DNA of 64,000 nucleotides from an uncultured Gammaproteobacteria bacterium. Its GTDB lineage: Bacteria; Pseudomonadota; Gammaproteobacteria; Arenicellales; JAANXG01. The notes under the pieces are model-generated. The model was not told the DNA's origin. It saw only the letters and a program-made list of their open reading frames with translations, and searched no databases. Of the stretch, positions 1 to 64,000 are shown in pieces. The position numbers and the translations under genes were made by a program. The stretch lies in assembly GCA_947258975.1 (NCBI GenBank), contig CAMYKK010000004.1, positions 1 through 64,000 on the forward strand, given 5' to 3'. Numbering within the stretch: the stretch's first letter is position 1; every line of letters begins with the position of its first letter.

Positions 1-371
1 ACTGAGCACACCTAAATGCACACAACACCGGAATGACGGATTTGCTATATCAACTCACTAACCGCGGCAAATAACCGCGGGTTTTGACCGGCACATACAA
101 CCGTTGCCAACGCCGGGATCAGCGGCGTGACATCGGCGCCTAAAGATACTGCCATCAGACTCCCATGTGGGTTCCGTATCTGCCGCAGTCCAAAGGTCGA
201 GGTCTACGCGGGGAAATGGCGGTTTTCGAGCGTAACCGTTCGCTACGTTTCGCCCGTCGCGCCCACCCGGTGATACGAACCTAGAACGTGATGGGGTAGG
301 CGGAAAACAGCCCGTAATACGTTGTCTGCAGGCGCGTCGTGGTTGCCGGCGCGCGCATGAAAACAACGGCT
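1..371. other. Left-edge stretch without a recognised gene
   Basis: No convincing coding sequence is seen downstream of the gmd stop. The longest open frame here (minus strand, about 105 codons, Arg/Pro/Cys-rich) resembles no protein I know and looks like chance read-through of GC-rich sequence. Positions 62-79 contain two CCGCGG blocks separated by seven bases and followed by GTTTT. This could form a short hairpin, but it is too weak to call a terminator. Confidence 0.4.
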
Positions 372-1334
372 TCACGCGTTGACCTTCGCGAGTTCCGCCT
401 CAATCATCGCGGACACAACATCCGGCATCTTGTATTGCGCACGCCAGCCCAGCACGCAATGCGCCTTGTGCGCATTGCCCCGACTGACGCTCAATTCGGT
501 GGGCCGCGCCAGTCGTGGATCGAGTTCTACATGGTCCCGCCAGTCTAAGTCCAGCTTAGCGAAGGCCGTTGCGATGAATTCCTGAAGTGAGTGGCTCTCG
601 CCCGTAGCGATTACGTAATCGTCCGGCTTATCCTGCTGCAACATGCGCCACATTGCATCCACGTATTCTGGCGCCCAGCCCCAATCGCGTACGATCTCCA
701 GTTTTCCGAGCCGCAGCGTTTCGGCGCTGCCGCCAGCGATACGCACTGCGCAGGAAGTGATCTTGCGCGTGACAAAGCGTTCCGGTCGCAGAGGAGACTC
801 ATGGTTGAATAAGATTCCGTTGCACACGAATATATCATAGGCCTCGCGGTAATTTGCCGCCTCCCAGAATGCTGCTGCCTTGGCGACCGCGTAGGGGCTA
901 CGGGGCCGAAATGGGCTGCTTTCGTTGGCAGGGTGCGACTGGACATCCCCGTAGCATTCACTGGAGCCCGCGTTGTACAGCTTAATGGGTCGTTCCAGGA
1001 GGCGAATCACCTCGAGCAGGTTCAGCGTGCCAACGGAGATGCTTTCCAGGGTCTCCACCGGCTGCTCGAAAGAAAGTGCCACCGAGGTCTGGCCGGCGAG
1101 ATTATAAATCTCATCAGGCTGCGATTTCAGGATCGCATGCAGAACACTGCGAAAGTCGGTAGATGCCATTGAAAGCAACGTTACGCTTTCGCGAATGCCA
1201 AGGCTCAGCAGGTTTCCAAACGAGGTGACCTGGGCGTCGCGAGATGTTCCGTAAACATCGTAGCCCTTACCCAAGAGAAGTTTCGCCAGATAGGCGCCAT
1301 CCTGGCCGGATATGCCACAGACTAATGCTCTCAT
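372..1334 (-). CDS. gmd: GDP-mannose 4,6-dehydratase
   Basis: A 320-residue cytoplasmic short-chain dehydrogenase that converts GDP-mannose to GDP-4-keto-6-deoxymannose, the precursor of GDP-fucose, GDP-rhamnose and related 6-deoxysugars. The N-terminal Rossmann motif GISGQDGAYL (about residues 7-16), PDEIYNLAGQTSVALSFEQP (about 73-92), SSECYG, the catalytic YxxxK in SPYAVAK, and NGILFNHESP followed by FVTRKI are all diagnostic of Gmd. It is slightly shorter than the usual 340-370 residues. It lies 12 bases after a GT4 gene on the same strand and is probably cotranscribed with it. No GDP-fucose synthase or GDP-4-keto reductase gene is seen nearby, so the final sugar is unknown. Confidence 0.93.
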   Translation of the reverse strand: MRALVCGISGQDGAYLAKLLLGKGYDVYGTSRDAQVTSFGNLLSLGIRESVTLLSMASTDFRSVLHAILKSQPDEIYNLAGQTSVALSFEQPVETLESISVGTLNLLEVIRLLERPIKLYNAGSSECYGDVQSHPANESSPFRPRSPYAVAKAAAFWEAANYREAYDIFVCNGILFNHESPLRPERFVTRKITSCAVRIAGGSAETLRLGKLEIVRDWGWAPEYVDAMWRMLQQDKPDDYVIATGESHSLQEFIATAFAKLDLDWRDHVELDPRLARPTELSVSRGNAHKAHCVLGWRAQYKMPDVVSAMIEAELAKVNA

Positions 1335-1346
1335 TTTGCTAATCCG

Positions 1347-2450
1347 TCATAAGAGATTCAAGTACACCGACCGGGTCAGGTTTGCGCATCGGTCCCAGGA
1401 AAAATGCTGTGCCCGGTCTCTGCCTGCCGTGATCATACGTTCTCGAACGGTGGAGGAGTTGAGCGCCTCCTCAATCGTGTGCGCCATGCCGCCAACGTCT
1501 GTTGGATCAAAATACACCGCGCCCTCGCCAGCGATCTCGGGCATGGAACTACTATTGCTGCATGCCACTGGACATCCCATGGACATGGCTTCCACTAAAG
1601 GAATTCCAAAGCCCTCGTAGAGGGACGGGTACAGAAACACGGCGGCGTTCATGTAGAGGGCGGCGAGGTCTTGATCAGAGCAACTAACCTGGATGATGCG
1701 AGTCTCAGGAATGCCCAACCTCCGCAGTGACTCTCGTTCGCTGCGCCTGATCTTTCCCCCGCCACAACAAACAATCGAGAAGTTCGTGCGTAACCACCGG
1801 GAAGTCGAGTACGCTTGGAGAGCGCGGTGGAAATTCTTATATCCACCGCGTTGTCCGACGTAGAGGATAAATGGAACAGGGATTGCCGCGGGCAGTGAAT
1901 CCACGTCCGTCTCGGTCAGAGAAGACGCGAGGTGGATAACTGAAGTTTTCGCCGGATCAATATCCAACAACGCGATCAGGTCGCTGCGGGTACTCTCGGA
2001 AATACAGATCATATGATCAGCGCGCTTGACCGCCGCGGCTTTGTTTCTCGCCGCCACATCAAAGCGCGAGAAAAAGCCCGGAAATCGTTCGTGAATCATG
2101 TCGTAAACGGTGAGTACGACCGGGGTATGCTGTGACGCGAGGTGCCGGTTGGCGAAAAAGGTTTCATGCAGCAGGGATGGCGGTCTGCGACGTATGGCCG
2201 ATGCCACCAACGGAGCATTTAGATTTCGCAGTATACGAGAGCTGAACGGGGGGCGACGGATGTATCGCCCAAGGACGTCTAGTCGCGGGGAATCCGCCAG
2301 ATAGCGGTTTACATGCAGAGGCGCGAGGATACGGACGTCGAATTCGGCGAACTGGGAGATACGTGTGGCGAGTTCGACAAAGTAACGAGATATTCCTCCG
2401 TATTCCTGGGAAGCGAAGATCTGATGGTCATACGCGATCTGTGCGGGCAT
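1347..2450 (-). CDS. Glycosyltransferase family 4 (mannosyltransferase-like)
   Basis: A 367-residue GT-B fold glycosyltransferase of family GT4. The N-terminus carries the acceptor-side signature EYGGISRYFVELA (about residues 17-29), typical of GT4 mannosyl- or rhamnosyltransferases. The C-terminal donor-binding domain has FILYVGQRGGYKN and the EX7E motif in SLYEGFGIPLVEAMSMG. It is expected to act on a lipid-linked oligosaccharide at the cytoplasmic face of the inner membrane. Gmd follows immediately, so the donor may be GDP-mannose or a derived GDP-6-deoxyhexose (inference). No membrane segment is visible. Confidence 0.85.
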   Translation of the reverse strand: MPAQIAYDHQIFASQEYGGISRYFVELATRISQFAEFDVRILAPLHVNRYLADSPRLDVLGRYIRRPPFSSRILRNLNAPLVASAIRRRPPSLLHETFFANRHLASQHTPVVLTVYDMIHERFPGFFSRFDVAARNKAAAVKRADHMICISESTRSDLIALLDIDPAKTSVIHLASSLTETDVDSLPAAIPVPFILYVGQRGGYKNFHRALQAYSTSRWLRTNFSIVCCGGGKIRRSERESLRRLGIPETRIIQVSCSDQDLAALYMNAAVFLYPSLYEGFGIPLVEAMSMGCPVACSNSSSMPEIAGEGAVYFDPTDVGGMAHTIEEALNSSTVRERMITAGRDRAQHFSWDRCANLTRSVYLNLL

Positions 2451-2677
2451 CGTTTGCTATTTCGTGCGGTTGATTCTAGATCGAAACCGGTTCAGTTCGC
2501 ATCCCGGTTCTTCTCACACAAAGACAAAATAATTTGTCTTGGGCGGGAACGACAGATGAAACGTAACAATGGATCTGCCAGCATCGTCGTCTAGTTTCCC
2601 AATACGATGTCGGACGTCGCCGCTTACCCGGACGACAGGCAGCCGATGTCAACCGCCGGCGGCGAGAAGCCTGCCGT

Positions 2678-3430
2678 CTATTTTAGACGACCTGGCGGCA
2701 GGTCTAATTGCGCAAGCGCGGCCCGAGCCAAAGCCAGATTTGAGTCGATGGAAACAAATCCTTGGGCCCGCAAGTCGGGAGCGAGCATGGAAAGCTCCGT
2801 GCAGCCCAGTAATACGGTGTCGACCCGCTTCGCTTCCAAGAACGAAAGCAGTTTGTCGAGGCAAACTTTACCGTCGTCGTCCCATCCACCGTGCACCTTG
2901 ACGGTCTCGATGAGGCCGCTGACGAGCACATTGCCTTCAGGTGCCAGCGGACAATCCACCAATCCGTGATCAGTGGCCGCGCTGTTGTAGAGGCCAGAAG
3001 CGGACAATGACGAGGAAACAAACGCGGTAACGCGCTTTGCGCCGTGTGCCACCGCCAGCTTCATGGTCTCGTGAACGATGTTTGGAATCGGCACCGGGGC
3101 TCCCTGAGACCAACGGTTGTAGAGAATGTGCGCGGTGTTGCAGGGCACAACGACCACCGTTGCCCCCTGCTTGTGCAACTCCTTTATGGTCTCCGCGATC
3201 GCCGGCGAAGGATCGGGCTCTCCTAGTTGAAAGTGTCGGCCCCGACTCGGTAACTTAGTGTTTATGTCGAGCAGCACGCGGGGGTAGTGCCAATCCTTTT
3301 CGGCACGCACCTCGTGATACAACGCGCGGCAAAAATCGATCGTGGCCCACGGCGCCACACCGACGATCCCCAAGGTCCCCTCATTCGGCCGCCAGTCTAC
3401 TTCGCCCCCGAGGGGAGCTATTTTCGGCAT
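2678..3430 (-). CDS. Aspartate/glutamate racemase family protein
   Basis: A 250-residue PLP-independent Asp/Glu/hydantoin racemase superfamily protein. Both catalytic cysteine motifs are present, VPCNTAH (about residue 100) and LLGCTELS (about residue 209), so it should be catalytically competent. The family includes aspartate, glutamate and hydantoin racemases and maleate isomerase; the substrate cannot be read from the sequence. It is the last gene of a six-gene operon and begins 6 bases after the preceding methyltransferase stop codon. Sitting among sugar-nucleotide-type enzymes and a serine-kinase-like protein, it may supply a D-amino acid or related acid for a glycan modification (inference). 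Confidence 0.8.
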   Translation of the reverse strand: MPKIAPLGGEVDWRPNEGTLGIVGVAPWATIDFCRALYHEVRAEKDWHYPRVLLDINTKLPSRGRHFQLGEPDPSPAIAETIKELHKQGATVVVVPCNTAHILYNRWSQGAPVPIPNIVHETMKLAVAHGAKRVTAFVSSSLSASGLYNSAATDHGLVDCPLAPEGNVLVSGLIETVKVHGGWDDDGKVCLDKLLSFLEAKRVDTVLLGCTELSMLAPDLRAQGFVSIDSNLALARAALAQLDLPPGRLK

Positions 3431-3436
3431 CGCCGC

Positions 3437-4144
3437 CTAGGTTCCGTCATAGCGAAACTCGTAGATATGCAACCGCGTCTCGGGATACTTGTTCAACGGA
3501 CACCCTTCGTCAAAGACATTCTCGTCACGCGACACCGTGAATCCGTTGCGGGCGAACATTTCGATGAAAGTCTCTCGTGTGCGATAAATTGCGGAATATT
3601 CGGTCTGCAGGTGTTGAGAAAAAGCCTTGTTCAGCTCATAACGCTTCTCACGCGCCATACCATCACGCAGGATGACGCAGGTATTGGCGTCGCAGAACAT
3701 CGGTAGATTTGTGGCGATCTTTTCCACCTGATCGTCGTTCATGTTCACGAAGAGGCCGGAGATATACACAATGTCGTACTTGGCATTCTCCACATAATCC
3801 TCGGCCGGAGACACCACGAAATTGACTTGGTCCGCACCGCGGTCACGTGCTTCTTTCCTGCCGACCTCGCAGAGGTCAGCAGAATACTCCACGGCCTTCA
3901 CTAAATGTGCGCCGCGTTCGGCAAATCGAAACGCCCACTGCCCCACTCCCGCACCCAAATCGAGGATGCGCTTGCCAGTGACGTCCGGGAGGTAGTCGAA
4001 CACCTTGTTGCATTCGAGTCCGATCTTCAGCTTTAGATTATCGGGGTCCTGCTCCAGCCCGGCGACACTCTCGAACGCCATGTCCTGGTAGGTCTTTGCC
4101 CGTTCATCCCAGAATTTCTTAACATCGGCTTGATCGATGGCCAT
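3437..4144 (-). CDS. Class I SAM-dependent methyltransferase
   Basis: A 235-residue Rossmann-type methyltransferase. Motif I is RILDLGAGVGQWAFRFAERG (about residues 58-77), followed by an acidic strand end (VEYSADLCEVG) and a motif IV-like segment (YDIVYISGLFVNM). The start ATG at 4144 follows a purine-rich GGAG at good spacing on the minus strand. The acceptor is unknown. It is the fifth gene of the six-gene operon, between the DUF711 gene and the racemase gene, so O- or N-methylation of the small-molecule product of this cluster is the simplest role (inference). Confidence 0.82.
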   Translation of the reverse strand: MAIDQADVKKFWDERAKTYQDMAFESVAGLEQDPDNLKLKIGLECNKVFDYLPDVTGKRILDLGAGVGQWAFRFAERGAHLVKAVEYSADLCEVGRKEARDRGADQVNFVVSPAEDYVENAKYDIVYISGLFVNMNDDQVEKIATNLPMFCDANTCVILRDGMAREKRYELNKAFSQHLQTEYSAIYRTRETFIEMFARNGFTVSRDENVFDEGCPLNKYPETRLHIYEFRYDGT

Positions 4145-4172
4145 AATAAACTCCTTGGAGCCCTAGGGTGGA

Positions 4173-5402
4173 TCACTTCAGGGGAGCGCGCATTTCAAAA
4201 AGGTGTTCCGAGAGTACGATCTTTCTGTCATTTGCGGTTAAAGGTACGACGCGACTGTCACACAAAAAGTCAAGATTTAGCTGTGTAAATTCGTTCACCC
4301 CGCGATTGGGGATCGGCAACATTCGCACGCCGAGCGGCTTTTTCAGCGTCGAGGACATAGCAGCGATGTCCAGGATGACCGCCGCGATTTCCTCCTGAAA
4401 ACAGATCCCTGAGACGGGGACCATGTCGATACCGCAGCCACAGACAGCAGCCAGAGAAACCAGGCCATCCAGGGTGACGTTGCGCTTGCTGTTAGCACTG
4501 GCCAAGTGCTTGTCCTCGAGCATGGAATACATGACGCCGTTGAAACCGACGGGTTTTGCCCCGCTCTCTTTGAGAGCACAACGAAGGGCATCGGTCAGCA
4601 TAGCGGTAATGAAGACGCTGCCGTGACTGCCGACCGATGCCCCCAGCAGCTGCTCTACCAAGGCCCCAACGGATGTTCCATCCCCCGGGAACGGGGCCAG
4701 GGACGCGTCCATTCCCCGGAACTCAACATCCGTCTTGCTGGCCAACTCCTCGGCCAGAGATTGTACCTTCCGTAACGTTGGCACTAAGGCCTCTATCAAA
4801 TGCTCACGGGCCAGCGCCACGTTACCTTGCACCGACTTGGTGGCCTCAACAGCCAGGTTGGTCGTTTCGAGCGCGAAGCTGAAAGCGAGATTATCGCCTT
4901 TATGTTGGGAGAAGGGGAAAAATGGGCTGTTGGGGGGGCAATTACAGGATGCGCCGACACGGAAGTTGTCAAAACCGTTGTTACTCCTGCGCGATATCTT
5001 GAGAATTAGATCGGCCACCTGATTGACTGAATTAACTGCAATTTTGCCATCCTCGGCGACGATCAAGTTGAGAAACAGACGTGGGAAGCGACCGATCACA
5101 TCTATCGCCGCGGCCATGCGTACAGTATTGAGGCCATCGGCGACCAGATCAATGGGTAGGCACATCCACCGCACGCCCGTATCGGCCGACAGCTCATCGA
5201 CAAAACGCACCCGCGAAAGTATTGCCCCCTCGATCTCTCCTTCCTGGCCGACTGCAGGCAATGCAAAGCGCACCGTACGCGGCGCCAAGTCAGCCGCCTC
5301 CAGTGTCGCTATGGCTATTTCCAAGAAACCGCGCACGCGCTCTCGGATGTGGCTGGGAGACTTCGTAGCTAGAGGAAGGCCGATGGTGAGCGATCGGATC
5401 AT
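4173..5402 (-). CDS. DUF711 (UPF0210) family protein
   Basis: A 409-residue protein resembling DUF711/UPF0210, a family without an established reaction and usually of about 450 residues. The recognisable family region is the MDASLAPFPGDGTSVGALVE stretch (about residues 223-242), with the glycine-rich C-terminal RMLPIPNRGVNEF. A Cys-containing segment (CNCPPNSPFFPF) lies near residues 153-164, and CGCG lies near 327-330. No signal peptide or membrane span is visible. DUF711 genes usually stand with an ACT-domain gene. Here the gene sits inside a glycan-type operon, 12 bases after a nucleotidyltransferase gene and 28 before a methyltransferase gene, which is unusual. Confidence 0.72.
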   Translation of the reverse strand: MIRSLTIGLPLATKSPSHIRERVRGFLEIAIATLEAADLAPRTVRFALPAVGQEGEIEGAILSRVRFVDELSADTGVRWMCLPIDLVADGLNTVRMAAAIDVIGRFPRLFLNLIVAEDGKIAVNSVNQVADLILKISRRSNNGFDNFRVGASCNCPPNSPFFPFSQHKGDNLAFSFALETTNLAVEATKSVQGNVALAREHLIEALVPTLRKVQSLAEELASKTDVEFRGMDASLAPFPGDGTSVGALVEQLLGASVGSHGSVFITAMLTDALRCALKESGAKPVGFNGVMYSMLEDKHLASANSKRNVTLDGLVSLAAVCGCGIDMVPVSGICFQEEIAAVILDIAAMSSTLKKPLGVRMLPIPNRGVNEFTQLNLDFLCDSRVVPLTANDRKIVLSEHLFEMRAPLK

Positions 5403-5414
5403 CGGGATGATGCG

Positions 5415-6086
5415 TTACTGCTCTCGAAGTTTGTTGATGAACCGATAGTAATCCGCCGGAGTATTGATCTCTTCGAACAAATGATTTTTTCGGGGCACCG
5501 CCTGGATTGGCGCGATATTGAACGGCAAGGTAAGCCCCGCGAAGAGGTTGCCGTGCCCGATGCAGAATCGCTTCCAAGATCGCAATACTTTTGCATCAGA
5601 CACTTTGAACAGACCGATCACCTCGGGATGAGCCACATCCCGAATCTGTCCTTGGTAGGTCTCGGAAATGGAGTTGTCGTCACGGAGTATGCAATGAACC
5701 GCGGTTAACGTTCGGTTCTCACGGTCGTCTACAAGAGCCAAATTCGGATTGTCTTGATCCAGCTCTTCGATCAAGGCCGGCTCAATAAAAATATCGCCTG
5801 AAATGACATAGGTTGGATCGTCGTTCAGCGCCAAACCGAGGCTCATTGCGTTATGGGTGATGGCCCAGTCGTTATTGATCACGTACCTGACCTCGGGGCG
5901 TTGCTCCATGACCTGGATGGCACGAAAACCAACCACAACGGTGACACGCTTACCCCTAAACGCTTCAATGGCGTGGTCTAATACAGTTTTTTTGCTTTTC
6001 GGATGACGGATCAAAACCTTGGCCAGGCCATCCGCCTGACTGCCACGCCCGGCGGCGAGTATGATCACCTGTTCCGGTGCCTTCAC
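5415..6086 (-). CDS. NTP-transferase (MobA/LicC-like nucleotidyltransferase), second copy
   Basis: A 223-residue nucleotidyltransferase. The N-terminal pyrophosphorylase loop VIILAAGRGSQADGLAKVLI (about residues 8-27) is followed by VTVVVGFRA and a metal-binding-type acidic strand YVISGDIFIEPALIEELD. This matches sugar- or alcohol-phosphate nucleotidyltransferases such as CTP:phosphocholine cytidylyltransferase (LicC). The start ATG overlaps the stop of the upstream SerK-like gene by 4 bases, indicating translational coupling. The C-terminus (HLFEEINTPADYYRFIN) is typical of small NTP transferases that recognise a phosphorylated small molecule. Substrate and nucleotide are unknown; CTP is favoured by analogy. 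Confidence 0.75.
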   Translation of the reverse strand: MKAPEQVIILAAGRGSQADGLAKVLIRHPKSKKTVLDHAIEAFRGKRVTVVVGFRAIQVMEQRPEVRYVINNDWAITHNAMSLGLALNDDPTYVISGDIFIEPALIEELDQDNPNLALVDDRENRTLTAVHCILRDDNSISETYQGQIRDVAHPEVIGLFKVSDAKVLRSWKRFCIGHGNLFAGLTLPFNIAPIQAVPRKNHLFEEINTPADYYRFINKLREQ

Positions 6087-6466
6087 TGTTTCAACTCATC
6101 GAGGCTGTATTCACAACTGGGCAGCGGAGTTGGAAAACGGTGCTTGACCGTCTTATAAGGATAGATGTCTCCGGCCACCGCTTTTTCGACGACCTTCTGC
6201 CAGTCGAAACTGTACTTGGGTCGCAGGCTCCATACCTCGACTTCCGCGTACTCATATTTCACCGCCGGGACAACCGACAATCCAAGGGACCGAGCCACTT
6301 CCATTCGGTGTTGGCCGTCGAGTACGAGGTTCTCGTTGTTATCTAGGGCGATCGGTTTAATCCAAACGCCTTCATTCACGATCTTGGTCTTCAGCTTCTC
6401 CACGCGACGTTCGCTGAATCCCTCTATATGTCGCAATTTCAACACCGGAACTAATTCAATAGTCAT
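6083..6466 (-). CDS. SerK/SbnI-like ParB-fold protein, possible small-molecule kinase
   Basis: A 127-residue single-domain protein of the ParB/Srx-like fold. The motif GVWIKPIALDNNENLVLDGQ (about residues 33-52) continues into HRMEVARSLG, and the C-terminus is YPYKTVKHRFP followed by PLP and SLDELKQ. Both ends of this pattern parallel the archaeal ADP-dependent serine kinase SerK (a DGHHRW motif and a C-terminal PKTTRH segment) and staphylococcal SbnI, which make O-phospho-L-serine. This copy is much shorter than either. Its start and stop each overlap the neighbouring nucleotidyltransferase genes by 4 bases (ATGA). A DNA-binding ParB role is unlikely in this setting. The kinase role is an inference from motif similarity recalled from memory. 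Confidence 0.65.
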   Translation of the reverse strand: MTIELVPVLKLRHIEGFSERRVEKLKTKIVNEGVWIKPIALDNNENLVLDGQHRMEVARSLGLSVVPAVKYEYAEVEVWSLRPKYSFDWQKVVEKAVAGDIYPYKTVKHRFPTPLPSCEYSLDELKQ

Positions 6467-7236
6467 GGGGCTGCTCCGCCTATGAGTGCCTCATACTGAG
6501 CGTTGATTGATCGATAAGAATCGAGATTATTAAAAGAATGAGCGAACCGGCTACCCAAAGAATAGCCCTTGCAAGGTAGCTTAGCCAGGTTTGAGCACCA
6601 GGGCGTCATATAGTATTGCCGCATGGTCTCGCGGATAGCCTCCTTGCGCAGCGCCCGATCGGTGGACGCCTGTCCTTTTCCCACGAAAACGACACCGAGC
6701 AGCTTCTGCCAGCCCTCGTAGGCGAGGTCGTAGGCCGGTGCGTACACCATCTCTGCGACATTCTGTTCATCATCGACGCGCAGCGCCCCTCCGGTGAGAT
6801 CGCGGGAATAAGAACCGCGAGTCAACCACAGCGAATGACCATCAGGATCGATGCTCAGAATGACGCGCCAACCCTCAGGTTCGACCACAATGTCTGTCTC
6901 GATGATTACATAACCCTCCTCTGGATGGCTCAGAGACTCGACGCCGATATCGACGGAACGAATGTTGGTATCGCGGTCGAAATCCGGGTTGTGTACCACT
7001 TTAATACGCTCATCGTCATAGTGGCTGCCAACGAAATTGCGAATCTTGTAGTCCATATACCCCGTGACCAGCGCGATGTCGCCAACCGGATTTTCAAGCA
7101 ACGCGTCCATGATGTGCCCGATGCAGGGCCGCCCGGCGATAGGTAATAGAGACTTGTGTGTATGAGTCGTAAGCTCGGCGATCCGACTACCACGACCGGC
7201 GGCCAACAACACCACATTTAGTTTACTGCTCTGCAT
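6463..7236 (-). CDS. NTP-transferase (LicC-like nucleotidyltransferase), first copy
   Basis: A nucleotidyltransferase of about 257 residues from the chosen ATG at 7236; an upstream ATG at 7269 would add 11 residues, and neither has a clear Shine-Dalgarno sequence. The signature loop VVLLAAGRGSRIAELT is followed by HKSLLPIAGRP, the classical pyrophosphorylase pattern with the catalytic Lys. VIIETDIVVEP carries the metal-binding acidic residues. It resembles phosphocholine or aminoethylphosphonate cytidylyltransferases and sugar-1-phosphate nucleotidyltransferases. It is the first gene of the six-gene operon, and its stop overlaps the SerK-like start by 4 bases. With the second copy at 5415-6086 it makes a pair of related but clearly divergent enzymes. 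Confidence 0.8.
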   Translation of the reverse strand: MQSSKLNVVLLAAGRGSRIAELTTHTHKSLLPIAGRPCIGHIMDALLENPVGDIALVTGYMDYKIRNFVGSHYDDERIKVVHNPDFDRDTNIRSVDIGVESLSHPEEGYVIIETDIVVEPEGWRVILSIDPDGHSLWLTRGSYSRDLTGGALRVDDEQNVAEMVYAPAYDLAYEGWQKLLGVVFVGKGQASTDRALRKEAIRETMRQYYMTPWCSNLAKLPCKGYSLGSRFAHSFNNLDSYRSINAQYEALIGGAAP

Positions 7237-7619
7237 GCGAGTAAGGTTCAAACGAGCATTTACCGGCATTAGTCAGGGACCGATACAATCAATAATCGAG
7301 GGGTTAACGATAGCAACGATCTGTGTTGCTCCAGTATTGGCCACATATGGCAGAGCACTTCTATTGGCTGCGAAAATCGATGCCTTGGGCTCATCGTCAT
7401 TGCTGGATCTCTTCAATTACTAACATGCCTATCGTCAAGGGTCTGGAACGTGATCAGGCAACCTTTGTAATGCAGGATGCAGGATATGTCGAGACCGATG
7501 CGCTGGGCGATTAATCACACGGATCGATGTGCGATCGGACGTAAATTTCACGATTGTGTTGTGCCCGCTCCTCATCATCCTGGTATTCCGAGTTTCAACC
7601 GGACATTGCGAGATCTGAA
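7237..7619. other. Intergenic gap upstream of the six-gene operon
   Basis: About 380 bases between the stop of the GT-B-like gene and the first nucleotidyltransferase gene. Short open frames on both strands have no recognisable content or initiation signals. The gap probably holds the promoter of the 7236-2678 operon on the minus strand, but no good -35/-10 pair could be chosen. No terminator hairpin was seen for the upstream gene pair. Confidence 0.4.
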
Positions 7620-8558
7620 TCATGCGGGCTGAGGCTGTCCATCAAGTAACTTGATTGCTTCTGCGAAATCAAACGGCTTTAGTTCCCGTGTCGACGAATG
7701 GCCGGTGTCGATGGCGGCAATGTCAAACTGGGCGGTGTCCTCAATAAAAGTTAGCTGTTTCAGCTTATTGAATAAGACCCGCTGCTTGTTACCCTTATAT
7801 TTTTCGATGATGTTTACCGTGGGTTTTCCGTAATAATAGGATTCAGCTACCACCGACGATTCTGAATTGGTAACAATTACCCGGTGTTTGTGTATCAGCT
7901 CCATGGTATCGGTCTCCGACGGGAATATCTCGACTCCCTTGCTTGCAAAGTAATCCTCGTATTGGCGCGTTCCGGTCCACGCAGGAAACTTCACCGCAAC
8001 CCCCTGTCTGACTACCGGTTCCATTTTTCTGAAGGTTTTCTTGACGCCGAATCGGTGTTGATGGTAACCAAAATCGGAGAAAAGCCATAGTGCATTCAGA
8101 GTGTTATACGAATCACGCGGGAACTCCCGGGTGTAGCGGATCCACCCGGTGACGTGGCAATTACACCTTCCTACATCGTACCGGTGTGCCGAAGTCGGCG
8201 CGAGATAAAGATCGAATTGATCCATCAGCAACGGTTCGATGTCCACCAGGGGCGTAGCCAGGTCATGCGGAACGAAGACACTCGTGTTTGGAGTAAGCAC
8301 TGAAATCAGTTCCAGAGGTGATAAATAGAACTTACCCGTATCATAGATCTCATTAAATGACCGGTTATCGAGTGCGAAGTGTGCCGATGTTATCAATACG
8401 AGGTCCCGCGATCTGAACCGTTCGATCAGCGCCTTTGTTATCGGCGTGCGATTGGCATCGAGCTCGAAACAGTCATACCCCCGTTTCACCATTTCAACGC
8501 ACAGAGGATGCAACACGTATTCGGACCCGAAGCCATAGAATAGAAACAGCTTACTCAC
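7620..8558 (-). CDS. GT-B-like transferase, possibly CDP-glycerol glycerophosphotransferase-like
   Basis: A 312-residue cytoplasmic protein with two Rossmann-like halves. The C-terminal half contains VTNSESSVVAESYYYGKPTV (about residues 237-256), the pattern of a GT-B nucleotide-binding domain as in TagF-type CDP-polyol phosphotransferases and some capsule transferases. The N-terminal half (KLFLFYGFGSEYVLHPLCVE) resembles the acceptor domain of such enzymes. It overlaps the upstream gene by 4 bases and lies upstream of the two nucleotidyltransferase genes. A role in transferring the CDP-activated product of that operon onto a glycan is attractive but unproven. Family assignment is tentative. 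Confidence 0.5.
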   Translation of the reverse strand: MSKLFLFYGFGSEYVLHPLCVEMVKRGYDCFELDANRTPITKALIERFRSRDLVLITSAHFALDNRSFNEIYDTGKFYLSPLELISVLTPNTSVFVPHDLATPLVDIEPLLMDQFDLYLAPTSAHRYDVGRCNCHVTGWIRYTREFPRDSYNTLNALWLFSDFGYHQHRFGVKKTFRKMEPVVRQGVAVKFPAWTGTRQYEDYFASKGVEIFPSETDTMELIHKHRVIVTNSESSVVAESYYYGKPTVNIIEKYKGNKQRVLFNKLKQLTFIEDTAQFDIAAIDTGHSSTRELKPFDFAEAIKLLDGQPQPA

Positions 8559-9538
8559 GGCAAGACGACCGTTTTGGGGTGCGGAAGTTTTCTAACTTCG
8601 TAGGTCTTTTGCACGTAAGTGCCGCGGTCGCGCCGCGGCGCCCGGGTTGTGCAAGTGGTTCTGAGGTAATACAAACCATCGTAGATATGGTAGCGGCTTA
8701 TTTCGGTTTCCGTCGGCGCTGATAGACCGTCAGGGATTAAGCAATTCAATGCGTGAATCTCGAAGAAACCGCTGCGGTGAAGGGTTTGCCGCAGGTAGCT
8801 CTCCTTGTACACATAACATTCGACGCTGCGTCGTGTGTCGACCGGGTAGCGCAGAAAATGCTCCAATTTCGTCTGTAGCGGCGAAACCCGAAACGTAGCG
8901 ATGATGGCGCGGTTCACCTTCAATGCCAGGCGCTCGTACAGTCCGGTTGTTCTGAGCATGAGCGATGCGATATCGGGATCGCAGATGAGCGCGTACTCGC
9001 AGTCACCCACCACCTTTGTGAGATCATGCAGGTGGCCGATGTGAACGCCGCATCCTTCGGCGTTGTTGTCAGTTTCCGATGCCGACGGTCCACGCCGTGG
9101 GTCCATCGGCTCGAAGTACTGAATCAGTCCTCCGTCCATAGACATCGCCTGTGACCGTAGGTATGGATTATTGTCGATAATAAGTACGCGGTCACCGCCA
9201 TGCAGATATCTCTCGATGGTGCGGAGCTGTTGCTGTTCGGATTCAGACGCGCCCGTTTTCTGCCGATACACGCACCTATGTTCGTGGTGCAGGCACGCCA
9301 AAGCGCTACGGCGGTTTAGCGCGCCGGCAAACGACTCGACCATGGCCTCATGGTGTCTGCGCGTCTCGCCGTTCGCGTTGACGGGACTAGGCACGCGCTG
9401 TTGTGACCTGTAAAAGCGCCCCAACGGCGTGGGCGTCAGCAGGCAAAGAAGGAGAGCCCGAAATCGCCGACGGTTTCGTGCCCGCACGGCAGCAGAAATT
9501 CTGAACAAATCAGCGATAGGTGGCATCTTCGGATGCAC
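8555..9538 (-). CDS. Unrecognised protein with a possible methyltransferase-like core
   Basis: A 327-residue protein I cannot assign to a family. The N-terminus is very Arg-rich (RARNRRRFRALLLCLL). Around residue 113 a strand-like VLIIDNNPYLRSQAMSM is followed by acidic IQYFEPMDPRRG. Around 180 EYALICDPDIASLML could be the carboxyl half of a Rossmann sheet, and the C-terminal order of strands recalls class I methyltransferases. No glycine-rich SAM motif is visible. The start codon ATG is at 9538; an alternative ATG lies four codons later. It is translationally coupled (4-base overlap) to the GT-B-like gene downstream, so the two products probably act together. Confidence 0.55.
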   Translation of the reverse strand: MHPKMPPIADLFRISAAVRARNRRRFRALLLCLLTPTPLGRFYRSQQRVPSPVNANGETRRHHEAMVESFAGALNRRSALACLHHEHRCVYRQKTGASESEQQQLRTIERYLHGGDRVLIIDNNPYLRSQAMSMDGGLIQYFEPMDPRRGPSASETDNNAEGCGVHIGHLHDLTKVVGDCEYALICDPDIASLMLRTTGLYERLALKVNRAIIATFRVSPLQTKLEHFLRYPVDTRRSVECYVYKESYLRQTLHRSGFFEIHALNCLIPDGLSAPTETEISRYHIYDGLYYLRTTCTTRAPRRDRGTYVQKTYEVRKLPHPKTVVLP

Positions 9539-9705
9539 GTGTCTGTTGCGGTTGAGTTGTCTCGTGGCCGGGCGGGGTAGGGGGCATCGGGCACGCTACC
9601 GCCCTACCGGGATCCCAACGTTGCCGGTATTTGAACCTGCGATGCATGTCGCATAATCTTGTTTGCCCAAGCGACGCCAGGTCCATGGACCGGCGTCATT
9701 AGCCG

Positions 9706-10302
9706 CTATGCCGTCGATCCGCGCCCAATCTCAGGATAGTTTCCGTCGTGCCAAAGCAACAGATGAGGCCGCTTTTCGAGCATCATCTTGTTGGCCGTAT
9801 ACTCATCTCGACGCAAGATCAAAACGCGGATCTTACGGCCGATGTAGCGCTCCGTTTTTCTGGTTAGGTCGTCCACGTTGTTGCGATTGATGTTGCCGAC
9901 CAATACCAGATCGATCAATCCCGAGTCCTTTCCCTCCGCGTAATCGTCCAGCAGCATCGCAAGCTCGAGGTCCCCGATGCGCTGGATCATGCTGTCCAGG
10001 ATCCGGTCCATGCCCAGGGCCTTCTTGACCATCGCGTTGAGCTCGGGGAACAGGGCATGTCGCGTGTTCGCCCGATACATGATCTGGCGTCCTTCGGGCT
10101 GGCTCTCGAGTAGGCCGGCGTCGGCGAGCTGGTGGAGTTCCTCCTTGACAAGGCTGGGTGAGGTACCAAACTCATTAGCGAGTTGGCGTAAATACGCGCG
10201 TTTATGGGGGTTTAAGAACAGACGCATCAGGATCCGCACCCGGGTCTTGGAGGTGATCAATCCGCCAAATGCGCTTTGTAACGAACTGGGATTTTCGTTC
10301 AT
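9706..10302 (-). CDS. Winged-helix regulator with nucleotidyltransferase-like C-terminal domain
   Basis: A 198-residue protein. Residues 18-85 form an ArsR-like winged helix (ILMRLFLNPHKRAYLRQLAN, then SPSLVKEELHQLADAGLLES). The C-terminal part (about 115-190) resembles an MNT/KNTase-type nucleotidyltransferase fold (GLIDLVLVGNINRNNVDDL) but lacks the usual GSxxxGxxxxxSDxD motif, so it is probably non-catalytic. Such proteins often sit at the edge of polysaccharide clusters and are likely transcriptional regulators of them. The gene is divergent from the methyltransferase gene at 10843, with a long intergenic region between them. Function is inferred from domain layout and location. Confidence 0.7.
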   Translation of the reverse strand: MNENPSSLQSAFGGLITSKTRVRILMRLFLNPHKRAYLRQLANEFGTSPSLVKEELHQLADAGLLESQPEGRQIMYRANTRHALFPELNAMVKKALGMDRILDSMIQRIGDLELAMLLDDYAEGKDSGLIDLVLVGNINRNNVDDLTRKTERYIGRKIRVLILRRDEYTANKMMLEKRPHLLLWHDGNYPEIGRGSTA

Positions 10303-10842
10303 ATTTTATGAACGATATTGGAAAATGACCGATTGTCAAGCATCCTCTTATTATTTGCCGTCATTCCACCAAACGCGCTGCCAGCATAATTGTTCTCCTG
10401 ACGCTCCAGGCTGTTATGTGTGCTTGGGTGCGTTCGCCTCCTAATCACGTGCGTACGCCGCATGTTTCCGGCCGTTAGCTGCGGACATGCCGACAGCCCC
10501 GCGTCGATGATGCCCCGGTATGCTTCCATCTTCCGCACCACCGCAGGCCAGCTCGCATACCGCATCGATTGGTTGTCCAGATCCGATCAAACCGAACCGT
10601 CTCGACCCGTAATAGATCGTCCGCCCTGTCACACCCGGCGTGTCGGTTAATGCCACCCACATTCAATCGCAACGCCGTCGTCCGTGACCCTGGGTGTAAT
10701 ATGCGGATTGCCCGTACGCCACCCGATTTTATAGGCATCGGCTCAGTTATTTTTGATCTCACTATTCCGGAAAAGGGCAATTTTGTCGGATCTATTTTGA
10801 TGTGGTCATGAAACATTCGGTTACGTATCGGAGGGATGGCGT
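10303..10842. other. 540-base divergent intergenic region with one repeat copy
   Basis: No convincing gene was found in this gap between the winged-helix gene and the methyltransferase gene. It should carry promoters for both. Positions 10673-10714 hold a degenerate copy of the TGGTGCAATA-type dispersed repeat described separately. Sequence from about 10735 to 10842 is visibly more AT-rich and leads into the Shine-Dalgarno GGAGGG at 10830-10835. Confidence 0.5.
10673..10714 (+). repeat. Dispersed repeat (TGGTGCAATA family), degenerate copy
   Basis: The segment CGCCGTCGTCCGTGACCC followed by TGGGTGTAATATGCGGATTG aligns without gaps to the copy at 45128-45167 at roughly three quarters of positions, counted by eye. 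It is non-coding here. Confidence 0.5.
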
Positions 10843-11601
10843 TTGAAAAGAGGATATCAGTTTGGGTTTTCGAGCAAAGGACATGCAATGTATGACATAC
10901 AGCATCGCGAGCATAAGGCGCGAACCATGGTGGCGGTTCTGGGAGATTTCTTGGATCAACCTCTCCATCAAATGCGCCTACTGAATGTCGGCGGCTCGGC
11001 AGGAATCGTTGACAATTATTTGGCCGACCGTTTTGGATGGGTAGTTGGCATAGATATTGACGAACCTGCGATCAAATACGCCCGAAAAAATTTCACAAAG
11101 GACAATTTGGAATTTCAAGTTGGAGACGCTCTTAAACTGCCGTTTCCGGATCACACGTTTGAAGTTGCTGTTTGTTCTCAGGTATATGAGCATGTACCGG
11201 ATCCCAGGAAGATGATGGATGAAATTTTCAGGATTCTTGTGGCGGGTGGAGTCTGCTACTTTGCGGCGAGTAACAGGCTGATGTGGAACGAACCGCATTA
11301 CAATCTACCGCTGCTATCTGTTATACCCCGACCGCTTGCACATTTCTATGTGAGGCTGCTGAGTCGGGGCACGCACTATCATGAACTTCATTACACTTAC
11401 TGGGGGCTCATGGATCTTGTGCGTCGTTTTGTCGTGCATGACTATACGCTGCGTATCATCCGCGAACCCAAAAAATATTCTGTGGACTACATGATCCGAC
11501 CTGACAGCGGTAAGGCTAAGCTTGCAGCATTCATTGCCGCCAACTGCCGGTGGTTGAATCCTGGTTATATCTGGTTGCTGCAAAAACCCGGGACACGGTA
11601 A
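10843..11601 (+). CDS. Class I SAM-dependent methyltransferase (Methyltransf_11 type)
   Basis: A 252-residue methyltransferase starting at TTG 10843, chosen because GGAGGG lies seven bases upstream; the next ATG (Met-16, at 10888) lacks such a site. Motif I is LLNVGGSAGIVDNYLADRFG (about residues 46-65), followed by VVGIDIDEPAIKYARKNF and the post-motif segment LKLPFPDHTFEVAVCSQVYE. The LPFPDxxFD-like signature is typical of Methyltransf_11 enzymes. It is the only plus-strand gene in the first 20 kb and is more AT-rich than its neighbours, suggesting separate acquisition. The acceptor is unknown; a lipid-linked sugar is plausible from context. Confidence 0.8.
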   Translation: MKRGYQFGFSSKGHAMYDIQHREHKARTMVAVLGDFLDQPLHQMRLLNVGGSAGIVDNYLADRFGWVVGIDIDEPAIKYARKNFTKDNLEFQVGDALKLPFPDHTFEVAVCSQVYEHVPDPRKMMDEIFRILVAGGVCYFAASNRLMWNEPHYNLPLLSVIPRPLAHFYVRLLSRGTHYHELHYTYWGLMDLVRRFVVHDYTLRIIREPKKYSVDYMIRPDSGKAKLAAFIAANCRWLNPGYIWLLQKPGTR

Positions 11602-11685
11602 GCAGCGCGTCGAGTGCGCAAAGTGGTGACAGCATTCACTCCTGCGGACCTTAATGCGGTAGGCAAACGCCGTGTTCTGCTGTAG

Positions 11686-12921
11686 CTAAGGCATTGGCGG
11701 AAGTGAGGTTGGCATGGTCGCAACTCTCTGATATAAGTCCTTGAACCTGCCTGCGATTACCGGCCAATCGTATTTTTCTTGGGCGTGTTGCTGCGCCGTG
11801 TTCCCGATTTTTCTTGCGAGCTGATCGTCATTCAACACGCGTTCCAGAGCACCACGCAGGTCCTCATGGCAACCGGGCTCAACGAGTATGCCGGTCTCAT
11901 TGTGAGTGATGACTTCGGGTATACCGCCCGCCTTGGTTCCTATGACTGGCAGACCAGCGGAGAAGGCCTCGATGAATACGACCCCTTGTCCTTCAGTGTC
12001 TCCTGAGGAGGCCTCGATCGACGGTGCAGCGAAAATATCGGCCGCTGCGTAAAAATCCGGTAGTTTAAAATTATCCACCTTGCCCCAAAATTTCACGATC
12101 TCCCCAATACGAAGTTCATGCGCCTGATGCTCAAGCTTGGGGCGATCTTCACCATCTCCCACTATCCACAGCCGTATGTTGATTCGATCCACTCGAGATA
12201 AATCCGCAATCGCTCGAATTAGATGAGTGACCCCCTTTTTTTCCACCAATCGGCCGACAAATAGAATGATTTTTACATCGTCTGATAGTCTGTCCCGCAG
12301 TCTATCCCGATGTCCGGTCATGAAGCGTTTAACGTCAACACCCATGGGGATAACTTCCAGGGGCGACTTTAATGACGGACTCGATATGGCTGAGGCGGTG
12401 GCGTTTGTGTTTGACGTCCATACCGCACTTTGGTTTATTGCAAAGTGTTTTAGCTTCTTCAACCAGGGGGCGTTGAGGGCAAATGCGTCTGCGCCGTGAA
12501 CGGTAACGATCGTCGGTAGTTTGAAAATCATTGTATTGAAGCCGCATGCCACGCCAGCCGGGACGATCCAATGGGCATGAAGAAGATCTGGTTTGGTCTG
12601 TTTGACCAGTCTGCGTATTCCCAGCGACATACCCGCCATGAATGCAGGTACTTGCAACCACAACAACGGATTACGCTTCAGGTTCAGTAATGCCCCTGAT
12701 CCATAGGCGAGTAGTTGCCATCTTCGCGGAAAGTAACCAAAGTAATTGACCCTCACCGGTGAATCCAGGGGCTGTTGCAGGCCCGTGCCGCCGGGCGCGA
12801 GCACGGATACGGAGACCCCGAGAGAGTGCAGGTTTTCAGCTAGATAACGAAGAAAAATCGATGCGGAATCGGCCTCGAAACGAGGATAACTGGAGGCTAC
12901 GAATAGAACGCGGATCGACAC
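11686..12921 (-). CDS. Glycosyltransferase family 4
   Basis: A 411-residue GT-B enzyme. The N-terminus VLFVASSYPRFEADSASIFL and the Gly-rich LAPGGTGLQQ are typical of GT4 enzymes of exopolysaccharide pathways. KIILFVGRLVEKKGVTHLI (about residues 218-236) starts the donor domain, and EGQGVVFIEAFSAGLPV provides the EX7E motif. It lies 2 bases after a GT2 gene and is the third gene of the minus-strand set TMTC-like GT-C, GT2, GT4 that follows pilA. It probably extends the glycan at the cytoplasmic face. Donor and acceptor are unknown. Confidence 0.87.
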   Translation of the reverse strand: MSIRVLFVASSYPRFEADSASIFLRYLAENLHSLGVSVSVLAPGGTGLQQPLDSPVRVNYFGYFPRRWQLLAYGSGALLNLKRNPLLWLQVPAFMAGMSLGIRRLVKQTKPDLLHAHWIVPAGVACGFNTMIFKLPTIVTVHGADAFALNAPWLKKLKHFAINQSAVWTSNTNATASAISSPSLKSPLEVIPMGVDVKRFMTGHRDRLRDRLSDDVKIILFVGRLVEKKGVTHLIRAIADLSRVDRINIRLWIVGDGEDRPKLEHQAHELRIGEIVKFWGKVDNFKLPDFYAAADIFAAPSIEASSGDTEGQGVVFIEAFSAGLPVIGTKAGGIPEVITHNETGILVEPGCHEDLRGALERVLNDDQLARKIGNTAQQHAQEKYDWPVIAGRFKDLYQRVATMPTSLPPMP

Positions 12922-12923
12922 GG

Positions 12924-13817
12924 CTAATCGTCTGTACGGCGGCGCCTCTCCTCCGAATTCCTATAATGCAAGGAGGACACCTGCTCTGAAAGAATCCCGA
13001 TCAAAAAAATGATCAGTGACGAGACGTACAACAACGCACTCATATTGGTGAACCGCGATTCATTGACATAGGTATAACCGTAATACACGGTGGCGATTGA
13101 GAACAGCGCTGCACTAATTGGCAGGAACAGCCTCATAGGTGAAAATAATGCGCCGATTTTCAAGATGATTACCAGAAAACGTACGCCGTCTTTGATGACA
13201 CTGATATTACTCTGGGAATTAGAGTCACGCTGTTTGGCCTCTATTTGAACATACGTTACCGAATAGCCGTTGCGAAAGAATGCCATCGTGCTCGTTGTGG
13301 GGTAAGAGAATCGGTTTGGCAGTAAATATAAGAAGTTCCTGAACGCCTTTGCGCGGACGGCGCGAAAGCCGGAGGTGAGATCCTCGATGTGATATCCCGT
13401 CATCAGGCTCGCGAGCCTGTTAAAACCGGTATTGGCCAACAGCCGCGAAAAGGATGCTTGGGTTTTGGCAGAGCGTGATCCGACCACCATGTCATAGCCA
13501 TCTTCAATCTTGCTCAACAGTCTTGCTATGTCTTTGACGGAGTGTTGCCCATCGGCGTCCATGAGCACGAGCACGTCGCCGGAGGCCGCGCGTGCGCCGG
13601 TCTTGATTGCGGCGCCGTTACCGACATTGTAGGGATGCTTTATGATCGTCACGCCCTCAATGCGAGGAATCTCCGGAGAAGAGCCGTCATCCACGACGAT
13701 GACCTCGGCATCCGGGTGCAAAGTCATGATCTGCGCGCACAACCGAGCAATGGTGTCTTGTTCATTGAAACAAGGAAGGATGATGCTCAAAGAAGTGTCA
13801 GCGTGCGTGCTTTTCAT
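12924..13817 (-). CDS. GT2 polyprenyl-phosphate hexose synthase-like glycosyltransferase
   Basis: A 297-residue inverting GT2 enzyme of the Dpm1/GtrB type. The GT-A domain has LSIILPCFNEQDTIARL (about residues 10-26), VIVVDDGSSPEI, and the metal-binding DxD in VLVLMDADGQHS. Two C-terminal hydrophobic segments (about 227-245 and 262-280) anchor it in the inner membrane, as in GtrB-like synthases. The expected reaction loads a sugar from a nucleotide donor onto undecaprenyl phosphate. Its start lies inside the end of the upstream multi-span GT-C gene (20-base overlap), which argues that it supplies lipid-linked donor to that enzyme (inference). Confidence 0.87.
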   Translation of the reverse strand: MKSTHADTSLSIILPCFNEQDTIARLCAQIMTLHPDAEVIVVDDGSSPEIPRIEGVTIIKHPYNVGNGAAIKTGARAASGDVLVLMDADGQHSVKDIARLLSKIEDGYDMVVGSRSAKTQASFSRLLANTGFNRLASLMTGYHIEDLTSGFRAVRAKAFRNFLYLLPNRFSYPTTSTMAFFRNGYSVTYVQIEAKQRDSNSQSNISVIKDGVRFLVIILKIGALFSPMRLFLPISAALFSIATVYYGYTYVNESRFTNMSALLYVSSLIIFLIGILSEQVSSLHYRNSEERRRRTDD

Positions 13818-15732
13818 CTCGGGACAGCTCGCGATTCAAGTGAGTCTCCCAGCGCGCCAGCGCCTTGGAGTCAATGCTGACTTTTGCGATGGAGTATTTA
13901 TTGGCATCTTTGGCTCGCGATAACGCATCCCTGGATTGGTCCCATTCTCCCGCTGCCGCCCAAAATCTTGATTCTAGCAGGGCGTAGTCCATCCGTGCGT
14001 GATGACGAAACGCTGTTCGCAGCGCCTCGGCCGCCCGGCCGTAATCTTTAGCATCACTATGTATTTTGGACTCAACCACATATAAATTCGCGGTTCGTGT
14101 CCGTTTGTTCTGGAAATCCGGATTGGCTTGCAGGGCCCGTATTAATCGAAGGGTATCGTCCGGCGTCAATGTCAGGCAGCGCTTTTCTCTTTGTTTCTGG
14201 AATATGAACTCGAGAGTCTGAGCAACCGCGGTGTCGTATCGTGACTCAGACAGACGGGACTCAAGCGATTCGAATTCGGCGTCATCCCATTCCTTACCTT
14301 GCAGGCAATGTACCACCGCCAGTTGCAGCGGCGGACTGGTGATGTCGGGGTTGATGGCGGTGGCTTTGGTTAAAAACTCCGCGGACTTTTCGAAGTTACC
14401 ATAGCGTAGCCAGACACTGGCCGCATTCTGCTGAGACCGATAGGATCCGGGGTGTTCCAGCGCCCAGACCGTTGCCAATGCCAGCGGGTTGCCCCACAAA
14501 GCGGCTGCGCGCGCCGTGGTGACGGCGGTGAGGATGCCGAAGATCACCAAAGATGCCTGGAGAAATTTGGACACATCGCTGGGAATGGTGAATAGATAAT
14601 AAACCATGGCAAAGAGTATTCCATACATTGCCAGGTAGTTGCGGTGCTCAAAGTAAAGTTCCAGGGGGAAGATTGTCGATTCCAACAAGTGGCTGATGAA
14701 AAACCAGATGATCGCGAAGGCGAGCACTGGATAACGGGTTCTGGATAGGAACGCGGTCAACCCCAGGCCAATCAAGCCGCCGACTGCTAACAGCGTCGAT
14801 ATTGGATCCAACAAAGATCGAGACAAGACATAATCATCATGAAAGATGCCCGTACCTTGACGGACGGGAACGATGATATGACCGAGGTAATCGAAAATTA
14901 TCCGGCTCTCGGTCATCAACCTTTCACTCATGGAGAAAGGCCGTGCGGCAAATCCCGACTGGATGGACGGAATTCGCCAGAGCAGCCAGGACACAAAGAC
15001 CGTAAGCGGAAGGAACAGAAAGACAGTCGCCCACCGGTTCCATTTCCGGGGCGAATCAACGCCTCCTTGGCGCAGAATCAAGTATTCGATCGCCAACGCG
15101 AACAGAAGGATGAGTACGCCGTTTTCCTTGCTCAAGGTGGCGAGCGTCCCGCCGATGGCGATTCCGGTCGACATCCATAAGTATCCGCCGGCGACATTCC
15201 TGGCGGCGGTGATGCGCCCGTGGGTGTAGGCCAGCAGGCCGATGACGGTGAACAGCATGGAAAGCTGGGCCATCCGCTGTACCACATAAAGCGTCGTAGA
15301 GACGTTGAACGGATGCAGCAACCATACGCCCATGGTGATCACGGCAATGGTCTGATTGCGGGCCTCTTGCTGTTGATTCATGACGCGGCACAGCAGCAAG
15401 CTGAGCCACGCCAGGGCCACTCCGGTGAGCAGGTGCAGTTGTAGATTGGTGCGTTTGAACCGGTATGGTGGAGACGGCCAGGTGTTGTCGTCGAGGAAAA
15501 ACGAGGCCAGCGCTACCGGGCGGCCCAACTCTCCGGCGGTGCCGGTCAGAATATACCGATAGGCGTCGCCGACATTATGCACCGTCTGCATGCCCTGCAG
15601 AGCCGGTATGTCGTCCAACAGAAAAGAACCCCTTAAACCGGGACTGTAGAGCCACCACGTCAGCGTGAGCAGGATGACGAGCGCCGCCGACGGAGCGACT
15701 GCAACGAACCTGTCTTTGAGAGGATAGCGCAA
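13798..15732 (-). CDS. TMTC-like multi-span GT-C glycosyltransferase with C-terminal TPR-like region
   Basis: A 644-residue inner-membrane protein. About ten hydrophobic segments occupy the first 420 residues, and a hydrophilic helical TPR-like region fills the rest. The first periplasmic loop has an acidic pair (SFLLDDIPAL) and RPVALASFFLD; later segments are NLQLHLLTGVALAWL, LLHPFNVSTTLYVVQRMAQL and LATLSKENGVLILLFALAIE. This order matches TMTC/DUF1736-type GT-C enzymes, whose eukaryotic members transfer mannose from dolichyl-phosphate-mannose to protein. It is the first gene after pilA on the same strand, behind a terminator, and overlaps a polyprenyl-phosphate-hexose-synthase-like gene. 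Pilin or another exported protein is a likely acceptor (inference). Confidence 0.75.
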   Translation of the reverse strand: MRYPLKDRFVAVAPSAALVILLTLTWWLYSPGLRGSFLLDDIPALQGMQTVHNVGDAYRYILTGTAGELGRPVALASFFLDDNTWPSPPYRFKRTNLQLHLLTGVALAWLSLLLCRVMNQQQEARNQTIAVITMGVWLLHPFNVSTTLYVVQRMAQLSMLFTVIGLLAYTHGRITAARNVAGGYLWMSTGIAIGGTLATLSKENGVLILLFALAIEYLILRQGGVDSPRKWNRWATVFLFLPLTVFVSWLLWRIPSIQSGFAARPFSMSERLMTESRIIFDYLGHIIVPVRQGTGIFHDDYVLSRSLLDPISTLLAVGGLIGLGLTAFLSRTRYPVLAFAIIWFFISHLLESTIFPLELYFEHRNYLAMYGILFAMVYYLFTIPSDVSKFLQASLVIFGILTAVTTARAAALWGNPLALATVWALEHPGSYRSQQNAASVWLRYGNFEKSAEFLTKATAINPDITSPPLQLAVVHCLQGKEWDDAEFESLESRLSESRYDTAVAQTLEFIFQKQREKRCLTLTPDDTLRLIRALQANPDFQNKRTRTANLYVVESKIHSDAKDYGRAAEALRTAFRHHARMDYALLESRFWAAAGEWDQSRDALSRAKDANKYSIAKVSIDSKALARWETHLNRELSRDEKHAR

Positions 15733-15747
15733 TGAACCAAGGTCAAT

Positions 15748-15776
15748 AAAAAAAGACCCCGGTCGAAACCGGGGTC
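15748..15776 (-). terminator. Rho-independent terminator of pilA
   Basis: On the minus strand the nine-base stem GACCCCGGT, loop TTCG and ACCGGGGTC are followed by seven T. The hairpin lies 26 bases beyond the pilA stop and separates pilA from the GT-C gene, so downstream expression would need read-through or its own promoter. Confidence 0.9.
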
Positions 15777-15801
15777 AGCAGTACATGTGTCAATAAAATG
15801 A

Positions 15802-16242
15802 TTACGACTTAGGACGACACTCCGGCGGCAGATACCGTGCTAGCACACCGTCAGTGGTGGGCGCCGCGCATTCAAAATTCACCGAACCGGCGCTCGTCGC
15901 GGGTGTCAGGGTCACCATCTGATCCTCGATCTTTCCCTCTGTGCCGTTGTAGGTAATGGTGATGATCCCCGAGACGCCCGAGATGTCTATCGAGGCGGTG
16001 TAATCGCCGTTGATTTTGCTGGGCTCTGCAACACCGGCCTGGGTGTTATTGGTGGGCAAATCACCCATCGCGACATAGTATTCGGCGACGCCGGTCTTGG
16101 CGGGTGACGCCAAGGCCAGGCCTTCCGACACCTTCGCGCGGATGGTGTAGTCCTGATAGGCCGGGATCGCGATCGCGGCCAAAATGCCAATAATGGCCAC
16201 TACGATCATCAGTTCGATAAGAGTAAAACCGCGTTGTTTCAT
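15802..16242 (-). CDS. pilA: Type IV major pilin
   Basis: A 146-residue prepilin. The start ATG at 16242 is fixed by AGGAG eight bases upstream and gives a six-residue leader, MKQRGF, with [20 protein letters not shown] as the N-methylated hydrophobic helix; Glu5 of the mature form is present. PilD would cut after Gly. A C-terminal disulfide loop is visible, [18 protein letters not shown], followed by RPKS, so the chain ends in Ser. The pilin assembles into pili in the cell envelope. A sigma-54-type promoter lies upstream, and the PilR/PilS genes follow further upstream on the same strand. The C-terminal Ser recalls the glycosylated group I pilins of Pseudomonas aeruginosa. Confidence 0.95.
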
Positions 16243-16415
16243 CGTTACATCTCCTAGTTTCTTGGTGTTACACACCTGGTTACCTGTTACCTGGAATCAA
16301 AAAGTCACCTCAATTTACAAGGAACAGCGGCCGAGTCCTTGGCCGCAGGTTCCCTTACACCCCAGACATCCCCACTGAGTCAGCGTTGTTCAGTTCGCTG
16401 CGGTTGCTGTTTAAC

Positions 16416-16432
16416 TTGCAGAAACCGTGCCA
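16416..16432 (-). promoter_or_regulatory. Sigma-54 promoter of pilA
   Basis: The minus-strand sequence TGGCACGGTTTCTGCAA matches the -24/-12 consensus, with GG and GC exactly ten bases apart. It lies about 175 bases upstream of the pilA start and downstream of pilR, the expected PilR-RpoN control. Further upstream, AAAAATTGTC (minus strand, about 16565-16574) resembles the AT-tract plus TGTC pattern of PilR sites. Confidence 0.8.
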
Positions 16433-16585
16433 ACTCGGGGAGTTTGTCCGACTGATGTTTTTTTCATTTTGTAATCAGTAACTTGTCTCGATACACGTCG
16501 ATAGCAGAGGCAGTCCGATAAACGGTATTTTTTAGTGTATGGACGGGTTTCGTCACTTTGGCTGACAATTTTTGCCAGTTCCACC

Positions 16586-17923
16586 TTAGTCTATACCGAA
16601 TTTGTCCAATTTGTAACGCAATGACCGGAACGACATTCCCAACAGCTTGGCGGCTGCGGTCTTATTCTGGCTGGTACGGGTAAGGGCGTCGATCAAGGCC
16701 TGTTTTTCGATACGCGCCAGATAGCCCTCGAGGGGTTCGTCCCCAGGCACGAAACCGCTCCGTGCGGACCCACGGCTGGATTGGCTGAGACCGAGGTCGT
16801 CGGCGTCGATCGTATCGCTGTCACTCAGGGCGACTGCGCGTTGCAGTATGTTCTCCAACTCGCGCACATTGCCCGGAAACGCGTGCGCATTCAGGGCTGC
16901 GTAGGCGTCTTGGGTCAACACGTAGCAAGGGCCGTCTTCATTAAGACGTCGCAGGAAGTGTTCTACGAGCAACGGAATATCTCCAAAGCGTTCACGCAAG
17001 CTCGGCACGCGCAATTCAATCACGTTGATGCGGTAATATAAATCTTCGCGAAATTTTCCTTTGGCTACCAGGCCACTCAGATCCCGTTGCGTCGCGCTCA
17101 AAAAACGCGCATTGATCGGCACTTCGGATTGTGCCCCCACGGGCCGTACTGCCTTTTCCTGAATAGCACGTAATAGCTTGACTTGCATGTGCGTCGGCAA
17201 TTCGGCCACTTCATCCAGAAACAGGGTGCCCCCGTCAGCGGCTTGAAATAGGCCGGGTTTGTCCGCTGTGGCGCCGGTGAAGCTGCCCTTCTTATGACCG
17301 AAGAATTCGCTTTCCATCAATTCGGAGGGGATAGCGCCGCAGTTGACCGGTACGAATGGCGCTTCTGATCGCGCACTCTGGTCATGGATGAGGCGGGCTA
17401 CTAATTCCTTACCGGTGCCGGAGTCGCCGCTGATGTAGATGGGGGCTTGGCTGCGCGCCAACTTACCGATTTTTCCGCGTATCGCCTGCATCGCCGGTGA
17501 ATCCCCAATCAGCATGTGGCGTTGACGGAGTTCCTTATCGAGTGCCGGCGACGCCGCCTTGAGCGCAGCGGCGACGAGATTCCGCAGATCGTCCAGTTGC
17601 ACCGGTTTGGACACAAAATCAAATGCGCCCGCCTTGAGGGACTCCACCGCCGATTCCACGTTCCCGTAAGCGGTGATCACCGCGATCGGTAGATGAGGAT
17701 ACTTTTCTTGCGCGAAACGGACGAGATCTATACCGCTGCCGTCAGGTAACCGCATGTCGGTGAGACACAAATCGAATTTCTCCTCCCGTAGCAAGTGTTT
17801 TGCCTCCTTCACCGTGCCCGCTTCCTTGGTTGCCAAGTCCATGCGTGCGAGCGTCATCGACAACAATTCCCGAATGTCGGGTTCGTCGTCAATCACTAGA
17901 ACCTGTTGAGAGGATTTGTTCAT
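16586..17923 (-). CDS. pilR: Sigma-54-dependent response regulator PilR
   Basis: A 445-residue NtrC-family activator. The receiver domain has the phospho-acceptor Asp in LCLTDMRLPDGSG. The central AAA+ domain has Walker A GDSGTGKE, the sigma-54 contact loop GSFTGA (a common variant of GAFTGA), and Walker B GGTLFLDEVAELP. The C-terminus is a Fis-type helix-turn-helix (QNKTAAAKLLGMSFRSLRYK). Phosphorylated PilR would activate the -24/-12 promoter found upstream of pilA. The start codon overlaps the pilS stop by 4 bases, so the two are translationally coupled. Confidence 0.95.
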   Translation of the reverse strand: MNKSSQQVLVIDDEPDIRELLSMTLARMDLATKEAGTVKEAKHLLREEKFDLCLTDMRLPDGSGIDLVRFAQEKYPHLPIAVITAYGNVESAVESLKAGAFDFVSKPVQLDDLRNLVAAALKAASPALDKELRQRHMLIGDSPAMQAIRGKIGKLARSQAPIYISGDSGTGKELVARLIHDQSARSEAPFVPVNCGAIPSELMESEFFGHKKGSFTGATADKPGLFQAADGGTLFLDEVAELPTHMQVKLLRAIQEKAVRPVGAQSEVPINARFLSATQRDLSGLVAKGKFREDLYYRINVIELRVPSLRERFGDIPLLVEHFLRRLNEDGPCYVLTQDAYAALNAHAFPGNVRELENILQRAVALSDSDTIDADDLGLSQSSRGSARSGFVPGDEPLEGYLARIEKQALIDALTRTSQNKTAAAKLLGMSFRSLRYKLDKFGID

Positions 17924-19575
17924 GTGGCCCGATTACACATTTCGTGAGGTGCGAACTGAATGCGAAACCGGCTACCGGGTTGTTCCATGGGAACATAGTC
18001 TAGTCTTCCATAGTTGTTTTCGCATAACGCTCGCGACAAATAAAGGCCCAGGCCGGTGCCACGCTTCTTGGCTGCGGTGAAGAACGGTTCGAAGATTTTG
18101 TCCTGAAACTCTTCCGGAACGCCTGATCCGCGATCCACCACGTCTAAGTACGGTACGCTCAGTTCCCGATTCCAACCGCCTTCCAGGGTCACGACGGGGT
18201 GCCCGGTGTAGGGAGGACTGTGGCGAATCGCGTTCTGGCACAGATTAACCAAAACTTGATGCAGTTGGTCAGGGTCCATGCACGACTCGAAATCGACATG
18301 TTCGAGTGCTATTGCTTCCGGTGGCAGGTTCTGTGTTTGCACGAATCCGGCACGAAATTCCTGGAGCCATTTCTCGAGGTGCAGTGATACCGGGTTCGAC
18401 GATCGCGGCCGGCCCAATTGCAGGATGGCCTTGATAATCTGGTCAAGTCGATCAGTATTATCGTTGATGATGCGCGTCAACTGACGGTCTTGCTCTTTGA
18501 GCTGTGGCGATTCATTGATTAACTGGCTGGCATGACTGATTGCGCCCAGTGGATTACGGATCTCGTGGGCGATCGCCGCGGTTAAACGGCCGAGAGCGGC
18601 GAGCTTCAACTGTTGTGCCTGGCGCTCGGTCTGAGACATATCCTCTAGAAAGATTGCGGTGATTCCTCCCTCCCTATCGGTGACATGAACAAAGCGCGGC
18701 AAGACATTGGGGCCGTGTTCGTGCAGCCGCAGCGGTTGCGGGTCCATATGAGAGGCGTGTTTCCAGCCCGCAAAAGCCGCGGCCAGTTCGGGGCTGGCGT
18801 TTTCCAACGTGAGGCGCTCGCTGATGGATTGCATGTCGATACCCAATAAGTCCTTGCTGGCCAGGTTAAACAAGTGCACGTGGCCGGTCTTATCAGTGAC
18901 CAATATGCCGGTTTGTAAGCGGGCGACAATCAACTCATTGAGTTTGGCTAAATCGATCACCTCTGCGGCGCGACGATCTGCGAGGGCTTGGGTCCGGCGG
19001 ATGCGGTCCGATACGAAGGACAACAGTATGCCGGTACTGAACAGGCCGATCCCGAGGACACCGAGCTGAGTGAAGCTGCTGCTGGTGTCGGCGTACAGCG
19101 TGAGGCTGACGCCGTGATCGGCGAGACTAACCAGCGTCGCCACCGCGGCGAAAAAGATTGCCATACGGCCGGGTAGCACCACGCCACTGGCAGCCACCGA
19201 GACGATGAGCAGTAGACTCAAGCCACTGTTGATGCCTCCGCTGGCATGGGCGAGCAGGATGACGAGAACGATATCGAGGGAGAATTGAATGTACGCCTGG
19301 ATACGAAATGCCGGCTTTCCTTGAGTAATGGTGTAGGTATTCACAGCACTGACAATCAGCATGGCGAGGCTGGCCGACAGGAATAAGCCGGGCGAGTATT
19401 CTCCCAGATTGACGATCTCCGCACGCCCGAGCGCTAACGCGGAAAATCCTGTCGCCAATACCAAGCGATAAAGATTGAAGTAGTAAAGGGCTTGCCACAG
19501 CGCTTTGCTGTCTGCCTGCGAAGCAGATTCGGTGTTCTTTGCAGCTAGCACCATCTGACCGGAATATTGCACCAA
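17920..19575 (-). CDS. pilS: Sensor histidine kinase PilS
   Basis: A 551-residue kinase. About six N-terminal membrane segments (residues 35-190) are followed by a PAS-type region (LNELIVARLQTGILVTDKTG), the H-box AAIAHEIRNPLGAISHASQL with the phosphorylated His, and the HATPase G-boxes (DRGSGVPEEFQDKIFEPFF, GTGLGLYLSR). It senses pilin level in the membrane in known systems and phosphorylates PilR. The first start, TTG 19575, lies within a TGGTGCAATA-type repeat and has no Shine-Dalgarno sequence; ATG 19554 is an alternative with equally poor support. Confidence 0.93.
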   Translation of the reverse strand: MVQYSGQMVLAAKNTESASQADSKALWQALYYFNLYRLVLATGFSALALGRAEIVNLGEYSPGLFLSASLAMLIVSAVNTYTITQGKPAFRIQAYIQFSLDIVLVILLAHASGGINSGLSLLLIVSVAASGVVLPGRMAIFFAAVATLVSLADHGVSLTLYADTSSSFTQLGVLGIGLFSTGILLSFVSDRIRRTQALADRRAAEVIDLAKLNELIVARLQTGILVTDKTGHVHLFNLASKDLLGIDMQSISERLTLENASPELAAAFAGWKHASHMDPQPLRLHEHGPNVLPRFVHVTDREGGITAIFLEDMSQTERQAQQLKLAALGRLTAAIAHEIRNPLGAISHASQLINESPQLKEQDRQLTRIINDNTDRLDQIIKAILQLGRPRSSNPVSLHLEKWLQEFRAGFVQTQNLPPEAIALEHVDFESCMDPDQLHQVLVNLCQNAIRHSPPYTGHPVVTLEGGWNRELSVPYLDVVDRGSGVPEEFQDKIFEPFFTAAKKRGTGLGLYLSRALCENNYGRLDYVPMEQPGSRFRIQFAPHEMCNRAT

Positions 19576-19678
19576 GGCGAAAAAAATTTAAGAGCGAATG
19601 TTGTTTGCAATGGGCAAATTGATCGATGTCCGGCGTCACGCTTTGCGCTCGGGGATACGTTTGTCCTGGGGCTGACGA

Positions 19679-20395
19679 TTACGTCCTAGCCAGTACCCAG
19701 ACCTGTATATGTTCCACTCCAACGCGTTGCAAGCATCGAGCTAATTGGCTAACAGTATGGCCGCTGGTCATTACATCGTCCACAATCGCAACGCGCCGGT
19801 GGGCAATGGGGCCACGAATTGCGAACGCATTGCGTAAATTTTGCCGCCTTTGTTTGCTGGGTAGTTCGGCTTGCGGGCGTGTATCTCGCGTGCGGATCGC
19901 CACGCGCGGGTCGATTCGGGTGCCCAACGAGCGTGCGATCGGACGCGCCAATTCCACGGACTGATTAAATCCGCGTTGACGTAGGCGCGCGCGGTGCAAC
20001 GGAACCGGAATGATGACATCGGGCGGGAGCGTAATGCGCGGTTCCACCTCGCGCAAAAACAATTCACCAAGCAGGCGGGCATGCTGGATCCGGCCGCGAT
20101 ATTTGAACTCGCGAATGAGATGAGCCACCGGCGGGAGATAGGCCAGCGGCGCAATAGTGACATCAAATGCAGGTGGATCATGTTGGCACTGGCCGCACAA
20201 TCCAGTGCCGGCGTAACGTCCACCGCAACGGGGGCACTGCGACGTCGGCCGGGGCAGATCTCCCGCGCAGTCCGGACATAATGCCCATGCACCCGCGGCC
20301 GGATCGGCGCACACGGCGCAGGGTGATGAATACAGCCATGCGAGCACAATTTTTACACAATGGTCAATCCGTGGCATCCTTGTGAGTTGACGCAT
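19679..20395 (-). CDS. comF: ComF family phosphoribosyltransferase-like protein
   Basis: A 238-residue protein. The N-terminal part contains a cysteine-rich zinc-ribbon-like region (CAVC, CPDC, CPRC, CGQC; residues about 22-70), and the C-terminal part contains the PRPP-binding motif AIVDDVMTSGHTVSQLAR. The family (ComF/GntX/AmsB) is linked to DNA uptake and recombination, with an unknown reaction. It is divergent from bioB with only 26 bases between the starts, a frequent gammaproteobacterial arrangement. An internal ATG six codons in is an alternative start. Confidence 0.9.
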   Translation of the reverse strand: MRQLTRMPRIDHCVKIVLAWLYSSPCAVCADPAAGAWALCPDCAGDLPRPTSQCPRCGGRYAGTGLCGQCQHDPPAFDVTIAPLAYLPPVAHLIREFKYRGRIQHARLLGELFLREVEPRITLPPDVIIPVPLHRARLRQRGFNQSVELARPIARSLGTRIDPRVAIRTRDTRPQAELPSKQRRQNLRNAFAIRGPIAHRRVAIVDDVMTSGHTVSQLARCLQRVGVEHIQVWVLART

Positions 20396-20421
20396 AATCC
20401 TTTGGCCTTTCCGTTGATCTG

Positions 20422-21411
20422 ATGACCGATACCGAATCCGCCACCACCCGACCGCGCACCGCCATGTCCGCGGCCGCGCCCTGGGACGAAGATCAGGTCC
20501 TGGCGCTGCTCGAGCTGCCGTTCAATGACCTTATGTTTAAAGCACACACCACGCATAGGCAACAGTTCGATGCCAATGAGGTGCAACTCAGTACGCTTAT
20601 TAGCATAAAGACCGGCGCCTGTCCCGAGGATTGCGCCTATTGCCCGCAGAGCGCGCACTACCAAACTGGACTCAAGGCCGACCGACTCATGGCGGTGGAC
20701 GACATCCTCGCTGCCGCTAGGGTTGCCAAGCACAACGGCGCGACCCGGTTCTGCATGGGCGCCGCATGGCGCACTCCCAAGGGTGACGATTTGGAAACCG
20801 TCATTGAGGCAATAAAGCGCGTAAAATCGCTCGGTCTGGAGACCTGCGCTACTTTGGGCATGTTGACTGCCGATCAGGCACGACGGCTGCAGGCAGCGGG
20901 TTTGGATTATTACAACCACAATCTCGATACTTCCGCGGCGTTTTACGGGGAAATCATATCCACCCGCAGCTATGATGATCGACTGCAGACACTGCATTTC
21001 GTTCGCGAGTGCGGTATCCATGTTTGTTGCGGCGGTATCATCGGCATGGGTGAGTCGCGCGCCGATCGTGCGGCTTTGATCACCACTTTGGCGAATTTGC
21101 CGAGCTACCCGGAGAGCGTGCCAATCAATATGTTGGTGCAAATACCGGGCACACCGCTGCATGGTGCGGAGAAACCCGACGCATTTGAATTCGTGCGTAC
21201 CATCGCGGTGGCACGCATCACGATGCCTAAGGCCTACGTGCGTTTGTCCGCTGGCCGGGATGAAATGAATGATGAATTGCAGGCATGGTGTTTCTTTGCC
21301 GGCGCCAATTCGATATTTTCCGGCGACAAGCTGCTGACCACCGGTAACGCGACTGCCGCGCATGACCAATCCTTGTTCGAGCGCCTGGGAATACGGCCGT
21401 TGACGATGTGA
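20422..21411 (+). CDS. bioB: Biotin synthase
   Basis: A 329-residue radical SAM enzyme that inserts sulfur into dethiobiotin. The 4Fe-4S radical SAM motif is [20 protein letters not shown] (about residues 56-75), with CxxxCxxC intact. [31 protein letters not shown] and the arginine-containing VRLSAGR motif for the 2Fe-2S cluster are all present. It is the first gene of the cluster bioB-F-H-C-D, the usual gammaproteobacterial order, here without bioA. A KAPA aminotransferase must therefore be encoded elsewhere. Confidence 0.97.
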
Positions 21412-21553
21412 CCGTGGCGCTTACGTTCCTGTTACCCGTTGAGAAGAACGCCCCGGGATCTACGGTCAGCGCGCATGTTGCACAGTGGTGTCCCGTTGTC
21501 CGATCCCACCACCATTGTTCGCAATCCCTGCTGCGATATCCGGGCTGACGCGC

Positions 21554-22723
21554 ATGACATGGGACGCTGAATTGACGCGCCGGCTCGCGCACCGCCATGC
21601 CGACAATTTGTTCCGCCGCCGCATCACCCTGACCGGCGCGCAAGGCCCGCGGATCGTCACCGATGAGGGCAGCTATCTGAGTTTTTGCAGCAACGATTAT
21701 CTTGGTTTGGCCAATGATCGCCGTGTGATCCGCGCGCTGCAGGAGGCGGCCGATCAGTATGGCGTCGGCGCCGGCGCCGCGCATCTGGTGACCGGGCATC
21801 AGAGGATTCACGAGTCGCTGGAGCAGGCACTGGCCGAGTTCGTGGGTGCACCGCGGGCATTGTTGTTTTCTACTGGTTACATGGCCAACCTCGGCATCGC
21901 CAATGCGCTGTTGGGGCGCGGTGATCTCGTGATCGAAGACCGGCTCAACCACGCCTCGTTGATCGACGCCGGGTTGTTGTGTCGCGCCGAGTTGCGACGC
22001 TACACACATGCCGATGTTGGTGCGGCGCGGCGGCTGCTCGCGGCATCCACCGCAGAGCGAAAATTGATTCTCACCGATGCGGTATTCAGCATGGACGGCG
22101 ATCTGGCGCCGGTGCCGGAATTGGTGGCTATGGCCGTTGACCATGATGCTCGCGTGGTATTGGATGACGCGCACGGCCTGGGGGTGCTCGGTGCCGGTGG
22201 ACGCGGTTCCCTGGAGCATCACGCGCTAACGGCCGCGCCGCCGGTGATCTTAATGGGTACCCTGGGCAAGGCATTGGGAACATTTGGCGCCTTCGTCGCT
22301 GGGGACGAGGCACTGATTGAAACCCTGATCCAGGAGGCGCGGACTTATATTTACACCACCGCGCCGCCACCGGCGGTGGCGGCTGCGACTTGCGAGGCAT
22401 TGCGCATCGTGCGCGAAGAACCATGGCGGCGCGAGCGGCTACGAGACCTGGTGCGGCGCTTTCGCCGTGGGGCGGCCGAGTTGGGCCTGCCCGTGGCCGA
22501 TTCGGATACTCCCATTCAACCGATCATCATCGGTGAACCGCAGCGGGCACTGGCGGTGGGCCGTGGCCTGCAGAAAGCCGGCGTGCTGGTTACTGCGATT
22601 CGACCGCCCACGGTTCCACTGCATACATCACGGTTGCGGGTGACGTTTTCGGCCGCCCACAGTGAACAGGACGTAGATCAGCTGCTCGATGCATTGAGTG
22701 GTGTGATGAACGACAATCACTAG
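21554..22723 (+). CDS. bioF: 8-amino-7-oxononanoate synthase
   Basis: A PLP-dependent enzyme of about 389 residues that condenses pimeloyl-ACP (or -CoA) and alanine. The start ATG at 21554 (MTWDAELTRR) matches the usual BioF N-terminus; longer in-frame starts from 21485 add proline-rich sequence not found in the family. FCSNDYLGLANDRRVIRAL, VLDDAHGLGVLG and the PLP-lysine region LMGTLGKALGTFGAFVAG are diagnostic. It overlaps nothing but is followed by bioH after three bases. Confidence 0.96.
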   Translation: MTWDAELTRRLAHRHADNLFRRRITLTGAQGPRIVTDEGSYLSFCSNDYLGLANDRRVIRALQEAADQYGVGAGAAHLVTGHQRIHESLEQALAEFVGAPRALLFSTGYMANLGIANALLGRGDLVIEDRLNHASLIDAGLLCRAELRRYTHADVGAARRLLAASTAERKLILTDAVFSMDGDLAPVPELVAMAVDHDARVVLDDAHGLGVLGAGGRGSLEHHALTAAPPVILMGTLGKALGTFGAFVAGDEALIETLIQEARTYIYTTAPPPAVAAATCEALRIVREEPWRRERLRDLVRRFRRGAAELGLPVADSDTPIQPIIIGEPQRALAVGRGLQKAGVLVTAIRPPTVPLHTSRLRVTFSAAHSEQDVDQLLDALSGVMNDNH

Positions 22724-22726
22724 AGC

Positions 22727-23473
22727 ATGGCCGCCGCCGTGAAGCGACAGCTCGTGTTGGTGCATGGATGGGGGGTCAATCGCTGTGTATGGCGTCCCAT
22801 CACCGACGCGTTGGAAACTCGATTTCACGTTGTCGCTGCGGATCTACCCGGATACGGCGGACATACCGCGCACAATGGGATCGAATCATTACCGGCCATG
22901 GCGGAGGCGGTCGCGGCATCGGTCACCGGTCCGGCGGTGTGGATCGGATGGTCGTTGGGTGGGATGGTGGCGATGCAGGCGGCGATTTCCCGCCCGGCGC
23001 AGGTGACCCGGTTGATCCTAGTTGGGAGCACTGCCAAGTTCATTACCGACCGTGAATGGCAGCACGGCGTGGCCGCCGGCGATATGGACCGGTTCTGTCG
23101 CGACTTGTGTGCCGACTACGACGCCGCATTGACTCGCTTTTTGTTGATGCAATCCGCGAAGTTGGGTAATAGCAGGCAACTGGCGCGGCAACTCGGAGCC
23201 TTGATCGCCGCTTGCGGGGCACCCAACCGGTGGGCCTTGGAGCGCAGTCTGGAAATCCTGAAATCCAGTGATCTTCGTCCGCTGCTCTCCCGGGTCGCGG
23301 TCTCCACCGACGTCATCCACGGCCGCTTCGATCGACTGGTGCCGCCAGCTGCCGCGCAGTATGTGGCTGACCGGATACCCCATGCACGACTCTGGTGGTT
23401 ACCCGGCGGACACGCACCATTTCTAACTCATCCACAGGAATTTGTCAGCCTCTTGGTGCGTGACGATGCATGA
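22727..23473 (+). CDS. bioH: Pimeloyl-ACP methyl ester carboxylesterase
   Basis: A 248-residue alpha/beta hydrolase that removes the methyl ester from pimeloyl-ACP methyl ester, ending the BioC-primed fatty-acid detour. The nucleophile elbow is GWSLGG (about residue 83), the acid is in HGRFDRLVP and the base in PGGHAPFLTHP, so the triad is complete. The oxyanion region HGWGVN is near the N-terminus. The downstream bioC start overlaps its last codons, indicating coupling. Confidence 0.95.
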   Translation: MAAAVKRQLVLVHGWGVNRCVWRPITDALETRFHVVAADLPGYGGHTAHNGIESLPAMAEAVAASVTGPAVWIGWSLGGMVAMQAAISRPAQVTRLILVGSTAKFITDREWQHGVAAGDMDRFCRDLCADYDAALTRFLLMQSAKLGNSRQLARQLGALIAACGAPNRWALERSLEILKSSDLRPLLSRVAVSTDVIHGRFDRLVPPAAAQYVADRIPHARLWWLPGGHAPFLTHPQEFVSLLVRDDA

Positions 23474-24338
23474 ACCAATGCGGTTCGAGCTCGATAAACG
23501 GCGCGTGCGCCAGTCGTTTGATCGCGCCGCGCAGACCTACGACAAAACGGCGGTGTTACAGAAGCAGATTGCCGATGAGATGGTCAGCCGGCTCGACATT
23601 ATCAAGATCCAGCCGACTATGATTATCGATGTGGGTTGTGGCACCGGCTACGCACTTTCCCGGCTGCAACAACTTTATCCACGTGCAGCGGTGCTGGGGC
23701 TGGATATCGCGCCCGCCATGTTGCGACAGGCGCGCCGCCGGCGCCGGTGGTTTCGGTCGCAACCGTTGATCGCCGGTGACGCGGAACGCTGCCCCGTGCA
23801 AGACCGATCTATCGACATGATCTTCTGCAATGTCACCTTGCAATGGTGTGATCTGGACGTCGTTCTGGCGGAGTTCTCGCGAGTGTTGAAGCCCGAGGGT
23901 TTGTTGATGTTTTCGACGTTTGGTCCCGATACCCTCAAAGAGATTCGCCACGCGTGGCGGCAGGTTGATGATGGCATTCACGTTCACTCGTTTATCGATA
24001 TGCATGACATCGGGGATGCCTTGACCCGTAATCTATTCGGCGCGCCGGTAGTGGACGTGGATTATGCGACATTGACGTACGCTAATCTTAACGACCTAAC
24101 GATGGATTTGAAGCTGATCGGATCTAACAATGCGGCGGCGCAGCGCAGCAAAGGGCTGGTCGGTAAAACGCGGTTTGACCGGTTTCGCCGAGCGATGGAG
24201 TCGCATAAAGACACGCAGGGGAGACTCCAGTGTTCATACGAGATTATCTATGGACATGCCTGGGCGCCGACACATCGCGCGTCTCGCGACCGGGATGGTG
24301 TGATTTCCGTACCGGTGACCGAAATCAGGAAAGCTTAA
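23466..24338 (+). CDS. bioC: Malonyl-ACP O-methyltransferase
   Basis: A methyltransferase of about 290 residues that methylates malonyl-ACP to prime pimelate synthesis. Motif I is IIDVGCGTGYALSRLQQLYP, followed by AVLGLDIAPAMLRQARRR, and IDMIFCNVTLQWC and LLMFSTFGPDTLKEIRHAWR are strong BioC signatures. The ATG at 23466 overlaps the bioH stop by eight bases; an earlier start (23442) would overlap further. The C-terminal region (about residue 210 on) is typical of the gammaproteobacterial proteins. Confidence 0.94.
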   Translation: MHEPMRFELDKRRVRQSFDRAAQTYDKTAVLQKQIADEMVSRLDIIKIQPTMIIDVGCGTGYALSRLQQLYPRAAVLGLDIAPAMLRQARRRRRWFRSQPLIAGDAERCPVQDRSIDMIFCNVTLQWCDLDVVLAEFSRVLKPEGLLMFSTFGPDTLKEIRHAWRQVDDGIHVHSFIDMHDIGDALTRNLFGAPVVDVDYATLTYANLNDLTMDLKLIGSNNAAAQRSKGLVGKTRFDRFRRAMESHKDTQGRLQCSYEIIYGHAWAPTHRASRDRDGVISVPVTEIRKA

Positions 24339-24340
24339 CA

Positions 24341-25018
24341 ATGGCCGCGGGTGTGTTCGTCACCGGCACCGACACCGAGATCGGGAAGACCCTGTTTGCG
24401 CAAGCCTTGGTGTGGCACTGGCGGCGCGACGGGCTGCGGATTGCGGTGATGAAACCGGTGGCCAGCGGCTGCCGGGCCACTGACGCCGGCCTGCGAAGCC
24501 CGGATGCCGAGAGTTTGTTGGCGGTGAGTAACGTCGATGCACCCTATGACACGGTCAATCCCTATGCGTTTGCGCCGGCCGTCGCCCCCCATCTTGCCGC
24601 CGCTCAGGCCGGTGTTCGCATTCAGTGTGCGCGGATCCGGTCCTGCTTCGATGAATTGGCCGATGCCAGCGATCGCGTCGTCGTCGAGGGTATAGGGGGG
24701 TGGCAGGTCCCGTTGGGTCCGGACTCCGCGGTGGCGGACATTGCTCTGTCCCTGGACCTGCCGGTGGTTCTGGTGGTGGGTATCCGCCTGGGTTGTTTGA
24801 ATCACGCGCTGTTGACCGCCGCGGCCATCAGCGGTGCGGGTGCCGAGTTGGCGGGATGGGTTGCCAACCATATCGCGGCGCAGACCGACCTCGCGAAGGA
24901 AAATATCGATGCGCTCAGGGCCCGGCTGGATGCCCCGTTGTGGGGCGTGATCCCCCACTTATCGGCGGACGTGGGTCCGGTGGCGGTGACCCGGTACCTA
25001 ACGGGTCTACCCGCTTGA
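24341..25018 (+). CDS. bioD: Dethiobiotin synthetase
   Basis: A 225-residue ATP-dependent carboxylase that closes the ureido ring of DAPA. The N-terminus GVFVTGTDTEIGKTLFAQAL carries the P-loop-like GTDTxxGKT motif. VMKPVASG, the conserved glycine-rich VVEGIGGWQVPL and the NHALLTAAAI region follow. The start ATG at 24341 is two bases after the bioC stop. It closes the biotin cluster; the next gene is 169 bases away and belongs to the oxidase group. Confidence 0.95.
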   Translation: MAAGVFVTGTDTEIGKTLFAQALVWHWRRDGLRIAVMKPVASGCRATDAGLRSPDAESLLAVSNVDAPYDTVNPYAFAPAVAPHLAAAQAGVRIQCARIRSCFDELADASDRVVVEGIGGWQVPLGPDSAVADIALSLDLPVVLVVGIRLGCLNHALLTAAAISGAGAELAGWVANHIAAQTDLAKENIDALRARLDAPLWGVIPHLSADVGPVAVTRYLTGLPA

Positions 25019-25187
25019 CCCCCGTCAACTTCCTCACACGCGACTGGGAACTAGGCGGTCCGTAAAGGGTCCCACCACCCAGGCTTGGGGGTCGGAAAAA
25101 CCTTAAGTTGACAGTGTTGATGGGTTATTTTCCGTATGCTACTGTCCGCGCCCGGTCTCGTAAGCGTTGTGGTTTGGAGGAGCCGCC

Positions 25188-25682
25188 ATTCCTATTGCAG
25201 CAAACGGTGACGAGTTTCGTGCTCTCATCCGCCCAAACAGCTCCATGACCCCGCGTTCCATGGCGGTGGGGGTCATCTGTTTTTCGCTGCTGGCGGTTAC
25301 TATCGGCCTGAGCTTCTTCACCCTGGGCTACTGGTTGATTCTCCCTTTCGCAGGGCTCGAGATCTTGGCGGTGGCGGTGTCGGTGTCGGTTCGCGGTACG
25401 GTGGACTACGAGCTGATAACCGTAAAAGACCAGCAGGTCACGATCACGCAAAGACAAGGCAAGCGTATGGTCACGCATGACTTTCAACGATATTGGACAC
25501 GGATTAGGCGGGAGCGCGGGGCGAACAGGTTGCATCCGTCTCGCTTATTGATCGGCTCTCATGGACGTTTTGTTGCCATCGGTTCGGTACTGACCGAAGA
25601 ACTAAAAGACCAACTCTCACAACAGATAAGAGACGCGATTTGTTACCACTGCCCATCAGTGCACAACCAAGTATCGGAGTAA
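25188..25682 (+). CDS. DUF2244 membrane protein of the oxidase locus
   Basis: An inner-membrane protein of about 164 residues with two adjacent hydrophobic segments (MAVGVICFSLLAVTIGLSFF, then WLILPFAGLEILAVAVSVSV) and a basic C-terminal half. This is the DUF2244 layout, often found directly upstream of cytochrome c oxidase genes; the function is unknown. The start is uncertain. The family N-terminus fits ATT at 25188, placed six bases after GGAGGA (25176-25181). A TTG at 25167 would add seven residues but has no Shine-Dalgarno sequence. ATG 25244 would remove conserved residues. Confidence 0.82.
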   Translation: MPIAANGDEFRALIRPNSSMTPRSMAVGVICFSLLAVTIGLSFFTLGYWLILPFAGLEILAVAVSVSVRGTVDYELITVKDQQVTITQRQGKRMVTHDFQRYWTRIRRERGANRLHPSRLLIGSHGRFVAIGSVLTEELKDQLSQQIRDAICYHCPSVHNQVSE

Positions 25683-25689
25683 ACGACCC

Positions 25690-26817
25690 ATGTTATCTTC
25701 GCGAATGAGAACAGCCGCTGCCAACGTCTTCAGTGGTATAGCTATTGGACTTACTGCCGACGTGGCAATTGCCGCCTGGGGGGTAAATCTCCAACCACCG
25801 GTGTCTCCCATCGGGCACGATATCCTCGAACTGCACAATTTGATCCTGCTGATCTGCTTGATAATTTTCGTGGTCGTGTTTTCGTTCATGTTTTATTCCC
25901 TCTACGCCCATCGCAAAAGCAAGGGACATGAGGCGGCGCAATTTACTCACAGCACCAAAGCGGAAGTGGTGTGGACGGTCATTCCGTTTTTAATTCTGGT
26001 GGGCATGGCGATTCCGTCGACGGCGACATTGATCAAGATGGAGGACACGTCGAAAGCCGATCTCACGGTAAAAATCACCGGGTATCAATGGAAGTGGCAA
26101 TATGAGTACCTGGATCATGGCGTCGGTTTTTACAGCACCTTGTCCACGCCCAGGGCGCAGATCGAAGGCATCGCACCGAAGGGTGAACACTATCTGCTCG
26201 AAGTGGACAAGCCCCTGGTCATACCGACCAATAAGAAGGTCCGGTTTCTGCTGACAGCGAACGATGTGATACATGCGTGGTGGATACCACAGTTCGGGAT
26301 AAAAAAGGACGCGATACCGGGTTACATCAACGAAATGTGGACGTTGGTCGAAACGCCCGGCACCTATCGCGGACAATGCGCCGAGCTGTGTGGCAGGGAT
26401 CATGGGTTCATGCCCATCGTTGTCGAGGCGAAATCACCGGCCGAATTTGACGCCTGGCTCGCGAGTCAAAAGCAGGGTCAAGCCAAGGATACCGTGGACG
26501 CAGCCAAGGTATGGTCCAAAGACGAATTGTTGGCCCACGGCGAGAAGGTCTACGCCAACTGCGTCGCTTGTCATGGTACTGACGGCAAGGGTGTGCCCGG
26601 TGCATTTCCCGCCATCGCCGGCAGTCTGGTCGCAACCGGACCAGTCGCTGCTCATGTGGGCGTTGTCATGGACGGTAAGACCGGCACCGCGATGCAGGCG
26701 TTCAAAAACCAGCTTTCGGATCTCGACATTGCGGCGGTGGTCACTTATCAGCGCAACGCGCTTGGCAACAACACTGGTGACATTGTGCAGCCCACCCAGG
26801 TCAGCAGCGTTCGCTAA
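25690..26817 (+). CDS. coxB: Cytochrome c oxidase subunit II with fused cytochrome c domain
   Basis: A 375-residue subunit of a caa3-type terminal oxidase. An N-terminal signal-like segment is followed by two membrane spans (about 55-80 and 96-118). The CuA site is complete: HAWWIPQFGIKKDAIPG with its His, then CAELCGRDHGFMP with two Cys, His and Met. A C-terminal cytochrome c domain has the heme motif CVACH (about residues 294-298) and a distal Met. The CuA domain faces the periplasm and accepts electrons. It starts seven bases after the DUF2244 gene. Confidence 0.97.
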   Translation: MLSSRMRTAAANVFSGIAIGLTADVAIAAWGVNLQPPVSPIGHDILELHNLILLICLIIFVVVFSFMFYSLYAHRKSKGHEAAQFTHSTKAEVVWTVIPFLILVGMAIPSTATLIKMEDTSKADLTVKITGYQWKWQYEYLDHGVGFYSTLSTPRAQIEGIAPKGEHYLLEVDKPLVIPTNKKVRFLLTANDVIHAWWIPQFGIKKDAIPGYINEMWTLVETPGTYRGQCAELCGRDHGFMPIVVEAKSPAEFDAWLASQKQGQAKDTVDAAKVWSKDELLAHGEKVYANCVACHGTDGKGVPGAFPAIAGSLVATGPVAAHVGVVMDGKTGTAMQAFKNQLSDLDIAAVVTYQRNALGNNTGDIVQPTQVSSVR

Positions 26818-26849
26818 ATGAGAATGCGTGTAACTAGGAGACAATAACC

Positions 26850-28427
26850 ATGGCAACAGCAGAAGCCGCTCATCACGACGAACATCACGGTCACCCCACC
26901 GGCATCCTGCGATGGATTACGACCACTAATCACAAGGACATTGGGACGCTTTACCTGTGTTTTTCCCTCACCATGTTCATGGTCGGCGGGTTGATGGCGT
27001 TGGTTATTCGCGCCGAGCTGTTTCAACCGGGCCTGCAGATTGTGGATCCACATTTTTTCAATCAAATGACCACGATGCATGCGCTGGCCATGATCTTCGG
27101 CGCGGTCATGCCGGGTTTCGTCGGTTTCGCGAACTGGATGATACCCATGATGATTGGCGCGCCGGACATGGCGTTGCCGCGCCTTAACAATTGGAGCTTC
27201 TGGATATTGCCGTTTGCATTCACAATGCTGCTGGCGAGCCTGTTCACCGTGGGGGGCGGTCCGGCAGCGGGATGGACGCTGTACGCACCGTTGTCGATCC
27301 AAGGCGGCATGAGCGTCGATATGACCATCTTCGCGGTCCATATGATGGGGGTCTCATCGATACTCGGCGCCATCAATGTTATCGTGACCATCTTCAATAT
27401 GCGTGCGCCGGGGATGACGCTGCTGAAGATGCCGCTGTTCGTATGGACCTGGTTAATCACCGCATTTCTGCTGATCGCCGTGATGCCGGTGCTTGCGGGC
27501 GTGGTAACGATGTTGTTGACTGATCGCCACTTCGGCACCGCCTTCTTCAATCCCGCCGGTGGCGGTGACCCGGTGATGTTTCAACACATCTTCTGGTTTT
27601 TCGGACACCCCGAGGTCTATATTCTGATCCTGCCGGCGTTTGGAATCATTTCCGAAATCATCCCCACGTTTTCGCGCAAACCGCTATTCGGGTATACCGC
27701 CATGGTGCTGGCGACTGCCGGCATCGCGTTTCTGTCTTTCATCGTTTGGGCCCATCACATGTTTACCGTCGGCATGCCGCTGGCAGGTGAGTTGTTTTTC
27801 ATGTACTCGACGATGTTGATCGCCGTGCCCACGGGCGTGAAGGTCTTTAACTGGGTCTCCACCATGTGGCGCGGCTCACTGACGTTTGAAACACCGATGT
27901 TGTTTGCCATCGCCGTTGTCTTCCTGTTTACCATCGGCGGTTTCTCTGGTCTCATGCTGGCGATTACGCCTGCCGACTTCCAATACCATGACACGTACTT
28001 TGTGGTTGCCCACTTCCACTACGTGTTATTTTCGGGATCAGTCATGGCGATGATGGGCGGCGCTTACTACTGGTTGCCGAAATGGACCGGCCACATGTAC
28101 GACGAGAAGCTCGGCAAGGCCCATTTCTGGTTGAACACGATTTTCTTTAATATCACATTTTTCCCGCAACATTTTCTGGGACTGGCGGGGATGCCGCGGC
28201 GTATTCCTGATTATGCGCTGCAATTCACGGAATTCAACGTCATCTCTAGTATTGGGGCGCTTGGCCTCGGCCTGTCACAACTGCTTTTCGTCTATGTCGT
28301 CTTCAAGTGCGTCCAGGGTGGAAAGAAGGCCAGCTCTGAAGTCTGGGAACAGCCCCTCGGTTTGGAATGGACGGTGCCCTCACCGGCTCCCTACCACACG
28401 TTTGAGACGCCGCCGAGGATCTCCTAG
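26850..28427 (+). CDS. coxA: Cytochrome c oxidase subunit I
   Basis: A 525-residue, twelve-span heme-copper oxidase catalytic subunit. TTNHKDIGTLYL at the N-terminus, the D-channel region MTTMHALAMIFGAVMPGF, the CuB/K-channel motif FGHPEVYILILPAFGI and the heme ligand region YFVVAHFHYVLFSG mark it as an A-type aa3/caa3 oxidase. The GHPEVY Tyr-His crosslink motif and both catalytic His are present. The start ATG follows TAGGAG. It is cotranscribed with coxB upstream and a small membrane gene downstream. Confidence 0.98.
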   Translation: MATAEAAHHDEHHGHPTGILRWITTTNHKDIGTLYLCFSLTMFMVGGLMALVIRAELFQPGLQIVDPHFFNQMTTMHALAMIFGAVMPGFVGFANWMIPMMIGAPDMALPRLNNWSFWILPFAFTMLLASLFTVGGGPAAGWTLYAPLSIQGGMSVDMTIFAVHMMGVSSILGAINVIVTIFNMRAPGMTLLKMPLFVWTWLITAFLLIAVMPVLAGVVTMLLTDRHFGTAFFNPAGGGDPVMFQHIFWFFGHPEVYILILPAFGIISEIIPTFSRKPLFGYTAMVLATAGIAFLSFIVWAHHMFTVGMPLAGELFFMYSTMLIAVPTGVKVFNWVSTMWRGSLTFETPMLFAIAVVFLFTIGGFSGLMLAITPADFQYHDTYFVVAHFHYVLFSGSVMAMMGGAYYWLPKWTGHMYDEKLGKAHFWLNTIFFNITFFPQHFLGLAGMPRRIPDYALQFTEFNVISSIGALGLGLSQLLFVYVVFKCVQGGKKASSEVWEQPLGLEWTVPSPAPYHTFETPPRIS

Positions 28428-28439
28428 GAGAGTTTGCGG

Positions 28440-28568
28440 GTGGCCGATTACAGCGTCGAATATGTCAATGAACGAAAGCGGGCGAGGACGAATATGCGTC
28501 TTGCGTTGTTGCTGGGTGTCGTGGCCCTGGCATTTTTCATCGTCACGTTACTGATGGATTGGTCATGA
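28440..28568 (+). CDS. 42-residue single-span protein between coxA and ctaG
   Basis: A 42-residue reading frame starts at GTG 28440, ten bases after AGGAG. It is basic and hydrophilic for the first 18 residues (YVNERKRARTN) and then forms one hydrophobic helix, LALLLGVVALAFFIVTLLMD. Its stop overlaps the ctaG start as ATGA, showing translational coupling. Gammaproteobacterial oxidase operons often carry a small single-span gene here, annotated as a cytochrome oxidase small assembly or CoxF-like protein. The exact role is unknown. It is short enough to be missed by automatic gene finding. Confidence 0.85.
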   Translation: MADYSVEYVNERKRARTNMRLALLLGVVALAFFIVTLLMDWS

Positions 28569-29191
28569 CGCCAGCAGGGCAGCAACCGGCCGCCAACCGC
28601 CGCTTGATTCTGCGGCTCGTTATGCTCGTATTTGCGATGTTCGGGTTCGGGTTTGCCCTGGTACCCTTGTATGATGTGTTCTGCGACATCACCGGACTGA
28701 ACGGTAAAACCGGTGTGACCGATAGCCGGACGGTCGAGGGCACGCCGATTGATAACGAACGGCGGATTACCGTGGAATTTACAGGCAATGCTGCGAATGG
28801 CCTGCCCTGGGAGTTTCGCCCCACGGTGGCAAAGATGGAAGTACGGCCGGGAGCGCTTGCACGAACGACGTATATCGCACGCAATATCAGCAACCAGACC
28901 GTGGTTGGCCGCGCGATTCCAAGCGTTACACCGGGTGAGGCCGCCGCGCATTTCAAGAAGACCGAATGTTTTTGTTTCACCGAGCAATACCTGGATGCGG
29001 GCGAGACCAAAGAAATGACCGTACAGTTTGTGGTGGAACCGGATATTCCACGCGGCGTGAACACGATTACGCTCTCTTACGCGTTCTTTAACGCCGAGAA
29101 ATATGTTGAACGGCAAACGGTCAAGATGAAACATCAGGACACGAAGTTCGAAAAAACCCATGCGGACAAGAAAAGTCAACACCGAGGTTGA
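28565..29191 (+). CDS. ctaG: Cytochrome c oxidase assembly protein CtaG (Cox11)
   Basis: A 208-residue copper chaperone that delivers copper to the CuB site. One N-terminal membrane span (LILRLVMLVFAMFGFGFALV) is followed by VPLYDVFCDITGLNGKT-type sequence and the periplasmic Cu-binding motif CFCF (about residue 137). The start ATG 28565 overlaps the stop of the small upstream gene; a TTG two codons earlier is in frame but not needed. It is followed by coxC after 21 bases. Confidence 0.96.
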   Translation: MTPAGQQPAANRRLILRLVMLVFAMFGFGFALVPLYDVFCDITGLNGKTGVTDSRTVEGTPIDNERRITVEFTGNAANGLPWEFRPTVAKMEVRPGALARTTYIARNISNQTVVGRAIPSVTPGEAAAHFKKTECFCFTEQYLDAGETKEMTVQFVVEPDIPRGVNTITLSYAFFNAEKYVERQTVKMKHQDTKFEKTHADKKSQHRG

Positions 29192-29212
29192 TGAATCAAG
29201 GGGAAATGTAAA

Positions 29213-30094
29213 ATGAGTGGCGCACAAGGCAGCTATTATCTTCCAAACCCGAGCGCATGGCCGATCATCGGTTCCATTGGGCTTTTTACTTTATTTTTGG
29301 GCTTTATGCTGTTTCTCAACGAAGGGACGGCCGGTCCGTGGTTGATGATCTTCGGCGCCTGCGTCATCGCGTTGATGCTGTTCGGATGGTTTGGCGCAGT
29401 TATCAGCGAAAGCGAAGGCGGTTTGTACAATGACCACGTCGGCATGTCGTTCCGCATCAGTATGCTGTGGTTCATCTTTTCCGAGGTCATGTTCTTTGCC
29501 GCCTTTTTCGGCGCCCTGTTCTACACACGCGCATTGGCGGTTCCGTGGTTGGCAGACACCGACTTGCTGTGGCCCGGCTATGCGGGTGGGTGGCCGACGG
29601 CCGGCCCCAAGGGACCCATGCCCATAGACGCGGATACCGCCGTATCCGATCCCGCCACGCAGTTTTCCACTATTGGGCCGTGGGGCATACCGGTGCTGAA
29701 CACTTTCTTGCTGTTGACATCCAGTATTACGGTGACGATCGCGCATCATGCGCTCAAGATGAATGCCCGCGGAAAACTGATATTTTGGCTGGGATTGACG
29801 GTCGTGCTCGGCGTCGTGTTTATGTACTACCAGGCAGCCGAGTATCATCACGCGTATACCGAGTTGGGCCTGACTTTGGGCACCGGCGTGTACGGGGGGA
29901 CGTTTTTCATGTTGACCGGCTTTCACGGCCTGCATGTAACCATTGGCGCGATCATGCTCGCTGTAGTATGGCTACGCTGCTTACGTGGGCACTTCAAGCC
30001 GGACAACCATTTCGCATTCGAGGCCAGCGCCTGGTATTGGCATTTTGTCGATACGGTGTGGGTCGGGTTGTTCGTGTTCGTGTACGTGTTTTGA
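29213..30094 (+). CDS. coxC: Cytochrome c oxidase subunit III
   Basis: A 293-residue, seven-span subunit III. YYLPNPSAWPIIGSIGLFTL near the N-terminus, GMSFRISMLWFIFSEVMFFA, FHGLHVTIGAIML and FEASAWYWHFVDTVWVGLFV at the C-terminus are conserved features, including the Glu and His residues that line the lipid cleft. It associates with CoxA in the inner membrane. Its start follows AGGGGAAATGTAAA, an acceptable Shine-Dalgarno sequence. It ends the first plus-strand oxidase operon. Confidence 0.97.
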   Translation: MSGAQGSYYLPNPSAWPIIGSIGLFTLFLGFMLFLNEGTAGPWLMIFGACVIALMLFGWFGAVISESEGGLYNDHVGMSFRISMLWFIFSEVMFFAAFFGALFYTRALAVPWLADTDLLWPGYAGGWPTAGPKGPMPIDADTAVSDPATQFSTIGPWGIPVLNTFLLLTSSITVTIAHHALKMNARGKLIFWLGLTVVLGVVFMYYQAAEYHHAYTELGLTLGTGVYGGTFFMLTGFHGLHVTIGAIMLAVVWLRCLRGHFKPDNHFAFEASAWYWHFVDTVWVGLFVFVYVF

Positions 30095-30170
30095 TCCGCT
30101 ACCACACAATGGAGGACCGGATGTCGTCCATACCGCTAAGCCGGCGAACCGGAGACGAGTCAGATCAGGC

Positions 30171-30410
30171 CTATTTCAACGCGGCGGGCGCGGCCCAGGG
30201 AGGACGTACTGAGTTGGACGGCGTAATCACCCCCGTGTAGAGCCCGATACACAGCAACACGAACAGCAACACCCAAATAGAAATCCGTGCGGTGAGGGCT
30301 TTCAACGTGCGCGTTCCCTGTCCACGGTCCTTGACCAAATAGAACAATCCGGAGAACAAGCTGTACAGCATGATTGCGAGAAGAATCAAGATTATAATTT
30401 TGATCCACAC
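30171..30410 (-). CDS. DUF2909 twin-span membrane protein
   Basis: A 79-residue protein starting at GTG 30410 with GAGG nine bases upstream. Two hydrophobic helices (IIILILLAIMLYSLFSGLFY and a second at about residues 44-65) flank a basic loop (KDRGQGTRTLKALTARI). This is the DUF2909 pattern, commonly found on the opposite strand between coxC and the SURF1 gene in gammaproteobacteria. The function is unknown. It is convergent with coxC and divergent from the SURF1 gene. Confidence 0.88.
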   Translation of the reverse strand: MWIKIIILILLAIMLYSLFSGLFYLVKDRGQGTRTLKALTARISIWVLLFVLLCIGLYTGVITPSNSVRPPWAAPAALK

Positions 30411-30485
30411 CGGTATTACCTCAAAGGGGAAGGCGACATGATTCTAGCAGAATGTGCTGGTGCGGCGGGGACATAAACACCGGTG

Positions 30486-31229
30486 ATGAAATTCCGCTTC
30501 AAAGCAAAGGGTGTACCCACCGGGGTGGTGGCGCTATTGCTGCCACTTCTGATTGGTCTAGGATTTTGGCAGTTGGACCGCGCGCAACAAAAACTCGCTA
30601 TGCAGCGCGCGTTCTTGGAGCGTGGGAGCTTGGAGCCGGTGATTTTGGGTGCGGCGTTGCTGGATCCGGTGCGGCATGATTACCGACTTGCCGAAGGGCA
30701 GGGCGTATACGAGCCCGAATATCAGATCCTGCTCGATAATCGCGTGCATAGGGGTAGGGCCGGTTATCATGTGCTTACGCCGTTTCGCGTGGACGGGTCG
30801 AACCACCGCATCCTGGTCAACCGCGGCTGGATTGCATGGGGGGATGATCGGCAACGCCTGCCGGAGGTCGCAACACCCACCCACCGGTTGCGCGTTTACG
30901 GCCGGTTGCGGCGACCTCATGAGCGCTACTTTTCCCTGGAGGATGAATCCGCGATCCCCGGTGCGAGCGCTGTCTGGCAGAACCTGAATCTGGAACGTTA
31001 TCGCGAATTTGCCAGCCTTCCGCTGCAGCCATTAGTGTTACGTCTCGATGAAAGCGACGTCCAGGCCGGCGGGTTTGTTCGCGCATGGCCAAACTATCAA
31101 GATGCCTGGGTCGATCGCCACAAAGGCTATGCCTTTCAATGGTTCGCGTTGGCTGTTGCCTTGGTGTTTATCTATGTGATGGTTAATATACGGCGTCGCG
31201 ACGATACGCGCCCGAATCTAAGTCAGTAG
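30486..31229 (+). CDS. SURF1 family oxidase assembly protein
   Basis: A protein of about 247 residues with a membrane span at each end, LLLPLLIGLGFWQLDRAQQK near the N-terminus and WFALAVALVFIYVMVNIRRR at the C-terminus. The central periplasmic domain has LLDNRVHRGRAGYHVLTPF and VNRGWIAWGDDRQRLP. These are the conserved SURF1 blocks. It is involved in heme a insertion into CoxA. ATG 30486 is chosen over an adjacent GTG. It heads a second plus-strand operon: SURF1, SCO-like, ctaB, hspQ. Confidence 0.95.
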   Translation: MKFRFKAKGVPTGVVALLLPLLIGLGFWQLDRAQQKLAMQRAFLERGSLEPVILGAALLDPVRHDYRLAEGQGVYEPEYQILLDNRVHRGRAGYHVLTPFRVDGSNHRILVNRGWIAWGDDRQRLPEVATPTHRLRVYGRLRRPHERYFSLEDESAIPGASAVWQNLNLERYREFASLPLQPLVLRLDESDVQAGGFVRAWPNYQDAWVDRHKGYAFQWFALAVALVFIYVMVNIRRRDDTRPNLSQ

Positions 31230-31250
31230 ACACGAATAAGTACAATAATT

Positions 31251-31844
31251 ATGGCAGGCAAGGAAAAATCCTCTAATCGCTGGCAAGTAATGCTGATTGC
31301 GCTGGTATTCGTCGCGCCGGTGGTGGGCGCGTTGTTTTGGAAACCGACCGGTTACGTGAATTACGGAGAGTTGGTGGAGCCCGCGCGACCTATCAAAGAT
31401 GTTCGGCTTGCGACGTTGGACGGAACTCCGTTTCGCTTCAGTCATCTGCATCACAAATGGACGTTACTCTATGTAGGTGATCAGCCTTGTGAAAAAATCT
31501 GTAAGGATAGTTTGTATAAAATCCAGCAGGTGCGTTTAGCGCAAAGTAAGAACGCCCATCGTGTGCAAAGTGTCTATGTGGTGCCGGCCGGCGGTGGAAC
31601 GACCGGTGCACAGCTATTGATAAGTCAACATCCCGGCATGATCGGTCTCGCGGCCGAAGAAATCGCATTCAAACAGCTTACAGAGCAATTCGAAGTCAAC
31701 AGCCAGTCACCGTTGAGCGGCGCGGGGCGCATATACGTGGTTGACCCATTGGGAAACCTGATGATGAGTTATCCTCCAAACGCCGATCCGAGTAATATGA
31801 ACAAAGATCTAAGACGTCTTCTCAAGGTCTCGCAGATAGGTTAG
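31251..31844 (+). CDS. SCO-like thioredoxin-fold oxidase assembly protein
   Basis: A 197-residue membrane-anchored protein. One N-terminal span (VMLIALVFVAPVVGALFW) is followed by a thioredoxin-like domain with the CxxxC pair in GDQPCEKICKDSLY (about residues 75-88), as in SCO1/SenC copper proteins. The conserved downstream His of SCO proteins is not evident, so copper binding may be altered. This type of protein is common between SURF1 and the heme synthase genes. It is followed by ctaB after four bases; a ctaA gene usually stands between them but is missing here. Confidence 0.8.
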   Translation: MAGKEKSSNRWQVMLIALVFVAPVVGALFWKPTGYVNYGELVEPARPIKDVRLATLDGTPFRFSHLHHKWTLLYVGDQPCEKICKDSLYKIQQVRLAQSKNAHRVQSVYVVPAGGGTTGAQLLISQHPGMIGLAAEEIAFKQLTEQFEVNSQSPLSGAGRIYVVDPLGNLMMSYPPNADPSNMNKDLRRLLKVSQIG

Positions 31845-31848
31845 TCAG

Positions 31849-32778
31849 ATGAAATCAACTGTGACCTCAACACGAGCCGCTTCGTCGTTTACTAGACAAC
31901 TGAGTCAATACTATGAACTGACGAAACCGCGAGTCGTGCTGCTGATTATGTTTACTGCCATCGTCGGTATGTTTCTGTCGATTCCCGGCATGGTGCCGCT
32001 GGATACGTTATTACTAGCGACTTTGGGAATTGGCTTGTCGGCAGCAGCGGGAGCCGCGATTAATCATGTCTTGGATCAACGCGCCGACCTCATCATGGCG
32101 CGTACTCAAGGTCGGCCGTTACCCAGCGGACAGATCAACACCGGACAAGCGCTAAGCTTTGCAGTACTGCTGGCAGCTTGTTCGATCTTCATACTGGCGC
32201 ATTGGGTGAATCCTTTAACGGCCGTGTTGACAGCTATCTCTTTGATCGGCTATGCAGTCATCTACACCGTATACTTGAAGCATTGGACCCCGCAGAACAT
32301 CGTGATCGGTGGGGCGGCGGGAGCTTCACCCCCGGTATTGGGATGGGCGGCGGTTACCGGCGAGGTGTCCTCTGATGCTTTGTTGCTGTTTCTGATCATT
32401 TTCTGCTGGACGCCACCGCATTTTTGGGCATTGGCCCTTTACCGGCATAAGGAGTATGCGGACGCGGGTATACCGATGTTGCCGGTCACTCACGGCAACG
32501 AATTCACCCGCTTACATATCCTGCTGTATACATTATTGTTGTCCGGTGTCACCGTGATGCCATTCGCGACCCATATGTCCGGATGGGTCTACCTGCTTGG
32601 CGCTTTGACGTTGAATATACGTTTCCTCTGGTTCACGTGTAATCTCTATCGGGAATACAGCGATGCTCTGGCCAAACGCACCTTTGGATATTCCATTCAA
32701 TACCTCGCGATGTTGTTCGCGCTGATATTGCTGGATCATTACCGAGGCTTTGCGCATGGCTTGCTCGGATCTTCCTAA
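31849..32778 (+). CDS. ctaB: Protoheme IX farnesyltransferase (heme O synthase)
   Basis: A 309-residue, roughly nine-span UbiA-family prenyltransferase that converts heme B to heme O. The first Asp-rich motif appears as NHVLDQRADLIMARTQGRPL (about residues 66-85), and the second as YRHKEYADAGIPMLPVTHG. LTKPRVVLLIMFTAIVGMFL at the N-terminus is typical of CtaB/CyoE. It acts in the inner membrane before heme A synthase. Confidence 0.97.
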   Translation: MKSTVTSTRAASSFTRQLSQYYELTKPRVVLLIMFTAIVGMFLSIPGMVPLDTLLLATLGIGLSAAAGAAINHVLDQRADLIMARTQGRPLPSGQINTGQALSFAVLLAACSIFILAHWVNPLTAVLTAISLIGYAVIYTVYLKHWTPQNIVIGGAAGASPPVLGWAAVTGEVSSDALLLFLIIFCWTPPHFWALALYRHKEYADAGIPMLPVTHGNEFTRLHILLYTLLLSGVTVMPFATHMSGWVYLLGALTLNIRFLWFTCNLYREYSDALAKRTFGYSIQYLAMLFALILLDHYRGFAHGLLGSS

Positions 32779-32784
32779 ACCGGT

Positions 32785-33102
32785 ATGACGCGGAAACAAG
32801 CAAAATTCTCGATCGGTGAAGTGATTCATCATCGAATATTCGACTACCGGGGAGTGATCATAGACGTAGATCCTGAATTTCAGGGAACGGACGAATGGTA
32901 TGACGAGGTCGCCCGATCCCGTCCCCCAAAAAACAAGCCGTGGTACCACGTGCTGGTGCACAATGCACGCCACCAGACCTATGTCGCTGAACGGAATCTG
33001 GAAGTGGATACCGAAAACGAGCCGATCAACCATCCGTTTGTACCCGCGGTATTTAGTGAGTTCCGTGACGGCGTGTACTTCCGGAAGGACAAAGCCAACT
33101 GA
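32785..33102 (+). CDS. hspQ: Heat shock protein HspQ (YccV-like)
   Basis: A 105-residue hemimethylated-DNA-binding-domain protein. KFSIGEVIHHRIFDYRGVII, WYHVLVHNARHQTYVAERNL and HPFVPAVFSEF are the characteristic blocks. In enterobacteria HspQ acts as a specificity factor for the Lon protease and in turnover of DnaA. It starts six bases after ctaB but is functionally unrelated to the oxidase. Confidence 0.95.
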   Translation: MTRKQAKFSIGEVIHHRIFDYRGVIIDVDPEFQGTDEWYDEVARSRPPKNKPWYHVLVHNARHQTYVAERNLEVDTENEPINHPFVPAVFSEFRDGVYFRKDKAN

Positions 33103-33287
33103 CGATTGCCCACTGTCACGACCGGCCTCTATGGGCGAACTTCGGACCTGTGGTATCCTCTAACAGGGTGGTTATCCCGCAAATAAGTCCGCTGATCGGG
33201 CAGCGGGAATGAGCGCTTGCAAGACTTTGCAGACACTCTAAAGTTGTAAATAGTTCGTTTCATCATTCGCATCATAGGGATCAGCTT

Positions 33288-34136
33288 ATGCGAGGCGCGT
33301 GGTTTTTCGCCCTATCCGGATTGCTGCTGTGCTTTCCCGGTAGGGCTGTGGCAGACGACCGGATAATGGTCGCGGAGTTCAGGGCTGACCGCGATTTAGT
33401 GCCCAAACGCCCTCCCTTGTCGCCAGTCTGGACGTCCGATCTCTATACCTTCGAAGAAACCCAGATATCCCAGGCCGCCAGTGATCCATTACTGTTGACC
33501 ACCCGGGAGCTGGGGGGCACTTGGCAACGGGCCATCCTGCCGGGCGCGCCGTCCCTATACGCAGTGTTCGATTATAAGTATCAGCAGAGCCTTTGGGGCG
33601 ACCGGCCCTATCGCCGTACCCAATCCGTCAGGTTCGGCCCGAGCTTCTCTGTGGCTCCCGGCTTTGTTACCAGATTGTATTATGGTGTGACGCAGGATGC
33701 TGTTACTCAAGACGTCGGGCTGTATGGTTTTGCCGGCAATGCGGAACGTCTGCGCACCGGACTTGCGCAGACCTGGTACTTGGGTGCGCGGGATGCGGCA
33801 TTGCAGCTGGGCTACGAATTCGAACAAGGCTCCAGCGAAGAAATAGATGAACGCATGCAGGGCCACCGCATCAACGTCAGCGGAACCTTTCCCCTGGTGT
33901 GGGGGTTCAATGCCGATTTGGCGGCTGATTACAGCCGCTACTCCTATCCGGAATCCAACAGTGCGTTGGCACTTCAAAGCGACCGATTGAGTGTAAATGC
34001 CGGCATTACTCGCATGTTTTCAACACGACTGTCAGGCAGCTTGAATTTCAACTATGCGGATGAAGATTTTGATGACGAATATCCGCTTGCCTATCGGCGC
34101 CATACGTGGGGGTTGAATTTCAAATATCGGTACTAG
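33288..34136 (+). CDS. Predicted outer-membrane beta-barrel protein
   Basis: A 282-residue exported protein of unknown function. The signal peptide is AWFFALSGLLLCFPGRAVAD. After residue 90 the sequence alternates polar and aromatic residues in barrel-like strands (FVTRLYYGVTQDAV, LQLGYEFEQGS, FNADLAADYSRYSY, LSGSLNFNYADEDF). It ends in KYRY, an aromatic C-terminus typical of BAM substrates. No closer family was recognised. It stands alone behind a 185-base intergenic gap, and the dispersed repeat at 34151 follows its stop. Confidence 0.7.
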   Translation: MRGAWFFALSGLLLCFPGRAVADDRIMVAEFRADRDLVPKRPPLSPVWTSDLYTFEETQISQAASDPLLLTTRELGGTWQRAILPGAPSLYAVFDYKYQQSLWGDRPYRRTQSVRFGPSFSVAPGFVTRLYYGVTQDAVTQDVGLYGFAGNAERLRTGLAQTWYLGARDAALQLGYEFEQGSSEEIDERMQGHRINVSGTFPLVWGFNADLAADYSRYSYPESNSALALQSDRLSVNAGITRMFSTRLSGSLNFNYADEDFDDEYPLAYRRHTWGLNFKYRY

Positions 34137-34150
34137 CCCGTATTTATCAC

Positions 34151-34210
34151 CAGGCGCGGCGCTTGTCCCCGCACTGCGACTGCGCGCAGTCGCAGTGTGC
34201 GCCAGCATCC
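34151..34210 (-). repeat. Dispersed repeat with 26-base perfect palindrome (copy 1)
   Basis: Positions 34172-34197 read as a perfect 26-base palindrome centred on CTGCGCGCAG. The flanking GGCGCTTGTCCCCGC and GCCAGCATCC match, in reverse complement, the elements of the repeat at 41983-42091 (GGATGCTG, GCGCGGGGACAAGC, GCGCCTGG). It lies between the stop codons of two convergent genes and could form a strong hairpin in RNA from either side. Confidence 0.75.
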
Positions 34211-34223
34211 GGGATCCTTGGCG

Positions 34224-35267
34224 CTAGGGCGCTGGATTGGGATTGTCCTTGTGCACGAGTTCGATGTCCCGCAGCACCTCTTCGTTCAATTGCAGATGTG
34301 CGCTGTCGAGGTTTTCTTTGAGTTGTTCCAAACTGGTTGCCCCGATGATGCTGCTGGTTACGAACGGTCGGCTATTCACATACGCAAGCGCCATTTTTGC
34401 AGGACTCAGTTCATGGCGTTCGGCGATTTTGAGGTACTGTTGTGTTGCCGCTTGCGCACGCGTTCCCAGATAACGCACAAATTGCTTGAACAGTGTTAAG
34501 CGCGCCCGTTGTGGTCGCTCCCCGTGCACATACTTGCCTGTCAGAACGCCAAAGCCGAGCGGCGAATAGGCGAGCAGTCCGACGCCCTCACGACGGGTTA
34601 CTTCTGCAAGGCCAATTTCGTAGGTGCGGTTGAGCAGGGAATAGGGGTTCTGTACGGTGACGATCCGTGGCATCTTCAAGGTGTCCGCAAAATGCAGGTA
34701 ACGCATTACGCCCCAGGGTGTTTCGTTGGACACTCCAATTGCGCGCACCTTTCCCGCACGTACGCATTCGCTGAGAGCGCTCAAGGTTTCTTCCACAGCT
34801 ATCCCGTCATCCTCGTCGCTGTACTCGTAACCCAGCTTGCCGAAATAGTTCGTTTTACGTTCCGGCCAGTGTACCTGATACAAGTCGATATAGTCGGTTC
34901 GTAGTCGCTCGAGGCTGTTATCGACGGCCTGTGAGATGTTGGCCTTGTTCAATCGGGTTTGGCCATGACGGATGTAGGGCATCCACCCACCGGCCGGTCC
35001 CACGACCTTGGTGGCGATAACGATGTCGTCGCGCCGTTTTCGTCGTGACAACCAGTTGCCGATTATCGTTTCGGTTATGCCATAGGTTTGCTCGCTGGAC
35101 GGTACAGAATACATTTCCGCGGTATCAACGAAGTTCACACCCTGGGCCGATGCCATGTCCAGCTGCTTGCGCCCCTCGTCCTCGCTGTTCTGTTCGCCCC
35201 AGGTCATGCTGCCGAGGCAAATCTTGCTGACCTTGATGTCAGTACCACCTAAATTGCAGTAATCCAT
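34224..35267 (-). CDS. Aldo/keto reductase, Tas-like
   Basis: A 347-residue NADPH-dependent oxidoreductase with a TIM-barrel fold. The catalytic tetrad is visible: Asp and Tyr in NFVDTAEMYSVP, Lys in IVIATKVVGPAGGW, His in YQVHWPERKTNYF. The cofactor-binding end is SSIIGATSLEQLKENLDS. Length and sequence fit the E. coli Tas subgroup rather than the shorter potassium-channel type. The physiological substrate is unknown. It is a single gene on the minus strand. Confidence 0.9.
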   Translation of the reverse strand: MDYCNLGGTDIKVSKICLGSMTWGEQNSEDEGRKQLDMASAQGVNFVDTAEMYSVPSSEQTYGITETIIGNWLSRRKRRDDIVIATKVVGPAGGWMPYIRHGQTRLNKANISQAVDNSLERLRTDYIDLYQVHWPERKTNYFGKLGYEYSDEDDGIAVEETLSALSECVRAGKVRAIGVSNETPWGVMRYLHFADTLKMPRIVTVQNPYSLLNRTYEIGLAEVTRREGVGLLAYSPLGFGVLTGKYVHGERPQRARLTLFKQFVRYLGTRAQAATQQYLKIAERHELSPAKMALAYVNSRPFVTSSIIGATSLEQLKENLDSAHLQLNEEVLRDIELVHKDNPNPAP

Positions 35268-35334
35268 AGCAATTCATAATCCCGGTGAAGTGAATAGGCC
35301 GTCGATTCAATCGAAGTATTGATCGCGGGAGAAT

Positions 35335-35679
35335 TTAGAATGTCTTTCCGTTCCATCCCCACATGGCGCGTTCGGCATCACAAAATTCAATATAAGTCCG
35401 CTCAGGACTCACGCCGATATTCTGTTGTAACAAGCCACAGATATTTTGGGATAATTCCAATGTTCTATCGTTCCGCAGTCCGATGGATTTCAACTCAACG
35501 AAGGCGCACGGTTCGTCGCCGCCGGCAAATGTCATTGCCATTTCCGACTGTATTGTTACCATTACGTAATTATTGGATTTTTCTAAACTTTGCGCGATGC
35601 ACTCGGAGGCGATCTTGCACAACGCGGTCTTTTCTTCGTCAGACAAAACCTGATTTGTTTGCAATTTCAGATATGGCAT
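35335..35679 (-). CDS. Tautomerase/MIF family protein
   Basis: A 114-residue protein of the macrophage migration inhibitory factor superfamily. The catalytic Pro follows the initiator Met (MPYLKLQTNQ), and YIEFCDAERAMWGWNGKTF at the C-terminus matches the MIF C-terminal block. It would form a trimer with phenylpyruvate tautomerase-like activity. It stands alone, divergent from the DUF938 gene. The physiological role in bacteria is unclear. Confidence 0.88.
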   Translation of the reverse strand: MPYLKLQTNQVLSDEEKTALCKIASECIAQSLEKSNNYVMVTIQSEMAMTFAGGDEPCAFVELKSIGLRNDRTLELSQNICGLLQQNIGVSPERTYIEFCDAERAMWGWNGKTF

Positions 35680-35705
35680 ACAACACGTTCTCCTGAATTC
35701 TGAAT

Positions 35706-36296
35706 ATGAAAGATTTTGCGCCAGCTTGCGAGAGGAATAAAGGTCCTATTCTGAATATCTTGCGTGATATCCTCGATCAGGAAGCATTGGTTCTGGAGAT
35801 TGGCAGCGGCACCGGTCAGCATGCCGGACATTTTGCGTATCATCTTCCCCATATTCGCTGGCAGCCTTCGGAGCTACCGGACCGACTGGATAGCATTCGT
35901 GCGTACCGGATGGATTCGGGCCTGGTCAATCTTCTCGAACCGTTTGGATTGGACCTGTTGCAGCCGCTTTGGCCCATAGAACATGCGAACGCCGTTGTTT
36001 GTATCAACACGATTCATATCGTGCCCTGGCGCGGCGTGGAGAAACTCCTGTCAGGCGTGGCCGGGCTGCTATCAACGGGCGGCCTGTTCTATGTTTACGG
36101 CCCATATCGTTATTCCGACCGGCCTTTGGAGCCGAGTAACGAGGAGTTCGACAGGTGGTTACGAGCCCGGGATCACCAAAGTGGTATCCGCGACTTCGAC
36201 GCAGTGAATGCTCTGGCGCGGCGACATAACCTCACGCTTGTGGACGATCGCCCCATGCCGGCCAACAATCGATCGATTTGGTGGGCAAAGCACTAA
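35706..36296 (+). CDS. DUF938 methyltransferase-like protein
   Basis: A 196-residue DUF938 family protein with a class I methyltransferase fold. FAPACERNKGPILNIL at the N-terminus is the family hallmark, followed by the SAM motif VLEIGSGTGQHAGHFA and INTIHIVPWRGVEKLLSG. The C-terminus LVDDRPMPANNRSIWW is also typical. The reaction is not established. It is followed by a large palindromic element. Confidence 0.92.
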   Translation: MKDFAPACERNKGPILNILRDILDQEALVLEIGSGTGQHAGHFAYHLPHIRWQPSELPDRLDSIRAYRMDSGLVNLLEPFGLDLLQPLWPIEHANAVVCINTIHIVPWRGVEKLLSGVAGLLSTGGLFYVYGPYRYSDRPLEPSNEEFDRWLRARDHQSGIRDFDAVNALARRHNLTLVDDRPMPANNRSIWWAKH

Positions 36297-36313
36297 CCCG
36301 TATATCGAACCAG

Positions 36314-36358
36314 AGAAAAAACGGGGTCGGAGTCACAGACTCTGATCCCGTTTTTTCT
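36314..36358. repeat. Long palindrome (GGGTCNGAGTC family), copy 1, terminator-like
   Basis: Two 21-base arms around ACA, with only two mismatches that remain G-U pairs in RNA, and six A/T at each end: AAAAAACGGGGTCGGAGTC and its counterpart GACTCTGATCCCGTTTTTT. It would terminate transcription from both convergent genes. The same core is found at 51104-51131. This core resembles repeats I associate with REP-associated tyrosine transposases in gammaproteobacteria (recollection, not searched). Confidence 0.85.
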
Positions 36359-36389
36359 AAGTGGAGGCGCGAACCATGCCAATGATCGG

Positions 36390-37163
36390 CTACAAGGACG
36401 CGACGAATTTGAAGACGCGGGACCATAGCTCTTCGCCTCCGGTGGCGAACAGGTCCCTATGACCCGCGCCGCGCACGTCGTAGCGGGTCAGCGGGCTTTT
36501 CGCCGCCGCTGCCAACTCGTCGCTCATGCTGTATGGTACGACTGTGTCATTCTTGCCGTGAACCAGCAATATCGGGCACTTGACCCTTCGTAACCGTTCT
36601 AAGGTGTCAAACTGAAACGGCATGGCTTCCTCAATAATGATCTGATCAGGCGGGAACACATGTCTGACCACCTCGACCATATTCGTTGGTGCGGAAAACA
36701 GAAGCAGACCGTGCACGTCCACCGCCGTTTCGGCAAGATAAGTTGCAACCGCGCTACCTAATGACCATCCGGAAACTACGACGCGCAGTTGCGGATGTCG
36801 CTCGCTCAGCCATTCGTAGATTAACGTGGCATCAGAGTAAAACGATGATTCCTTCGGTTTTCCACGACTCGAACCATAGCCACGATAGTCGAATATCAGT
36901 ACCGAAATACCATGGCTGCGAAAAATATCGATGATGTATTCCGTGGCCCGTAAGGTTTCGTTGTTACCATAAAAATGCACCACACAAAGGTCGTTGTTCG
37001 GATCACCCGGTGCAAATAAACCAGATATCCAATCTCCGTCATTGTCCCGGGCGGTCATCCACACTACATCGGAGTGAGTGATTTGCGGGGGTTCCGAGTA
37101 GGTGAATTGTGCTCCGGAGAACGTATGTTGTTCGACTTTACTCAGGTTCGCGAAATTCTTCAT
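36390..37163 (-). CDS. Alpha/beta hydrolase
   Basis: A 257-residue serine hydrolase of the BAAT/ABHD13-like group. The oxyanion region is VVHFYGNNETLRA, the strand-nucleophile region LIFDYRGYGSSRGKP and VVSGWSLGSAVATYLAE with Ser about residue 142. The acid and base are in LVHGKNDTVVPYSMS and GAGHRDLFATGG. No signal peptide is visible, so it is cytoplasmic. The substrate is unknown. It lies downstream of pyrD by 14 bases on the same strand. Confidence 0.82.
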   Translation of the reverse strand: MKNFANLSKVEQHTFSGAQFTYSEPPQITHSDVVWMTARDNDGDWISGLFAPGDPNNDLCVVHFYGNNETLRATEYIIDIFRSHGISVLIFDYRGYGSSRGKPKESSFYSDATLIYEWLSERHPQLRVVVSGWSLGSAVATYLAETAVDVHGLLLFSAPTNMVEVVRHVFPPDQIIIEEAMPFQFDTLERLRRVKCPILLVHGKNDTVVPYSMSDELAAAAKSPLTRYDVRGAGHRDLFATGGEELWSRVFKFVASL

Positions 37164-37177
37164 TGATGACTTCTTGG

Positions 37178-38287
37178 TTATACCGCGCGGCGTGCTTGCT
37201 GCACTGCTTCGGCAAGGTTGCTAATTTGCATACTATGCAATCGTCTTTCAAGGTCCAACAAAATATCTCCGACCACCGATGGTCCCTGAAAGATAATACT
37301 AGTATAAAGTTGTAGCAGATCCGCACCGGCAGTCAGTTTCTCCCACGCGTCGTCGGCGGTTTCGATGCCTCCTACGCCGATTATTGGCACCGTCCCCTGA
37401 AGTTGCCGAAATAGTTTTGCAATCAATGCGGTGGAAAGGGGTTTCAGCGGTTGCCCACTGAGCCCACCCGGATTGACCGCAGCACGCGAACGCAGCGAAT
37501 CGGGTCTTTGCAAGGTGGTGTTGGTGGCGATTACGGCGTCAATATGATGCCGCATGAGCAGCTCGACGATATGCCCCAATTCGCCGTCGTTTAGGTCCGG
37601 CGAAATCTTTAGCGCCAGGGGGACATATCTGCCGTGCTCGTCACTCAATTCCGATTGTCGTTGTTTCAAATCGGTCAATAAGGAATCCAGCAATTGGCGG
37701 TTTTGCAATTCACGCAGGCCGGGAGTGTTGGGGGACGAGACATTGATAGTGGCGTAATCAGCGAAGGTGTAGATTCGGGAGAGGCCGGCGAGGTAATCGT
37801 CTCTCGCCTGATCCAACGGAGTGTCGGCATTTTTTCCCAGGTTGATGCCCAGTGGGACCTCGCTTTTTGCGTGACCGATGTTATGCGCGAACTGTTCCAG
37901 ACCGATGCTGTTGAAGCCCATGCGGTTGATAATCGCCTTGTCCTCGGTGAGCCGAAACAATCGCGGTCGTGGGTTGCCAGGTTGTGGCCTGGGCGTCACG
38001 GTACCCAACTCAATACAGCCGAATCCCATCGCCGCCAGTGCCGGAAAGGCCGTGGCGTGTTTGTCGAAACCCGCCGCCAGGCCGAGCGGATTCGGGAATC
38101 TAATGCCCATGACCGTTACCGGCAACGTTAATGCGGTCGCGCTACTGGATTGGCGCAGTAGATTCAATAAGTATCGATTCTTGGAGACGCGGGCAAGGAT
38201 ACTTAAAACAAGATGGTGGCTGGTTTCGGGGTCGAGTCGGAATGACAAGAAACGAATGATATTCTGCAGGGCCGGTAATACGCTGAT
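37178..38287 (-). CDS. pyrD: Dihydroorotate dehydrogenase (quinone), class 2
   Basis: An FMN enzyme of about 369 residues that oxidises dihydroorotate at the inner membrane with ubiquinone. FPNPLGLAAGFDKHATAF, LGTVTPRPQPGNPRPRLFRL, NVSSPNTPGLRELQ with the catalytic Ser, and the FMN-binding PIIGVGGIETADDAWEKL are diagnostic. The family N-terminus aligns at ATC 38287 (ISVLPALQNIIRF), which lies seven bases after GGAG. No ATG, GTG or TTG fits there. TTG 38347 and GTG 38368 are in frame but add 20 or 27 residues without a good ribosome site. Confidence 0.93.
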   Translation of the reverse strand: MSVLPALQNIIRFLSFRLDPETSHHLVLSILARVSKNRYLLNLLRQSSSATALTLPVTVMGIRFPNPLGLAAGFDKHATAFPALAAMGFGCIELGTVTPRPQPGNPRPRLFRLTEDKAIINRMGFNSIGLEQFAHNIGHAKSEVPLGINLGKNADTPLDQARDDYLAGLSRIYTFADYATINVSSPNTPGLRELQNRQLLDSLLTDLKQRQSELSDEHGRYVPLALKISPDLNDGELGHIVELLMRHHIDAVIATNTTLQRPDSLRSRAAVNPGGLSGQPLKPLSTALIAKLFRQLQGTVPIIGVGGIETADDAWEKLTAGADLLQLYTSIIFQGPSVVGDILLDLERRLHSMQISNLAEAVQQARRAV

Positions 38288-38358
38288 GGTGGTTCTCCGT
38301 TTGACTCGATGCTGATAAGCACGAAGATACCATAATCTGTTTGGCAAATGGGTCGAGG

Positions 38359-39090
38359 CTAAGTGCACTCCTCCGGACGTAGATATCGCCACTGTCCTTC
38401 TGGGAGGCCACCGAGCACGATTTTTCCAATACGCACCCGTTTCAGGCCGGTCACTGTCAAATCCACTTGTCCGCACATACGGCGAATCTGCCGCTTGCGG
38501 CCCTCGGTCAACACGAACCGCAGTTGATCAGGATTGATCTGTTCGACTCGCGCCTGCCGCAAGCGGCGGCCATCCAGGTGCATACCGTCGCGTAATCGCT
38601 CCAGCTGGTGGCGGTCCACTGAACCGTGTATACGGACCAAGTATTCCTTTTCCACTTCGGTGTCCGGGCCGATAAGCCTGCGTGCGATGCGGCCATCTTG
38701 GGTTAACACCAACAGCCCTTGGGATTCAATGTCCAAGCGGCCCGCCGGTGCGAGGTTTTTACGGTGGCTGGGACGAAACTGGATCTGTGAACGATCCCGT
38801 GCATAACGATTACGGTTTACAATCAGTGAGGTGGCAGGTCGGTGACCACGCTCGGCCTGACCGGAGACGAAGCCAACCGGTTTGTTGAGCAGTATGGTTA
38901 TTAATTGACGCTGTTGCCGGCGGGCGCCGGAAGTCAGGGTGATGCCGCAGTCCTCGCTGACCTTGGTGCCGAGCTCGATGACCGGTTTGCCGTCTACTCG
39001 GACCTGACCCGATTGAATAAGCCGATCGGCCTCGCGCCGTGAGCAGAGGCCGCGCAGGGACATGAGACGCGAGAGACGCATTGTTTTCAT
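38359..39090 (-). CDS. RluF/RsuA-family pseudouridine synthase
   Basis: An RNA pseudouridine synthase of about 243 residues. An N-terminal S4 domain (RLMSLRGLCSRREADRLIQS) is followed by the catalytic Asp motif PAGRLDIESQGLLVLTQDG and the family block LTEGRKRQIRRMCGQVDLTV. The composition is closest to RluF-like 23S rRNA enzymes. ATG 39090 is chosen because the S4 domain begins just after it; the upstream in-frame extension would pass through the repeat at 39113. It is followed by pyrD on the same strand. Confidence 0.88.
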   Translation of the reverse strand: MKTMRLSRLMSLRGLCSRREADRLIQSGQVRVDGKPVIELGTKVSEDCGITLTSGARRQQRQLITILLNKPVGFVSGQAERGHRPATSLIVNRNRYARDRSQIQFRPSHRKNLAPAGRLDIESQGLLVLTQDGRIARRLIGPDTEVEKEYLVRIHGSVDRHQLERLRDGMHLDGRRLRQARVEQINPDQLRFVLTEGRKRQIRRMCGQVDLTVTGLKRVRIGKIVLGGLPEGQWRYLRPEECT

Positions 39091-39112
39091 GAGTGGGTAG
39101 TGACCATGCGGG

Positions 39113-39151
39113 ACTGACCTGCATATTGCACCAGGGATTCCGAATAATGGC
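39113..39151 (-). repeat. Dispersed repeat (TGGTGCAATA family) upstream of the pseudouridine synthase gene
   Basis: On the minus strand, GCCATTATTCGGAATCCC followed by TGGTGCAATATGCAGGTCAG aligns to the copy at 45128-45167 with about three quarters identity by eye. It ends about 22 bases before the start codon of the pseudouridine synthase gene. Confidence 0.6.
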
Positions 39152-39225
39152 AAAGTTATCGGGCGGCTGGACTACGCGTTGCACCGCGGAAAATTCCCGG
39201 GACGCGCCTTCGTGCAAACTGCAGA

Positions 39226-39726
39226 CTAATGCCCGACGAGGCCTAATGTCGATATTTCGGCAATCGGCTCGCCATGCGCCCACAATCCTTCGAAGCGTCT
39301 GATGAAAAGGGTTGCTTTGCCGCGGGCATTCAGGTTGGCGACTGCTACCGGTGTATCATAATGACTTTGATGCAGATACGCGCAATCATCAACCACGGCA
39401 AAAAGTTCGCCGGCCGCGTCGACTTCAGATGGAATTCTTTGTGCCTTTACATAGCTGCTAAATCGTTGGCACAGCTGCAGTAAGCGCCAGTTATGGGTTA
39501 GGAAAAATCTTTCATCACCGATCAAAATGCGGATTTGGCTATGGCGGTCGCTTGCGATAAGCCGGGCCAGATGGTCATAAGTATCCTTCGAATTGAATAC
39601 CGGTAGGTCCAAGCGCGGGCCCAACAGCAAGACATTGCGATTTGCCTTAGCGAGCAGCATGGTTACCGCCTCGTTCATTTCTTCTGAGGAATTGGCATGA
39701 ATTATTTGCGACGTGTCGTCCGACAA
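39226..39726 (-). CDS. Conserved protein of unknown function (DUF7931-like)
   Basis: A 166-residue cytoplasmic protein. It starts four bases downstream of the purB stop and is probably cotranscribed. The sequence (NRNVLLLGPRLDLPVFNSKD, SQIRILIGDERFFLTHNWRLL, VVDDCAYLHQSHYDTPVAVA) recalls the phospholipase-D-like DUF7931 family found near purB or GNAT genes in gammaproteobacteria. The HxK pair of active PLD enzymes is not visible, so catalysis is doubtful. The function is unknown. Confidence 0.75.
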   Translation of the reverse strand: MSDDTSQIIHANSSEEMNEAVTMLLAKANRNVLLLGPRLDLPVFNSKDTYDHLARLIASDRHSQIRILIGDERFFLTHNWRLLQLCQRFSSYVKAQRIPSEVDAAGELFAVVDDCAYLHQSHYDTPVAVANLNARGKATLFIRRFEGLWAHGEPIAEISTLGLVGH

Positions 39727-39730
39727 CGAA

Positions 39731-41158
<1,428 letters not shown>

Positions 41159-41172
41159 TCATAGTCGCTATG

Positions 41173-41940
41173 GCCACGTGTGCGCAAAGGATATTACCAT
41201 ACGCAAATGACTTGCATTATGCATCATCCTTCTCCTTGCGCGCGCTGATGGACGATTGGCGCGTGATTCCACATGATCGCCTCCGGCAGCACGTGATTCA
41301 CACCTACCGGAAAGGGGGTGGATCACGCGCGGATGTTCTGCTGATTGATATCGATGGCCATAAAGCGGTGTTAAAAGACCATAATGCAAGCGATGTTGGA
41401 TTTGGCAAGCTTCTCGGGCCTTTGCTGGTGTCGCGTGAGGCCAGGGCGTTGCGGCGGCTTGACCGCATTTCCGGAACGCCCAGGCTTTACGCCACTCCGG
41501 ATTCCCGATCCCTGCTCATGGAGCATATGCCGGGGAAGCCGCTGGGTCAGTTCGGCGACAATCCCGCGTGGGAGAAATTCTTTGTCAAATTCGAGTGCCT
41601 GTTGCGGGAAGTACACGCCAACGGTGTTGCGCACTGCGATCTGCGCAGTCCAGACAACGCGTTGATATGCGCACCCAATCAGCCCGCAATCGTCGATTTT
41701 GTGGCTTGTGTATTTCGAGGCCGGCGCTGGAACATCATCTCGCGCTGGTTATTCGATCAATTTTCGCGCGCGGACCGCAATGCCCTCATTAAACTCAAAA
41801 AGGGCGTGGCTCCCGATCTGTTGACCGCTGAGGAAGAGCGGCTGTTGACGGAGCGGACTGCGTTGGAGCGCATCGCGCGCGTGCTGGGCGCCGGTTTCCG
41901 TAATTTGAGCCGTCGGCTGTTGACGAAAAACGCCGAATAA
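41173..41940 (+). CDS. RIO-like protein kinase
   Basis: A kinase-fold protein of about 255 residues from ATG 41173; an ATG at 41125 would start two bases from the divergent purB start, and ATG 41245 is also possible. The catalytic loop is VAHCDLRSPDNALICA (HxD with downstream Asn), and the metal-binding loop is AIVDFVAC. A Lys is in HKAVLKDHNASDVGF. The residue pattern is RIO1/atypical kinase-like, as in the small Kdo/RIO group of proteobacteria. The substrate is unknown. It stands alone, with a repeat cluster following its stop. Confidence 0.75.
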   Translation, partial: ATCAQRILPYANDLHYASSFSLRALMDDWRVIPHDRLRQHVIHTYRKGGGSRADVLLIDIDGHKAVLKDHNASDVGFGKLLGPLLVSREARALRRLDRISGTPRLYATPDSRSLLMEHMPGKPLGQFGDNPAWEKFFVKFECLLREVHANGVAHCDLRSPDNALICAPNQPAIVDFVACVFRGRRWNIISRWLFDQFSRADRNALIKLKKGVAPDLLTAEEERLLTERTALERIARVLGAGFRNLSRRLLTKNAE

Positions 41941-41982
41941 CCACCTACGCAGCAAGGCTGGCCCGCGTTTTTCACCAGTATC

Positions 41983-42091
41983 CTGGATGCTGATGCAGTG
42001 CTTGTGCTGCGCGTAGTCGCAGTGCTTGTGCTGCGCGTAGTCGCAGCGCGGGGACAAGCCCCCTGCTGCGCGGGGACAAGCCCCGCGCCTG
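41983..42091 (+). repeat. Dispersed repeat cluster with two tandem units (copy 2)
   Basis: A 24-base unit (CAGTGCTTGTGCTGCGCG followed by TAGTCG) occurs twice head-to-tail at 41996-42019 and 42020-42043. It is followed by two copies of GCGCGGGGACAAGCCCC (42046-42062 and 42068-42084). The outer elements GGATGCTG and GCGCCTGG match the repeat at 34151 in reverse orientation. It is non-coding and lies between two convergent stop codons. Confidence 0.85.
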
Positions 42092-42121
42092 GAGCGAGGC
42101 CCATCGCTTCGGCTATGCATG

Positions 42122-43306
42122 TCATTCCAGCGCGGCGTCCAGGCGCCCGGCTCCTTCGCCATCATCCATGATCATTGGCGCAATATATGGGCCAGGTGTG
42201 TGTCCCGGCCGTGCGTTGCCGGCGACGATCGTGCCGCCCCCCAGGCAGCGCGCGCCCTGGTAGAAAACCACAGACTGGCCTGGGGTGACGGCGCGTTGCG
42301 GTTCATCGAATTGCAGCCTGGCGACTCCTTGGTCGATGTGCCGAATGACACACGCGTGATCAAAGTCGCGATAACGGGTCTTTGCATGACAGCGATACGG
42401 GGTCGAAGGGGCGTAACCGCTTATCCAGTGCAATTGCCGTGCTTCGAGTGCCGTACTCATCAATGCCGGATGGTCATGACCCTGGGCCACAGACAAGGTG
42501 TTGGTCTCCATGTCTTTATCCACGACATACCAAGGGTCACCGGGTCCGCCAAGACCTAGGCCGCGACGCTGTCCCAGAGTGTAGTACATCAATCCGTCAT
42601 GCCGGCCCAAATGATCTCCGTGTAGATCGACGATGTCTCCAGGCTTGGGCCGCAGATACTGTAGTAAGAAGTCTTTGAATCGCCGCTCACCAATAAAACA
42701 GATGCCGGTGCTGTCTTTCTTGTCGAAGATCCGTAGATTCTTAGCCCTGGCCAGGGTCCGCACCTGTGCCTTGCGCAACCCACTCAATGGAAACAAAGAT
42801 TGTGACAGAGTCCGCTGGTCCAGAGTGTACAGAAAATAACTTTGGTCCTTGCCGGGGTCGGCGCCTCGCGTAAGATAGCGTTCGTCGCTGCCGTGTTCGA
42901 TTCCCGCGTAGTGCCCGGTGGCAATGTAATCCGCGCCTAAAACATGGGCCCGCTTCAGAAACTCCTTGAATTTGATTTCCTTATTACACAAGATATCCGG
43001 ATTTGGTGTGCGTCCGGCACGGTACTCAGCAAGAAATCGCGTGAACACCCGCTCCCAGTACTCGTGGGAGAAGTTTACCGTATGCAACCGAATGCCGAGC
43101 CGCTCGCAAACCGACTGTGCATCCGATAGATCGTTAGCGGCTGCGCAATAATCCTCGGTGTCGTCTTCCTCCCAGTTCTTCATGAACAAGCCGCTGACCC
43201 GGTAGCCCTCTTCGGCCAGCAACAGGGCAGCGACCGATGAGTCGACGCCGCCGGACATCCCGACGATCACATGGCTGCCTCTATCTGGAGATCTGTGAGA
43301 TGTCAT
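42122..43306 (-). CDS. mnmA: tRNA-specific 2-thiouridylase
   Basis: A 394-residue ATP-dependent enzyme that thiolates U34 of Lys, Glu and Gln tRNAs. The PP-loop [18 protein letters not shown], the nucleophile region [32 protein letters not shown] with the persulfide Cys, and the C-terminal ARCLGGGTI are typical. The start ATG 43306 is used; an upstream in-frame ATG at 43345 precedes non-conserved sequence. After GGGTI, where the family normally ends, about 33 extra residues are encoded by sequence resembling the TGGTGCAATA repeat. Confidence 0.95.
42157..42196 (+). repeat. Possible TGGTGCAATA-family repeat inside the mnmA 3' end
   Basis: CGCCATCATCCATGATCA followed by TTGGCGCAATATATGGGCCAGG matches the copy at 45128-45167 at about two thirds of positions. 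It lies inside the region coding the extra C-terminal residues of MnmA, antisense to the gene. Confidence 0.4.
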
Positions 43307-43442
43307 GGCTAATCCAAAAAACCGAGTGTAATCGGCTTTCAACACACACAGAACGGCGTTATTTTAAGGTGCAAGATCGAGTACAATTATCGGTTCTTCA
43401 CTAGATAATACAAGAGTTACTCACACCATAGGAGGTTGAGTC

Positions 43443-44414
43443 ATGAAATCCTGGTTACGAACGTGTTCTGCGGCACTGATTATGATGGGATTGAGTGGGT
43501 TTTCCTGGGCCGCCACCTGGGATATGCCGACGCCTTACGGCGATAGCAATTTCCACACTGTGAATATCAAGCAGTTTGCGGACGACGTCAAAGCAGCCAC
43601 CAACGGCGCGTTGACCATCAATGTGCATAGTGCGGGGTCGCTATTCAAGCATCCGGAGATCAAGAACGCCGTGCGCGGCGGGCAGGTGCCCATCGGTGAA
43701 TTCCTCTTGTCCCGACTCAGCAATGAGAATCCCTTATTTCAGGTAGATTCCATACCCTTTCTGGCCACCGATTACGACGCCGCGAAGAAGCTCTGGTCAG
43801 CGTCACGGCAACCCGTTGAAAAGCTGTTAGATCAGCAGGGTATGAAAGTGCTCTTTTCGGTACCTTGGCCACCGCAAGGGATCTACTCTAAAAACAAGCT
43901 CGAATCAGTGGCTGGACTGAAGGGCGTGAAGTTTCGTGCTTACAACGCGGCTACCGAGCAACTAGCCAAACTTGCCGGCGCGGTGCCTACGCAAGTGGAG
44001 GTTCCGGATATACCTCAGGCCTTCGCCACTGGTCGTGTGGATGCGATGATCACGTCGCCATCAACCGGCGCAAATGCCAAGGCGTGGGATTTCGTATCGC
44101 ATTTTTATCACACTCAGGCATGGCTGCCGAAAAACATTGTTGTGGTAAACAAGAAGGCATTCGCCAAGCTGGATCCCGCTTTGCAGCAAGCAGTACTAAA
44201 AGCCGCGAGCGACGCCGAGACCCGGGGGTGGAAATCGAGCATGGCGGAGACCGCTGCGAAGATTGATATCCTCAGAAATAATGGCATGCAGGTGCCAATG
44301 CCGAGCGACACATTGATGGGTGGTCTCAAAGGCATCGGCAAAACCATGACCGATGAGTGGGTCGCCAAAGCGGGAGCCGAGGGCAGCGCCATTATCAAGG
44401 CCTTCAATCAGTAA
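43443..44414 (+). CDS. dctP: TRAP transporter substrate-binding protein
   Basis: A 323-residue periplasmic solute-binding protein of the DctP family. A cleavable signal peptide (LIMMGLSGFSWAATW) is followed by NFHTVNIKQFADDVKAATNG, a GIYSKNKLESVAGLKGVKFR block and the family arginine region EVPDIPQAFATGRVDAMITS. The start ATG has AGGAGG seven bases upstream, the strongest ribosome site nearby. The ligand, usually a carboxylate, cannot be named. It heads dctP-dctQ-dctM, which interrupts the normal mnmA/nudJ neighbourhood. Confidence 0.93.
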   Translation: MKSWLRTCSAALIMMGLSGFSWAATWDMPTPYGDSNFHTVNIKQFADDVKAATNGALTINVHSAGSLFKHPEIKNAVRGGQVPIGEFLLSRLSNENPLFQVDSIPFLATDYDAAKKLWSASRQPVEKLLDQQGMKVLFSVPWPPQGIYSKNKLESVAGLKGVKFRAYNAATEQLAKLAGAVPTQVEVPDIPQAFATGRVDAMITSPSTGANAKAWDFVSHFYHTQAWLPKNIVVVNKKAFAKLDPALQQAVLKAASDAETRGWKSSMAETAAKIDILRNNGMQVPMPSDTLMGGLKGIGKTMTDEWVAKAGAEGSAIIKAFNQ

Positions 44415-44462
44415 CCACCCCGGCGGTGGCGTCCACCGCCGTATTTTACTCGCGAGCCTCCG

Positions 44463-45011
44463 ATGCGTCGGTTGCTAGACGCCATCTACCAGACCAGTGG
44501 ATGGCTGGCGGCGTTCTTTATTTTCGCTATCGCCGGGATCGTGCTGCTGCAGGTTGCCGCCAATCTCATCGATGCCATTGCGGCGGCCGTGACCGGCGAG
44601 GCCCTGGGCCTGGTTATTCCGTCCTATGCGGATTTTGCCGGATTTTTCCTGGCGGCGTCATCCTTCCTGGCCCTTGCGTACACCCTGCGCTCGGGAGGGC
44701 ATATACGGGTCAACCTTTTCATCCGTCATATATCGGAAGCCAAACGGCTATGGATCGAGTTGTGGTGTGCGGCAGTGGGCGCGGGGATCTCCGGTTATTT
44801 CACGTGGTTTGCGTTCAGCCTGGTGCTCGAGTCAATTGAGTTCGGCGATGTCTCACCCGGGATGGTTCCCGTGCCGCTATGGGTTCCCCAGAGTGCCGTG
44901 AGCCTCGGCCTGTTGGTGCTCACTGTTGCATTCATCGACGAGTTGGTGACGATATTGAACGGAAGACGGCCTTCATACCGCGGCGATGCTCCCGGCGGCG
45001 GGGCGGAGTAG
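44463..45011 (+). CDS. dctQ: TRAP transporter small permease
   Basis: A 182-residue four-span DctQ-type subunit. Segments AAFFIFAIAGIVLLQVAANL, ADFAGFFLAASSFLALAYTL, a middle pair around residues 105-130, and AVSLGLLVLTVAFIDELVTI are visible. SGGHIRVNLFI between them is the family motif. It couples with DctM for sodium-driven uptake. It lies 48 bases after dctP, but dctM follows only after 158 bases that contain a repeat. Confidence 0.9.
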   Translation: MRRLLDAIYQTSGWLAAFFIFAIAGIVLLQVAANLIDAIAAAVTGEALGLVIPSYADFAGFFLAASSFLALAYTLRSGGHIRVNLFIRHISEAKRLWIELWCAAVGAGISGYFTWFAFSLVLESIEFGDVSPGMVPVPLWVPQSAVSLGLLVLTVAFIDELVTILNGRRPSYRGDAPGGGAE

Positions 45012-45127
45012 CAACCCCACAAATTGTACCAAGACAGCGAAAAGGGCAGCTAACCGTATGTTTCATATGTCGAGTTCGATAAATGTTCGGTGTCACGTGT
45101 TGTGCCCTGCATCGGGGCAATCCCGTC

Positions 45128-45167
45128 GCCGTCATCAGGGATCCGTGGTGCAATAGGCGGGTTAGTG
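45128..45167 (+). repeat. Dispersed repeat (TGGTGCAATA family) between dctQ and dctM
   Basis: GCCGTCATCAGGGATCCG followed by TGGTGCAATAGGCGGGTTAG ends three bases before the dctM start codon. Related copies occur at 10673, 39113 (minus strand) and possibly 42157 and 19550. It separates two genes that are normally adjacent. Confidence 0.65.
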
Positions 45168-45169
45168 AT

Positions 45170-46474
45170 ATGGAGATCACCCTGCTATCCACCGTGTTGA
45201 TCGTGTCACTGTTCGTGTTACTGGGCAGCGGTGTGTGGGTGGCGTTCTCTTTGCTGGGTGTCGGCCTGATCGGGATGGCTTTGTTTACGTCCGCACCCGT
45301 TGGCCAGGTGCTGGCCACCACCGTGTGGGGTGCGAGTAATTCCTGGGCGCTGGCCGCGCTCCCGTTATTCATCTGGATGGGTGAGATCCTGTTCCGCTCC
45401 AGGCTTTCGGATGATTTGTTCAGCGGATTGGCGCCGTGGATGACCCATCTACCTGGTAGACTGATGCATGTAAATATACTGGGTTGCGGCATCTTTGCGG
45501 CCGTTTCCGGCTCGTCTGCGGCTACCGCAGCGACGATTGGCAAGATGGCGATCCCAGAATTGCAAAAGCGCGGTTATGACGAGCAGATGACCATCGGCAC
45601 GTTGGCCGGTTCCGGCACACTCGGATTGCTCATTCCCCCATCGATTATTCTCATCGTCTACGGGGTCGCGACGGAGGAGTCGATCGCACGTCTGTTCGTC
45701 GCTGGAATCTTGCCGGGGATACTTCTGATGTCGTTGTTCATGGGGTATGTGATGGTGTGGGCGCTGGTGAATCCCGATAAGGTTCCGGTGGAGCCCAGCG
45801 TACCCGGATGGTCGCAACGACTGCGCGGGACCGGCCGCCTGATCCCGGTATTGCTGCTGATCGCCGGAGTCATTGCCAGCATCTACTACGGCATCGCATC
45901 GCCCACGGACGCTGCGGCGGTTGGTGTGCTGTTGTCGCTATCGCTGTCCGGTTTGTCCGGCACGCTGAACCGCAGGACTTTTCTCGACGGTTTGCTCGGC
46001 GCTACGCGAACGTCATGTATGATCGCGTTCATACTTGCCGGTGCAGCGTTTCTCACTGTGGCGATGGGGTTTACGGGGATTCCGCGTTTATTGGCGGAGT
46101 GGATCGGGTCATTGGGGCTTTCCCCCTACATGCTGCTGGCTGCGCTGACAATATTTTTTATCGTTCTCGGTTGTTTTCTCGACGGTATTTCGGTGGTCGT
46201 TTTGACCACGGCAGTGATCCTGCCGATGGTGGAACAGGCCGGTATCGATAAAATCTGGTTCGGGATCTACCTGGTGATCGTGGTGGAGATGTCGCAAATC
46301 ACACCACCGGTGGGATTCAATCTGTTCGTGCTACAGGGATTGACGGGATACAACATCCTGCAGGTCGCTCGTGCCGCTGTGCCGTTTTTTATATTACTGC
46401 TTATTACCGTGGTGGTGATTACCGTGGTACCGGAGATCGTGTCGTTTCTACCGTCGCGGATGGCAAATCGTTAA
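45170..46474 (+). CDS. dctM: TRAP transporter large permease
   Basis: A 434-residue, roughly twelve-span DctM permease. The first ATG that gives the usual DctM N-terminus (MEITLLSTVLIVSLFVLLGS) is at 45170; the in-frame upstream part from 45083 is translated repeat sequence. ALAALPLFIWMGEILFRSRL, GSSAATAATIGKMAIPELQK, AGSGTLGLLIPPSIILIVYG and ITPPVGFNLFVLQG are family hallmarks. The Shine-Dalgarno sequence is weak and lies in the repeat. It moves the ligand with DctQ in the inner membrane. Confidence 0.94.
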   Translation: MEITLLSTVLIVSLFVLLGSGVWVAFSLLGVGLIGMALFTSAPVGQVLATTVWGASNSWALAALPLFIWMGEILFRSRLSDDLFSGLAPWMTHLPGRLMHVNILGCGIFAAVSGSSAATAATIGKMAIPELQKRGYDEQMTIGTLAGSGTLGLLIPPSIILIVYGVATEESIARLFVAGILPGILLMSLFMGYVMVWALVNPDKVPVEPSVPGWSQRLRGTGRLIPVLLLIAGVIASIYYGIASPTDAAAVGVLLSLSLSGLSGTLNRRTFLDGLLGATRTSCMIAFILAGAAFLTVAMGFTGIPRLLAEWIGSLGLSPYMLLAALTIFFIVLGCFLDGISVVVLTTAVILPMVEQAGIDKIWFGIYLVIVVEMSQITPPVGFNLFVLQGLTGYNILQVARAAVPFFILLLITVVVITVVPEIVSFLPSRMANR

Positions 46475-46499
46475 GCGAAGCCGGGATCGGCGTGTTGGT

Positions 46500-47099
46500 C
46501 TAATCGGGCGAGTTATCGATGAACGAGGTGAAAAAGAACGGGATATTCTTCCACTGCTCTGTTTGCTGCAAATAAGGAAGTACGCCATAGTCTTGAAACC
46601 ATGAATCGACAATCCAACGTTCACCGCTCACGCTGTCTTCGATCTGTCCCGCCCAGTGCTGATCCCACATCGTGCGCCGGTACGCACGATCCAGCACGCG
46701 ATGAAAGCGCAGCAATCGGTATCGCTCCAGCAGTTTGAGGTAAGTCGTGGTGTTCATGGACTCATCGATACAGTCCATCTGACCGAGCGAGGTATCGTCA
46801 AACCTGTTTTGTCCCTGGTCCCGGTGAATGGGCGTGTAACGTCCCACAACGACTTCCAGCCAACCTAGGGCATGCTGGATCTGTTTGCGCTCCTCCCCGG
46901 CATCTTTCGCCCGTGGAGCAAACCAATTGACGACTTGCGCCCACTCGTCGTCGGTGATGGCGATGGTTTCGCGTGTATTACAGCCGAAGTTGTAGCATAC
47001 CGGTATCCGGTCGACATCAACATGTGTGGTATCAGCATGACTCGGCGCCGGCGAACACAGCGCTATGACGAGTGTCGTGGCGTGTATCAGTCTGCGCAT
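46500..47099 (-). CDS. Exported protein of unknown function
   Basis: A 199-residue protein with a signal peptide (LIHATTLVIALCSPAPSHAD) and no membrane anchor, so probably periplasmic. It contains four cysteines in the mature part or near it (VCYNFGCNTRETIAI, GQMDCIDESMNTTTYLK). The motif GQMDCIDESMNTTTYL is likely the family core. Its start lies inside the end of the Nudix gene (13-base overlap), so the two are coupled. No function can be assigned. Confidence 0.75.
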   Translation of the reverse strand: MRRLIHATTLVIALCSPAPSHADTTHVDVDRIPVCYNFGCNTRETIAITDDEWAQVVNWFAPRAKDAGEERKQIQHALGWLEVVVGRYTPIHRDQGQNRFDDTSLGQMDCIDESMNTTTYLKLLERYRLLRFHRVLDRAYRRTMWDQHWAGQIEDSVSGERWIVDSWFQDYGVLPYLQQTEQWKNIPFFFTSFIDNSPD

Positions 47100-47578
47100 T
47101 TTACTGGCTGGCTCAGATTGGCAGGGCGGTTCAGATCACGAATGCATTGTAGAGGATATCGATTACCCTCCAGATAGTCGTCGATGACTGCCAACACCTG
47201 TGGGCTTCGCAGCCGCTCGTGTGCACCGCGGATCTGCGCCGCGCTCATCCAAAAGGCGCGTTCGATCTCCTGGTCCAGCGGGATGTCCGGATCGTGATCG
47301 AACACGGTGCCACAGAACGCGAACCGTAGATAAGTGGTATCGGATTGTGGGTGGATCCAGCGGTAGATGCCGATCAGGGCTTCGGGACTGAACCGCCAAG
47401 CGGTTTCCTCAAAGGTTTCACGTTGGACGGCGTCGATCAAGCTCTCCCCGCGTTCCCAATGTCCTGCGGGCTGATTCAACACGAACCGCCCGCCGCTTCG
47501 TTCTTCAACCAGAAGAAATCGGCCCTCACGCTCGGCGACCGCGGCCACCGTCACATGGGGAGACCAAATGTTTGGCAT
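47087..47578 (-). CDS. nudJ: Nudix hydrolase NudJ-like
   Basis: A Nudix enzyme of about 163 residues from ATG 47578. The Nudix box is GHWERGESLIDAVQRETFEE followed by TAW, matching GX5EX7REUXEEXGU except for Ala at the final Gly. NIWSPHVTVAAVAEREGRFL and FVLNQPAGHWE fit NudJ/YmfB, a thiamine pyrophosphate and nucleotide phosphatase. In E. coli nudJ stands directly upstream of mnmA. Here the two keep the same strand and order but are separated by a TRAP operon and an exported protein gene. A GTG or ATG further upstream (47614) is possible. Confidence 0.9.
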   Translation of the reverse strand: MPNIWSPHVTVAAVAEREGRFLLVEERSGGRFVLNQPAGHWERGESLIDAVQRETFEETAWRFSPEALIGIYRWIHPQSDTTYLRFAFCGTVFDHDPDIPLDQEIERAFWMSAAQIRGAHERLRSPQVLAVIDDYLEGNRYPLQCIRDLNRPANLSQPVKCAD

Positions 47579-47610
47579 CGTTGACCCCGCTGTCACACTC
47601 AGAGTCGCGT

Positions 47611-48321
47611 TCAATCCAGTTTGATCTTATCTTTCAACGATGATTTACGCTTCTTTTCCTTGGTGTCGAATTCCTCCATACAGCCTCCCTGATCGATCAT
47701 CGCGCACACCAAGTAATCGCTGATCTCCACGATCACCGCACGGATGGCCTTGCCCGCGGGCGTTTTCTTTTCATTAGCGAGGCGACCGCCGAACCCACCT
47801 CGAAACAAGCCCAGATTGAAACCAAGCCCGCCAGAGCGCGCCTCGACGGTGCGTGCGAAATCGATGGCTCCGGAGGTGGCATTGACGACCCGCAGGTCCA
47901 CCGCGATGTAGGCCTGGTCCTTCTTGCCACCGATGGAAATACCCTTGAAAGAAAAACCACCCCTGGTATCTTGCGTTTTGCGCTCAAAGGCGGACACGGT
48001 GGCAAGCACCAGATGCTTGGCTCCGGTCAGGCGTCCAAGCTTTGCGCCCGTCCCTTTGGTGATGCGCCCCGCCTTGGCCAGGTTTTGCTCGCGCAACACC
48101 GGCTCCAGCTTGGCACGCTCGACGACCGTGAACTTTTTGGTGTTGGCAAGCTCGTTGGTGAGCATTCCCGAAAGTTCCCAACCCACGCCATTGCCCCACC
48201 AATAGGTGCCGGTGGCGGTATTGTTGAACTCCGCCACACCGATGACGGGTTTTTTTGCGAACGCGGATTGCGCAAGCAGCAAAGTGAGGCAAAGGCCCGC
48301 AAACGCCGCTGTTCTTTTCAT
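47611..48321 (-). CDS. CsgG/HfaB-like exported protein
   Basis: A 236-residue protein with a type I signal peptide (LCLTLLLAQSAFAKK) and a CsgG-like domain: PVIGVAEFNNTATG, LTNELANTKKFTVVERAKLE and LTGAKHLVLATVSAFERKTQ match the CsgG/HfaB family. No lipobox cysteine is present, unlike CsgG itself, so it is probably soluble in the periplasm. A Cys pair (CAMIDQGGCMEEF) lies near the C-terminus. No curli genes are nearby, so the role is open. Confidence 0.8.
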   Translation of the reverse strand: MKRTAAFAGLCLTLLLAQSAFAKKPVIGVAEFNNTATGTYWWGNGVGWELSGMLTNELANTKKFTVVERAKLEPVLREQNLAKAGRITKGTGAKLGRLTGAKHLVLATVSAFERKTQDTRGGFSFKGISIGGKKDQAYIAVDLRVVNATSGAIDFARTVEARSGGLGFNLGLFRGGFGGRLANEKKTPAGKAIRAVIVEISDYLVCAMIDQGGCMEEFDTKEKKRKSSLKDKIKLD

Positions 48322-48390
48322 GGTTCGATGAACCTCCCCGAGATGAGTCCTAAATTCAATATAACCGGTTTTTTAGTGCTCTGCACGCAC

Positions 48391-49368
48391 TCACTCTGCC
48401 GGCGGCGCAACCGTGTCGCGCAAGACCTCTCGGTCTTGCGCGGGGTTTTCGTGCGGTTCGAAAAATCCCGGATACATCATTTCAATAAATCGTTTGGCTT
48501 GGGGTGCCAGGAACTTTCCCTGGCGCAGGACGATGCCATAGCTGCGTTTCGGGAAATAGTGATCGAGGGGTATCTGCGCCACCGTGTCGTGTTCGGTTAT
48601 ACAAATGCTGGTGACGATCGAAACTCCCAGGTCTAACTCAACGTATTTCTTGATGACTTCCCAACCACCGGCTTCGAGGGCGACGCGGTAATTCACGTTG
48701 TGTTGTTGAAACACGAGATCGACGATGCGCCAGGTGCTCAAATGACGCGGCGGCAGTATCAGCCCGTAAGGGCTGATGTCATGCAAGCCAACGCGGGTTT
48801 TGTTCGCCAGCGGATGATCCGGTGCCGTGATGAGCAACGGCTCATAGGTAAACGCCGGATGGTAATTGATGTCCTCCGGGACCTCGAGCATCGATCCAAC
48901 CGCGAAATCAACCGCATCGGCGCGCAGCATACTCAGGCCATCACGCCCGGTGACGTTGTGTAGTTTGAGTTGGATCCCAGGATACTGCTGCGCAAAGTGT
49001 TTGACGGTGTTGGGCAGGATGTACAGGATCGTGGACTCTCCTGCCGCGATGTTCAGCTCGCCGGATTCCAGATTGCCGCAGTGCGCGGCGAAAATGTCCG
49101 CGAGGCTGTCCATTTCTGCTACCAGGGGGTGGGCAAGCGCAAACAGCGTCTTGCCCTCGGGTGTGAGGCGGATATGGGGTCCACGGCGTTCAAACAGCGT
49201 GGTTTCGAACTCCCGTTCCAGTGCCTGAATCTGCAAGGACACCGAGGGTTGGCTCAAGAACAGCTTCTCCGCTGCCCTGGAAATGGTCCCATGTTGCGCG
49301 GTGTAACAAAAGGCACGCAGCTGTTTGAGCCGGTTCTGCTTGTAGTAAACAGGCGGATGGGAGGTCAC
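48391..49368 (-). CDS. LysR-family regulator, CysB-like
   Basis: A 325-residue LTTR. The N-terminal winged helix-turn-helix is LRAFCYTAQHGTISRAAEKL followed by FLSQPSVSLQIQALER. The effector domain begins at GELNIAAGESTILYILP. Overall similarity is to the CysB/Cbl-type regulators. It is divergent from aceA, and the 214-base gap between them holds an inverted repeat of LTTR type, so control of isocitrate lyase is likely (inference). Confidence 0.9.
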   Translation of the reverse strand: MTSHPPVYYKQNRLKQLRAFCYTAQHGTISRAAEKLFLSQPSVSLQIQALEREFETTLFERRGPHIRLTPEGKTLFALAHPLVAEMDSLADIFAAHCGNLESGELNIAAGESTILYILPNTVKHFAQQYPGIQLKLHNVTGRDGLSMLRADAVDFAVGSMLEVPEDINYHPAFTYEPLLITAPDHPLANKTRVGLHDISPYGLILPPRHLSTWRIVDLVFQQHNVNYRVALEAGGWEVIKKYVELDLGVSIVTSICITEHDTVAQIPLDHYFPKRSYGIVLRQGKFLAPQAKRFIEMMYPGFFEPHENPAQDREVLRDTVAPPAE

Positions 49369-49381
49369 GGCGGCTCGTTTA

Positions 49382-49402
49382 ACTATTAATTAACTCAATA
49401 GT
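49382..49402. promoter_or_regulatory. Likely LysR operator (ACTATT-N9-AATAGT)
   Basis: A 21-base perfect inverted repeat with arms ACTATT and AATAGT around nine A/T-rich bases. It begins 13 bases upstream of the LysR start codon and faces aceA. The T-N11-A core is the usual LTTR pattern. A second AT-rich stretch with AATATT follows at about 49403-49417. Confidence 0.6.
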
Positions 49403-49582
49403 AAATATTGAAATAATTGTTTTGTCAAATATATCAAGCCTTTTAGAATGGGGGCATCAGCCGATTTGATGTTTTTACTCCGGGGGGACACGGTCAGCCG
49501 ACCATGCAGCATGGGTTTGGCGTCAACATCAACATGCCGCGGGGGCTACGGGCACTTCTCCAGCGCGGGCGAAGGTGAGGTA

Positions 49583-50902
49583 ATGACGAGTATGAGTGAT
49601 CAACAGGCGATTAAGCAGTTGCATGAAGAGTGGGATAGTCATCCACGGTGGCGTGGAATCGAACGCGGATACAGCGCCGCGGATGTCGTGCGCCTGCGCG
49701 GCACGGTTCAGATCGAGCATACCCTGGCGCGGTTGGGCGCAGAAAAATTGTGGGACAGCCTGCACCACGACGATTACGTCAATGCCTTAGGAGCCTTGAC
49801 AGGGAACCAAGCGATGCAGATGGCCAAGGCCGGGCTCAAGTCAATCTACCTCAGCGGGTGGCAGGTAGCGGCTGACGCCAACAATGCCTTGACCATGTAT
49901 CCGGACCAGAGCCTGTATCCAGTGGATTCAGTTCCGAGCGTGGTGCGCAAGATCAATAATGCTTTCAAACGCGCGGATGAGCTTTGCCACGCAGAAGGCG
50001 ATGACGGCATTGATTGGTTTGTGCCGGTCGTGGCGGATGCTGAGGCGGGTTTCGGCGGGGTGCTCAACGCCTTTGAGTTGATGAAAGCCATGATCGAGGC
50101 GGGCGCTGCCGGTGTGCACTTCGAAGATCAGCTGGCGTCGGCCAAGAAGTGTGGGCATATGGGCGGCAAGGTGCTGGTACCCACGCAGGACGCAGTGCAA
50201 AAACTCATTGCCGCCCGGCTCGCCGCCGATGTCTGCGGAGTGCCGACCATTACATTCGCCCGCACCGATGCTGAAGCCGCCAACTTAGTGACTTCAGATG
50301 TCGACGAGCGGGATAAGCAGTTCTGCACTGGAGAACGCACCAGCGAGGGGTTTTTCCGGGTTCGAAACGGTTTGGAGCAAGCGGTTTCGAGAGGATTGGC
50401 CTACGCCCCGTATGTCGATTTAGTGTGGTGTGAAACCGGCACCCCGGACCTGGAATTTGCCAAACAATTTGCCGAGGCAATCCGTAAGCACTATCCGGAT
50501 AAATTGTTTGCCTACAACTGTTCACCGTCGTTTAACTGGAAACGAAATCTTGACGATGCGACCATCGCCAGGTTTCAGCGTGAACTGGGTGCCATGGGTT
50601 ATAAGTTTCAGTTCATCACCTTAGCGGGTTTCCATGCTCTGAACTACACGATGTTCGACCTTGCGAGCAAGTATCGCAAGCATGGGATGACCGCGTATGT
50701 GGAATTGCAGGAGGCGGAGTTCGCGGCAGAATCTCGCGGCTACACCGCAACCAAGCATCAGCGCGAAGTTGGCGCCGGTTACTTCGACGATGTCACCCAG
50801 ACAATCACCGGCGGTACATCGTCGCTGACCGCGATGAGCGGGTCCACCGAAGAGGAGCAGTTTCAAGTCGACGATACGACACCCAAGGCGGTCAGCAGCT
50901 AA
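49583..50902 (+). CDS. aceA: Isocitrate lyase
   Basis: A 439-residue enzyme of the glyoxylate shunt that splits isocitrate into glyoxylate and succinate. The catalytic signature [60 protein letters not shown] and the N-terminal [20 protein letters not shown] are conserved. ATG 49583 matches the E. coli length; an in-frame ATG at 49448 would add 45 unconserved residues. It stands alone and is divergent from the LysR gene. Malate synthase is not in the window. Confidence 0.96.
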
Positions 50903-51103
50903 GGGGCCCACATTGCTCGCTAGGATTCCCGAATGGTACTGACTTCAGGGATCACGACACGCTGAACCGAGTGACCGTTCCCGGGACACGCCGTCAGTAT
51001 CTCCATGTAGGCTCGGCGCCAGCATCCTTGCTGGCGACGGTCCCGGAAATTCTCCCTCAATTCAGCACTTGTTTGCCTCTGTAAGGCTTAAGCAAGTGCC
51101 ATT

Positions 51104-51131
51104 CGGGTCAGAGTCTGCGACTCCGACCCCG
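51104..51131. repeat. Palindrome (GGGTCNGAGTC family), copy 2
   Basis: CGGGTCAGAGTC-TGC-GACTCCGACCCCG matches the core of the palindrome at 36314-36358. Here it is preceded by the GCACTTG/CAAGTGC hairpin, and it lacks the long A/T ends, so it is less terminator-like. Confidence 0.8.
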
Positions 51132-51175
51132 TTTCTTAGAAATGCGGGGTAGATGATGGCGCACGGGTCGGGCAT

Positions 51176-51200
51176 AAAAAACCCGGCACAGCGCCGGGTT
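51176..51200 (-). terminator. Rho-independent terminator of the cold-shock gene
   Basis: On the minus strand the stem AACCCGGC, loop GCTGT and GCCGGGTT run into a T tract, directly after the csp stop. This is a standard intrinsic terminator. Confidence 0.88.
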
Positions 51201-51222
51201 CAAGGATCGAATAGGTTTACCC

Positions 51223-51429
51223 TTAAGGTGCCGAACGAATGACCGAGGCCTTGGGTCCCTTCGGTCCTTTTTCCACTTCGTACTCGACTTCCTGGCCCTC
51301 CGTCAGGGTTTTGTAGCCATCCATCTCGATGGCGCTGTAATGCGCAAACACATCGTCACCGCCGTCTGATGGGGATATGAACCCGTAGCCTTTCGCGGCG
51401 TTAAACCACTTTACTGTTCCCCTAGACAT
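51223..51429 (-). CDS. Cold-shock protein, CspA family
   Basis: A 68-residue OB-fold nucleic-acid-binding protein. [20 protein letters not shown] contains RNP1 (KGYGFI), and [10 protein letters not shown] contains RNP2 (VFAHY). The start ATG 51429 has GGGGAAGAGG directly upstream. The gene is divergent from clpS, in the usual cspD-clpS-clpA neighbourhood of gammaproteobacteria. Confidence 0.95.
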
Positions 51430-51710
51430 ACCTCTTCCCCTTTGGTGAGTAATCGCCGGTAACCGGCTATATTTATTAATAAAAACTGTCGCCGCGGCAG
51501 GTTTCACCGGACAACCAGGATAAAGTTTTCCCGGATTCTGGGCCCGGGTCAAGACAAAAACCGGTTTTCGTTGTCAAATCGGGCGAAATTATTTCCGCCC
51601 ACAGCACCGTTTCGTAAGCTGCCGGGGTTGAAATTTAGCGGTATAACCGCAGAATGTGGGTTAGAAGTTAAACATCGTGACAGCGACGACAGACAACAGT
51701 TATCCGCGGT

Positions 51711-52031
51711 ATGAGTCATCATCCAGATCGGTTCGGCGACAATGGCTTAGCGGTCCAAGAAACCAAGCCAAAATTAAAGAAACCCCGGTTATACCGGGTC
51801 GTTTTGTTGAACGATGACTTCACGCCGATGGAATTCGTCGTCATTGTGCTGGAAAAAATTTTCGCAAAACCACGTGAACAGGCGGTACAGATTATGCTAC
51901 ACGTGCATCAAAGGGGTACCGGCGTGTGCGGGCTGTATCCGCTGGAGATTGCCGAGACGAAAGTGAAACAAGTGATGGATTTTGCTCAAGAACACCAGCA
52001 TCCACTACAGTGTACGATGGAACCAGAGTAG
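51711..52031 (+). CDS. clpS: ATP-dependent Clp protease adaptor ClpS
   Basis: A 106-residue N-end-rule adaptor. [20 protein letters not shown] (about residues 28-47) contains the DD region that contacts N-degrons, and [20 protein letters not shown] is the conserved second half. It binds the N domain of ClpA. It lies six bases upstream of clpA. Confidence 0.96.
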
Positions 52032-52037
52032 GGAATC

Positions 52038-54290
52038 ATGTTATCGCACGAACTCGAAACATCGCTAAACCATGCCATTCAACGGGCGCGCGAAGCCCGG
52101 CATGAGATCATTACCGTGGAGCACTTGCTTGCGGCGCTGCTGGACAACGGTCCGGCCAATAAGGTGTTGCGGGCCTGCGGTGGGGATATCGAGGCCTTAC
52201 GCAGTGAGTTGGACGTGTTCTTGACTGAAAACGTGCCCAGCCTGCCTCCGGAGGACGAATCGGACACCCAACCGAGTTTGGGATTTCAACGCGTCATTCA
52301 ACGGGCGGTGCTGCACGTACAAAGTGCCGGGCGTAAAGAGGTGACCGGCGCCAACGTCCTCGTGGCAATCTTTGCCGAGAAAGACTCGCACGCTGTTTAT
52401 TTTCTTCACAAGCAGGACATCACACGTTTCGACGTTGTCAATTACATCGCCCACGGGATATCGAAAGTGAGCGAATCCGGTGCCGGATTACCGGCTCCGG
52501 ACGACATGGATGAGGTCGGTGAAGAAGAGGCCGCGCAAAGTCCGTTACAGGCCTACGCCATTGATCTCAACGAACAAGCGCGCCGCGGACGTATCGATCC
52601 GTTGATTGGGCGTGAACGGGAAATCGAACGCACCATTCAAATATTGTGCCGGCGGCGAAAAAACAATCCGCTTTATGTTGGTGAGGCGGGGGTCGGCAAG
52701 ACCGCAATCGCGGAAGGACTGGCGAAGAAGATTGTCGATGGAGAGGTGCCGGAGGTTATTGCTGACAGCACCATCCACGCTTTGGACATGGGCGCGTTGT
52801 TGGCTGGCACCAAGTATCGAGGTGATTTCGAGCAGCGCCTCAAGGCGGTATTGGCGGAACTCGATCAAACCGAACATGCGATCTTGTTCATCGACGAGAT
52901 TCACACCGTGATCGGTGCCGGCGCCGCTTCGGGGGGCGCTATGGATGCATCCAATCTTTTGAAACCGGTACTGCAGTCCGGAGCGTTACGTTGCATCGGA
53001 TCGACGACCTATCAAGAATACCGCGGCATCTTCGAAAAAGACCGTGCATTGTCGCGCCGGTTTCAGAAGATAGACGTTACCGAACCCTCGGTGGAGGAGA
53101 CGGTACAGATTTTGCGTGGACTGAAGCTGCATTTTGAAGAGCACCACGGAGTGCGCTACACCCATCAGTCACTGCGCGCAGCGGTGGAGTTGTCGGCACG
53201 TTATATCACTGACCGCCATCTTCCAGATAAAGCCATCGATGTCATCGACGAGGCCGGCGCCAGCGTCCAGCTAAAGCCCGCTCACAAGCGCAAGAAGACC
53301 ATCGGTGTGCATGATATCGAACGCATCGTTTCCAAGATTGCGCGCATTCCGCCAAAAACGGTGTCGGTTTCTGATGTCGGCGCTTTAAAGATCCTGGAGC
53401 GTGACTTGAAGATGGTGGTGTTTGGACAGGACGAGGCGATTGCGGCATTGTCGTCTGCGATTAAACTTTCGAGGTCCGGATTGGGCAATCCGGATAAGCC
53501 CATCGCGTCGTTCCTGTTCTCCGGACCTACCGGTGTCGGTAAGACCGAGGTCACCCGCCAACTCGCGCATGTTCTCGGTATCGAACTGATCCGTTTTGAC
53601 ATGTCCGAATACATGGAGCGCCACACCGTATCACGGCTCATTGGTGCGCCACCGGGATACGTCGGTTTCGATCAGGGGGGACTGCTAACCGACGAGATTA
53701 CGAAACACCCTCATTCGGTGCTGCTGCTCGACGAAATCGAAAAGGCGCACCAGGATGTGTACAACCTGCTACTGCAGGTGTTGGATTATGGAACATTGAC
53801 CGACAACAACGGCCGCAAAGCGGATTTCCGCAACGTCATCGTGGTCATGACTACGAACGCCGGTGCGGAGCGCATGGCGCGCGGCTCGATGGGGTTTACC
53901 CATCAAGATCATTCCGCCGACGACATCGAAGAGATCAAGCGTATGTTTGCGCCGGAGTTTCGTAACCGCTTGGATGCCATCATTCACTTCAAGTCACTGG
54001 ATGAGGACACCATCGATCATGTCGTCAACAAGTTCATCATAACGATGGAACAGCAGTTGGCGGAAAAACAGGTCAATCTCGATGTTGATCAAAAGGCAAG
54101 AAGATGGCTGGCCAAACATGGACATGACCCGGCGCTGGGAGCGCGGCCGATGGAGCGTTTGATTCAAGAAAAAATCAAACGGGCCCTTGCCGATGAGTTA
54201 CTGTTTGGCGCGCTTACCAAAGGTGGGGAGGTACATGTCTCGTCTGATGGCGAGGACTTGATTTTTGATGTGCGCCCGTCCGGGCGTTAG
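52038..54290 (+). CDS. clpA: ATP-dependent Clp protease ATP-binding subunit ClpA
   Basis: A 750-residue AAA+ unfoldase that feeds substrates to ClpP. The N domain (residues 1-145) is followed by D1 with Walker [17 protein letters not shown] and Walker [11 protein letters not shown], and by D2 with [16 protein letters not shown] and [13 protein letters not shown]. The IGF/IGL ClpP-binding loop appears as IGAP/VGFDQGG-type region near residue 610. Length matches the family. It is the partner of the ClpS encoded immediately upstream. Confidence 0.97.
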
Positions 54291-54294
54291 TCGC

Positions 54295-55002
54295 TCACAG
54301 ACCGCTGACCGACGTCAGCAGCATGGTCGTCACCCGTGAGGGCCTTTTTTCGACGATTTTTACCGGCAGATTGCCCCGAGTCGGCGCTACCCACACGGTG
54401 AAGGTGCGCTCCGGCCGGCCGTGTCGTTGTTGTTCGATGCGGATACTATCCAACACGCCAAGCGGCGTCGCGAGCCGTTCCTCAGTGATACTCAAATTTG
54501 TAAAATGCCGGATGCGGTTGCCGCCGACAATATGCATCATGCGATTGATGAAAGTGTCGGGTTTCCCAACCATAAACGCGAATGGAACGCTGCAATTGTC
54601 GAGGGTATAGCCGTTCGGCAGTGGGCGTGTGTCGCCGCCTTTGAATTGAATCGTACCTGCGTGCCAATCGAATTTCACGGTGTGGCGGTAACCACGGCGC
54701 CCTTCGCGTGTTACTTCGTAATTCTGAGTTTGGATCTCGTGCGCCTTGACGGAAAAAACACAGCTTTCCTTAACGTCTCCACCCAGCAGGATTGACGCCA
54801 GGCCTTCCGCCCGGGTGCGGGAATCAACTTGATACACATCTCCCGCGCGGCGCAGGCGAGTGGACAAGCTGCCAAGCTCCGCGCTGCCCAGACTGACGCG
54901 GTATTGAAGCGTCAATTCTTCCGGCAGCACCTCGCTACGGGCGGATAGCAACGGTGTCAGCGCCAGACAGATCAGCAAAATACTCGCGCGAAGAGTGGGC
55001 AT
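54295..55002 (-). CDS. DUF3108 exported protein
   Basis: A 235-residue protein with a signal peptide (ASILLICLALTPLLSARSEV). LTLQYRVSLGSAELGSLSTR and the C-terminal VWVAPTRGNLPVKIVEKR are typical of DUF3108, a periplasmic family with LolA-like strand-rich composition. It commonly follows purN in gammaproteobacteria, as here after one base. The function is unknown; a role in envelope maintenance is only a guess. Confidence 0.9.
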   Translation of the reverse strand: MPTLRASILLICLALTPLLSARSEVLPEELTLQYRVSLGSAELGSLSTRLRRAGDVYQVDSRTRAEGLASILLGGDVKESCVFSVKAHEIQTQNYEVTREGRRGYRHTVKFDWHAGTIQFKGGDTRPLPNGYTLDNCSVPFAFMVGKPDTFINRMMHIVGGNRIRHFTNLSITEERLATPLGVLDSIRIEQQRHGRPERTFTVWVAPTRGNLPVKIVEKRPSRVTTMLLTSVSGL

Positions 55003-55003
55003 G

Positions 55004-55666
55004 TTAGTTAGGTATTCCGTGCCGACGGTGGGATGTCAGGCTCTGCTCAGGACGCGTCTCGCCGTCGAGTAACACGCGACCGTCACGGGCGCTCAACCGG
55101 CCTTCCGCGAACCAGCGGATTGCTTGCGGCAGGATGCGGTGCTCTTCCTGCAGCACTCTTTCGGCCAGGATTTCGGGAGAGTCATCCGCATATATTGGCA
55201 CTTTTGACTGGACGATGATAGGACCGGCATCGAGGTTTGTGGTCACAAAGTGCACGCTGGCCCCGTGGTTACTGGCCCCGTCGGCGAGCGCCCGCTCGTG
55301 GGTGTTCAAGCCACGATATTTGGGCAGTAAGGACGGATGAATGTTCATGATGCGTCCCTCGAAACGGCCGACGAACTGTGCGCCGAGTATGCGCATGAAG
55401 CCGGCGAGCACGATAAGGTCCGGATTGAACTCGGAAACCAGGTCGCGCAAGGCCAGATCGTAGTCGTTGCGGTCGGCAAATCCCGCGTGGCTCAGAACAC
55501 GGGTCTCTATTCCAGCTTGTTGGGCTCGGTGCAGGCCCAACGCATCGGCCTCATTGCTGATGACCGCGGCGATCCGTGCCGGCAGTTCGCCCCGCCCTAC
55601 CGCGTCGATGATACTTTGCAGATTGCTGCCCCGGCCCGAGATCAGGACGACGATCGCGATGGTCAT
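55004..55666 (-). CDS. purN: Phosphoribosylglycinamide formyltransferase
   Basis: A 220-residue GAR transformylase using 10-formyl-THF. [20 protein letters not shown] binds the phosphate. [20 protein letters not shown] followed by [10 protein letters not shown] contains the catalytic His, and [20 protein letters not shown] the catalytic Asp. The start ATG overlaps the purM stop by 4 bases. Confidence 0.96.
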
Positions 55667-56718
55667 GGCTGCGCGCCCGGATGCCGGACCACGACCTCCG
55701 GCTCGCTGCCGGCGGCCTCCACGTGGCCGATTAGGATGGGAGTCTCTCCCTGGTCGCGCAGTAATTCCATGGCAGCGTCGGTATCCGACTCGCCAATCAC
55801 CGCGATCATGCCCAGGCCGCAGTTGAACGTGCGATACATCTCATCGGTTTCGATGCGTGCGGTTTGTTGCAACCAATTGAAAATCGGCGGCCATGACCAA
55901 TTGCCAGTGTCGACCACAGCGCGGCAACCCGGAGGTAACACGCGGCACAGGTTGCCTGGCACACCGCCGCCGGTGATGTGCGCCAGCGCATGGACGTCGA
56001 TGCGGCGCAGCAGCGCCAACAGCGGCTTGACATAGATTCGCGTCGGCGCAAGTAGCAGATCAAGCAGGGAATCAGCGCCCAAACGCTGCGATAGGTCGAT
56101 GTTGCCGTCGTCGATAATCTTGCGGATTAATGAGAACCCATTGGCGTGCGGACCGGAGGATGCCAAGCCCACCAGGGCATCCCCGGCGCTCACCGCGCGC
56201 CCGTCGAGTATCCGGCCGTGTTCCACCGCGCCGACGCAAAAACCGGCCAAGTCATACTCCCCTTTGATGTACATGCCCGGCATTTCCGCGGTCTCTCCGC
56301 CGATAAGTGCGGCGCCGGCTGCGCGGCAGCCTTCGCCGATGCCGGCCACCACTTGGTGGGCAACCTCCGGCTGCAGCCGTCCGGTCGCGAAATAATCCAG
56401 GAAAAACAGCGGCTCGGCGCCCTGGACCACGACGTCGTTGGCGCTCATCGCGACCAGGTCGATACCGACCGTGTTGTGCCGCCCGTGCCTGAATGCCAGT
56501 TTGAGTTTGGTGCCGACGCCATCGGTGGCGGCGACCAACACCGGCCGGCGGTAGCTTTTGGGAATTTCGAACAACGCCCCAAATCCACCCAACCCGCTCA
56601 CACATCCCTCGCGATCGGTGCTACGTGCGATCGGTTTGATTGCTTCAACGAAGTTATCGCCGGCATTGATGTCAACACCGGCATCACGATAGGTCAGCTT
56701 AGATTCGAATTCGGCCAG
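55663..56718 (-). CDS. purM: Phosphoribosylformylglycinamidine cyclo-ligase
   Basis: An AIR synthetase of about 351 residues. [52 protein letters not shown] and [14 protein letters not shown] are diagnostic. The start is uncertain. The family N-terminus matches CTG 56718, which has GGAG seven bases upstream. The only ATG upstream (56811) would add 31 residues not found in PurM and has no Shine-Dalgarno sequence. It is cotranscribed with purN and the DUF3108 gene. Confidence 0.93.
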
Positions 56719-56884
56719 GGTCCGACTCCAATGGTTGGCAGATAAATGGATCAATTGATCGGATAACGGTATTTTTGTTGGCTGGCGAGTACCGATACGC
56801 TCGGTTCGCATCGGCCATATATTAAGGTATATTGCCCAACAGCGATACGAAAAATCTCGGACTTAGAATATCGGTCTACTGGCC

Positions 56885-57454
56885 ATGTCTTTCATTCCCA
56901 ATCTGTTAACGCTGCTCCGTGCCGCGGCGGCGCCGGTATTGATCGTCCTGCTCGAAGACAAGGCGTTTCATTTGGCGTTGCTGGTATTTATTCTCGCGGG
57001 AGCGTCGGATGGGTTGGATGGCTATATTGCGAAACGTTACCACTTTGAGACACGTTTGGGTGCGATCCTGGATCCGGTCGCGGACAAGGTATTGTTGGTC
57101 AGCGGATTCGTGATGCTTACCATCCTGGATTTGATACCGTTGTGGTTGCTGGTCACGGTCGTTTTCCGCGATGTATTGATCGTCGGCGGTTATCTGGTGC
57201 TGGTGACGCTGAACGGCAGCGTGCAAATGCAACCCAGTGCCGTCAGCAAGGTCAACACCGTGATGCAGATTTCCCTGTTGGCGGTTATCTTGGCGCAACA
57301 GGCGCAATGGATCGCAATACCCATGTTGACCACCGTGCTCGTGAGTGGGGTTTTTGCCACCACCGTGATCAGCGGTGCCCACTACGTATGGGTGTGGGCG
57401 TTCGGAAAGCACAGCGATGTCGCCGCCAAGCGGGAAATCCAAGCAACAGACTAG
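56885..57454 (+). CDS. CDP-alcohol phosphatidyltransferase family protein
   Basis: A 189-residue, four- to five-span integral membrane enzyme. The family motif DGxxAR-G-D-D appears as SDGLDGYIAKRYHFETRLGA followed by ILDPVADK, with the acidic residues intact and Lys in place of the Arg. It resembles phosphatidylglycerophosphate synthase-like enzymes but is of the short type often found upstream of hda. The lipid alcohol it transfers is not determined. Confidence 0.9.
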   Translation: MSFIPNLLTLLRAAAAPVLIVLLEDKAFHLALLVFILAGASDGLDGYIAKRYHFETRLGAILDPVADKVLLVSGFVMLTILDLIPLWLLVTVVFRDVLIVGGYLVLVTLNGSVQMQPSAVSKVNTVMQISLLAVILAQQAQWIAIPMLTTVLVSGVFATTVISGAHYVWVWAFGKHSDVAAKREIQATD

Positions 57455-57462
57455 CATTAACT

Positions 57463-58763
<1,301 letters not shown>

Positions 58764-59111
58764 TTACAGCAGCGCTAAGACCGCTTCCGGGGGGCGTCCG
58801 ATGACGGCCTTATCAGCGGACACGACGATGGGACGTTGGATGAGTATGGGGTGCGTGATCATGGCATCAATGAGGGCGTCCCGGGACAGGTCGGTATTGT
58901 CAAGATCCAGCGACCGGTACTCTTTTTCGTTGCGGCGCATGAGTTCCCGTGGCTCCAGGCTCAGCAGCGTGAGAATGTGCTCGAGTTGGTCCGCGGACGG
59001 GGGGGAGTTTAGATACTCGATCACCCGAAACTCGACGCCTCGGTCTTGTAGCAGTCCGAGCGTCTGGCGTGATTTCGAGCAGCGAGGATTATGATATATG
59101 GTGATTGCCAT
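58764..59111 (-). CDS. arsC: Arsenate reductase (glutaredoxin type)
   Basis: A 115-residue ArsC-family protein. The catalytic Cys is in YHNPRCSKSRQTLGLLQDRG (about residue 11), and the basic triad appears as REL, IVVSADKAVIGRPPEAVL. ATG 59111 is chosen as the usual N-terminus (MAITIYHNPRC). No arsenite pump gene is adjacent, so a general redox role is as likely as arsenic resistance. Confidence 0.93.
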   Translation of the reverse strand: MAITIYHNPRCSKSRQTLGLLQDRGVEFRVIEYLNSPPSADQLEHILTLLSLEPRELMRRNEKEYRSLDLDNTDLSRDALIDAMITHPILIQRPIVVSADKAVIGRPPEAVLALL

Positions 59112-59202
59112 CGAATCCCCCACGTCCTCCCGGGAATAGCGTGTTTGTTGACACTACGAAACTGGAATGGTAGCTTCGCACATGGTCAATTGCCGTAATG
59201 TC

Positions 59203-59232
59203 TTGGTCTGACAATAGATCATAGCGTACAAT
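59203..59232 (+). promoter_or_regulatory. Possible sigma-70 promoter of the LysM lipoprotein gene
   Basis: TTGGTC (59203-59208) and TACAAT (59227-59232) are separated by 18 bases, and the start codon lies 48 bases further on. The -10 is good; the -35 is moderate. Confidence 0.4.
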
Positions 59233-59279
59233 AAAACTGTCTGAAGAACGATACCAAACCCTTTTTGGAGAAACTAATA

Positions 59280-59723
59280 ATGACCCCATTCAAACATGCC
59301 GCAAGAGTGTTTGGAATTGGCTTGGCGGCAGCGGTAATTGCGACCGGTTGCGCGAGCAGCAAGCCTGCAGGGCAGGCGGCTACCCCAGCCGCGGCCCCGG
59401 CGGTGGCTGGTGCGGGTGCGGCGGCTGCCCCGATGGCCAAAGCGGGCGAGATCTACGCGGTGGTGCGCGGAGATTGTTTGTGGTGTATCTCCGAACAATC
59501 CAATATATACGGTAATCCCTATAAGTGGCCGTTGATATTCAAGGCCAATAAGAATCAGATTCGCGACGCCGATCTGATTTATCCGGGGCAGGAACTCACC
59601 ATCGATCGCGACGCATCGGCGGCCGCTATCGACGCGGCCATACAACATGCCAAGACGCGGGGTGCATGGAGTGTCGGGCCGATCGAAACCACCGACACGG
59701 CGTTCTTGGCGGGGTCAAGGTAA
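59280..59723 (+). CDS. LysM-domain lipoprotein
   Basis: A 147-residue lipoprotein. The signal ends at the lipobox VIATGC, giving a lipidated Cys about residue 24, followed by an Ala-rich linker (residues 27-55). A LysM-type domain follows (GEIYAVVRGDCLWCISEQSN to LIYPGQELTIDRD), which would bind peptidoglycan. ATG 59280 is preceded by GGAG nine bases upstream. An intrinsic terminator follows. The function beyond wall binding is unknown. Confidence 0.88.
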   Translation: MTPFKHAARVFGIGLAAAVIATGCASSKPAGQAATPAAAPAVAGAGAAAAPMAKAGEIYAVVRGDCLWCISEQSNIYGNPYKWPLIFKANKNQIRDADLIYPGQELTIDRDASAAAIDAAIQHAKTRGAWSVGPIETTDTAFLAGSR

Positions 59724-59758
59724 TCGCCGCAACCAATTAGCAGCATTGTAATCAGTTG

Positions 59759-59783
59759 AAAGGCCCCGCAAGCGGGGCCTTTT
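59759..59783 (+). terminator. Rho-independent terminator of the LysM gene
   Basis: AAAGGCCCCGC-AA-GCGGGGCCTTTT, an eleven-base stem with a two-base loop and a short T run; GTTTTTT follows shortly after. It lies 36 bases past the LysM stop. Confidence 0.9.
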
Positions 59784-59841
59784 GCGTTTTTTGCCCTGCA
59801 AATGTCCTGCTGCGTTCGGCTGGTGGTACACGTGACACACG

Positions 59842-60717
59842 ATGAACGACCCATCGCAACACAAGCACTGGATTCATCGCTGGCAAGCTCACCATCATCG
59901 TAGGTCCGAGATGCTGCCGTCTCGGGTGTGGCGGCATTTCATTGATGACGGGCTTCCACGAAATGCCGCGGCGTTGGCTTACGCCACGCTTCTCGCGCTG
60001 GTGCCACTGGCCGCGCTGGCGTTTTCGGCTTTGTCCATGTTCCCGGTATTCGAGGAGTGGGCGTTGATGTTGGAGGAGTTTGTTTATCAAAATTTCGTGC
60101 CGGCGGCTGGTGATGTTATTCGCGAACATCTGCAGCGGTTCACGGAACATACTGGAAAGCTCACTGCTATCGGCTCGGTGTTCTTGGTGGTCGGTGCGGT
60201 ATTGCTGCTGTTTACCATAGAAGAGACGTTCAACGAGATCTGGCACGTGAAGGAAGGCCGCCGGATGTCTCAGCGCGTCTTGTCCTATTGGGCGGTATTG
60301 ACCCTGGGGCCACTGCTAATCGGCGCCAGCTTGTCAGTGACGTCGTACTTGATTTCACTGACGTTGAGCCCCGACCAAGCGGTATTGGCGCAGGCCCAGT
60401 CCTATGCCCTGGCGGCGTTGCCGTTCGTGTTTGAGGTGCTGGCGTTTTTGATACTGTACATGGTGGTACCCAATTGCGTCGTGCGCTTTCGCGATGCGCT
60501 CGTTGGCGGAGTCCTGGCAGCGATACTTTTTGAGGTCAGTAAACGCGGGTTTGCCTGGTTCGTGTTGAATTTTGCCAGCTACCAGGTCATCTACGGGGCG
60601 TTGGCGACCATCCCGATATTCCTGATTTGGATATACATCTCCTGGTTGGTGGTGCTGGTGGGTGCTGCGGTGGTTGTGGTGATGGGGCAACCGCCGCCGC
60701 AACAGGCGGAGGCATGA
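59842..60717 (+). CDS. YihY/BrkB family inner-membrane protein
   Basis: A 291-residue, six-span membrane protein of the YihY/BrkB family. FIDDGLPRNAAALAYATLLA near residues 33-52 and NEIWHVKEGRR (about 132-142) are the conserved blocks; the final span VVLVGAAVVVVMGQPP ends the chain. The family was once proposed to be RNase BN, which has been disproved; its transport function is still unclear. Confidence 0.93.
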   Translation: MNDPSQHKHWIHRWQAHHHRRSEMLPSRVWRHFIDDGLPRNAAALAYATLLALVPLAALAFSALSMFPVFEEWALMLEEFVYQNFVPAAGDVIREHLQRFTEHTGKLTAIGSVFLVVGAVLLLFTIEETFNEIWHVKEGRRMSQRVLSYWAVLTLGPLLIGASLSVTSYLISLTLSPDQAVLAQAQSYALAALPFVFEVLAFLILYMVVPNCVVRFRDALVGGVLAAILFEVSKRGFAWFVLNFASYQVIYGALATIPIFLIWIYISWLVVLVGAAVVVVMGQPPPQQAEA

Positions 60718-60809
60718 TTTCAACACGGAGGTGATGTATTGCGCCGCAGCGTCGATAGCGCCAAAATCGAGACTGCAGGGAGCAAATTCGAACTACCGTG
60801 AGGCATGAA

Positions 60810-61361
60810 ATGAGTCGATCAGCACGTTGTATTTGGGTGTGGTTCTCCTTGATATTTTCGGCTGCGCTTTGGGCAGATTCGGTACGCACGGCTGCTGAGA
60901 CTTTTTTTCATCAAAGTTTCGGCGACCTGCAGGAAGAACTGGCCACCGCCCGCGATGAAGACAAAAAGGGATTATTGGTCATGTTCGAGACCGACGACTG
61001 CCCATGGTGCAAGCGCATGAAGGCGACGGTTTTGAACAAAAAGTCGATTCAAGACTACTACCGCTCAAATTTCCGCATCCTCGCCCTGGATACTAACGGC
61101 GATACTCTAATCACTGATTTTTCCGGAAACGAGGTGGCGGAAAAAGACTTCGCGCTCAAGCACAATCGGGTGCGTGCCACGCCGGTGTTCGCATTTTTTA
61201 ATCTCAAAGGAAACTTGGTGATGCGCTATACGGGGGCAACGCGAAACCATGAGGAGTTCCAATGGTTGGGTGAGTTCGTGGTCGAGGACCACTACCGGAC
61301 CATGAAATTCACCAAGTATAAGCGCGCGCGACGTGCCGCCCTGAATAAGAACAAATCTTAG
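60810..61361 (+). CDS. Exported thioredoxin-fold protein (SoxW/DsbD-gamma-like)
   Basis: A 183-residue protein with a signal peptide (CIWVWFSLIFSAALWADS) and a thioredoxin fold. FETDDCPWCKRMKATVLNKK carries the CxxC pair (CPWC), and the cis-Pro loop is RATPVFAFFNLKGN. It is likely periplasmic and reduces or isomerises disulfides. SoxW-type proteins of this layout occur in sulfur-oxidising bacteria, but no sox genes are present here. A GTG twelve bases upstream is an alternative start. Confidence 0.85.
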   Translation: MSRSARCIWVWFSLIFSAALWADSVRTAAETFFHQSFGDLQEELATARDEDKKGLLVMFETDDCPWCKRMKATVLNKKSIQDYYRSNFRILALDTNGDTLITDFSGNEVAEKDFALKHNRVRATPVFAFFNLKGNLVMRYTGATRNHEEFQWLGEFVVEDHYRTMKFTKYKRARRAALNKNKS

Positions 61362-61393
61362 ATATCCGACCTAACCATACCTTCCGGCAGGCA

Positions 61394-62731
61394 TTGAACA
61401 CGGTGAATGCACACTTCGGTCGCAGATCCGCGTGGCTACTTCTGAGTGTCCTTTGGATCTGCGCCAGTGCCGACGAACAACGAGCCGAGCCCGTCACCGG
61501 TGCGCCACTGCCTGATCCGTTGACCCTGGACGCGGCGTTGGCATTGGCGGATGAATCACATCCAGATAAGGATGAGCAGCTCGCGCAGCTCGCGATTTCA
61601 CAAGCTGATCTCGCGGCCGTACAGGCGTCCTACGGACTCAATGCCTTTGTCGACTTCGACCCTCGCTGGGTGGATCCGGCGGCCGAACCGGGGCATGACC
61701 TGGTCAACGACAGCCGGGCGGGATTCGTTCTGCACAAGAAGTTATACGATTTCGGGCGTGGCCGCGCACTGCGTGAAGGCGCCGCCGCCGCGGTGCGGGC
61801 GGAAGAACTCACCCTGGTCGACGTTCGGCAACAGCGGCGCCTGGAGGTCATGGCGCGCTTTCTGGATGTCATTCTGGCGGATTTGAAATTTCTCGCCGAT
61901 GACGAAGAGATGTCGCTGCGCTATGTACGTTTCGACAAGGCGGTGACGCGAAAGGGCCTGGAGATGGTATCCGAGGTTGATCTTCTCAGGCTGGAAACCG
62001 CGTATCGCGAAGCATTAGATGTTCGTTTTGAGACCCAGGCACAGCAACGTTACACGCGGATGTTGCTGGCCCTTGCGCTGAATCGGCCGGGCGAATTGCC
62101 CCAAGATCTGGCGCGGCCGGAGTTTCCCGAACTGGCGCGCAAAACCCCGGAGAATGAGTCGGTGATACAACAAGCCTTGTCGGGGAATCCTTTGGTGACC
62201 GCGATGCGCGCGAAGGTCGAGGCAGCGGCGCATGCTTTGAGTGCGGAGCAGGCCATGCGTCACCCGGTGTTATCTGCGGAAGCGGGAGCGAGATACCTGG
62301 AACGTGAGATCGGATCGCGGGACCAGGCCCGCATCGGGCTGCGGTTGCGTTTTCCCCTGTACCAAGGAGGCACTAACCGTGCAGTGGTCGCGCGGGCCGA
62401 GGCGGAGCTGGACAAGACGCGGGCGGCGCTGCGCAGGGCGGAGTTGACGCTCCGTCAGCACGTTTTGCGCCTGTTGAAACGGCTGGATACGCTGCGGTCG
62501 CAACGGCGCACGGCTCAGGTCCGCGAAGACTACCGCGACCTGGCGGTGGATCTCGCGCGGGGCCTGTATGAGATGGAGGTACGCACCAACCTTGGGGAAT
62601 CCATGGCGCGCTTGACCGAGGCGCAATGGCAATCGGCCAAGATCGAATTTGAGACCGTGCTCACTTGGGCGCGCCTGGATGCCCTGCTGGGCAAGTTGGT
62701 CACCGCAACAGCAACGGAGACGGAACAATGA
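61394..62731 (+). CDS. TolC-family outer-membrane efflux protein
   Basis: A 445-residue protein of the TolC/OEP family. An N-terminal signal-like stretch (LLLSVLWICASAD) is followed by LTLDAALALADESHPDK. Two related helical halves follow (about 60-240 and 250-430), with FPLYQGGTNRAVVARAEAEL typical of the second repeat. It forms a trimeric outer-membrane channel. Start TTG 61394 or GTG 61403; neither has a strong ribosome site. The stop overlaps the adaptor gene start by 4 bases. Confidence 0.85.
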   Translation: MNTVNAHFGRRSAWLLLSVLWICASADEQRAEPVTGAPLPDPLTLDAALALADESHPDKDEQLAQLAISQADLAAVQASYGLNAFVDFDPRWVDPAAEPGHDLVNDSRAGFVLHKKLYDFGRGRALREGAAAAVRAEELTLVDVRQQRRLEVMARFLDVILADLKFLADDEEMSLRYVRFDKAVTRKGLEMVSEVDLLRLETAYREALDVRFETQAQQRYTRMLLALALNRPGELPQDLARPEFPELARKTPENESVIQQALSGNPLVTAMRAKVEAAAHALSAEQAMRHPVLSAEAGARYLEREIGSRDQARIGLRLRFPLYQGGTNRAVVARAEAELDKTRAALRRAELTLRQHVLRLLKRLDTLRSQRRTAQVREDYRDLAVDLARGLYEMEVRTNLGESMARLTEAQWQSAKIEFETVLTWARLDALLGKLVTATATETEQ

Positions 62732-63498
62732 AGAGGTGGTTGAGCGGGTTGTTGATGATCTGGATCGCGTTGAATCCGCTTGGCCTGCATGCCGCAACCT
62801 GCGACGGCAACTTGACGTGGGCGGTGCGCGCCGAACTCGGTCTACCGGTGTCCGGCGTCATCGCGTCGGTAAACGCCGCGCCGGGAGCAGCGGTGCAGTC
62901 CGGCCAGGAACTGGTGAGTCTGGAGGCCACGCCATTCGAGGCCAGGCTCAAGATCGCGCAAGCAGAGAACGACGGCACCGGCGCCGAATACCAGGAGCAA
63001 AAACGGGCGCTGGCGCGGGCGGAAGAATTATATGATCGCGGTGTGCTGTCCACCGTGGAGCTGGATCATGCCAAGTTGCAGCTCGCAAAGGCGCGTTCCG
63101 CCCACCAGGCGGCGCAGGCGGCCTTGACATTGGCGCGCTATGAATTGGACCGAAGCCGGCTCAAGGCTCCCTTCGATGGACTGGTATTGGCCATTCACGC
63201 GGTGCCGGGGCAGATCATTGCCAGTAGGTTGCAGCCACCGGTGCTGGTGGAGCTCGCCAAGGCCAACCGTTACCGGGTTCGCTGCTGGGCACCGATTGCG
63301 GCCTTGGAGCGCTTACAGCCCGGTGATCGGGTGACGGTGTCTGTGGGGAGTGGGCGTTATCCCGGCGATACCCTAGCTGTCGGTCTGGAGTCGCGGCCAG
63401 ACGGGCCAGGTGGGGATCTGCAATTTGCGCTGGATTTCATGGTGGCCGTCCAGGAAAAACTGCCGGTGGGCAGCCGCGTCACGGTAGAGCTACCTTGA
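62728..63498 (+). CDS. Periplasmic adaptor (HlyD/RND MFP-type)
   Basis: A 256-residue periplasmic adaptor. A signal peptide (LLMIWIALNPLGLHAATC) is followed by a lipoyl half (GLPVSGVIASVNAAPGAAVQ), a coiled-coil hairpin (residues about 75-130), the second lipoyl half (RLKAPFDGLVLAIHAVPGQI) and a beta-barrel domain. It is short for the family. It is coupled to the TolC-like gene upstream. No RND or ABC pump gene is present within the window. Confidence 0.87.
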   Translation: MKRWLSGLLMIWIALNPLGLHAATCDGNLTWAVRAELGLPVSGVIASVNAAPGAAVQSGQELVSLEATPFEARLKIAQAENDGTGAEYQEQKRALARAEELYDRGVLSTVELDHAKLQLAKARSAHQAAQAALTLARYELDRSRLKAPFDGLVLAIHAVPGQIIASRLQPPVLVELAKANRYRVRCWAPIAALERLQPGDRVTVSVGSGRYPGDTLAVGLESRPDGPGGDLQFALDFMVAVQEKLPVGSRVTVELP

Positions 63499-63767
63499 TG
63501 CCGTGCGAACGTTATCAGATCAAAGGCCGCGTGCAGGGCGTATTTTTCCGCGCTGCCACGCGCGATGAGGCCAGGCGCTTGGGGCTGACCGGATTTGTGC
63601 GCAATATGCCCAACGGTGATGTCGAAGTGATAGCGTGCGGAAATCGCGATGCGTTGGACGAGTTGGCCGCGTGGTTGTGGCGGGGACCGCCGCGCGCACG
63701 GGTGAGCGACGTGGTCAGCGAGGCGATCGTCGGGCACGACACGCGCGGCGAGTTTGTCGTGCGCTAG
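63498..63767 (+). CDS. acyP: Acylphosphatase
   Basis: A 90-residue enzyme that hydrolyses acyl phosphates. The N-terminal KGRVQGVFFRAATRDEARRL contains the catalytic Arg, and LTGFVRNMPNGDVEVIACGN contains the catalytic Asn. The ATG 63498 overlaps the adaptor stop as TGATG, suggesting coupled translation. Confidence 0.94.
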   Translation: MPCERYQIKGRVQGVFFRAATRDEARRLGLTGFVRNMPNGDVEVIACGNRDALDELAAWLWRGPPRARVSDVVSEAIVGHDTRGEFVVR

Positions 63768-63775
63768 ACGTCAGG

Positions 63776-64000
63776 CTACTCTGTTACCAGCGGCTGCCAG
63801 TGGTCGCGCAGTGTCAGGGCCACTCGATCCGCATATTCAGTACGGCCAATACTCCCGTTGTAGGCTGCCAGCGCATCCGGTAGGCGACCCCGTTTCCGAT
63901 CCAGGTAATAACGCAGGATCGCGCAACCGTAACGCAGGTTAGTGCGCGGGTTAAAGAGGTTGTCGTCGGGGTGACCGATCTCTTTTTTCCAAAACGGCAT
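63776..64000 (-). CDS. Lytic transglycosylase (partial, N-terminus beyond the window)
   Basis: The last 74 or so residues of an SLT-type transglycosylase; the gene runs on beyond base 64000. NPRTNLRYGCAILRYYLDRK followed by LPDALAAYNGSIGR matches the end of the SLT catalytic domain (the N-x-R-G and AxAAYN motifs). It would cleave peptidoglycan in the periplasm. It is convergent with acyP. Confidence 0.85.
   Translation of the reverse strand: MPFWKKEIGHPDDNLFNPRTNLRYGCAILRYYLDRKRGRLPDALAAYNGSIGRTEYADRVALTLRDHWQPLVTE

Follow-up and report, generated by a model that had tools for sequence, protein, structure and literature searches.

What do six tightly packed genes make when they encode a SerK-like protein, two LicC-like nucleotidyltransferases, a DUF711 protein, a methyltransferase and an Asp/Glu racemase? 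This question is raised by a locus of an uncultured gammaproteobacterium, on contig CAMYKK010000004.1, of which we analysed positions 1 to 64,000 (hereafter the window). Our main reading, to which we give a probability of roughly 0.63, is that the genes form a conserved cassette making a CDP-activated serine-like amino acid for the decoration of glycans. Two flagellins are known in which a phosphate joins an amino acid to a sugar; they carry sugar-phosphate-(di)methylthreonine, and the route published for them, through CDP-threonine, is still hypothetical (PMC10714395, PMC11833859). The cassette would reach the same end by a second route that is not homologous, using what may plausibly be a true kinase, and it is spread over several bacterial phyla and viral contigs.

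A packed cassette with a conserved gene order

The six open reading frames lie on the minus strand, from 7269 to 2678, with successive intergenic gaps of -4, -4, 12, 28 and 6 bases. Read along that strand, they encode a LicC-like nucleotidyltransferase (NT1, 6463..7269, with a start at 7269 or 7236; NTP_transf_3, PF12804, E 2e-10), a candidate minimal SerK-like kinase of 127 aa (SRK, 6083..6466; SerK/SbnI-like ParB fold, with matches to the SerK profile), a second LicC-like nucleotidyltransferase (NT2, 5415..6086; also PF12804), a DUF711/UPF0210 protein of a short form with a CxCG motif (4173..5402; PF05167, 198.6 bits against a Pfam cut-off of 25), a SAM-dependent methyltransferase (MT, 3437..4144; Methyltransf_25, PF13649, E 2e-12) and an Asp/Glu racemase-family protein (2678..3430; Asp_Glu_race, PF01177, E 3e-24). 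The sequence-only reading of this DNA had described such a packed set with these families, and the reading frames, the gaps and the Pfam and NCBIfam matches all bear it out. It had also placed a coupled pair upstream, a GT-B-like gene (7620..8558, minus strand) and an orphan (8555..9538, minus strand), and these do overlap by 4 bases. The orphan gave no significant family match in profile searches and has no relative among the compared loci. Downstream of the cassette stands a GT4 glycosyltransferase gene (1347..2450, minus strand; PF00534, E 2e-28), and the contig starts 2.7 kb past the last cassette gene.

The earlier proposal depended on the six genes being kept together elsewhere, which is what we found: ten other genomes have the identical order, and two further ones have a four-gene order. 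Such recurrence, unchanged and in several phyla, is far more than chance would give. Between cassette proteins, distance matrices are correlated with r of 0.58-0.92, and the methyltransferase is 50-58% identical to those in nine other operons. Shorter forms are found in myxobacteria, in one Firmicute-like genome and in viral contigs, where the kinase and the nucleotidyltransferase are often fused. We did not count SerK-like genes found alone in three further genomes of Pseudomonadota and in L028 and L018, which were distant or came without the other cassette genes. The match in L009 was rejected as a cassette, since it is to a ParB-like patch in a phage protein.

A putative serine kinase coupled to nucleotidyltransferases

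The AlphaFold model of SRK (pLDDT 97.9) matches the structure of SerK, the free serine kinase of Thermococcus (5x0b), with a Foldseek TM-score of 0.88 by query length over 224 columns, against about 0.45-0.5 for ParB. Its E15 aligns with the catalytic E30 of SerK and is invariant in 20 of 20 sequences. SRK thus has in common with SerK and SbnI the fold, the catalytic glutamate, the DGxHR motif and the C-terminal KTxxH segment, the last recovered by alignment and profile comparison. It departs from them in lacking about 85 residues of SerK, being about half its length, in scoring below both NCBIfam equivalog cut-offs (28.5 bits against 380 for SerK, 27.1 against 350 for SbnI), and in having Val and Lys where the KTTRH segment of SerK has Thr and Arg. 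The genetic context also differs: SerK and SbnI are coupled to cysteine or siderophore synthesis, whereas SRK is coupled to nucleotidyltransferases and, in several relatives, fused to NT1. On sequence and model, it is plausible that SRK is a minimal free-serine kinase; SerK itself phosphorylates serine only and not threonine (PMC5120207). The ParB/SerK fold, known from serine metabolism and DNA partition, would then have a further role.

SRK could instead be a CTP- or ATP-binding switch, or a chaperone, for the nucleotidyltransferase, the cargo then being an ordinary one, such as a choline-like group or a polyol that is phosphorylated elsewhere. Binding of various NTPs is known for ParB folds, and of CTP for an archaeal SerK-like fusion (PMC12704722); the halved length and the scores far below the SerK cut-off are compatible with such a role. 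We nevertheless regard it as unlikely, since the structural match is specific to SerK rather than to ParB, the catalytic glutamate never varies and the C-terminal SerK segment has been kept.

Both nucleotidyltransferases point to the same relative. The best solved one for NT1 is the CTP:phosphocholine cytidylyltransferase LicC (1jyk), and its candidate metal-site residues, an ExD motif and an Asn, are invariant in 18 of 18 sequences. The NT2 profile has 1jyk as its sole solved relative (E 2e-5), and Asp98 is invariant (14/14) and Asn208 nearly so (13/14).

The racemase and the DUF711 protein

The closest solved relative of the racemase is the aspartate racemase 1jfl. Residues C97 and C210 are invariant in 11 of 11 sequences, which identifies it as of the two-cysteine type, and it scores 135.6 bits against the CuyB cysteate racemase equivalog, below the NCBIfam cut-off of 190. 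Closeness to aspartate and cysteate racemases is what one would expect if the product were a phosphoramidate or another phosphate derivative of aspartate or cysteate, the racemase giving the D-form and the kinase targeting a carboxylate or nitrogen. However, a SerK-type active site works on a hydroxyl, and several shorter forms (L007, L011, L021, L024, L026 and L027) keep the kinase while lacking the racemase; we consider such a product very improbable.

The DUF711 model (pLDDT 92) matches 2ha9 with a Z-score of 41 and ribonucleotide reductases with Z-scores of 12-15. The protein is of the same family and fold as the DUF711/UPF0210 protein SP0239, and differs from the stand-alone forms compared by its second cysteine: the CxC motif is present in 17 of 17 cassette copies and absent from four stand-alone copies (L003, L004, L038 and L040), which have other gene settings and were not classed as cassette members. 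We found no published function for either type in the open-access literature. Among the forms with complete neighbourhoods, DUF711 is present in every one having both kinase and nucleotidyltransferase, so that its role is expected to lie in making or modifying either the substrate or the CDP intermediate. This gives the family, with its ribonucleotide-reductase barrel, a first, definite pathway setting. A more daring idea, to which we give little credence, is that this barrel and the cassette-specific CxC might act by cysteine chemistry on a CDP-activated, D-configured, N-methylated amino acid. If this were true, the activity would be new among enzymes and DUF711 would have its first function.

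Transferases and glycan genes beside the cassette

Of 12 loci, 11 have a TagF-like transferase next to the cassette, and a LicD-like transferase is found at L027. Most copies are flanked by TagF-like or LicD-like transferases, glycosyltransferases or amino-sugar genes; no transferase gene occurs in the stretch examined at L021. In Agrobacterium (AGB01), a seven-gene unit of a TagF-like gene and the six cassette genes has kdp genes on one side and a DUF1513 gene on the other. The order in Pseudomonas mangrovi is flgK, a flgL-like gene, the cassette, an MT-TagF fusion, amino-sugar genes, glycosyltransferases, fliC and fliD, and this site between flgL and fliC is a flagellin-glycosylation position. 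A cassette that moves among unrelated genomes and settings, adjoins efflux genes at L014 and has no transferase nearby at L021 could also make a soluble or lipid-bound natural product, such as a nucleotide-activated amino acid destined for a secreted compound or for the head group of a lipid. The glycan-related genes beside most copies and the copy in a flagellin island argue against this possibility, which we find improbable.

The window itself departs from this pattern. Its GT-B-like protein had been said to resemble TagF, a claim that we could not uphold: there is no PF04464 match, and its comparison by hhalign with profiles of the TagF-like transferases at related loci found no relationship (probability 0.4%, from a single sequence). 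The protein, still a candidate transferase, shows only a weak match to UDP-GlcNAc 2-epimerase (Epimerase_2, GT-B fold, E 0.007). Its close relatives were sought in 60 related genomes and none was found, and therefore no better profile could be had for it. Neither PF04464 nor the A9 profile revealed a TagF-like gene in the window's genome, a draft in which the contig is cut.

Proposed pathway

In the pathway we propose, SRK would phosphorylate a serine-like amino acid on its side-chain hydroxyl, and NT1 would form a CDP-amino acid by linking this phosphate to CMP. N-methylation of the amino acid may be due to the methyltransferase, and inversion of its alpha carbon to the racemase. The adjoining TagF-like or LicD-like transferase would then move the amino-acid phosphate onto a sugar as a phosphodiester, the acceptor being presumably a flagellin glycan in P. 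mangrovi and other surface glycans elsewhere. We infer the substrate, the acceptor and the order of the steps, including those of the racemase and the methyltransferase, from the observed gene order, families, catalytic residues, fusions and neighbours. Several observations count against the scheme: DUF711 and NT2 fall outside its minimal version, the window's transferase and genome gave no TagF-like match and L021 is transferase-free, and SRK is shorter than the serine-only SerK, with the substitutions in the KTTRH segment. The idea that a serine-like compound is phosphorylated, CDP-activated and transferred to a glycan was already part of the sequence-only reading. It is strengthened by the conservation of the operon, the SerK-specific structure and residues, the fusions of kinase and nucleotidyltransferase, the TagF-like and LicD-like neighbours and the one flagellin-island site; the substrate it named, and the points at which it set racemisation and methylation, are best taken as proposals.

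The cassette enzymes are small and soluble and their steps can be tested singly, and P. mangrovi suggests flagellin as an easily analysed product.

Relation to known systems

The claim that no described pathway has this gene set stands in part. It missed two flagellin systems of shared logic, Type A of Clostridioides difficile (CD0240-CD0244) and b-type of P. aeruginosa (PA1088-PA1091), whose glycans carry phospho-N-methylthreonine. Like them, the cassette has a LicC-like nucleotidyltransferase (a likeness judged via 1jyk), a methyltransferase and a probable glycan target, as well as a TagF-like phosphotransferase in its relatives and the flagellin-island site of P. mangrovi. The kinase, DUF711 and the racemase are not shared. 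In the Type A and b-type pathways phosphothreonine is proposed to arise through a HAD-type PSP/ThrH homologue, whereas the cassette has a ParB-fold SerK-like kinase; no HAD family was found among the ten scanned proteins of the window cluster. The second nucleotidyltransferase, too, is absent from those sets, as are DUF711 and the racemase that the cassette usually has. In the open-access literature, neither work on DUF711 or UPF0210 nor that on CDP-serine or on ParB in glycosylation islands describes the six-gene set, which appears to be undescribed.

The LicC/LicD phosphocholine and TagF/TarF polyol-phosphate systems resemble the cassette in LicC-like activation and TagF- or LicD-like transfer, and differ from it in having a kinase of another fold. 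The cassette has DUF711, a racemase and a methyltransferase in addition, which suggests that an amino acid is activated, not choline or a polyol. The O-methyl phosphoramidate pathway of Campylobacter, like the route proposed here, activates a phosphorylated amino acid through CDP. Its PEP-synthase-like glutamine kinase and its amidohydrolase belong to families absent from the proteins of the window cluster, in agreement with the earlier view that the gene contents are distinct.

We also looked at the flgL-fliC islands of eight genomes of one genus. The cassette was in none of them, nor was a set recognisable as PA1088-1091, and one of the eight carried a LicD/TagF/IspD-SDR island instead.

A conserved gene cassette and its distribution

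The six cassette ORFs lie on the minus strand (7269-2678), with intergenic distances of -4, -4, 12, 28, and 6 bases. Pfam and NCBIfam identify two MobA/LicC-type nucleotidyltransferases (NT1 and NT2), a DUF711 protein, a class I methyltransferase, and an Asp/Glu racemase; the remaining protein, SRK, has the ParB fold and SerK and SbnI as its top curated matches. A GT-B-like protein and an orphan are encoded 5' of the cassette, and a GT4 glycosyltransferase 3' of it, followed by a GDP-mannose-dehydratase-like gene at the contig end (base 1 of the window is base 1 of its contig).

Scanning genome contigs with an SRK alignment gave 17 loci. In 10 of these, NT1-SRK-NT2-DUF711-methyltransferase-racemase occur in identical order and strand, mostly with overlaps of 1-8 bases: Xanthomonas sp. 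XNM01, Agrobacterium sp. AGB01, Pseudomonas mangrovi, Pantoea wallisii, Roseovarius litoreus, and MAGs of Thermoanaerobaculia, Rhodobacteraceae, Burkholderiales, Methylotenera, and Desulfocapsa. The sequence-only reading had named a lack of conserved co-occurrence of the six genes as refuting its proposed operon; this outcome was not seen, as the six occur together in ten other genomes. Distances among five cassette proteins, compared pairwise over eleven operons, correlate with r of 0.58-0.92, as expected for a jointly inherited unit. The cassette is uncommon: of 398 Pseudomonadota genomes, the window's own was the sole one with a cassette-type SRK. Xanthomonas sp. XNM01 has a second SRK copy without the remaining cassette (L018, 5849-10384), adjoining a TagF-like gene and two genes common to locus L014.

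Smaller versions exist. Two deltaproteobacterial/polyangial MAGs have just NT1-SRK-NT2-DUF711, without the last two genes. The SRK query also retrieved a 335 kb viral contig encoding a fused NT-SRK protein, then DUF711, then a methyltransferase; a second viral contig has NT, SRK, DUF711, and methyltransferase as four unfused genes, and loci L024 and L027 have fused NT-SRK and DUF711. The smallest common set is NT1, SRK, and DUF711, which suggests that DUF711 is required for making or altering the amino acid or CDP intermediate. In the viral contig L008 (1079-3778), the NT-SRK frame stops within SRK and runs in frame into an apparent phage portal protein, by either assembly chimerism or recombination.

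Predicted functions of the components

SRK aligns with SerK in two blocks (SRK 9-99 with SerK 24-120, and 88-116 with 204-232), so that SRK lacks roughly 85 residues from the middle of SerK. Its model (mean pLDDT 97.9) matches SerK structures with TM of 0.85-0.89 (of query), compared with about 0.45-0.5 for ParB and sulfiredoxin. Alignment to wild-type and E30Q SerK chains places the catalytic Glu30 at SRK Glu15, which is invariant in 20/20 SRK sequences, as are D50, G51, H53, R54, and K105. SerK uses serine and neither threonine nor homoserine (PMC5120207). The SerK segment KTTRH is KTVKH in SRK, a replacement that hints at a changed substrate. In the passages covered, a December 2025 survey of the ParB fold mentions no nucleotidyltransferase fusions, DUF711, or glycans (PMC12704722).

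The top solved relative of both NT1 and the NT2 profile is LicC, a CTP:phosphocholine cytidylyltransferase (1jyk); CTP is their predicted substrate. Their candidate metal-binding residues, an aspartate and a late Asn (or equivalent), are conserved; in GlmU, Asp and Asn fill these positions. The racemase retains both family cysteines in all cases, and its nearest solved relatives are aspartate racemases. The methyltransferase matched no specific family; by analogy with flagellin phospho-N-methylthreonine systems, it would act on nitrogen.

The DUF711 model (pLDDT 92.3) matches SP0239 (2ha9) with Z of 41, and ribonucleotide reductases far more weakly (Z of about 12-15). A review assigns DUF711 to the same ten-stranded barrel superfamily (PMC4390871); a common barrel shows no function. 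All 17 cassette DUF711 proteins carry CxCG(L/I/V)DM, whereas four stand-alone copies have CG(I/T)GLDT and SP0239 has a single cysteine at that site. Short stand-alone gammaproteobacterial DUF711 genes (L003, 1135-2373; L004, 1510-2799; L040, 6435-7667) encode CGIGLDT rather than CGCGxDM, and one adjoins purD.

Neighbouring transferases and genomic settings

TagF-like transferases, defined by a PF04464 match or homology by profile, adjoin the cassette in L012, L013, L014, L016, L017, L019, L020, L022, L023, L025, and L026. The L014 gene is on the opposite strand, about 2.8 kb from the cassette, and the proteins of L016, L022, and L023 carry a fused further methyltransferase. In L027, a LicD gene lies immediately 5' of the fused NT-SRK. 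No TagF-like protein was found in the window's genome, where the contig ends 2.7 kb past the racemase gene.

All phage-type loci have, in place of a TagF/LicD-type gene, a PF00884 gene of the sulfatase/alkaline-phosphatase superfamily 5' of the NT-SRK module (L007, 2166-3488; L011, 1675-3072; L008, 3-1070; L024, 1-279). Its product may be the transferase of these loci or a trimming enzyme.

Five cassette copies are flanked by amino-sugar genes (DegT, FdtA, hexapeptide acetyltransferase). AGB01 has a compact unit of a TagF-like gene and the six cassette genes, with kdp genes on one side and a DUF1513 gene on the other. The P. mangrovi locus runs flgK, flgL-like (flagellin-domain), cassette, methyltransferase-TagF, amino-sugar genes, glycosyltransferases, fliC, and fliD. 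The window's genome encodes its flagellins on a different contig, so the target here is not necessarily flagellin. In the Burkholderiales locus (L020), glycerol-3-phosphate cytidylyltransferase-like and TarF-like genes (8680-9165 and 15217-16704) lie on either side of the cassette, and two CDP pathways may therefore meet there.

A probable variant of flagellin glycan pathways

Type A glycans of C. difficile consist of GlcNAc-phosphate-N-methylthreonine, and b-type glycans of P. aeruginosa of deoxyhexose-phosphate-N,N-dimethylthreonine (PMC8861647, PMC11833859). In a published hypothetical model, phosphothreonine comes from a HAD-type PSP/ThrH homologue and is activated to CDP-threonine by a LicC-like enzyme; transfer falls to a TagF-like enzyme, and methylation to a methyltransferase (PMC10714395). 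The cassette has the same logic with a different kinase, and it adds NT2, DUF711, and usually the racemase; it is therefore a variant of these pathways by function, not a member of their gene set. Within the libraries and open-access papers covered, it is undescribed. Most likely, SRK would phosphorylate a hydroxy-amino acid and NT1 would yield the CDP-amino acid, with N-methylation and alpha-carbon inversion at some stage along the route, and the amino-acid phosphate would then be moved onto a sugar.

On Allorhizobium ampelinum pAtS4e (88930-94009; L006, 4992-10071), consecutive genes encode pieces of a PEP-synthase-like kinase, a hydrolase resembling glutamine amidotransferases, a nucleotidyltransferase of LicC-like type, and a CDP-alcohol phosphatidyltransferase, which looks like a phosphoramidate-type CDP pathway coupled to a lipid transferase. 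In L049 (4315-13567), genes for LicD, a TagF-like/HAD protein (1030 aa), and an IspD-SDR fusion lie between flgL-like and fliC-like genes, a set such as one would expect for CDP-ribitol-type flagellin decoration.
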